Of a stretch of 30,093 nucleotides of DNA, positions 1 to 30,093 are shown piece after piece. The stretch comes from a virus. The DNA is taken from the IMG/VR virus record IMGVR_UViG_3300003177_000027, positions 1 through 30,093 of that record; one strand, given 5' to 3'. The notes beneath the pieces are model-generated. The model worked only from the letters and a program-made list of their open reading frames with translations, was not told where the DNA came from and did not search any database. Position 1 is the first letter of the stretch. Each line of letters begins with the position of its first letter. Both the position numbers and the translations under genes were made by a program.

Positions 1-1
1 A

Positions 2-1324
2 TTAACAGATAAAGGTTCTAATGGATTTACATTAACAGCAAATGGAACACCTACAAATGCTTCAGATAAGAATGGTATTGCTAATCAATCTAAAAGTTTA
101 AGTTCTGGAAATAATTATCATTTCACACCTATTAACTGGACATTGCATAATGCTTATACTATTAATATGTGGGTTAAATATTCTTCAGGAACTGGTCAAA
201 TATTTTTATATATTGAAAGAGATGCAGCTTATTATTTATATAATTATTGTACAGTTCGTCAAGATTTAGGAGGAGTATTTGAACATGTTTATGCCTCTGG
301 ACTTTTAATACGAGGAACTACAAGTGTTATAGATGGGGCTTGGCATCAGGTAACAGTAACTTATGATGGTGCAAATGTTAAAATGTATACTGATTCAGTA
401 TTACAAGCTTCTGTTGCTCATACTGGAAATGTAACTCAAACAGGGGGAAGTTATACTAATATGACACAAAACATAGGATATAACGGATCTTCTACAGCTC
501 AACCTTGGACAGGTCAAATTGATGAGTTTAGGATATATGATAGGGCATTATCTGATACAGAAATTAAAATGCTTTATTATGGTTATGATACAACGGCAAC
601 AAGTTTTGATACTTTAACTCAAGGCTTAACTGCAGGGTATCATATGGATACATTAAATGATTTTTCTGGAAATGGTTATACTTTAACTAATAATGGAGCT
701 ACTTTAACAACTGATAAAAATGCTGCAACCAATAAAGCAAGAAATTTTAATGGAACTACTAATTATATGACAATACCTGCACCAGGTACAAATACTAGGA
801 CTCATAATGTTTGGACATATCTTACTTCAATACCTGCTGTAAATACTACCATATTATATCATTATGATGCTGCTGGAGCTAATGAAGTAATCCTCTCAAT
901 AGCAAATGGTGTTTGGCAAATATATGGAAATACTGGTTGGAAAAATACAAACATAGCCCCAATAATAAATACTTGGCAAATGATTACTCATATAAGGACT
1001 GGAACTACAGGTTCAATATATATTGATGGTTTTTTAGTATACTCTTACACTGGTGCCACCTCAAACACTTGGACTGGTGCCACATTCATTGGAAAACACC
1101 CTACAAGTAATACTTGGTATTTCACTGGAAAGATAGATGAACCCAGAGTATATAACAGAGCATTGACTGAAGATGAAATAATTGAACTTAATTATAATTA
1201 TGAGGTTCCAACAATGTCTGCAGTAACTGCTCCGACAGGTTACAATAAAAAAGTCAATGGAATTTTACCTGGAAAGATAAATGGAATACCTAAAGCAAAC
1301 ATTGGTAAATTCAATGGTATTTAA
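2..1324 (+). CDS. LamG/concanavalin-A-like adhesin, 5' end outside window
   Basis: The frame is open from the first bases, so the gene starts left of the window. It has two consecutive LamG-type (concanavalin A-like) beta-sandwich modules, about bases 2-590 and 605-1190. Each ends in the family's typical closing motif (DEFRIYDRAL in the first, DEPRVYNRAL in the second), and the second opens with the usual DFSGNGYTLTNNGA and FNGTTNYMTIP pattern. The C-terminal 35 residues carry repeated NGI units, a tail I recall from virion-associated LamG proteins. LamG modules bind carbohydrate or protein, so a surface-exposed virion adhesin or capsid decoration is likely. The position just upstream of the neck and tail genes fits. 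The module call is firm; the virion role is inferred from context. Confidence 0.8.
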   Translation, partial: LTDKGSNGFTLTANGTPTNASDKNGIANQSKSLSSGNNYHFTPINWTLHNAYTINMWVKYSSGTGQIFLYIERDAAYYLYNYCTVRQDLGGVFEHVYASGLLIRGTTSVIDGAWHQVTVTYDGANVKMYTDSVLQASVAHTGNVTQTGGSYTNMTQNIGYNGSSTAQPWTGQIDEFRIYDRALSDTEIKMLYYGYDTTATSFDTLTQGLTAGYHMDTLNDFSGNGYTLTNNGATLTTDKNAATNKARNFNGTTNYMTIPAPGTNTRTHNVWTYLTSIPAVNTTILYHYDAAGANEVILSIANGVWQIYGNTGWKNTNIAPIINTWQMITHIRTGTTGSIYIDGFLVYSYTGATSNTWTGATFIGKHPTSNTWYFTGKIDEPRVYNRALTEDEIIELNYNYEVPTMSAVTAPTGYNKKVNGILPGKINGIPKANIGKFNGI

Positions 1325-1601
1325 ATATATCTTTGTTTTATTTATTTTAATAACTATAATGCTTACAGGAGTTGTTCTTCACGAACAAGCTCATAAACAA
1401 ATTTATATTGAAGCAGGTTGTGATAATATAACAATTAACTATAATTTATTAGAGTCTTCAATTACACACGCAGATTGTAACATTTCAAATGAAATGCAAA
1501 TTGCTTTATTTCAAGCCCAGGCAAATGTAGAATCTAATTATGAATTTATACGGTTTGATTTATATGTGACATTATTAATCTTGGTTATTATTTTTAATTA
1601 A
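1314..1601 (+). CDS. Small membrane protein with HExxH motif
   Basis: This 95-residue protein starts at the ATG at 1314, overlapping the end of the LamG gene by 11 bases. A longer start at 1281 would lie deeper inside that gene and is less likely. Residues 4-22 form a hydrophobic segment followed directly by HEQAH (His23, Glu24, His27), the zinc-binding pattern of metallopeptidases. A second hydrophobic segment covers about residues 81-95. Cys36 and a second Cys in a HADCN context lie in the loop between them. Small membrane proteins with this layout occur in archaeal and viral genomes as far as I recall, without a known function. No second zinc ligand motif is obvious, so protease activity is only a possibility. 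Confidence 0.65.
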   Translation: MVFKYIFVLFILITIMLTGVVLHEQAHKQIYIEAGCDNITINYNLLESSITHADCNISNEMQIALFQAQANVESNYEFIRFDLYVTLLILVIIFN

Positions 1602-1611
1602 TTTTATAAAT
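1596..1611 (+). promoter_or_regulatory. TATA-type promoter element (variant)
   Basis: AATTAATTTTATAAAT differs by one base from the 16-mer found exactly four times elsewhere on this strand. It begins 50 bases before the ATG at 1646, 10 more than at the other sites, so transcription would leave a leader of about 10 bases. Confidence 0.55.
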
Positions 1612-1645
1612 AATAAAAATAAAATTATTATTATAATAAATAAAA

Positions 1646-2317
1646 ATGATTATAACAACAAATTACTTCAAAAGTATGTTTTCAATAGACTTAGCTGATG
1701 AGATTGTTTTAGAAGCAATAACTTTAGCTGCTAAATGGTTTTCAAAACTTACTTCAACACAAAATGAAATAAAATATGGAAGCTCTTTAACAACAAGTAC
1801 TATTCAATTATTTAGACAATATCCTGTTTCTGAAGATGTTAATAATGAATTTTCAATAAAAGATATTGAATTGTTTGAGATGGATGTAAATTACAATGTT
1901 ACTCAATTAAATAATCATCTTACAGGAGCTAATGTAATTAAGACAAAAGATTTTAATATTCTTAAGTTGACCTATGATATACCTTTACCAATAACTACTG
2001 GTAATACCTTGTACATTAGGTATAAAACATCAAGTATTGATTATTATGATACTAAATATATTGATACAATAAGAAGAATTATTTCATTAAAAGCGTTTAA
2101 TAATATTAAAGATACATTAATGATTATGTTGAATCAACAAGGTATAAATTCATTTGATTTAAATGGAGTTAGTATTTCAGCAGATAATCAAGGTATGGAT
2201 GAATTAGTTAAAGCAAATGAATTAACTATTCAAAGATTATATAATGACATGATGCCAATAACAATTGCTCCAGCGAGAAGTGGAAATTTAAGAAGCAGAA
2301 CTACAAGGAGGATTTAA
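1646..2317 (+). CDS. Probable head-tail connector or neck protein
   Basis: This protein of 223 residues is not recognised with certainty. It starts with an ATG behind a TATA-like element and stops two bases before the next gene. The N-terminal quarter (DLADEIVLEAITLAAKW) looks helical, the middle is beta-rich, and the last 15 residues are basic (SGNLRSRTTRRI). Its place between a capsid-side surface protein and the neck and sheath genes suits a connector, adaptor or neck protein. No catalytic motif is visible. Function is inferred from gene order only. Confidence 0.5.
   Translation: MIITTNYFKSMFSIDLADEIVLEAITLAAKWFSKLTSTQNEIKYGSSLTTSTIQLFRQYPVSEDVNNEFSIKDIELFEMDVNYNVTQLNNHLTGANVIKTKDFNILKLTYDIPLPITTGNTLYIRYKTSSIDYYDTKYIDTIRRIISLKAFNNIKDTLMIMLNQQGINSFDLNGVSISADNQGMDELVKANELTIQRLYNDMMPITIAPARSGNLRSRTTRRI
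2305..2311 (+). promoter_or_regulatory. Shine-Dalgarno site
   Basis: AAGGAGG lies 8 bases before the ATG at 2320 and overlaps the end of the preceding coding region. It is one of very few clear Shine-Dalgarno sites in the window. Confidence 0.75.
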
Positions 2318-2319
2318 GA

Positions 2320-2676
2320 ATGAAAATAAATACTAGCTTTGATGGTTTGAATTATCCTGCAGGAAGTAATCCAGTTTTTAAAAGATTAGATTATGGTTTT
2401 GATTTACAATTAACATTAACAAATGATGTTGGTGTTCCTGTAGATTTAACTTCTTATTCTAGTATTACTTTTCAGATAAAAAGTTTATCTTCAGCTTTAC
2501 CTAAATTTACAGGAACTTGCACTGTTGTAACTGCAGCTTCTGGAATCTTTAAGTATACTATTTCATCAACTGATTTTGATGCTGTTGGTATTTACGAAGT
2601 TGAATATACTTTTGATACAGGAACCTCAAAAAGAATAGTATCTAATGGATTACTAACAATAGTTGAAAATATATAA
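2320..2676 (+). CDS. BppU-like Ig-fold virion protein
   Basis: This protein of 118 residues resembles the N-terminal immunoglobulin-like domain of phage baseplate upper proteins (BppU family). It has the order expected for that fold: FDLQLTLTNDVGVPVDLT, then SITFQIKS, a central V..ASGIFKYTIS strand pair, then GIYEVEYTF and a closing strand TIVENI. Proteins of this type are structural parts of tails or baseplates. The start is set by a strong Shine-Dalgarno site. It lies one base before the next start (TAA-A-ATG), so the two genes are probably translationally coupled. Its place among neck genes is a little unusual for a baseplate part. Confidence 0.55.
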   Translation: MKINTSFDGLNYPAGSNPVFKRLDYGFDLQLTLTNDVGVPVDLTSYSSITFQIKSLSSALPKFTGTCTVVTAASGIFKYTISSTDFDAVGIYEVEYTFDTGTSKRIVSNGLLTIVENI

Positions 2677-2677
2677 A

Positions 2678-3094
2678 ATGACAATTAATACAGTATTTAA
2701 TAGAATTGGAATTGATACTCAAATTAAAAGAAGATTTGATGTAATTTTTTATAACAATCCAGATACTATAACTTTAGAAAGATTAACTAATAAAGATGCA
2801 GGAAATATTTTCAATGAAGATATAGCAGAAAATGTTATTCAATGGACATTAACAGTTAATATTAATCCAGATAAACAAAAACTTCAAGATAAAGATGATA
2901 AATCTTCAGTAGATACTTTGAGATTAGAAGTATATTCTAATCCTAAAAACTATCCTACAAACTTAGCATTAATAGAAAGATACGATTTTGTTTTATATCA
3001 AGGAAAAAGATATAAGATTAAAGATTTAGAAGATGTAGCTTTAAACGGACATACTGAAATATATCAACATTTCTTTATTGAATTAATAAATTAA
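2678..3094 (+). CDS. Probable head closure (neck) protein
   Basis: This protein of 138 residues starts at the ATG at 2678, one base after the preceding stop; an in-frame start at 2663 would overlap that gene. The beta-rich C-terminal half carries FVLYQGKRYKIKDLEDV followed by a last strand FFIELIN. This matches the overall pattern of head-tail stopper proteins of the SPP1 gp16 type, where a strand pair 'G..Y.I..' precedes the C-terminus. The place between a putative connector and a tail-completion-type gene is consistent. There is no enzymatic motif. Recognition is weak and rests mainly on order and fold pattern. Confidence 0.45.
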   Translation: MTINTVFNRIGIDTQIKRRFDVIFYNNPDTITLERLTNKDAGNIFNEDIAENVIQWTLTVNINPDKQKLQDKDDKSSVDTLRLEVYSNPKNYPTNLALIERYDFVLYQGKRYKIKDLEDVALNGHTEIYQHFFIELIN

Positions 3095-3105
3095 AATTTT
3101 ATTTA

Positions 3106-3121
3106 AATTAAATTTATAAAT
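3106..3121 (+). promoter_or_regulatory. TATA-type late promoter, copy 1
   Basis: Exact 16-mer AATTAAATTTATAAAT (purine-rich BRE-like start plus TATA box). It begins 40 bases before the ATG at 3146, the same spacing as the three other exact copies, which puts the expected start of transcription at or next to the start codon. Confidence 0.75.
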
Positions 3122-3149
3122 TATAAACATATAATATTATTATAAATGA

Positions 3150-3776
3150 TTGATAAAAACTTCAATTACTTATCCTAAAAACAGGAAAATGAATGATTTA
3201 ATAACAATATATAATACTTTGTACAATATAATAAAAAATTCTGTTTCAGATATAAATACAGAGAGAGCATTAACTTCTGGAGAATATATATTCCCAACTA
3301 TTCCAAGAGGTTCAGATAAATTTTATCCAAGATATACAATTAAAATTTTAAATGTAGAACCAAGACCAATTGCAGCAGGAAAAAAACTTACTAGAACTTA
3401 TAATACAAATAATGTTACAGATGAAACAGGATATGTAAATGATATAACTATTTGGATTGGTGTATTTGTGAAAACTGATGTTTATTTTGATATTCCTATT
3501 CCTGGAGGTTCAGTAAAAAGAGCTAAAAATTCATTGCTTGGTAATTATTTAATTGGTAACTTGTTAGATGCAATAGATTCAAATGAAGCTACATTAAAAG
3601 CAGGAAGTTATTTTTATAATCCTTTTGATAGACAAGTTGATTTAGATTATACTGAAGATACAAGTAGGATAATGAATGGAGCTACAATTAAATTAAGCTT
3701 GCTAAGTACAACTGCGATAGTTTACAATTCAGCACAATTAATTAATACAATCAATCAAATATACAATATACAATAA
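3150..3776 (+). CDS. Probable tail completion (neck) protein
   Basis: This protein of about 208 residues lies directly before the tail sheath gene, the usual slot of the tail completion or tail terminator protein of myoviruses. The N-terminal helix (MNDLITIYNTLYNIIKN) and the following beta-rich region suit that family, but recognition is by context. The open frame can only start at TTG 3150, because TGA precedes it. The promoter spacing instead points to the ATG at 3146, whose frame closes after ten codons. Removing one A from the run at 3156-3160 would join the two (MIDKTSITYP...). Either a TTG start or a one-base indel is therefore possible. Confidence 0.5.
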   Translation: MIKTSITYPKNRKMNDLITIYNTLYNIIKNSVSDINTERALTSGEYIFPTIPRGSDKFYPRYTIKILNVEPRPIAAGKKLTRTYNTNNVTDETGYVNDITIWIGVFVKTDVYFDIPIPGGSVKRAKNSLLGNYLIGNLLDAIDSNEATLKAGSYFYNPFDRQVDLDYTEDTSRIMNGATIKLSLLSTTAIVYNSAQLINTINQIYNIQ

Positions 3777-3778
3777 AA

Positions 3779-4483
3779 ATGGTAATAACCCCAAGTTTTA
3801 CGACAAATGTTACAAGTAACTTTACTTTATCATCAGGAACTACATTTGGAACTGCAGCAATGATTGCAGATTCAGACTGGGGAGATTCAACAGCAGTTGG
3901 ACTTTTCTCTAGTTATAATGAAGTTTTTAGAAAATATAAAAGTGGAAACTTAGTAACAGCAGCAGATAAATTCTTCGCAGCAGGTGGAACATCACTTACT
4001 GTAATAAGAGTAGAAGGAGCCACTTCGGCTAAAGCTTCAATTATACTAACAACAGGAGCAACTAACAAATTAACTATTACAGCTTTATATAATGGTACTT
4101 ATGGAAATAATATAACTGTATTATCTGAAGTTTCTGGTTCAGCTAGAAAACTAACTATTTCAGATGGAACAACAACTGAAATTTATACAGATACAACAAT
4201 TGCAGGATTTGTAACACAATTAACGTCTTCAGTTTTAGTTAGAGGAACATCAAATGGAACAGGTTTATTTGATGCTTCAGCAGCAGCAAATTTAACTGGA
4301 GGAGTTAGTGGAACACCTGCAGATGTAGATTATGTAACAGCATTTAATAATTATTTACTAACAGCAGTTTGGGATTACTTAGTTATTCCAGGAAAAACAG
4401 CAAATACATTTCATTTAACATTTAGTGGTTTACTTGATAATAGAGCAGCTAATGAACAGCATCAAATACAAATGGAAGATTAG
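3779..4483 (+). CDS. Tail sheath protein, N-terminal part (frame broken)
   Basis: This is the N-terminal part of the contractile tail sheath subunit, which polymerises around the tail tube. The pattern SSGTTFGTAAMIADSDWGD, then SYNEVFRKYKSG and AADKFFAAGGTSLTVIRV, is typical of sheath proteins, as is the middle region where glycine-rich strands carry surface insertions. The frame ends at TAG 4481-4483 in the middle of the fold, and the rest continues in the -1 frame. A working virus of this type needs an intact sheath, so the break is either a sequence error or a recoded site. It starts two bases after the preceding stop (TAA-AA-ATG). Confidence 0.8.
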   Translation: MVITPSFTTNVTSNFTLSSGTTFGTAAMIADSDWGDSTAVGLFSSYNEVFRKYKSGNLVTAADKFFAAGGTSLTVIRVEGATSAKASIILTTGATNKLTITALYNGTYGNNITVLSEVSGSARKLTISDGTTTEIYTDTTIAGFVTQLTSSVLVRGTSNGTGLFDASAAANLTGGVSGTPADVDYVTAFNNYLLTAVWDYLVIPGKTANTFHLTFSGLLDNRAANEQHQIQMED

Positions 4484-5064
4484 TTAATATTCATTCAGCA
4501 TTATACAATACTGGACTTGCTTCAGATACAGCAAGTTGGTTAGATGGTTCATTTACAGCTTGTGCTTATGCAGGAAGACTTTGTAACTTAGCAGTTAATT
4601 CAAGTCCAACTCAAAAAGCAATTCCAATTACAACAGCTAATTCATTATTAATTAATGATTATAATTCAGCAGAGAGAGAATCTTTAGTTTCAAATGGATT
4701 CACAATATTTGGAAAATTAAATGCTTCAAATAGTTTTGGAACAATTATGGCAATAACTAAATCTGGAGCAACTACAAGATGGCAATTTATGTTAGATTCA
4801 GTAAGGAAAGTTGAATATTTTAAAGAACAAGTATATGCAAAATCAGTTGTATTTTTAGGAGAACCTAATGATGCAACAACAAGAAAAACTATTCAATTAA
4901 GTTTATCAAGTTTCTTTAAAGAAGCAATGGACCAAAGAATGATTAGTAGTTACTCAGTAACAGTAGCTTTAGGAACTGACCCAAGATCAATTAATATTAC
5001 AGCAGGAGTTCAGTTAATTAATGAAACAGATTACATAACATTTAATCTGGAGTTGAGGATTTAA
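4456..5064 (+). CDS. Tail sheath protein, C-terminal part (frame broken)
   Basis: Reading resumes in the -1 frame; that frame is open from 4456, after TGA 4453-4455, so the two frames overlap over 4456-4483. It reads NGRLVNIHSALYNTGL, then SAERESLVSNGFTIFGKL and closes with TDYITFNLELRI, the conserved C-terminal sheath domain. No start codon is needed if the two parts are one protein; an internal ATG at 4747 is probably not a true start. One extra A in the run at 4468-4470 would fuse the frames into a protein of about 428 residues. About 20-25 residues that sheath proteins usually have before the GRLV strand also appear to be absent. Confidence 0.8.
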   Translation, partial: TASNTNGRLVNIHSALYNTGLASDTASWLDGSFTACAYAGRLCNLAVNSSPTQKAIPITTANSLLINDYNSAERESLVSNGFTIFGKLNASNSFGTIMAITKSGATTRWQFMLDSVRKVEYFKEQVYAKSVVFLGEPNDATTRKTIQLSLSSFFKEAMDQRMISSYSVTVALGTDPRSINITAGVQLINETDYITFNLELRI

Positions 5065-5067
5065 TAA

Positions 5068-5484
5068 ATGGCAGCAGCAGCAAATAAACAAGCAGTATCA
5101 CTAAATGATGTGGTAGTAAAGATAGCAGGAAAACAAGTTGGATACATTACAAAGTTAGATTTAAATGTAACTATTAATGAAAACATCTTGTATGAAGCAG
5201 GATCAAAAGGAATGCCTATTGATAGAGTATTTCTTAAAAGAGAAATTAGTGGTTCATTTGATAGAACTTATGTTGACAATGATGTATTAGCTCAACTATG
5301 GGACTTTACATTAAATTCACCAATTGAGTTTGAATTAACAGCTCAAATAGAAGGATTTAATGCTAATGGAAGAGATTTTGTATTGAGAAGATGTGCAATC
5401 AAAGGATTTCCTATTAGTTTAGAGTTAGAATCAGAAACAACACAATCATTTGAATTTTCAGCAATTGGGTTTGATTTCGTTTAA
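5068..5484 (+). CDS. Tail tube protein
   Basis: This protein of 138 residues directly follows the sheath, as in most contractile tails, and forms the inner tube. Features seen: VVVKIAGKQVGYITKLDLNV at the N-terminus (a sheet strand pair), a loop with GMPIDRVFLKREISGSFDRT, and the closing LELESETTQSFEFSAIGFDFV. Length and order of strands match tube proteins of the gp19/FII type. It starts three bases after the sheath stop (TAA-TAA-ATG) and is followed by a T-tract, so it probably ends a highly expressed sheath-tube transcript. Confidence 0.75.
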   Translation: MAAAANKQAVSLNDVVVKIAGKQVGYITKLDLNVTINENILYEAGSKGMPIDRVFLKREISGSFDRTYVDNDVLAQLWDFTLNSPIEFELTAQIEGFNANGRDFVLRRCAIKGFPISLELESETTQSFEFSAIGFDFV

Positions 5485-5490
5485 ATCAAC

Positions 5491-5536
5491 CTTTTTTTAT
5501 TTTTAATACATTTTATCATACATACTAATAAAATGT
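5491..5536 (+). terminator. Terminator-like T-tract with hairpin
   Basis: After the tube stop a run of seven T (5492-5498) and another of four (5501-5504) lie in a T-rich context, as in archaeal intrinsic terminators. A 9-bp inverted repeat follows (ACATTTTAT at 5508-5516 and ATAAAATGT at 5528-5536, 11-base loop). The next promoter lies 30 bases further on. Confidence 0.55.
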
Positions 5537-5565
5537 TTAATTCTTATTCATACAGGTTTAGTATT

Positions 5566-5581
5566 AATTAAATTTATAAAT
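5566..5581 (+). promoter_or_regulatory. TATA-type late promoter, copy 2
   Basis: Exact 16-mer AATTAAATTTATAAAT beginning 40 bases before the ATG at 5606. The bases between it and the ATG contain only A and T and are nearly identical to those after the copy at 13035. There is no Shine-Dalgarno site, which fits a leaderless message. Confidence 0.78.
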
Positions 5582-5605
5582 ATAAATTATAATATTATTT
5601 ATATT

Positions 5606-5821
5606 ATGGAACTAACATATGAGACCGAGAAGGTAAAAAACATAACAGTTACAAGAGCTAAGAAACAATACAACTTAGATGCACAATCATTTCTAAAAGG
5701 AGAATGGTTAGAAGAAGTAAGAAAATTATTCAATTATGATAAACTAGATTTATCATATAAAAATGAAGTATTGACATTATATTTTTATAAAGAAACTGCA
5801 GAGGTAATTGAAAATGAATGA
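5606..5821 (+). CDS. Small tail-module protein of unknown function
   Basis: This protein of 71 residues is not recognised. It has a mixed charged composition with a central WLEEVRKLFNYDKLDLSYKN and an acidic C-terminus. It has its own leaderless-type promoter and overlaps the tail chaperone start by 8 bases, so the two are likely co-translated. The place between tube and chaperone suggests a tail assembly role, but nothing in the sequence proves it. Confidence 0.6.
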   Translation: MELTYETEKVKNITVTRAKKQYNLDAQSFLKGEWLEEVRKLFNYDKLDLSYKNEVLTLYFYKETAEVIENE

Positions 5822-6173
5822 AGATAAAGTAATAACCTTTGCTAAAGCAAAGAAAGAAAAAATTCCTGGATTATATTTTGAAGGGGAATTTGTTTGTGTA
5901 GTTGCAAGAAATGGAAATTCTTACAAACTAAAAGAATTAATAACAAAAGATTTGAAAGCTTGTTATACAGCAGCAACAAAAGTTTCTGGAAGAGATAGAG
6001 CAGGAGAACCAATTAAAAAGATTGATGAGTCAGTTGCAAATTCATTAGTTATTTCAAGAAGTTGTGTTGAACCTGAACTTGATGATTCATTTAAAGTAGA
6101 TGAATTACCAGGAAGTGAATCAATGTTATTGTCAAAAGCAGTGGAGGAGTTATATAACATAAAAAATCTTTGA
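5814..6173 (+). CDS. Tail assembly chaperone, zero-frame product (gpG-like)
   Basis: This protein of 119 residues lies between the tube and tape measure genes, the fixed place of tail assembly chaperones, which hold the tape measure protein during tube assembly. It shows the family pattern: a C-terminal half with KVSGRDRAGEPIKKID, a short helix ending in SRSCVEPELDD, then a leucine-containing helix SMLLSKAVEELYNI. The ATG at 5814 is preferred over an in-frame TTG at 5808. The last codons run over the slippery heptamer at 6161-6167, so a fraction of ribosomes should move to the -1 frame and make a longer product. Confidence 0.75.
   Translation: MNEDKVITFAKAKKEKIPGLYFEGEFVCVVARNGNSYKLKELITKDLKACYTAATKVSGRDRAGEPIKKIDESVANSLVISRSCVEPELDDSFKVDELPGSESMLLSKAVEELYNIKNL
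6161..6167 (+). promoter_or_regulatory. Programmed -1 frameshift site A AAA AAT
   Basis: The heptamer A-AAA-AAT is in the correct phase (X XXY YYZ) two codons before the zero-frame stop. Slippage by -1 leads into an open frame that ends at 6349. A 7-bp inverted repeat (AATCTTT 6165-6171 and AAAGATT 6182-6188) overlaps the site; it is too close to be a standard stimulator and may be chance. Confidence 0.75.
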
Positions 6174-6349
6174 AGTCTGCTAAAGATTATTTAGAAAGTA
6201 GTAATTTGGAATTTGCTATTTCAACTTTAGCAGGCTTAACAGGAAGATTACCTTGTGAGCTAAGACAATTTACAACTTCAGAAATAGCTGAAGGAATAGA
6301 ATATCATAAAAAATATAATGAGGAATTAAAGAAAGCAAATGGCAACTAA
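6161..6349 (+). CDS. Tail assembly chaperone, -1 frame extension (gpT-like)
   Basis: This is the -1 frame continuation of the chaperone: 60 residues after the slip, giving a fused product of about 178 residues from 5814. It contains LEFAISTLAGLTGRLPCEL followed by SEIAEGIEYHKKYNEEL, which matches the usual T-domain layout (a short 'LP..L' turn followed by a Y-containing helix). It has no start codon of its own near the slip site. It overlaps the tape measure start by 11 bases, as in other tail modules. In lambda the equivalent GT protein binds the tape measure and tube subunits; that role is assumed here by analogy. Confidence 0.72.
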   Translation, partial: KKSLKSAKDYLESSNLEFAISTLAGLTGRLPCELRQFTTSEIAEGIEYHKKYNEELKKANGN

Positions 6350-7532
6350 AGATGTAGAATTTAATATTGATGTTAGAGGATTTAATGGGTTTCAAAAATT
6401 ACTTGAAGGAGTTACTAAATCTAATGAACAATTTGAAAAATTAGATAAAGTAATGAATAAAAATAGAGATTCTATGAAAGCATTATCTGACTTTAAAGTT
6501 GTTAGGTTTTTTGATTCTATGAATGATAGAATGTTTCAATTTAATAAGAAACAAAAAGGTTTAAAAGCTGCTGGAGGTTATATTGGATTGCTTAAATTAA
6601 AAGTAAAAGAAACATCTAAAATGTTTACTGCAATGACAGGAGAGTCCCTTTTAAGTTTTAAAGGTATTTCAGCTCTTGCAAGAAATTCTACAAAAATGTT
6701 TGGTCCATTATTGTTGTTAACTGCTGCAATTACTATTGGTATGAAAATATGGCAAGAAAATATTGGAGGAGTTCAAACTAAGTGGATAAAATTTTCAGGT
6801 AAAATTAGTAATACGTTTGCAAGAATGGATGCAAACTTTAGAGTTCTTCTTAGAAAATTAAGCCCATTTTTTGATTTTATATTTACTAAATTTTTTGCTG
6901 TATTAACTGGTATATTTGAAGGGTTGTCTTCTGGATTAAAAGTTGTTACATCAATTTTAAGTCCATTAGCTGAAGGCTTAGCATTAATGTTTGGTACTAC
7001 AAATAAAGATGGTTCAAGTTCTGTCGCAATATGGAAAGATATTGGAAAGTGGATTGGTTATGCTGCAATAGCAGCAGCTGGATTTTGGTTAGCATTATCT
7101 GGACCAGTTGGTTTAGTTGTAGCTCTTGGTGCAGGAATTGCACTAGTACTTAAAAAATTTGGATTATTAAAAACAACAGTTAATGGTTTGAAAATTATAT
7201 TTAAAGCATTATATGTAACATCAATAGAACCATTAATTACTGGATTTAAAATAATGTATGATATATTTTCAAATCTTACAAGTCCAGCAAAAATGATACA
7301 TGCAATATTTAAAGATATTGCAGACAATAGTATAATAAAAGCTTTGTTTGGTTCAGATAAAGATACTTCTACTAAATCTAAAGTATCACCTAAAACTGCT
7401 ACAGCAACAAACAATAATACAACTCATAATAACGTAAATCAAAACTTATACTTTAATCAAGCTAATCAATTAAATGTAAATCAAGTTAGCAAAATGTATA
7501 ATCCAATGGTTCAGCTAAATAAAACTAATTAA
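6339..7532 (+). CDS. Tape measure protein (short)
   Basis: This protein of 397 residues follows the chaperone pair, as tape measure genes do. The N-terminal 100 residues are helical and basic; hydrophobic segments follow (around PLLLLTAAITIGMKIW and two in the second half, GYAAIAAAGFWLAL and PVGLVVALGAGIALVL); an asparagine-rich C-terminal tail ends the protein. It sets tail length and is expected to leave the tube during infection. At the rule of thumb of about 0.15 nm per residue the tail would be near 60 nm, which is short for a myovirus. The start ATG lies inside the chaperone extension. Confidence 0.72.
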   Translation: MATKDVEFNIDVRGFNGFQKLLEGVTKSNEQFEKLDKVMNKNRDSMKALSDFKVVRFFDSMNDRMFQFNKKQKGLKAAGGYIGLLKLKVKETSKMFTAMTGESLLSFKGISALARNSTKMFGPLLLLTAAITIGMKIWQENIGGVQTKWIKFSGKISNTFARMDANFRVLLRKLSPFFDFIFTKFFAVLTGIFEGLSSGLKVVTSILSPLAEGLALMFGTTNKDGSSSVAIWKDIGKWIGYAAIAAAGFWLALSGPVGLVVALGAGIALVLKKFGLLKTTVNGLKIIFKALYVTSIEPLITGFKIMYDIFSNLTSPAKMIHAIFKDIADNSIIKALFGSDKDTSTKSKVSPKTATATNNNTTHNNVNQNLYFNQANQLNVNQVSKMYNPMVQLNKTN

Positions 7533-7533
7533 A

Positions 7534-8019
7534 ATGGCAATAACAGAAAATAAAACTTTATATGTAATGGAATTTGCAGATGGAACAACTTTTAATTTAG
7601 ATGTTGTAACTGGTGTTGGTTTATCTAATAATAATTCAATAATAAAATATGAAACTATTGGAGGCGCTGGAGGATATGTTGTTAATACTGGACCATTGAT
7701 TGTTGAAATACCTGTAACATTTACATTAAAATATGATTTACAAACTAATCTTAGAATATATGATATGCTAAGACAAACAACAAACCCTTTTAAATTATTT
7801 TCAAAGTTAGGTGCTTCAGGATTATTTGGTGAATATATTATTGCTAACATTAATACTAATATAGTTGATGGTGCAGAAGTACTTGAAGTTTCATTAACTT
7901 TAACTGAATATAGAAGTGCAAATGTAGAGAAAGTAAATTTAGTTTTACCAACAAACAAAGATGTCAATTCAATTCTTAATTATTTAAAAAATCAAAATTT
8001 GGTAGATAAGAGAGCATAA
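7534..8019 (+). CDS. Probable baseplate/tail hub-associated protein
   Basis: This protein of 161 residues lies between tape measure and hub, the position held by LysM-type or DUF6046-like hub proteins of contractile tails. It is beta-rich at the N-terminus (KTLYVMEFADGTTFNLDVVTG), has a central helix with DLQTNLRIYDMLRQT, and ends with a longer strand pair and a short helix. No LysM motif is obvious. It starts one base after the tape measure stop. Function is inferred from order. Confidence 0.5.
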   Translation: MAITENKTLYVMEFADGTTFNLDVVTGVGLSNNNSIIKYETIGGAGGYVVNTGPLIVEIPVTFTLKYDLQTNLRIYDMLRQTTNPFKLFSKLGASGLFGEYIIANINTNIVDGAEVLEVSLTLTEYRSANVEKVNLVLPTNKDVNSILNYLKNQNLVDKRA

Positions 8020-8020
8020 A

Positions 8021-9133
8021 ATGAAACAATATATCAGAATAACTCAATTTGATGGAACAACAACAGAATTTTCATTATTTGATGGAGTTAGTATTTCAAT
8101 GGATAAGTCAAATACTGTTCAAACAATGAATTTTAATATGCCAGATGGAACAACATATAGTTCAATAATGTCTCAGGATTTACTTCTGGAATATTTTTTT
8201 TCATTAGATAATGTAACATATATTAATTTATTTACAGGTTATATAGATTCCTTAACGCCAAGATTATCAAAAACTACTAAACAATTAGATGTAACAGTTC
8301 TTGATAAATTATCTGTTATGAACAGAGTAACTTTACAATATAATATTAGTATGTCAAGTGTTTTACAATTTATTGAATCTGTAATGGGGTTAGCTAATTC
8401 TAACTTATCTACAAGTTGGGGAACTACATTTACATATTCACTTAATGGAATTACAGATAAAATTGTAGCTAAAGATATTACTCCAACAGGAAATGTACTA
8501 GAAGCTTTTCAAGAATTAAAAGACAATATTCCTATTTATATAAATTATATTTCACAAACAAACAACATTGAATTTACTGTACCAAGTTTTTTGCAATTTA
8601 ATAAAACTATACAAGTGTATGATTTTGATATTAAAACAAATGTTCTTGGAACTTTAGATTATGGAAATATTGCTTCAGATATTAATGCAGTTGTTTATAT
8701 TGGAACTGGTGGAGTTTTAGGACAAGCAGTTGATTTTATAAGTTTAGTTAATACTGGTAAGAAAAAAGTTATTTACAGATATGATTATTCTACAGGTAAT
8801 AAAGAAAAACTTGAAGAAATGGCAAGACAAGAATTACTTGACAGACAACGTAACCATAAGATTGGTTTTACTATTCCAATAACTAACACAACTTTAAAAA
8901 TGAAACTTGGAGAACAATTTACTATTAAAGATTATAATAGATTTACAGGAAGAGAAATTTTCATAATAGATTCAATTGATTATACTATTGGTAAAAATGA
9001 TGTCGTAATGAATATAACAGGGTATGCACATACATTAACAGAGTTTCCAGAAAAAATAGTATTACAAAAGTTTGGAGTTGCAGATGAAGATACATTACAA
9101 GTTAATGCTAAAGTAAACGGACAAATACAATAA
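8021..9133 (+). CDS. Baseplate hub protein (gpD/gp27-like)
   Basis: This protein of 370 residues resembles late control protein D and T4 gp27, the trimeric baseplate hub that joins tube and spike. Seen: an N-terminal strand-rich segment (EFSLFDGVSISMDKSN), the domain opening YINLFTGYIDSLTPRLSKT, a central part with GNVLEAFQELKD and DNIPIYINYISQTN, then the typical run of helix EKLEEMARQELLDRQRNHK followed by the hub-closing strands (KLGEQFTIKDYNRFTGREIF). The order hub-spike-gp25-J that follows supports it. Cellular site: virion baseplate. Confidence 0.75.
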   Translation: MKQYIRITQFDGTTTEFSLFDGVSISMDKSNTVQTMNFNMPDGTTYSSIMSQDLLLEYFFSLDNVTYINLFTGYIDSLTPRLSKTTKQLDVTVLDKLSVMNRVTLQYNISMSSVLQFIESVMGLANSNLSTSWGTTFTYSLNGITDKIVAKDITPTGNVLEAFQELKDNIPIYINYISQTNNIEFTVPSFLQFNKTIQVYDFDIKTNVLGTLDYGNIASDINAVVYIGTGGVLGQAVDFISLVNTGKKKVIYRYDYSTGNKEKLEEMARQELLDRQRNHKIGFTIPITNTTLKMKLGEQFTIKDYNRFTGREIFIIDSIDYTIGKNDVVMNITGYAHTLTEFPEKIVLQKFGVADEDTLQVNAKVNGQIQ

Positions 9134-9135
9134 AA

Positions 9136-9750
9136 ATGGACTTAAGTATATTAAAATCAATAACAAATAATATTAAAGAAAAAATAGAACATGTTTTATT
9201 TTCTACTTTTATGAAAATTCAAGTAAAAGAAATTACAGAAACTAATGGACAATTATTCATTAAAGGAATAAATGTATATACAAGAATTGGAATAGAAAAT
9301 ATTAAACTGTCTAGTCCTCATCTTAGCAATGGTTCAGGTATAGTAAGATATCCTAATGTTGGAGATTTTATTTTAGTATTACATTTATTTGGAGAATATA
9401 TTATGATTGCAAGTATTTATGATGACTTTAGTTTAATTCAAGATAATCAAGTTAATATGACAAACAAAGATGAAATGCTTTTAGTAAACAAAGCTTGGGG
9501 AAGTCATATAAGATTTCTAACAGATGATATGATTATAATAAAAACTAAATCTGGTTCTAAGATAAAACTAAATGAAACTACTGGAGAATTCAAAGTATTT
9601 GATAAAAATAATTATGGATTTCAGTGTGATGGAAATGGTAATATAAACATTTATGGAAATGTAACATTTAATGGAACTGTGACAGGACTTACCTCGGCAA
9701 CTGGTGGAACTGTCACAGGAACAAATCCAAAGAATCCAGGAACATTTTAA
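9136..9750 (+). CDS. Baseplate spike protein (gpV-like)
   Basis: This protein of 204 residues follows the hub and fits the central spike (P2 gpV or Mu gp45 family): an OB-fold domain with VKEITETNGQLFIKGINVYT and VRYPNVGDFILVLHLFGEY, then a short repetitive beta-region whose strands alternate in IKTKSGSKIKLNETTG and GNINIYGNVTFNGTVTG, the pattern of a trimeric beta-helix needle. The C-terminus lacks the usual HxH iron site, so a separate tip protein may exist or be dispensable. It pierces the host envelope on contraction. Confidence 0.75.
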   Translation: MDLSILKSITNNIKEKIEHVLFSTFMKIQVKEITETNGQLFIKGINVYTRIGIENIKLSSPHLSNGSGIVRYPNVGDFILVLHLFGEYIMIASIYDDFSLIQDNQVNMTNKDEMLLVNKAWGSHIRFLTDDMIIIKTKSGSKIKLNETTGEFKVFDKNNYGFQCDGNGNINIYGNVTFNGTVTGLTSATGGTVTGTNPKNPGTF

Positions 9751-9764
9751 TTAAATTTATAAAT
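9749..9764 (+). promoter_or_regulatory. TATA-type late promoter, copy 3
   Basis: Exact 16-mer AATTAAATTTATAAAT that overlaps the spike stop codon and begins 40 bases before the ATG at 9789. No Shine-Dalgarno site. Confidence 0.78.
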
Positions 9765-9788
9765 ATTAATTTTAATATTTATATTATA

Positions 9789-10187
9789 ATGGTAGATATA
9801 TATGGAACAGATGTTGAATTTAGTTTCGTTAATAATGATGTTTTATTTAGTAATTATAGTGATTTTGCTACTATTACTGGAATAAGTAATTTGCAACAAG
9901 CAATTCTAAATAGACTATACACTCCAAAAGGTGAGCTTATAAGCCATCTTTCTTATGGAAGTAATCTAAATTTATTAATTGGAGCACCTCAAGATGCAAC
10001 AACACAAGCTTCAGCAATTTCATATATTTATACTGCTCTTGCAGACGAGGCAAGGATAACAACAATTAATGATGTTATAGTTGGTTTCACAACTTTAAGT
10101 GGTAAAACATATTTAGACATAACATTAAATTATACACCAGTAAATTCAGTAGTTCCTGAAACTTTAGTAATACAATATAATATATAA
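9789..10187 (+). CDS. Baseplate wedge protein (gp25/gpW-like)
   Basis: This protein of 132 residues belongs to the gp25-like/gpW family, which nucleates sheath assembly at the baseplate. The signature is clear: an N-terminal strand, the helix SNLQQAILNRLYTPKGEL, the turn SHLSYGSNLNLLIGAP, then a helix, ADEARITTINDVIV and closing strands with YLDITLNYTPV. The EARI motif is the gp25 hallmark for sheath contact. It has its own leaderless-type promoter and is followed, one base after its stop, by the J gene. Confidence 0.85.
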   Translation: MVDIYGTDVEFSFVNNDVLFSNYSDFATITGISNLQQAILNRLYTPKGELISHLSYGSNLNLLIGAPQDATTQASAISYIYTALADEARITTINDVIVGFTTLSGKTYLDITLNYTPVNSVVPETLVIQYNI

Positions 10188-10188
10188 A

Positions 10189-12456
10189 ATGGCATTCAAG
10201 ACAAAAAATTTTGCAGATATAGTTAACTCAGTAGTTGCTCATCTGACAGCAAATAATCAAAACATTACTGATTTAAATATTGGTTCTGTAATAAGAAGTT
10301 TAGTAGAAGGTTATGCATTAGAATTAGATGATGTAACAAACAATGGATTATACCAACAAATACAAGCAGTTTATGATGCAACAAGAATAAGTACAGCTAC
10401 TGCAACAGACTTAGATGAATTAGTTTCATTAGTAGGAGTTACAAGAAATCCTGGAAGTAAATCAACTGGTAATTTAACATTACAAAGAACAACTCCAGCT
10501 TTAGCAGATTTCACAGTGCCAGTAAATTCCTTATTTTCAATCCAACCTGCAGGAATAACAAATGTATTAAGATTTACATCAGATTCAGATATAATATTTA
10601 ATAAAAATATAGCTGCTGAATCACATTCATTTGCAGATGGTATTTATGAATATCCTTTGACTCAAAGATTTTATGATAATGTAACTAGTATTGCTGGAAC
10701 AGTTGCAACTGTTCCTCATACATTTTCATTAACAACAGATTATTTATTGACTAAAAATGTTGTTAACAAAACAATAATTGATTTACCAACTATTGCTTCA
10801 GTTGATACAGCAGAAGCAACAACAGGTTGGGCAGTTTCAACATCAGCTGCAGCTTTAACAACAGATACAGTAAATTTTAGACAAGGAACTAAGTCATTGA
10901 AATTAGGTAAATCTGGAATTACAACTGACACATTAAAATATACAAAAACAATTTCTACATCAGTTGATTTAACTGGTAAGTCTTTTTCATTTTGGTTAAG
11001 AATACAAGATGCAGCAACACTTGCTAAAATATTAACTTCGTATTACAGATTAGGTTCCAGCTCTTCAAATTATATTGAATGGAATTTATCAAATGCTTCA
11101 TTATCCACAGGTTGGAATTTAATAACTTTAAACACAGCAAATGCAACAACTGTTGGAACACCTGACGTAACCTCAATTACATTTATGGAATTTGATTTTA
11201 GAACAAATAACGTAACAGATATTATAACTTCTGGATTGATAAATATTGATTATATGTTTTTTTCAAATACAATTGCATATAATGGAGACATAATTACATT
11301 TGTACCAACAGGAACATTACCAGATAATGGAACTAACTTTTTAGTTGATTATGTGCCATTATCGGTTGAAGTTCCAATTACAGCAGAATTAGTTGGAGTT
11401 CAATATAATGTTATTCCAGGAAAAGTAACTTATATGGTTTCGTCAATTCCAGATATTGTTTCTGTAAATAATTATTCATTATTAGCTGGAGGAACAGATA
11501 TTGAAACAGATACAGCATTAAGAAATAGAGTTTTGAATACTTCGTTTTCAACAGGGAAAGCTACAACATCAGCAATACAATCAGCAGTAATTGCTTTGCC
11601 TTATGTAACTTCAGCAGTAGTAGATGATATGCCTACATTTACAGCAACCAATGAAGCACATACATATACAACTGGAACAAGTTTATATGCTTTGGCTCAA
11701 GATTTTGGACAAGTAGATTCTACATTAACATTAGTTGATGCAACAAATTCAACATTAAATGGGGCATTAAATGGAACAGCTACAACAATAACTATAACCT
11801 CTACAACAAGTTATGCAACATCAGGATTTATTAAAATTGATAATGAAGTTATAAGTTATACAGGTAAGACTGGAACAACTTTAACAGGTTGTATAAGAGG
11901 AGTTGAAGGTACAACAGCAACAACACATTTAACAGCAGCAGCAGCACAACAATGGTATAAACCTTCAGTTGATTATAATATTACAGACATTAATGAGATA
12001 CAATTTTTAACAGCTTATCATCCAGCTAATACAAAAGTATTCAATGTCACATATAATTGGAGACAAGTAGGTCACATCTCCTTATTCATTGGAGGAACTT
12101 CTACTTTTTCAGCAGCACAACAAACTGAAATTGATACAACAATTGATGCAAATAAAGCTGCAGGAATATTTAGAACTTGGACAACTCCAACAATTGTAAA
12201 TGTAAATGTAACTGCTTCAATAAATATAAAAACAGGTTATACATATGCAACAGTTAGAGATGCTGTTATTGCTGCATTGACTTTGAAATTAAATTCATAT
12301 CCTATTGGAACTTCTGTTTATGTATCACAATTAATTGATACAATAATGTTAGTGCCTGGAGTGAATTATACAAATGTAACTACACCTGCTGGAACAACAA
12401 CTATAACAACTTCACAACAACCTAAATCAGGAACATTATTAATTAGTCAAGTATAA
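10189..12456 (+). CDS. Baseplate J-like protein with two inserted domains
   Basis: This protein of 755 residues is a baseplate J family wedge protein; family members usually have 300-500 residues. J-type core: N-terminal SVIRSLVEGYALELDDVT, VPVNSLFSI, then GTDIETDTALRNRVL and the C-terminal domain with GYTYATVRDAVIAAL, YVSQLIDTIMLVPGV. Two insertions make up the extra length. Residues about 200-360 form a jelly-roll, carbohydrate-binding-module-like domain (RQGTKSLKLG, LTGKSFSFWLRIQD). Residues about 515-590 hold a small beta module with GFIKIDNEVISYTGKTG and GCIRGVEGTTATTHL. The baseplate itself may thus bind the host surface. Confidence 0.8.
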   Translation: MAFKTKNFADIVNSVVAHLTANNQNITDLNIGSVIRSLVEGYALELDDVTNNGLYQQIQAVYDATRISTATATDLDELVSLVGVTRNPGSKSTGNLTLQRTTPALADFTVPVNSLFSIQPAGITNVLRFTSDSDIIFNKNIAAESHSFADGIYEYPLTQRFYDNVTSIAGTVATVPHTFSLTTDYLLTKNVVNKTIIDLPTIASVDTAEATTGWAVSTSAAALTTDTVNFRQGTKSLKLGKSGITTDTLKYTKTISTSVDLTGKSFSFWLRIQDAATLAKILTSYYRLGSSSSNYIEWNLSNASLSTGWNLITLNTANATTVGTPDVTSITFMEFDFRTNNVTDIITSGLINIDYMFFSNTIAYNGDIITFVPTGTLPDNGTNFLVDYVPLSVEVPITAELVGVQYNVIPGKVTYMVSSIPDIVSVNNYSLLAGGTDIETDTALRNRVLNTSFSTGKATTSAIQSAVIALPYVTSAVVDDMPTFTATNEAHTYTTGTSLYALAQDFGQVDSTLTLVDATNSTLNGALNGTATTITITSTTSYATSGFIKIDNEVISYTGKTGTTLTGCIRGVEGTTATTHLTAAAAQQWYKPSVDYNITDINEIQFLTAYHPANTKVFNVTYNWRQVGHISLFIGGTSTFSAAQQTEIDTTIDANKAAGIFRTWTTPTIVNVNVTASINIKTGYTYATVRDAVIAALTLKLNSYPIGTSVYVSQLIDTIMLVPGVNYTNVTTPAGTTTITTSQQPKSGTLLISQV

Positions 12457-12457
12457 A

Positions 12458-13030
12458 ATGAGCTCAAAAAAAATATTAAGAAATCTTCCATCACATTGGT
12501 CAGGTAAGAATATAGATGATTTTGCTAATGCAGTTATTGCAGAATTAGATTTATTTGTAACTGAAACTAACAATGTTAAGAAAACTATTCAACTTGGAAC
12601 AGCAGATGGAATTTATCTAGATGCTATTGGACAAATTTTTGGCTTAGGTAGAAATACTGGAGAAACAGATTTAGTTTTCAGAAGTAGAATAAAATCTTTC
12701 TGGACAACAATAAATTCATCAGGAACAAGTGATGATATTAAATCTGTAATAAGCAGAGTTACTGGAATTGCAACTTCAGGAATTACTGTAACAGATATAA
12801 GCCCAGCAAAAATAAAAATACAATTTGATGTTGGAACTAATTTTGATTTAATAAATACAGCAGGAGCAGCAATAAATTCTAGTAAAGCATCTGGAGTTTA
12901 TACAATTCTTGAAGCAACATCATCAACTGTTGATACAACTACAACTTCAGATATAATTTCAGTAAGTATTACAATTTTAGATAGAACTTATGGATTACTT
13001 AGATACGGAACTATTAATTCAACTTATTAA
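12458..13030 (+). CDS. Baseplate protein, gpI/Mu gp48-like
   Basis: This protein of 190 residues follows J, the place of P2 gpI or Mu gp48, which links the baseplate to the fibres. The N-terminal helix (IDDFANAVIAELDLFVTE), then ADGIYLDAIGQIFGLGRN and the repeat FRSRIKSFWTTINSSGT are the usual DUF2313-type pattern: 'LD.IG...G..R...E.D..FR.R'. The C-terminal half is strand-rich and ends with a Gly-Leu-Leu-Arg-Tyr segment. It starts one base after J. A 45-base gap follows, which holds the next promoter. Confidence 0.7.
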   Translation: MSSKKILRNLPSHWSGKNIDDFANAVIAELDLFVTETNNVKKTIQLGTADGIYLDAIGQIFGLGRNTGETDLVFRSRIKSFWTTINSSGTSDDIKSVISRVTGIATSGITVTDISPAKIKIQFDVGTNFDLINTAGAAINSSKASGVYTILEATSSTVDTTTTSDIISVSITILDRTYGLLRYGTINSTY

Positions 13031-13034
13031 AATT

Positions 13035-13050
13035 AATTAAATTTATAAAT
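13035..13050 (+). promoter_or_regulatory. TATA-type late promoter, copy 4
   Basis: Exact 16-mer AATTAAATTTATAAAT that begins 40 bases before the ATG at 13075. The following A/T-only bases match those after the copy at 5566 almost base for base. Confidence 0.78.
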
Positions 13051-13074
13051 ATAAATTATAATATTATTAATATA

Positions 13075-13494
13075 ATGGTAAAAGATACTCAAGAAGTAAC
13101 AGGAAGAATCAGAATTTACGAAAATGATTCACTTGTCTTAGATGAAAAAAATATTGTTACTACTTTAGGTAAAAGTCTATACGCTTCAATTTTAGCTGGA
13201 ACAGGAACAATACCTTCACATCTTGGAGTAGATACATCAGCTACTGTTTATACTGCAGGTTCAACAGTTTTAACAACTGAAGTTATAAGAAAAGGTATTA
13301 ATTTAATTAATACTGCAGCAAATCAAGTTAATTTTGAATTTATTATTTTACCTGGTGAAGCAGTAGGTGCTTGGAATGGTATAGGTTTATTTAATGCAGC
13401 AACAGCAGGAACAATGAGTAATGTTCATAATTTAGCATACACACATAACACAGCGGATGCAATTAAAATAATTTGGAGTGTTATAATTAATTAA
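13075..13494 (+). CDS. Tail fibre-region structural protein
   Basis: This protein of 139 residues lies in the tail fibre region. It resembles small phage proteins with a conserved order: N-terminal strand pair (TGRIRIYENDSLVLDEKN), helix with SLYASIL, LGVDTSATVYTAGSTVLTTE, RKGINLIN, and a late EFIILPGEAVGAWNGIGLFN. Such proteins are often annotated as tail or fibre-associated, and the fold is probably a beta sandwich on the baseplate rim. The role is inferred. It has its own leaderless-type promoter and leads a transcript of fibre genes up to 15950. Confidence 0.55.
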   Translation: MVKDTQEVTGRIRIYENDSLVLDEKNIVTTLGKSLYASILAGTGTIPSHLGVDTSATVYTAGSTVLTTEVIRKGINLINTAANQVNFEFIILPGEAVGAWNGIGLFNAATAGTMSNVHNLAYTHNTADAIKIIWSVIIN

Positions 13495-13497
13495 AAA

Positions 13498-13569
13498 ATG
13501 GAAGAAATAAAAGGAATATTAAATTGTGCTTGCGTAAGTATAAAAGATGATGGTAGGAGGTGCTTCTGA
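13498..13569 (+). CDS. Possible 23-residue peptide, coupled to the next gene
   Basis: A short open frame begins three A after the preceding stop (the local TAA-AAA-ATG pattern) and ends in TGATG, overlapping the next start by one base. It encodes 23 residues with three cysteines (NCAC...RCF). It includes the Shine-Dalgarno site of the next gene. It may be a real peptide or only a leader that carries ribosomes to the next start. No family recognised. Confidence 0.4.
   Translation: MEEIKGILNCACVSIKDDGRRCF
13555..13562 (+). promoter_or_regulatory. Strong Shine-Dalgarno site
   Basis: AGGAGGTG with 8 bases between AGGAGG and the ATG at 13569. It decides the start of the fibre gene over the in-frame upstream TTG-type codon at 13560, which lies inside the site. 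Confidence 0.75.
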
Positions 13570-15113
13570 TGGTGTATCGAGCAGTAGAAGGAAATATAGG
13601 ATATGCAGTTGAAATAAATCAAGGAATTATTTCAGGTAAAAATGCATGGATAAGTGGAGCATTAAGTTCTGTAACAGGAACTGACATGAATGTAGCTATT
13701 TCAAGTGGTTCATTATTATATAATAAACTTCCAATTAATATTACTGGTGCAACAGTTACAATTTCTGCAGCTGACACAGTTAATCCAAGATTAGATTTAA
13801 TTGTTTGGAATGGATCAGCATTAGTTGTGATTCCCGGAACACCAAATGTAAATCCAGTTCCTGCAGATTATAATATTGATACAACAGTTGTATTAGATAT
13901 GGTTCTTGTAAATGCAAATGTAACAGCAATTACTTCAGGTAACATAACAGATTATAGAACTGAAGCAGTTATTGGTGGAGGACTTAAAAATTTTACACAA
14001 TCCTTTACTAACGTTACAGCAGTAGTTGTAAATCATAATTTAAATGATTTACAACCTACAGTAACAGTTGTTGATAGTACAAATAATATATTAAATCCTT
14101 CAAGCATAACAATAACAAATGCTAATTCATTAGTTGTTAATTTTGCAGTACTTACAACTGGAGTTATTTCAGTTAAAGGAGGACAGTTTACAGCACAAGC
14201 ATCTGGAGTTCCAGTTGCTTCAACAAATGGAAATATGTTAGTTGATAATGGAACTTCTTATACTGCATTACCAGTTGGAAGTTCAGGACAAGTATTAACA
14301 ACAGATGGAACAAATGTATTATGGGGTCAAGGTTCAGCACCTACAGCTAAACATACTGCATTATTATCATATAGAACATTACAAGCAAATAATACTTTTG
14401 TAAATGGAGATGGTTTAGTTGTAGATGAATTCACAACTGCAGCAGGAACTAATTCAACTAAAACTTCAGGTATAGCTGCATTTGGAGGAACTAAACTTGT
14501 ATTACCTAATGGAGCAGGAACACATACAACTCCTTTACCTAATGCTTCTGGATCTACAGTAGGTACAGGATTAGTTTTTACTATGTCTACTGTAAATAAC
14601 GTATTTATTAATAGTTTAACTGCAACATTAACAAATGGATCTTTTTATGTAAAATTTATTTATACTGATGGTACTTCATACCAATCTGTATTATTAGGCT
14701 CCACAGGAGGAAGTTTTACTTTTACTGGTTCTAACCCTAATCCTACAAAATCAGTTGCACAAGCAGGAATAGGTATAGATCCAATTTATGGAGGAACAGT
14801 TAGTTTTGCTTCAGGGTATTATACTTCAAATAATTTTGCTTTATCTGGAACTGCAGTTTGTAATTCAAATACTCAAACATTGACAGGAGCAGAAAGAAAT
14901 TTATTAGTTTATTCTGATAAAACACTTCCAACAAATACAAGTATGACTGTAGATATTTCAGATGGAACAACAACATTAGCTGCCCAACCATTTGATACTG
15001 TAATTGATATTAGTACATTAGGCGCAGGAACTTTAAGTTTAACATTTAACTTAGCTACTACTGATACAGCAGTTACTCCAAGCTTGAAAGGTTATGGAGT
15101 TTATATTAATTAA
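13569..15113 (+). CDS. Tail fibre or receptor-binding protein
   Basis: This protein of 514 residues has an N-terminal attachment region typical of baseplate-linked fibre proteins (GNIGYAVEINQGIISGKNAW and INPRLDLIVW-type strand: NPRLDLIVWNGSALVVIPG), a linker with NFTQSFTNVTAVVVNHNLND, a repeated phage-type motif around GSSGQVLTTDGTNVLWGQG, and a large C-terminal beta domain likely to bind the host. It is rich in Thr, Ser, Asn and Gly and has no catalytic motif. The start is fixed by a strong Shine-Dalgarno site. It is followed at two bases by the next gene. Confidence 0.65.
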   Translation: MVYRAVEGNIGYAVEINQGIISGKNAWISGALSSVTGTDMNVAISSGSLLYNKLPINITGATVTISAADTVNPRLDLIVWNGSALVVIPGTPNVNPVPADYNIDTTVVLDMVLVNANVTAITSGNITDYRTEAVIGGGLKNFTQSFTNVTAVVVNHNLNDLQPTVTVVDSTNNILNPSSITITNANSLVVNFAVLTTGVISVKGGQFTAQASGVPVASTNGNMLVDNGTSYTALPVGSSGQVLTTDGTNVLWGQGSAPTAKHTALLSYRTLQANNTFVNGDGLVVDEFTTAAGTNSTKTSGIAAFGGTKLVLPNGAGTHTTPLPNASGSTVGTGLVFTMSTVNNVFINSLTATLTNGSFYVKFIYTDGTSYQSVLLGSTGGSFTFTGSNPNPTKSVAQAGIGIDPIYGGTVSFASGYYTSNNFALSGTAVCNSNTQTLTGAERNLLVYSDKTLPTNTSMTVDISDGTTTLAAQPFDTVIDISTLGAGTLSLTFNLATTDTAVTPSLKGYGVYIN

Positions 15114-15115
15114 AA

Positions 15116-15412
15116 ATGGTAGTAAATGATAAACATAATAGAATTGTAAAAGAAGTATTTGGAGCAGATAATGGAGCTGAAATTAAATTATTAAAACAAA
15201 GAATTTTAGCATTAGAATATAAAATAGAATTTTTACTTAAAGATTCAAAAGTTAAACAAACAAAAGAATTTTTAAAAGCAGATGAAAAATTAAAATCTAA
15301 AGTATCTGAAATAGAAGACAGAATTAAAAATATTATTAATCCTGAAAAACCTGCAGCACAAGTTAAGAAAGTAGCTAAAAAAGTTACTAAAAAGAAAGGA
15401 GGTAAAAAATAA
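15116..15412 (+). CDS. Coiled-coil protein with lysine-rich tail
   Basis: This protein of 98 residues is predicted to be mostly a coiled coil (EIKLLKQRILALEYKIEFLL and LKSKVSEIEDRIKNI) with a highly basic C-terminus (KKVAKKVTKKKGGKK). It lies between two fibre-type genes, with TAA-A(1-2)-ATG junctions on both sides. It could trimerise and hold fibres, or bind nucleic acid with its tail; histone H1-like tails have this composition. No family recognised. Confidence 0.6.
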   Translation: MVVNDKHNRIVKEVFGADNGAEIKLLKQRILALEYKIEFLLKDSKVKQTKEFLKADEKLKSKVSEIEDRIKNIINPEKPAAQVKKVAKKVTKKKGGKK

Positions 15413-15413
15413 A

Positions 15414-15950
15414 ATGGTAAAAACAAATATAGTAAAATTAAATCCACAAGCAACTGCACCTGCAGGATTAGCAGAAGGAGAAGTGTATTATAATAGTACA
15501 AGCAAGAAATTACAATTTCACGATGGAACAGCTTCAGTAGAAATTGGAAGCTCTTTTACACAAGCAACTCTTGATGCAACAACTAAATATTATGTTTCTA
15601 ATTCTGCTTATCAAGTAATTGCTTCAGGAAGTGCACCAGGAAATTCAGGGTATGTTTCAGTTTATTCAAAAACATTTACAAGAGCTGTTTCGTTAGTAAG
15701 AATAGGTCTTTACTTTGCTGCTCCTGCTGGAGGTGGATGGACTGGTTACTATCAAATAACTAAAAATGGAACAGTTATTAAAAGTGGCTCTACTACTTCG
15801 ACTACACAATTACTTTTTTCAGTTGATACAAATATATTACAAAATGATATAATTTCAGTAGATATTACTTCAGGAGGAAATGCAACAGCTTCAGCATCTC
15901 AAATTGGAATATATGGTTCAGATATACCTTTGATAGATAAGATAATTTAA
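15414..15950 (+). CDS. Tail fibre-type surface protein
   Basis: This protein of 178 residues opens with the motif NPQATAPAGLAEGEVYYNST and KLQFHDGTASVEI, which many phage tail fibre and head fibre proteins share near the attachment site. A C-terminal beta-sandwich of about 120 residues follows (strands around YYQITKNGTVIKSGS and IISVDITSGG), like a small receptor-binding or collagen-TNF-like head. It is the last gene of the tail module; its stop lies 8 bases from the stop of the convergent ligase gene. Confidence 0.6.
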   Translation: MVKTNIVKLNPQATAPAGLAEGEVYYNSTSKKLQFHDGTASVEIGSSFTQATLDATTKYYVSNSAYQVIASGSAPGNSGYVSVYSKTFTRAVSLVRIGLYFAAPAGGGWTGYYQITKNGTVIKSGSTTSTTQLLFSVDTNILQNDIISVDITSGGNATASASQIGIYGSDIPLIDKII

Positions 15951-15958
15951 ATAATTCT

Positions 15959-17251
15959 TTATTTATCATATCTTAAAGTTATAAATCTTGGAAATCTATA
16001 ACTTTCTTTTGTAAGTTCACCGTATTGTATTTCTACTGTGTGACCAAGTAATATTTTTTCGTCCCATAATTTTGTTAATTCTTTTAACCAATAATCTGTT
16101 ATTCCACTTCCTACCCAACAACTTCTTCCTTCTTCATCTGAAATTTGCAATGAAGCGATATTATTTGATTTCCTTCCAGTTCCATATTTAGCATTTATAA
16201 TTGTTACATCTGCATCGTAGACGGGCTTTATTTTAAACCAACCCTTTCTATCTCCTTCATAATATGAATTTAAATTTTTAACAATTAAACCTTCTTCTTT
16301 TCTGTCCATCATAATATTAAAATATTTTTGTATCTCTTCAATAGAATTACATTCTATTCCTTCACTTAATTTAATTTTATTTGTATAAGTATATTTTTCT
16401 AAAATGTCTCTTCTATCTTTAAATGAATTATCAAAAGACATATCAAACATTGTATAACTTAATGATGAATCTTCATTAATGTTTTCTTCCTTTCTTCCTA
16501 ATCTTTTTTGTAATGAATTAAAATCAGAACTAATTATTTCACCATCAAACCAACAATTATGCAAATCATTTATTTTAACAAATTCATTTAATGCTTTTAC
16601 AATTTCAGGGAATTGTTTAGTAGTTTCTTTTCCTTGCCTTGACATTAATCTAATTTTCCCTTCTTCCAAATAAGCTTTAGTTCTTGTCCCATCATATTTA
16701 GTTTCTACATAACAAGGGAAAACAACTTTTTTCATTTCATTATCATTAAAAGAAATTTCTTTAATTACAGAACATAATTGACATTTGAAATTGAAAATTT
16801 CTTTAATTTCCAATTCATTGAATATTTTATTGATTGATTTCAAACCAATTCCAATTCTTAAATCTTTTAATAACATTCTACAAATCCAAACAACATCTGA
16901 TTTACATAATTTTTTAAGTACAAATCCTAAATAATTTATTTGTTTTTGTCCTGTTAATTTAATTGTCTCATTAACAATATTTCTTAAATCATTTAAATTT
17001 AAATCTATATTATGTACATAAGGAAAATTCTTATCTACCCATTCACCTAAATCATCATAACCTTTTAAACTATCTATATGAAAAACTTTCATTAATGTTT
17101 TATCACTTAATCCAAACTTAATACTTGAATCATAAGTTGTCCTTAATATATATTCAAACAAATTTTTATCTTCTGTTTGTAACAAACCTTTTAAAGAAAT
17201 AATCTTATCATTACTTCCTTGTGTATTTTTTACTAATTCTAATCTATTCAT
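15959..17251 (-). CDS. ATP-dependent DNA ligase
   Basis: This protein of 430 residues seals nicks in DNA by an enzyme-AMP intermediate. The nucleotidyltransferase motifs are present in order: motif I KYDGTR at 185-190 with catalytic Lys185, the motif III-type strand (around FDMS), DGEII at about 236-240, motif IV EEGLIVKN and motif V KIKP. The N-terminal 170 residues match the DNA-binding domain (LKDLRIGIG is typical). The length is like that of viral ligases without extra C-terminal domains. It is the last gene of the leftward replication module. ATP-dependent ligases are normal in archaea, eukaryotes and many phages. Confidence 0.92.
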   Translation of the reverse strand: MNRLELVKNTQGSNDKIISLKGLLQTEDKNLFEYILRTTYDSSIKFGLSDKTLMKVFHIDSLKGYDDLGEWVDKNFPYVHNIDLNLNDLRNIVNETIKLTGQKQINYLGFVLKKLCKSDVVWICRMLLKDLRIGIGLKSINKIFNELEIKEIFNFKCQLCSVIKEISFNDNEMKKVVFPCYVETKYDGTRTKAYLEEGKIRLMSRQGKETTKQFPEIVKALNEFVKINDLHNCWFDGEIISSDFNSLQKRLGRKEENINEDSSLSYTMFDMSFDNSFKDRRDILEKYTYTNKIKLSEGIECNSIEEIQKYFNIMMDRKEEGLIVKNLNSYYEGDRKGWFKIKPVYDADVTIINAKYGTGRKSNNIASLQISDEEGRSCWVGSGITDYWLKELTKLWDEKILLGHTVEIQYGELTKESYRFPRFITLRYDK

Positions 17252-17270
17252 TTTCTATCTCATTATTTTA

Positions 17271-17741
17271 TTATTTTAATTTACCTTCATAATACTCTCT
17301 TTGTGTTTTGTCTTTCCAACTATTTATTAGAGTTAAAAATGTATTAATTGAAATTTTTTTTGTTGCTACATAAGTTTTTAACTCACCAAAAGATAAATTA
17401 TCTAATGAAATTTTATCTTTTTCAAGTCTAATTTTTTCTTTTCTAATTTTTTCTTCATTTTTAATGTCATAGTACCATTGCTTATGCTCTTCAGATTTTA
17501 TTAGATATAGTTTGACATTTCCTATAAACTCGTCTTTTTGTAACGTTAAAGAGTAACTATCATTATCTACTTCAACTTCATAAATGCTTCTAAAGAAATA
17601 CTTTCGTTTTTTGCTTTCTGAAAACATTAACTTTTCATCTTCATTAATAGAATTGTCTGCATTAAGTTTGTAAAAAACAAAACCAAGTTTATTGTTAGCT
17701 AAAAACCTATTTCCTAAACATACATATTTTCCTTTTTTCAT
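17271..17741 (-). CDS. Hypothetical protein
   Basis: This protein of 156 residues is not recognised. The N-terminal half is probably beta-rich (KYVCLGNRFLANNKLGFVFY) and the central part, about residues 90-115, is a charged helix rich in Lys and Glu (EEKIRKEKIRLEKDK). The C-terminal helix pair may bind DNA or a partner. It overlaps the preceding zinc miniprotein by four bases (ATGA), so the two are coupled. Its place next to ligase suggests a replication or repair accessory, without proof. Confidence 0.6.
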   Translation of the reverse strand: MKKGKYVCLGNRFLANNKLGFVFYKLNADNSINEDEKLMFSESKKRKYFFRSIYEVEVDNDSYSLTLQKDEFIGNVKLYLIKSEEHKQWYYDIKNEEKIRKEKIRLEKDKISLDNLSFGELKTYVATKKISINTFLTLINSWKDKTQREYYEGKLK

Positions 17742-17854
17742 TTTTGATACCTACTTAAACTTTTGCTAATTAACTTACCGCCACACATATTACAACATCC
17801 TGAAACTCTTTGTGTAAATCCTACGAAGTGACATTTACTGCATTCGTAAATCAT
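17738..17854 (-). CDS. Zinc-ribbon miniprotein (38 residues)
   Basis: A small frame with CSKC near the N-terminus and CCNMCGGKL about 15 residues later, the knuckle pair of a rubredoxin-type zinc ribbon (YECSKCHF ... CNMCGGKL). It overlaps both neighbours by four bases (ATGA), which strongly supports translation although it is very short. The function is unknown; such ribbons bind nucleic acid or proteins. Confidence 0.65.
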   Translation of the reverse strand: MIYECSKCHFVGFTQRVSGCCNMCGGKLISKSLSRYQK

Positions 17855-17964
17855 TTTACTTCCTCCATAATGCAATCTTGAGTGTAAGCCAATCTTCTTG
17901 CTTCTGTCATTTCTTTTTCCTTTAAAACTTTAAAAGTATCTGGGTCTAAAAATCTAAATTTCAT
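17851..17964 (-). CDS. Small hypothetical protein (37 residues)
   Basis: An open frame with ATGA overlaps at both ends in a run of four such overlaps. The sequence is mostly helical and charged (TFKVLKEKEMTEARRLAY). No family recognised. The tight packing is the main evidence that it is a gene. Confidence 0.55.
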   Translation of the reverse strand: MKFRFLDPDTFKVLKEKEMTEARRLAYTQDCIMEEVK

Positions 17965-18170
17965 TGTTCTAACCTCGAAAGTTCTTTTGAATATTTAGCA
18001 GATAATTCGTTATAATTTTTAATTATCAACATTACATCTTCTCTATCTAATCTTGTAAATGCTTTTACACATTTTACATCAAACATATTACAATGACCAG
18101 CTCTTCTTAGCTTTTCGTAAGCAATAAACTTTCTTGCTTCATCTCCCTTTAGTATTTTTGAATTTTCCAT
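17961..18170 (-). CDS. Small helical hypothetical protein
   Basis: This protein of 69 residues is rich in helix-forming and charged residues and has two cysteines (GHCNMFDVKC). The C-terminal part (VMLIIKNYNELSAKYSKEL) may form a coiled coil. It is the first gene after a 64-base AT-rich gap that looks like a promoter region, and starts a chain of four genes joined by ATGA overlaps. No function is apparent. Confidence 0.6.
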   Translation of the reverse strand: MENSKILKGDEARKFIAYEKLRRAGHCNMFDVKCVKAFTRLDREDVMLIIKNYNELSAKYSKELSRLEQ

Positions 18171-18208
18171 TTTTTCAATATTAATAAATTAACACTCAGC
18201 TTTATTTA

Positions 18209-18234
18209 TTATAAATATATAAATATTTATTTAT
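18209..18234 (-). promoter_or_regulatory. Probable TATA-type promoter
   Basis: The gap between the resolvase stop and the ATG at 18170 begins with an uninterrupted A/T stretch with several TATA-like words (TTTATATAT centred near 18219). It lies some 45-50 bases before the ATG, so a leader of about 20 bases would result. The exact 16-mer of the late promoters is absent. Confidence 0.45.
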
Positions 18235-18657
18235 TTATAAATCTATGTTTTTCCAAGTAAATTTAAATCTATCTGGAACATCTTTAATTGTTAATGATTT
18301 TTTTAACTTTCCATTATTAAATTTAACATTATTTTTTATATAATCATAATCCTTTAAACCTAATTTAACAATAGTTTTTTCCTTTTGTATATAAATTAAT
18401 ACTAATGGAATTATCTTATTAGTTTTCCTTTCTAACAAGGTTAATTTCTTATGTTGAGTTAAATCATTGAATGAAAACCTTTCTTCTCTTGATTTTAATT
18501 CAGCAAAATAAACTCCTTCATTATTTGCTACAATAAAATCACAGTCTTGTTTCTGTTTATGTCCTCCATCATTTGTAGCAGATAATTTTTTTCTGAAATA
18601 ACCTTTCTTAAAACACCACTTACTAAATTTATTTTCAAATACTTGTCCTGATCTCAT
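18235..18657 (-). CDS. RecU-like Holliday junction resolvase
   Basis: This protein of 140 residues has the PD-(D/E)XK nuclease core in the form seen in RecU-type resolvases: an N-terminal GQVFENKFSKWCFKKG helix, CDF with Asp40, then VYFAELKS with Glu53 and Lys55, and a glutamine in LTQHKKLTLLER, which follows the core in that family. It would cut four-way junctions produced by recombination or replication before packaging. It overlaps the preceding gene by four bases. Archaeal Hjc has a similar core, but the Gln after the core favours the RecU branch. Confidence 0.7.
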   Translation of the reverse strand: MRSGQVFENKFSKWCFKKGYFRKKLSATNDGGHKQKQDCDFIVANNEGVYFAELKSREERFSFNDLTQHKKLTLLERKTNKIIPLVLIYIQKEKTIVKLGLKDYDYIKNNVKFNNGKLKKSLTIKDVPDRFKFTWKNIDL

Positions 18658-18971
18658 TCTTTAGCATATATTTTCATTCCTGAAATTAATCCTTTTGAAA
18701 TAATATAACTATAATATTTTTCAATCTTATGGTCCCATATTTCAATCTTAATATGTTTTCTTCCTTCTTCAATAAATAATCCATTGTAAGTTCTAACTTT
18801 CCCACTGTATGTTAAACATTCAACAAATACTCTGTCTCCTTTTTCTATATTATATAGTATATTATTTTTCTCTAATTCTTCTTTAAGTTCTTTATTTAAT
18901 TGTTTTATTCTCCTTAGAGCTACATTTCTTTCTAAAACTTCTATTTTCAACTTCTTTATTTTATCTTTCAT
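18654..18971 (-). CDS. Coiled-coil plus SH3-like basic protein
   Basis: This protein of 105 residues has an N-terminal coiled coil to about residue 36 (KKLKIEVLERNVALRRIKQL and following) and a C-terminal beta-barrel-like part starting at KGDRVFVECLTYSGKVRTYN, a pattern of KOW or SH3-like domains. It is strongly basic. It lies between primase and resolvase, with TAA-AA-ATG upstream and an ATGA overlap downstream, so a DNA-bound replication accessory is plausible but unproved. Confidence 0.55.
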   Translation of the reverse strand: MKDKIKKLKIEVLERNVALRRIKQLNKELKEELEKNNILYNIEKGDRVFVECLTYSGKVRTYNGLFIEEGRKHIKIEIWDHKIEKYYSYIISKGLISGMKIYAKE

Positions 18972-18973
18972 TT

Positions 18974-19993
18974 TTAAAAATATAATTCTCCAAAACTTTT
19001 AACATCTTCTGGTTCAATTTCATATCCTTCATCTTTTAATCTACCTGCAGGAGGAAATTTATATTTCTCTGATTTATCAAAGACTTGAGTTAAAACTTTT
19101 ACTTTAACAAAATGGTCATAATTAGTTCCTCTTCCATTCATAGAACCATTATTAATAACTTTACTAAAATGTTTTGAAGCAATAAAATCTACCTCATTTT
19201 TACTCATTCCAATATCTCTACAATAAATTGCTACTCTCCATCTATTAGACCAATTTCCATAAGCATTATAATCCGCTAATACTTTTAATATAAAAGGAGG
19301 AAAAATCTTTTCCCACTTATCATTAAAGCTTCCCTTATAATCATCAATATCAAATTTATTTCTTATTTGTAAATGACTAACTTCTTCTGAATCAAATTCT
19401 TTTAAATCTATCTTATTTTTCCCATAAATATATTTAACTCTATTTTTTTGTATTTTAGAATTTTCCTCAAGTTTCTCTTTACTTTTTAATTCATTATGAG
19501 AAACATAATTGCACCAAGATTTTCTTTTAACATTAAAAGTTCCTGGAATTCTGCATAATCTTGCTAAGTCTCCAAAGGTTGCAATATCTAAATCTTCTTC
19601 AGATGATTGTCCATAAGTTAAACCTGCATCATCTGCTAATTTTATCATAGCATTGAATAATGCATTTTTCTTATTGTTAACAGAACCTTTACAATAAACA
19701 ATAAAATGAAATCTAAATAATGATGATTGTTTCATATAATGTTGAATATTATTATCTAACAAATACTTATGAAATTTTCTTGCATTTTCTAAACTATGTT
19801 TACTATCTAAGTCAAAAAACATTTTATTTAATATAGCAGAATCATATTCAGGACTAAAAGCAGACTTAAGATATTTATAATTATAAATTGTTTCATAAAG
19901 ATTAACAATACCATTAAATTTATTAATGAAAGAAAAATATTCTTCTTCTGTTAAAACTAATCTTCTTCCTGGAGTTCCTATTTCTTTTATCAT
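18974..19993 (-). CDS. Archaeo-eukaryotic primase (AEP superfamily)
   Basis: This protein of 339 residues makes the primers for DNA synthesis. Its catalytic core has the three AEP motifs: FFDLDS at 59-64 with Asp61 and Asp63, SLFRFHFIVY with His96, and DIATFGDLARLCRIPGTFN at 136-154, whose RIPGTFN is a hallmark of viral and plasmid AEP primases. The C-terminal region (YGNWSNRWRVAIYCRDIG, then FPPAGRLKDEGYE) resembles the PriCT or PriL-type tail, but the cysteines seen in PriL are absent. It lies in the replication operon with polymerase, nuclease and resolvase. No helicase part is fused. Confidence 0.75.
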   Translation of the reverse strand: MIKEIGTPGRRLVLTEEEYFSFINKFNGIVNLYETIYNYKYLKSAFSPEYDSAILNKMFFDLDSKHSLENARKFHKYLLDNNIQHYMKQSSLFRFHFIVYCKGSVNNKKNALFNAMIKLADDAGLTYGQSSEEDLDIATFGDLARLCRIPGTFNVKRKSWCNYVSHNELKSKEKLEENSKIQKNRVKYIYGKNKIDLKEFDSEEVSHLQIRNKFDIDDYKGSFNDKWEKIFPPFILKVLADYNAYGNWSNRWRVAIYCRDIGMSKNEVDFIASKHFSKVINNGSMNGRGTNYDHFVKVKVLTQVFDKSEKYKFPPAGRLKDEGYEIEPEDVKSFGELYF

Positions 19994-19995
19994 TT

Positions 19996-20268
19996 TTAAA
20001 ATTTAAATTTTTTATACAAAGGACATCTTGGTTTATAATTACAATAATTACATAACCAAGATTTTTTGCAACTCCAAACTCCTGATTTTTGACAGTCTTT
20101 CATTTCAGTTTTTATTCTAAATAATTCTTTGCTAACCCATTTCATATCTTCATCTGTTACAGGAAGAGTTTCAAATACTCCATGATCAATAAAATAAATT
20201 CCAACATAATCAATATTATTTTTTTCATTTCTCATATAAATATAACAAGCATCTTTTTTTTCCATCAA
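19996..20268 (-). CDS. RecB/Cas4-like nuclease, C-terminal part (frame broken)
   Basis: This frame continues the nuclease after a frame break at the A-run around 20254-20261. It reads DYVGIYFIDHGVFETLP, then a helix, and ends in CKKSWLCNYCNYKPRCPLY, the C-terminal cysteine cluster of Fe-S containing Cas4/AddB-type exonucleases. The TTG/ATG at the start is probably not used as such; removing one A would fuse it to the upstream part. The segment between DFDGKK and DACYIYM should hold the D/E-Y-K-T-G catalytic strand and is absent in both frames. Confidence 0.65.
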   Translation of the reverse strand: MMEKKDACYIYMRNEKNNIDYVGIYFIDHGVFETLPVTDEDMKWVSKELFRIKTEMKDCQKSGVWSCKKSWLCNYCNYKPRCPLYKKFKF

Positions 20269-20632
20269 AATCTACTCTATCCCACATAACAACTAAATCT
20301 TCTTCAGCATCATAAATCTTTTTTTCAACAGATTCAGGTTTCATAAATTTAAATTGTTCTTGCCAATCAATAAATTTATTTACTTGGTCAACATATTTAT
20401 TAGAATTATCTAATTTCATAATAGTTTCTTTAAATTTTATTTTATCATCTGATAAATTAGCTGGTTTTGTATATAGGTCTTCAAAGATTTGATGAAGTTC
20501 ACTTCCTCTTTGCATTGCTTCATTTGTAACAAACTTTTCTGGAAAGTTTTGTTCAAACCAATATTTCTTCGGACAAGTCAAATAACTATTAATTTTTGAC
20601 TTTGACAATCTTTTTGTAATATCTTTTTCCAT
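20225..20632 (-). CDS. RecB/Cas4-like nuclease, N-terminal part (frame broken)
   Basis: This part shows the start of a RecB-family PD-(D/E)XK exonuclease: KINSYLTCPKKYWFEQ with the first Fe-S cysteine, RGSELHQIFEDLY with the motif I histidine, and MWDRVDFDGKK with the metal-binding aspartate. The frame then runs off into a short non-homologous end and stops at 20225. The next motif, the E-x-K pair on the adjacent strand, is missing from both frames, so the protein as written would be inactive. Such enzymes process DNA ends in replication and recombination. It starts one base after the miniprotein stop. Confidence 0.68.
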   Translation of the reverse strand: MEKDITKRLSKSKINSYLTCPKKYWFEQNFPEKFVTNEAMQRGSELHQIFEDLYTKPANLSDDKIKFKETIMKLDNSNKYVDQVNKFIDWQEQFKFMKPESVEKKIYDAEEDLVVMWDRVDFDGKKRCLLYLYEK

Positions 20633-20633
20633 T

Positions 20634-20795
20634 TCAATATTTACCTTTATCTAATGCTTTAATTAAATTAGCTTTATATTTATATTTGTTTTCACAACAT
20701 TCACAACAAGATATAAATTCTTCCTCTGCACTTTTAACTTTATTAAATGTTCTCATTCCACAAATTCTACATTTTTTCTTTTTATTTATTCCCAT
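20634..20795 (-). CDS. Zinc-binding miniprotein (53 residues)
   Basis: The start codon follows the polymerase stop directly (TGAATG) and the stop lies one base before the next start. Two cysteine clusters, CRIC and CCECC, are 19 residues apart, followed by a helical lysine-rich tail (YKYKANLIKALDKGKY). This is a zinc-ribbon or treble-clef type protein of unknown role. Its tight coupling to polymerase and nuclease supports a role in replication. Confidence 0.65.
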   Translation of the reverse strand: MGINKKKKCRICGMRTFNKVKSAEEEFISCCECCENKYKYKANLIKALDKGKY

Positions 20796-22676
20796 TCACT
20801 TTGCCTCCAGATAGTTAGTTCCGACAGAACCATCTACAGTTAATTTAATACTTAAGTTAACTGTATTTTCCATTATATAAATTATTTGTTCTTTATGTTT
20901 ATTAAAGTTATTATTATCTTTAATTTCAAACATTATTTCATCATGTACAGTAGCTAACATTCTAACTTCATCATTAGTTTTTAGTATATATTTATATAAC
21001 TTATTCATAATTACCCTTAATATGTCTGCACAACTTCCTTGAATTTGAAAATTAAAGGCTTGTTTGAATACTTTAGGCTTCCAGTATCTTCCACCTTTAC
21101 TATTTTCAGACTTAAATAATCTTCTTTTTCTTCCATATAAGTTTCTTATAAAACCATTTTCTTTTACTTTTTTTTTAGTTATTTCAATTTCTCTTTTAAC
21201 TTCTGGAAATTTATCAAAATAATTATCAATTATTTCTTTAGCTTCAGGAACAGTACAACCTAACATTGTACTTAAACCAAATTCAGACATTCCATAAATA
21301 ATTCCAAAATTAATAAACTTAGCATTAAATCTTTGCTTATGAAACTTCTCTTCATATTCTTTATATAATTCACTTGACTTAAGTAAAGCTTCTTCTGGTA
21401 TTCCTAAATCATAACAACCATTTGCAACTTTTAAATGTAAATCTTCATCATTTAAAAAAGCATCTTTAAATGCTTTTGAATTTGTAATAACTCCACAAAC
21501 TTTTAATTCTTCTTGACTGAAATCAGGAACAAACATTTTATAACCTTCACTTGCTTTGAAAAAAGCTCTTATTGGATATTTATTATTTTTTGGTAAGTTT
21601 TGAAAGTTTGGAGAATTACAACTCATTCTTCCAGTAGCTGTTCCAATATCATTTAAGTCTGCATATATTTTTCCATCAGACATTACTTTTGTTCTTAAAG
21701 AATCTGTATAAGTAGAAATTAATTTTTCAACTTCCTTATACCATAATAAAGGCTCTATAATTGGATGAATAAATTTACCTTCTTCATCTTTCATTTTTTC
21801 TAATGACTTATTATCTGTTGCTGGTTTACCTGATTCAGTTGTTACAATTACAGGTAAATTTAATTTATCATATAATAATTTAGTTAATTCTTTACTACTA
21901 TCAATATTAACAGATAATTTTTTATTACCAAATAAATCTGTAATAGTACTTATTGCTTTACTTGATTTAATTATTTCATTAACGGCTTTAAGTTTATCTT
22001 CTTTTAATTGTTTTTCTACATTAATAGATAATTCTTTATCAAATGTAATTCCTTGACTTCTAATATACATTAATGTTTTTTGAAAAGGCATTTCAATTTT
22101 ATAGAACAACATATCTAAACCTTCTTTCTTTAATTGAGGTTCTTGTAATTCATATAATTTATAAGTCATAATTGCATCGTCACAAGCATACTTATAAATT
22201 CTTTCACTACTAATTTCAGAACAATTTATTTTACTCCCAATTGTTTCTGCAAAAGTTTCTTGTTTATATCCAAAATATTTTTCACTTAAATATTTTAAAC
22301 CTTTTCTTCCATTTTCATCTAATAAATGTTGTGCAATCATTGTATCAAACCATTTATAATCTAATAAAGAATTACAATAATTATGTTGTACAACACCACT
22401 ATCATAAACTGAATTATGCATTATAATTAATTCTTTACCTTTTACAATTTCATTAAATCTTTTATGAAGTTCTGTTTTGGTATCTGTATGATTGATTGGA
22501 ATATAAAATGCTTTATATTTTTCAAAGTCTTTTACACATAAACTAAATCCAACAGGTTTTAAAAACTTAGGATTTAAATCGGTGTTTTCTGTATCAAAAG
22601 AAATCTTTTTGAAATTAGATAAATAATGAACCATTCTATTAAATTCATCTTCTGTTTTTATTAATTTTCTCTCCAT
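20796..22676 (-). CDS. polA: Family A DNA polymerase with 3'-5' exonuclease
   Basis: This protein of 626 residues is a replicative-type family A polymerase without the 5' nuclease domain. Exonuclease motifs: ISFDTENTDL with Asp28 and Glu30, NSVYDSGV with Asp92, and YKYACDD with Tyr163 and Asp167. Polymerase motifs: GTATGRMSCNSPNFQNLP (345-362), motif A PDFSQEEL with Asp385, motif B QRFNAKFINFGIIYG (448-462) with Lys453 and Tyr461, and motif C VHDE at 577-580. Family A enzymes are common in bacteria and phages but uncommon in archaeal viruses, which mostly use family B. It has its own TATA-type promoter. Confidence 0.93.
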   Translation of the reverse strand: MERKLIKTEDEFNRMVHYLSNFKKISFDTENTDLNPKFLKPVGFSLCVKDFEKYKAFYIPINHTDTKTELHKRFNEIVKGKELIIMHNSVYDSGVVQHNYCNSLLDYKWFDTMIAQHLLDENGRKGLKYLSEKYFGYKQETFAETIGSKINCSEISSERIYKYACDDAIMTYKLYELQEPQLKKEGLDMLFYKIEMPFQKTLMYIRSQGITFDKELSINVEKQLKEDKLKAVNEIIKSSKAISTITDLFGNKKLSVNIDSSKELTKLLYDKLNLPVIVTTESGKPATDNKSLEKMKDEEGKFIHPIIEPLLWYKEVEKLISTYTDSLRTKVMSDGKIYADLNDIGTATGRMSCNSPNFQNLPKNNKYPIRAFFKASEGYKMFVPDFSQEELKVCGVITNSKAFKDAFLNDEDLHLKVANGCYDLGIPEEALLKSSELYKEYEEKFHKQRFNAKFINFGIIYGMSEFGLSTMLGCTVPEAKEIIDNYFDKFPEVKREIEITKKKVKENGFIRNLYGRKRRLFKSENSKGGRYWKPKVFKQAFNFQIQGSCADILRVIMNKLYKYILKTNDEVRMLATVHDEIMFEIKDNNNFNKHKEQIIYIMENTVNLSIKLTVDGSVGTNYLEAK

Positions 22677-22701
22677 TTTGTTTTATAATATAAATATATA
22701 T

Positions 22702-22860
22702 TTATACATTTATAAATTTAAGTATATCTTTTCCTCTGTATTTTTTTACTTTTAATTTAGAAGGAATAACTATTCCTTCCTTAGCAGCACAAGTTGGTCC
22801 ATAACAAAGTTTAATTGAATCTTCTGATTTCAATTCTCTATTACATCTTTTACATTTCAT
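22702..22860 (-). CDS. DUF6011-like zinc miniprotein (52 residues)
   Basis: It overlaps the DpdA stop by four bases (ATGA). CKRCNRELKSEDSIKLCYGP then C matches the DUF6011 pattern: CxxC followed by 'L..EDS...G.GP.C'. The last part is basic and strand-forming (KLKVKKYRGKDILKF). Its function is unknown. Its coding 3' end contains the promoter of the polymerase gene. Confidence 0.65.
   Translation of the reverse strand: MKCKRCNRELKSEDSIKLCYGPTCAAKEGIVIPSKLKVKKYRGKDILKFINV
22708..22723 (-). promoter_or_regulatory. TATA-type promoter of the polymerase gene
   Basis: Reading on the minus strand, ACTTAAATTTATAAAT differs from the late 16-mer by one base and begins 47 bases before the polymerase ATG at 22676. 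It lies inside the end of the preceding miniprotein gene. A second AT-run with TATAAATAT follows at 22689-22705. Confidence 0.6.
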
Positions 22861-23993
22861 TTTGTAAACCCAAATAAATTTTTAGTTTTATCTATTTGAT
22901 TTCTTCCATCATAAAAATATGAATTATATTTATGTTTTAATTCATCAAATTTCTGTGGTGATTTTAAAACTTCATCTGTAAATTTAAATGCAGTCTTTGC
23001 TTTATTTGTTATAAATTCATTAATGTATTCTTTAAATAATTCTCTATTTCCAACAAGGTTAATTAAATTTTTAAAATATCTTAATGAAATATATAAATTA
23101 TGTAAAGATAATTTAGAACCAGGTATTAATTTATCATCTTTCAAATAATCTTCTACAGTATTTTTATTACATACTGGACAATCACAAGGAACTTTTTTCA
23201 ATCCATGATTTTCTCTCCCAAAGTTAGCAATAGTTTTATTTGGTTTTTCTATCCAAAACTCTCTCCTTTTAGCCCCTGATGTATAACTACTACTATCCCA
23301 AGTTGTAATTATATCTTTCCTTTCAGATAAAATATATAACATTAAAGGAACAGTAGATGTTCCAGATAAACCTAAAAAATGAAATCTTTTATTTTCAGGA
23401 ATATTTCTAATAATCCACAAAGACATTTCAGCAATAACAAAAGGATTACTATTTTTATTTGATAATGATATACCATCAAAATCATCTAAAGTTTTTCCAA
23501 GTTCATTTAAGACCTTAACATTATAATCTAATGTTTCAAATGTTGAACCATGAACTACTAAAATTAATTTAAACTCTTTATTAGTTCTTATATCTAACAT
23601 TTCACAAGCATTTTTCATATTTTGATATATTAATTTTTCAAACTTGTCTTTAGGTAAAGGTGCAAAGTTTTCTGGATTAACTGGTGGAATATCATATGTA
23701 AAACCTTCATCACAATTTAATTCTAACCATTTCATTACTTTTAAATGATCTAAATATTCTTGCTGTGTCAATGCTTGAAAACCACCACTATCTCCTAAAA
23801 TTTTTATTTCTTTAGGAAGATTATATTCCTTTCTGATATCCACAGAATTCATTCCATAAAAAGCAGAAATTAATAAAGCTGGATATTGAAAATAACTATA
23901 TTCATCCCAATGTTGTAATCCTTTCGTTTTAGATAATTGAATTAATCCAGGCATTGCTGCTGGATAATAATACATATTTTTATTTAATTTCAT
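22857..23993 (-). CDS. dpdA: DpdA-like DNA 7-deazaguanine transglycosylase
   Basis: This protein of 378 residues is a tRNA-guanine transglycosylase relative of the DpdA type, which swaps guanine in DNA for preQ0 or a related base. TIM-barrel marks: LGDSGGFQALT with Asp68, FTYDIPP with Asp101, LVVHGS, FLGLSGTSTVP at 207-217, and TWDSSSYTSGAKR with Asp233. The zinc site CDCPVC (270-275) with a later LHNLY histidine fits the TGT family. It overlaps QueC by four bases, so base synthesis and insertion are coupled. It differs from true TGT in the spacing after Asp233 and by the absence of tRNA-binding domains such as PUA. Confidence 0.85.
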   Translation of the reverse strand: MKLNKNMYYYPAAMPGLIQLSKTKGLQHWDEYSYFQYPALLISAFYGMNSVDIRKEYNLPKEIKILGDSGGFQALTQQEYLDHLKVMKWLELNCDEGFTYDIPPVNPENFAPLPKDKFEKLIYQNMKNACEMLDIRTNKEFKLILVVHGSTFETLDYNVKVLNELGKTLDDFDGISLSNKNSNPFVIAEMSLWIIRNIPENKRFHFLGLSGTSTVPLMLYILSERKDIITTWDSSSYTSGAKRREFWIEKPNKTIANFGRENHGLKKVPCDCPVCNKNTVEDYLKDDKLIPGSKLSLHNLYISLRYFKNLINLVGNRELFKEYINEFITNKAKTAFKFTDEVLKSPQKFDELKHKYNSYFYDGRNQIDKTKNLFGFTK

Positions 23994-24691
23994 ATTTCAT
24001 ATCCCCAATTTTTTAAAACTTTTAATGTTTCTTTTGTTCTTTTTTCTGAATATTTATTATTTTTAAATTTTTCAAGATATTCTGGAATTCCATTATATTT
24101 AGTAATATCTTTATTAAAAAAGGAAATATCTAAATCTAATGCAGACATAGCAATTGCTTTCCTAAAGCAACTTGGGCAATTTCCACATTGACCTTCTTCT
24201 TCAGAATAACAACTAATACTTAGTTTCAATAAATCATCTGCATTTTCAACATTATTAATAAACCAATCAATTATTTCTACTTTAGACATTTTCCAAAAAG
24301 GAGAATAAATTTCAACTGGTTCTTCATTAACAATAGAGAGACATTTTGACATAGCTTCAAATGCTTCTGGATTTTTATCACAAACTTTATCATCTTCAAT
24401 TCCACCTAAAATTATTCTGTTACCAAAATTATTAGCAATACAAGATAAAATTAAATTTCTATTTTTAACAAAAGCTTTTTCTCCTTCTTCAAATTGTCCT
24501 AAGTTAATTCCTTCAATAATTTCACAATTAAAATCTGGAATTAATTGTTTAAATTTATTTATATTTTCAATCTCTTTATTACTATATTTAGTATCTAAAT
24601 TAACATAAACTGATTTAGGTTGATTCATATAAAACCAACAAACTAAAGAATCTACTCCACCACTAAATAATAAAACATCTTTAGTTTCCAT
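23990..24691 (-). CDS. queC: QueC, 7-cyano-7-deazaguanine (preQ0) synthase
   Basis: This protein of 233 residues converts 7-carboxy-7-deazaguanine to preQ0 with ATP and ammonia. The ATP pyrophosphatase loop SGGVDS lies at 10-15, and the C-terminal zinc site CYSEEEGQCGNCPSCFRK holds four cysteines, as in QueC. The start is METKDVLLFS at 24691; a longer start would run through the HAD gene. It overlaps HAD by 11 bases and DpdA by four. No amidotransferase domain (as in Gat-QueC) is attached, which argues for preQ0 itself as product. Confidence 0.9.
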   Translation of the reverse strand: METKDVLLFSGGVDSLVCWFYMNQPKSVYVNLDTKYSNKEIENINKFKQLIPDFNCEIIEGINLGQFEEGEKAFVKNRNLILSCIANNFGNRIILGGIEDDKVCDKNPEAFEAMSKCLSIVNEEPVEIYSPFWKMSKVEIIDWFINNVENADDLLKLSISCYSEEEGQCGNCPSCFRKAIAMSALDLDISFFNKDITKYNGIPEYLEKFKNNKYSEKRTKETLKVLKNWGYEI

Positions 24692-24989
24692 TTTGAAAAT
24701 CCTCCAACAACATATTTTTGTCATCAATATATACATCACCCAAAGGCTTTCCCATAATTAATTGATTAAATCTAATTTCATTTTTTATTAACCATTCTTT
24801 AGTTACTTCATAATCCCAAGAAGGTCTTGAAGTAAAGAACACAATATAATGACCTTGTTTAAATAGATTATTAACAACTTTTATTGTTTCTTTAATAGGT
24901 TTTCTATTAATTAAATTTTCGTAGGAATAATCATTAATATCTGGCATTTCACAAATTGTATCATCAATATCAATAATGTATTTAACCAT
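24681..24989 (-). CDS. HAD-family phosphatase
   Basis: This protein of 102 residues has the HAD motifs: YIIDIDDTIC with nucleophile Asp7 and acid Asp9, FFTSRP (motif II), and GKPLGDVYIDDKN (motifs III-IV). The compact size without a cap domain resembles the short phosphatases of nucleotide or polynucleotide substrates, such as the phosphatase half of viral PNKP. Start at 24989 (MVKYIIDID), overlapping the methyltransferase end by 8 bases. Its position between methyltransferase and QueC suggests a part in nucleotide or base metabolism, but the substrate is unknown. Confidence 0.75.
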   Translation of the reverse strand: MVKYIIDIDDTICEMPDINDYSYENLINRKPIKETIKVVNNLFKQGHYIVFFTSRPSWDYEVTKEWLIKNEIRFNQLIMGKPLGDVYIDDKNMLLEDFQNGN

Positions 24990-25677
24990 TTTTAACAACA
25001 CTCACAAATATTAAATTATCTGTCATATTCCAATATTTCTCAATTGTAAATCCATACTTGTCACACAATAATTCTACACCTTTTCTTGTAATACAAAAAC
25101 AATGTTCTGGATGTGCTAATACAGCATTAATATTGCTTAAAGGATTATCTCCATCATCTGTAATAAAAATAAATTTTCCACCTGGTGTTAAAATTCTATT
25201 AACTTCTTTAAATACATTATGAATGTCATTAATATGTTCAATTACATTATTCATGACTACATTGTTATAAGTTTCATTATTAATTAATTTAACAGTATCT
25301 TCAAAAGTTCCTGCAAAGAATTTTATATTTTTATTATCAATGACTTCGTCAGATCTAATATCTACTAAATCTTGAATAAGAACTTGTCTCCCTTCCTTAG
25401 CAATATGTTTAGCAATTAATCCATTTGCTGCTCCAAATTCAACAACATTTCCTGGAATCAAACAAGTCTTAATATAATTATATTGATTATATTGTTCAAT
25501 TGGAACCCATTCCCATTCTGGTTTAGTTATATCAAACCAGTAATCTTTATCAATATATTCAGTTTGATAATTAACATCAAAAATTCTATATAATGTACTG
25601 CAATTATTACATTTATAAATCTCTGGAGTTATCCATGACCCTTTACTTTTACAAACTCTACATAATTCGTTTTTCAT
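24982..25677 (-). CDS. Zinc-ribbon class I SAM methyltransferase
   Basis: This protein of 231 residues combines an N-terminal zinc ribbon (Cys6, Cys9, Cys23, Cys26) with a class I methyltransferase. The SAM-binding loop is VVEFGAANGLIAKHI (about 78-92), the central strand VVMNNVIEHINDIHNVFKEV is the Methyltransf_11/23 signature, and LTPGGKFIFITDDG follows. The domain order resembles small-molecule or sugar methyltransferases rather than DNA methylases, and no DPPY or ENV motif is present. It lies within the preQ0 cluster, so a role in decorating the modified base, or in unrelated glycan chemistry, is possible. Confidence 0.7.
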   Translation of the reverse strand: MKNELCRVCKSKGSWITPEIYKCNNCSTLYRIFDVNYQTEYIDKDYWFDITKPEWEWVPIEQYNQYNYIKTCLIPGNVVEFGAANGLIAKHIAKEGRQVLIQDLVDIRSDEVIDNKNIKFFAGTFEDTVKLINNETYNNVVMNNVIEHINDIHNVFKEVNRILTPGGKFIFITDDGDNPLSNINAVLAHPEHCFCITRKGVELLCDKYGFTIEKYWNMTDNLIFVSVVKNG

Positions 25678-25679
25678 TT

Positions 25680-26147
25680 TTAAAATAAACTCTTTCCTCT
25701 CTTCTCTATTTTTTTCATTTTAGTTTTATCCATTTTTAAAGTATCTAACCCTAATTTTTTTCTTTCTTTATTATCTAAACCAAATTCATTTGCTAATTTA
25801 TTTAACTCTACTTTATCTTTAGTTAAATGTTCAACATATTTTCTTATTCCAATAACATCATTTGTTCCTAGATAATATTTCTTTTTAAGTAAATTTAATA
25901 CTATATCATATTTAGTAGCATCAAATTTTTTTGCTTTCATATAAGGAGTAAATCCTCTATACTTTAATCCTATAGAAAGAACATTAATTAATATTCTACT
26001 ATCACAAGTAAAAAACATTCTATTTACTTTACTTGCAATTTCAAAATTTTTTTCATTTCCACTACTCCAAATCATTAAAGGATATAACATTTTATAATCA
26101 TCCTTTAACATATTTTGATTATGAACTCTTTTTATAGCATTAAGCAT
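25680..26147 (-). CDS. Putative clamp-loader partner (T4 gp62-like)
   Basis: This protein of 155 residues overlaps the RFC gene end by 8 bases, the slot held in T4 by gp62 directly behind gp44. It is helical and basic (last ten residues [11 protein letters not shown]). The segment [20 protein letters not shown] at about 86-105 resembles the conserved region of gp62 (LAKRYQVNTNDAI as I recall it), and the first half has the same long-helix layout. T4 gp62 is the non-ATPase subunit completing the loader. The match is by eye and by gene order; without a profile search it remains a proposal. An alternative is an unrelated helical protein. Confidence 0.5.
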
Positions 26148-27033
26148 TTTTTATTAATAATTTTATTTTAATTAAAAGTTTTGTGAATTCCATTTCTTGA
26201 CATACTACGGAATTTAATTTACTTCCAGTTTCTGCAATTTCAAATATTACTTTAATAATATTATTAATTGAAGATCTATTTTTCCAAACATAATCATTTA
26301 AACTTATTAAAGTTTGTTTATAATCAATATTGGAATCTAATACCCATTGTCTTATTTCATTAACCCCTTTTGTTCTTATTAATTCAAATAATTTATTAAT
26401 TTCTAATTCTTCTTTTATAACATGTTCAAATTTAATATCATCATGTTCAAAAGATAAAGATTCTAATTTATTAATAGCACTTCTGATATCAGGATAAGTA
26501 ATTTCAACAATTTTATCTACTGCTTTATTTTCAATTAATATATTTTTAACTTCAATAATATGATATAATCTACCAGAAATTTCTTCTTTCTTTGGTAATT
26601 GAAATTGAAACTTTTGACATCTACTTTTAATAGGTTCTGTAATTTTATTAATATAGTTACAAGTTAAAATAAATCTACAATTACTATGATAAGTTTCCAT
26701 AGTATTTCTTAAAGCATTTTGTGCGTCATTAGTCAAAGCATCTGCTTCATCTAAAAATACTAATTTAACTTTCCCTTTACTTGAAACAGTAGAAGCAAAT
26801 GTTTTAATTTTATCTCTGATAACTTCAATCCCTCTTTCATTGGAAGCATTAAGAGTTAAACAATCTGTAGCTAATTTTTCTTTAATAATATGAGCAGTAG
26901 TTGTTTTCCCTGTTCCTGCTGAACCATAAAATAATAAATGAGGAATATCATTTTTATTTACATAAGAAATAATAGATTGATTTAATCCAATTACATCTTT
27001 AAATTCTCTTGGTCTAAATTCATCTACTAACAT
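26140..27033 (-). CDS. rfcS: Replication factor C small subunit (clamp loader ATPase)
   Basis: This protein of 297 residues is an AAA+ clamp loader ATPase that opens the sliding clamp. Seen: [13 protein letters not shown] box, Walker A GSAGTGKT (37-44), the archaeal-type [19 protein letters not shown], Walker [11 protein letters not shown] (92-101), [11 protein letters not shown], sensor [12 protein letters not shown] and the arginine finger motif SRC at 137-139. The sequence style is that of archaeal and eukaryotic RFC rather than bacterial DnaX. It follows PCNA at 8 bases and overlaps the gp62-like gene, giving a compact clamp and loader operon. Confidence 0.92.
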
Positions 27034-27041
27034 TTTTTAAT

Positions 27042-27767
27042 TTATTCCTCTACTTTATCTAATGGACTAACTACAATTTTACTTAAGAAGTTTTCATTCT
27101 TAATTGTAAACATAATTGGTTTATAATCACCAGCAACTGAAAGAGTAATTTCATCTGTTAATACAGAAACTGCATCTTTCAGAATATCACTAAATTTAGT
27201 TTCAAAATCTTTATAATCCAAATTGATAGATTCTTCAATTTTATTAAATTTATTTTCACCTGTAATAATTACAAATGAATTATTTTTATTTCTAATTTCA
27301 AAAGAATCACTTCCAATAATTCCACTATTCTTAACTGCTTTAATAAAAATATTTGAAGACATTTTTATTCCTCCATCAAACATATCTACTAATTTATCTT
27401 TATGTTCTTTTGGTAAATTTGTTTCAACAAATTCTGGTTTCATGTTTACTAAATTAGCTACTTTGTTTTCATCTTTAACTACTAATGAATTTTCTGTAAT
27501 CTCTAATTCTACAACTCCATTAAATGTTCCTAAAATATTAATTAATAATTTAGTATCTTTAACTCCAATTTTAATATCATCTCCACTAATAGTTTTACAA
27601 ACTATTTTATCTAAAATTGATAATGTTGCTCCAACATTGTTTTCCATTACAGCATTAATTTCAATTCCATTATTTGTAAAATTAATTAATAATGACTCAA
27701 TCTTACCATTTAAAGTAGATGTGCTTAAAAAATCTTTTAGTGTTTTTGCTTCTAATTTTATTTTCAT
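27042..27767 (-). CDS. pcna: PCNA-like sliding clamp
   Basis: This protein of 241 residues has the length and two-domain layout of archaeal and viral PCNA. Seen: N-terminal LKDFLSTSTL, SLLINFTNNGIEINAVM with strand-turn-strand like the PCNA start, the domain joint near LPKEHKDKLVDMFDGGIKM, then second-domain strands with SFEIRNKNNSFVIITGE and the closing AGDYKPIMFTIKNENFLSK. The trimeric clamp would tether the polymerase. It is the first gene behind a promoter and is followed by its loader. No PIP box proteins were looked for in detail. Confidence 0.85.
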   Translation of the reverse strand: MKIKLEAKTLKDFLSTSTLNGKIESLLINFTNNGIEINAVMENNVGATLSILDKIVCKTISGDDIKIGVKDTKLLINILGTFNGVVELEITENSLVVKDENKVANLVNMKPEFVETNLPKEHKDKLVDMFDGGIKMSSNIFIKAVKNSGIIGSDSFEIRNKNNSFVIITGENKFNKIEESINLDYKDFETKFSDILKDAVSVLTDEITLSVAGDYKPIMFTIKNENFLSKIVVSPLDKVEE

Positions 27768-27799
27768 TTTTGTTATTAGTATAGATTTTATCTATAAAT

Positions 27800-27815
27800 A
27801 TATATTTATTTAAGT
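27800..27815 (-). promoter_or_regulatory. TATA-type promoter of the PCNA gene
   Basis: On the minus strand ACTTAAATAAATATAT begins 48 bases before the ATG at 27767 and shares ACTTAAAT and position with the polymerase promoter (47 bases). It overlaps the AT-rich gap after the zinc miniprotein and continues into TTTATAG. Confidence 0.55.
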
Positions 27816-27817
27816 GT

Positions 27818-27943
27818 TTATAAATCTTTTGTTTTAAAATATTTTTTAAAACATTTTTCACAATAAAAAGTAGTAAAGTTCATAGGATAATACTTCTTAC
27901 TTACTTTCTTACATTTACTACAGATATAATTATCTTTGTCCAA
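27818..27943 (-). CDS. Zinc-ribbon miniprotein (41 residues, TTG start)
   Basis: The frame begins with TTG one base after the QueE stop (TAA-A-TTG), the same arrangement as most junctions here. It has two CxxC knuckles, CSKC and CEKC, 16 residues apart, and a basic aromatic tail (FKKYFKTKDL), a minimal zinc ribbon. Function unknown. It ends just before the PCNA promoter. Confidence 0.55.
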   Translation of the reverse strand: MDKDNYICSKCKKVSKKYYPMNFTTFYCEKCFKKYFKTKDL

Positions 27944-27944
27944 T

Positions 27945-28703
27945 TTAAACTCCTGTTTTTTTATTCCACACTGTTACGTGAAATCTATCTGAAACTCTTA
28001 CTCCTTCTCTACAAGCAAGGTCTATTAACCAATTATATTTTTTACTTATTTCTTCTTTAGTAACTCCTTCTGGCATTAATATAATTTGACTCTTTCTAAT
28101 TAATCCTTTATCAATATATTGTTCTTTAATTTCATTCCAATCTTCTTCACAAGTAATTACAAATTTAAACCATGAATTTTTTAAATCTCTTAATTGTAAT
28201 AAAACTTCTTCTCTATATCTTAATATAGTTTTATTTCCTGAGTTTGATAATTTAGGTGAATTGTTCCAACAATCTACATTATTAATTAATTGTAAAGTTG
28301 GTTTTAATACAGCTTCATTTTCAATTTCAATATAAGGTTTAAATCCAAATCTTTTTACAAATTCAATTATCAAATGTAAAACTTTATCTTGTTGCATTAA
28401 AGGAGAACCACCTGTAATAATTAAATGGTGACCATTTCTCAAATCTTTATCAACTCCATTTTCTTCCATTAGGTTTAATATTTCTGTTATAGAATAATTA
28501 GATCCACCTTTCCAAACTTCTAAAGTGTCACACCACTTACAAGATAAAGTACAACCATTTAATCTTAAAAAGGTAGCTGGAACTCCAGTATTTATTCCCT
28601 CCCCCTGGACAGTGTTACTAAACATTTCTGCTACTCTAATTGAAACTCCTTCAACTTTTCTATTATCAAATTTATCTGAATCTTTAATTATTGTTTTTAC
28701 CAT
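27945..28703 (-). CDS. queE: QueE, 7-carboxy-7-deazaguanine synthase (radical SAM)
   Basis: This protein of 252 residues turns 6-carboxytetrahydropterin into 7-carboxy-7-deazaguanine with a 4Fe-4S cluster and SAM. The substrate and cluster region NTVQGEGINTG, FLRLNGC and the CxxxCxxC cluster Cys51, Cys55, Cys58 are intact, followed by LIITGGSPLMQQ (GGEP-type motif with Ser) and the conserved SPKLSNSGN. The C-terminal strand RVSDRFHVTVWN matches QueE. It overlaps the phosphoribosyltransferase gene by 20 bases. It is the third step of the preQ0 route. Confidence 0.9.
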   Translation of the reverse strand: MVKTIIKDSDKFDNRKVEGVSIRVAEMFSNTVQGEGINTGVPATFLRLNGCTLSCKWCDTLEVWKGGSNYSITEILNLMEENGVDKDLRNGHHLIITGGSPLMQQDKVLHLIIEFVKRFGFKPYIEIENEAVLKPTLQLINNVDCWNNSPKLSNSGNKTILRYREEVLLQLRDLKNSWFKFVITCEEDWNEIKEQYIDKGLIRKSQIILMPEGVTKEEISKKYNWLIDLACREGVRVSDRFHVTVWNKKTGV

Positions 28704-29073
28704 TTTCTATATAATCTGCTTTACTACTTTCTTCTGTTTCCCATGGAAAGACTATCCATTGATTTACTTCTTTTGCACTAACTAAATTTTCATGTGCAAA
28801 TTTATTTGTTAATACAGCACAAGTATAGCCATTATTTAAATATTTATCCAATGTAACTCCTTTGTCACAAATATCATCTACAACCAAACATTCAAAAGGA
28901 TGCCCTATTTTTGTAACTAATGGAATATTAGTTAAATGTGATAAATATACTGCAGGAATTAAACCTCCTCTTGGAACTCCATAAATAGATTTAATATTTT
29001 TTAATTTAACTTTCTTTATTAACTTTTCACAAAGCAATTCCATTTCAGACCAAGTCATATAATACTTATTCAT
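28684..29073 (-). CDS. Purine-type phosphoribosyltransferase
   Basis: This protein of 129 residues has a type I phosphoribosyltransferase fold: YGVPRGGLIPAVYLSH (the pyrophosphate loop) and the PRPP-binding VVDDICDKGVTL at 64-75, close to xanthine-guanine (Gpt-like) enzymes. The hood region is short. It overlaps QueD by four bases and QueE by 20, so it belongs to the preQ0 operon. It may recycle purine bases, for example guanine displaced by DpdA, back into nucleotides; this link is inference from position. Confidence 0.75.
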   Translation of the reverse strand: MNKYYMTWSEMELLCEKLIKKVKLKNIKSIYGVPRGGLIPAVYLSHLTNIPLVTKIGHPFECLVVDDICDKGVTLDKYLNNGYTCAVLTNKFAHENLVSAKEVNQWIVFPWETEESSKADYIENGKNNN

Positions 29074-29231
29074 TTTTCATATATTACTAAACTGTTAGGA
29101 GTTTCATTTACTCTTAATTTAGTTATTTTTATTCCTACATTTTTAAATTCAGGTTCAATTATTTCAAACCAATATTTTGCTAAATTTTCTGCAGTTGGAA
29201 TAAAATTAACTATTTCTAATTTAGCACAAAA
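29070..29231 (-). CDS. queD: QueD, C-terminal part (frame broken)
   Basis: After the break at the T-run near 29228-29231 the frame reads FIPTAENLAKYWFEIIEPEF, then KITKLRVNETPNSLVIYEK, the typical QueD C-terminus with the PTAEN and ET substrate-binding motifs. It ends at TGA 29070-29072, overlapping the next start (ATGA), so its reading frame is fitted into the operon. One more T in the run would join it to the N-terminal part. The usual block with LDHxxLN lies exactly at the break and is missing. Confidence 0.75.
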   Translation of the reverse strand, partial: FCAKLEIVNFIPTAENLAKYWFEIIEPEFKNVGIKITKLRVNETPNSLVIYEK

Positions 29232-29413
29232 TCAATAACCATTCCTTCTTGAGGATTTCCTTTTTCATCAATTACATTTCCATTGACACATACTTCAATA
29301 TGATAACGATGACCATGACAACTACTACAAGGACCAGGTTTTCCACCTAATACTTGAGTGATTACTCTATGTCCCATATCAATATCTATACTTCTTCTAA
29401 TTTCTTGATTCAT
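29216..29413 (-). CDS. queD: QueD, N-terminal part (frame broken)
   Basis: QueD (6-carboxytetrahydropterin synthase) makes the second intermediate of preQ0. This part has the zinc ligands (DMGHRV, then HGHRYHIEV) and the catalytic cysteine region PGPCSSC, and continues to EGMVIDF. It then runs into TAG at 29216. In family members about 30 residues separate IDF from PTxEN and contain the catalytic Asp-His of LDHxxLN; here only about a dozen do. As written the enzyme should be inactive. Overlap with the FolE stop (ATGA) and an AAGGAG just upstream set the start. Confidence 0.75.
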   Translation of the reverse strand: MNQEIRRSIDIDMGHRVITQVLGGKPGPCSSCHGHRYHIEVCVNGNVIDEKGNPQEGMVIDFVLN

Positions 29414-29982
29414 TTTCTCCTTGTAAAATCTAAAAATTCTTGTTTTGATTCAACCAACATAATTCCTTTCAATGCAGTAGTTGTCATCTTACCTTCTTTT
29501 TTAATTCCTCTCATACATTTACAAGTATGAGTTCCTTCCATTAATAATCCCATACCAAGTGGTTCAACTCCATCTTCAGTTGTTAGAACTTTCCACAATT
29601 CATTAACAATTTGATGAACTAATCTTTCTTGAACTTGTAATCTTGCTGAATAATATTCAACTACTCTTGCAACTTTACTAAGCCCAATAATATTTCCATT
29701 AGGTGCTGGAATATAAGCAAACCAATACTTTCCAAAAAATACAGCCATGTGATGTTCACATTGGGAATAGAAAGTTCCTGTATCTGTAATCATTTGGTCA
29801 TAATGAATACCATCATCATTATTAGGAAAAGTTGTAATTTTAGGTTTTTGATTTTTATCGTAACCTCTAAATATTTCTTTCCACATTTTAACTACTCTTT
29901 TAGGAGTATCTTGTAATCCTAACCTTTCTGGATTTTCTCCAATTGCTATTAACATTTCTTTTACTAATTTTTCTTGTTCCAT
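29410..29982 (-). CDS. folE: FolE, GTP cyclohydrolase I
   Basis: This protein of 190 residues makes dihydroneopterin triphosphate from GTP, the first step of the preQ0 route. Seen: LGLQDTPKRVVKMWKEIFRG, the zinc motif QCEHHMAVFFGK with Cys75 and His78, IPAPNGNIIGLSKVARVVEY, and the second zinc Cys156 in CKCMRGI. The ATG at 29982 is chosen because it lies one base after the preceding stop (TAA-A-ATG, the common pattern here); an in-frame ATG at 30006 would lie inside that gene. Confidence 0.92.
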   Translation of the reverse strand: MEQEKLVKEMLIAIGENPERLGLQDTPKRVVKMWKEIFRGYDKNQKPKITTFPNNDDGIHYDQMITDTGTFYSQCEHHMAVFFGKYWFAYIPAPNGNIIGLSKVARVVEYYSARLQVQERLVHQIVNELWKVLTTEDGVEPLGMGLLMEGTHTCKCMRGIKKEGKMTTTALKGIMLVESKQEFLDFTRRK

Positions 29983-29983
29983 T

Positions 29984-30093
29984 TTATTTAAGTTCTTTCT
30001 CTTCAATAACAGATATTAAATCTTCTAATAAACTATTTGTTCTAAACAAAGGTTGGTCTGTATGACATAGAGAATCATCTATACTTCCTAATC
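29984..30093 (-). CDS. Unknown protein, C-terminal end only
   Basis: The frame is open from the right window edge to TAA at 29984-29986 and gives the last 35 residues of a gene that starts outside. The visible part (LFRTNSLLEDLISVIEEKE) is helical and acidic at the end. It is too short to assign. The one-base junction to FolE shows that it belongs to the same operon. Confidence 0.55.
   Translation of the reverse strand, partial: LGSIDDSLCHTDQPLFRTNSLLEDLISVIEEKELK

Follow-up and report, generated by a model that had tools for sequence, protein, structure and literature searches.

The G/GT programmed frameshift of long-tailed phages, as found in lambda G-T, is said to have been described by Xu, Hendrix and Duda in 2004. 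Of the two lambda products, gpG attaches to the tape measure, and gpGT, through its T part, brings in the tube protein (PMC5009743). Frameshifts of this kind have also been published for archaeal viruses, namely psiM2 (A AAA AAG), psiM100 and phiCh1, according to the statement in PMC3483164 that cites earlier work; HVTV-1 and HCTV-1/2/5, with -1 G/GT frameshifts (PMC8211752); and Hardycor1, with the heptamer G GGA AAT (PMC7911831). A +1 version has been proposed for HSTV-2 and the HF1 group (HSTV-2: PMC8211752). The archaeal virus frameshifts are presented as likely, or as apparent from the sequence, and the experimental proof of archaeal programmed -1 frameshifting comes from one cellular gene, fucA1 (PMC8211752, PMC5009743). 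This S. solfataricus gene shifts by -1 at A-AAA-AAT, with a putative stem-loop (PMC8211752). The psiM2 site was also found independently in our analysis, with A_AAA_AAG at 13712 in ORF19 (13209-13945). Its -1 frame gives a 76-aa T-like extension, the heptamer is followed after about 20 nt by a strong stem, and the frameshift is unannotated in the record.

The locus described here is a probable further example of this known kind of frameshift, and the phenomenon itself is not new. The initial annotation of this DNA had expected it to extend the G/GT arrangement to a virus with archaeal-type signals, a step that the reports on psiM2, psiM100, phiCh1, HVTV-1, the HCTVs and Hardycor1 had already taken. 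Its contribution lies in the AT-rich virus that carries it and in a notably complete cassette of heptamer, stem and Shine-Dalgarno-like element. The window, that is, the whole stretch of DNA analyzed, is the 30,093-base virus record IMGVR_UViG_3300003177_000027 (26.6% GC). The + strand of its left half encodes a contractile-tail module, and genes for replication and 7-deazaguanine lie on the - strand of its right half. The gene for G sits between those of the tail tube and the tape measure, as membership of the G/GT family needs (Table 1), the tape measure being assigned mainly from synteny; the tube protein is the presumed partner of the T domain. As in lambda-type G/GT genes, a small chaperone lies 5' of the tape measure gene, an X_XXY_YYZ motif is found near its end, and a -1 extension runs into the tape measure start. 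The locus differs from them in that one 71-aa ORF intervenes between tube and G, that T is unrecognizable by sequence, and that it is known from sequence alone. Family searches with the 71-aa ORF gave nothing below E 0.01. The archaeal virus cases share function and position with our locus, and also the -1 type except in HSTV-2 and HF1, but they belong to viruses of methanogens or haloarchaea and, where stated, use other heptamers. The fucA1 gene has the identical heptamer A-AAA-AAT, but it encodes a cellular enzyme in which the fusion is the functional product, with no G:GT stoichiometry.

Table 1. Features of the tail module and the G/GT locus, in window positions
Feature	Position	Strand	Basis or remark
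Tail sheath gene, frame-broken	3779..5064	+	phrog_279 matches both halves; break at 4456-4483
Tail tube protein	5068..5484	+	Pfam Phage_tube_2 E 7e-5; phrog_985, phrog_290
Promoter-like element TTAATTAAATTTATAAATATAAATT..., archaeal-type	5558..5605	+	Directly 5' of the operon with G, T and tape measure
Copies of promoter-like element TTAATTAAATTTATAAATATAAATT	5558-5605, 9741-9788, 13027-13074, also 1594-1645, 3099-3149		AT-rich, shortly 5' of ATG
71-aa ORF between tail tube and G	5606..5821	+	ORF list
G-like tail assembly chaperone, 119 aa, XkdN-related	5814..6173	+	phrog_389; profile against shuffles; alignment
Internal Shine-Dalgarno-like GGAGGAG	6143..6149	+	Sequence; 11 nt upstream of heptamer
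TAA stop in -1 frame	6155..6157	+	Closes -1 frame upstream; confines possible shift to 6158-6170
Slippery heptamer A_AAA_AAT	6161..6167	+	Sequence, phase
Putative T domain in -1 frame, 60 codons + stop	6167..6349	+	Readable only after the shift; open frame, codon score
Putative stimulatory stem-loop	6173..6237	+	13-bp stem 6173-6185/6225-6237; inner hairpin 6196-6204/6213-6221
Probable tape measure protein, 397 aa	6339..7532	+	Position, length, tape-measure PHROG at E 0.48 (weak)

The G gene begins with the ATG at 5814, and its 3' end reads TAT AAC ATA AAA AAT CTT TGA, with the TGA at 6171-6173. Its overlap with the -1 frame is only 13 nt long (6158-6170) and contains the heptamer in the correct X_XXY_YYZ phase, with CTT as the single sense codon before the G stop, so that the phase and the proximity to the stop given in the initial annotation hold. 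From 6167 the post-shift frame reads TCT TTG AAG..., that is, SLKSAKDYLESSNLEFAISTLAGLTGRLPCELRQFTTSEIAEGIEYHKKYNEELKKANGN, and stops at 6347-6349. The frame is thus open for the 60 codons up to the tape measure start that had been claimed for it, and the frames give the predicted fusion its claimed length of 178 residues (118 + 60). The end of T overlaps the tape measure ATG (6339) by 11 nt. Past the G stop the -1 frame contains no stops in 57 codons, compared with 7 and 8 in the other two forward frames. An opening of this length was matched by 0.3% of base shuffles and was reached in none of 5904 in-gene -1 runs. The codon score of the T frame was 0.26, which falls in the range of real genes (mean 0.33, sd 0.12), compared with a mean of -0.21 for non-coding or wrong-frame sequence; 10% of the wrong-frame windows scored above it.

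An open frame in this position could also be a separate small gene, translated without slippage from a start of its own at TTG 6170 or TTG 6206, and a 59-aa ORF does open at TTG 6170. However, the T frame has neither an ATG nor a GTG near its 5' end, GGAGGAG lies 20 nt from TTG 6170, beyond the ordinary initiation distance, and the 13-bp stem would cover the stretch just after this TTG. We therefore regard a separate T gene as very improbable and treat T as a probable frameshifted extension of G. When the T part was compared with a T-domain profile, 67 of 3000 shuffles reached the same score. Pairwise comparisons with known T domains gave shuffle p-values of 0.01-0.95, the best being about 0.01-0.04 without correction, and neither the profile nor the pairwise comparisons yielded a significant match to known T domains. 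The wording 'T-domain-like sequence' used previously is accordingly unsupported by sequence alone. We base the T-domain assignment on position, length and coding score, and do not claim homology of T.

We then considered how often such a heptamer would be expected by chance. Of the 8080 codon positions in the window, 85 carry an in-frame X_XXY_YYZ motif, and 14 of the 85 are A_AAA_AAT. Because these motifs are so common in frame at the GC content of the window, the heptamer alone is weak evidence. Simple arithmetic from these counts gives the chance of an in-phase heptamer at the three possible positions of the 13-nt overlap as about 3% for any heptamer and about 0.5% for A_AAA_AAT. An identical A_AAA_AAT also stands equally far from the stop of the replication factor C gene (26140-27033, - strand), where no long -1 frame follows. 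This case is a warning that heptamers can arise by chance, and for this reason we dropped the heptamer by itself as sufficient proof. Taken together, the heptamer phase, the 13-nt overlap, the open -1 frame and the downstream stem are well beyond chance.

The initial annotation had drawn attention to a 7-bp inverted repeat over the heptamer. The repeat (AATCTTT/AAAGATT, 6165-6171/6182-6188) does exist, within a 12-nt imperfect pair. It is weaker than a 13-bp stem that had been overlooked, with which it competes, and judging from ribosome geometry it should be unable to form while the ribosome is on the heptamer. The relevant structure is instead the 13-bp stem, which consists of 12 Watson-Crick pairs and one G-U pair and begins after a spacer of 5 nt, the right spacing for a G/GT frameshift. 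The stem-loop at 6173-6237 has a folding energy of -22 kcal/mol, and the 100-nt stretch has a z-score of -3.3 relative to dinucleotide shuffles. It is the strongest fold found downstream of any of the 85 in-frame heptamers and ranks about fifth in stability for its size on both strands of the whole window. Of 5000 synonymous recodings of the encoded peptide, only 7 folded as stably. No match to an Rfam family was found in the window. Upstream of the heptamer, the spacing of GGAGGAG corresponds to the geometry of the dnaX stimulator. However, GGAGG occurs 20 times on this strand in the left 16 kb, mostly within genes; because it is not rare inside the genes of this virus, GGAGGAG is only suggestive, and moderately significant by position only.

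We also compared the locus with the XkdN family of phage tail proteins. The match of G to phrog_389 ('tail protein XkdN-like') is weak, with an E-value of 0.0015, and similar scores arise by chance in whole-genome scans; against a profile of phage XkdN proteins, G scored above all 3000 shuffles. A search with a sheath half-gene led to Brevibacillus phages, in which the order is sheath, core tail, XkdN-like, small ORF and tape measure. The order in the window (sheath, tube, small ORF, G, T, tape measure) agrees with that of XkdN phages such as Abouo and phiC2, and the order sheath-tube-XkdN-T-tape measure is shared with XkdN-like chaperones of Brevibacillus, Clostridioides, Geobacillus and Streptococcus phages. 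We read 15 XkdN-type loci, 14 of which have G and T in different frames and one of which (EJ-1) is continuous. In all 14 split loci, A_AAA_AAC lies within 7-10 nt of the G stop and the -1 extension is 48-65 aa long, and RNA structure follows the heptamer in most. The Lys-Asn pair encoded by the slip site (K117 N118) is invariant in the 13 aligned G sequences and is shared by the G of the window. The window differs from these loci in having A_AAA_AAT instead of A_AAA_AAC, one extra sense codon before the stop and the 5-nt spacer; its G is 18-28% identical to XkdN-like proteins, and its virus has archaeal-type replication genes. By these comparisons, G resembles the XkdN-like tail chaperones. 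The alignment of XkdN-type G sequences was too divergent to serve as a scan query, and a single-sequence AlphaFold model of G was uninterpretable (pLDDT 37).

The XkdN comparison also bears on two further explanations. RNA polymerase might slip on the A6 run and produce mixed mRNAs, some with an extra A; the run lies in an AT-rich context, and other systems are known in which runs of A cause such slippage. However, six A's are short for efficient slippage, such a mechanism does not need a stem at ribosomal spacing, and the site of the XkdN family, A_AAA_AAC, is a heptamer for tRNA slippage. Transcriptional slippage is thus possible but less economical, and we give it hardly any weight beside slippage by the ribosome. 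The main and serious rival is a one-base indel, in which a base was deleted from the A6 run by sequencing or assembly error or by real mutation, and G and T are in truth one ORF with a run of seven A's. A base-count error in this run is possible because there are two other frame breaks in the contig: the sheath gene changes frame in the direction that G/T does, and the reading frame of a Cas4-like gene is interrupted at an A8 run. In addition, the public record of Streptococcus phage EJ-1 (721-1317) contains an XkdN-type G and T in one continuous frame. However, an indel leaves two things unexplained: that the break coincides with a heptamer in perfect phase, followed after 5 nt by a 13-bp stem, and that the same place carries A_AAA_AAC in every split XkdN-type gene; the sheath break, unlike the G/T break, has no heptamer. 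We therefore consider an indel improbable, and a programmed frameshift the better reading of the G/T break.

These other frame breaks have features of their own. The two frames of the sheath gene are related by a shift in the -1 direction, with no slippery heptamer in their overlap (4456-4483), and the break is probably a contig indel or a real mutation. The Cas4/RecB-like nuclease gene (19996-20632, - strand), named by eye from its cysteine motif, is divided at the A8 run between two frames that overlap at 20225-20271; this split may come from an indel in the homopolymer, or the gene may be another frame-shifted one. In EJ-1, one additional A, located upstream of what was once the slippery site, joins G and T into a single frame, unlike in its close relative MismyG.

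Next, we looked for relatives of the virus and for indications of its host. In IMG/VR, queries with G, baseplate J and tube found no close relative; the RFC query found one virus, which has replication proteins alone in common; a polymerase fragment found one short contig; and a transglycosylase fragment and the promoter repeat found no relative. The 371 genomes searched from the phylum of Woesearchaeota likewise yielded no close relative. A baseplate J search of this phylum gave one hit, in a neighbourhood without a tail module, and a sheath-family search of it gave no close relative; phrog_389 hits there were low-scoring, lay inside long unrelated frames and were taken as chance. The RFC scored 229 bits against the archaeal RFC small subunit model, under the cut-off of 303, and the best genome match was a Woesearchaeota contig (48%). 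PCNA and RFC are related to those of one other virus; the family A polymerase is not host-specific. The 65-nt promoter-like element 5' of the operon with G recurs before 9789 and before 13075 (75-77% identity) and at 1594 (68%), and has a TATA-like box about 25-30 nt before the ATG. These repeats would be promoters if their position is a guide, suggesting leaderless genes with archaeal TATA boxes. Together with the RFC and PCNA genes, they make an archaeal host likely but unproven. At 22857-30006 (- strand), genes for GTP cyclohydrolase, QueE, QueC and a tRNA-guanine-transglycosylase-like protein adjoin PCNA and RFC, suggesting 7-deazaguanine modification of the viral DNA.

We conclude that this contractile-tailed virus, whose replication genes are of archaeal type, very probably carries a G/GT chaperone gene with programmed -1 frameshifting. 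This was the central proposal of the initial annotation, the case for which proved stronger than first described, and it is supported by the gene order, the heptamer phase, the Shine-Dalgarno-like element, the spacer and stem, and the XkdN layout. According to this proposal, most ribosomes would read G (119 aa) and terminate at 6171, and a minority would pause at A_AAA_AAT. The 13-bp stem, lying at the mRNA entry channel, would aid this step, and the upstream GGAGGAG may contribute by pairing with 16S rRNA. The Lys and Asn tRNAs would then re-pair one base back (AAA/AAA), and the slipped ribosome would read 60 more codons to give GT. By analogy with lambda, G may coat the tape measure and GT, by its T part, may recruit tail tube subunits, and the efficiency of slippage would set the G:GT ratio.

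In its layout, the locus agrees with the G:GT tail-chaperone logic common to bacterial and archaeal tailed viruses. The site, with the heptamer of fucA1, a clear stem and a Shine-Dalgarno-like element within the size of a reporter, is also a good test of whether archaeal ribosomes use bacterial stimulators. A more tentative suggestion, which we hold with low confidence, is that GGAGGAG, A_AAA_AAT and the 13-bp stem at 5 nt form a three-part dnaX-like cassette working on AT-rich, possibly DPANN (Woesearchaeota-like), archaeal ribosomes; a programmed frameshift reported in this lineage did not turn up in the literature searched. If such a cassette does operate in an archaeon of this kind, then archaeal ribosomes would respond to the same two stimulators as bacterial ribosomes.
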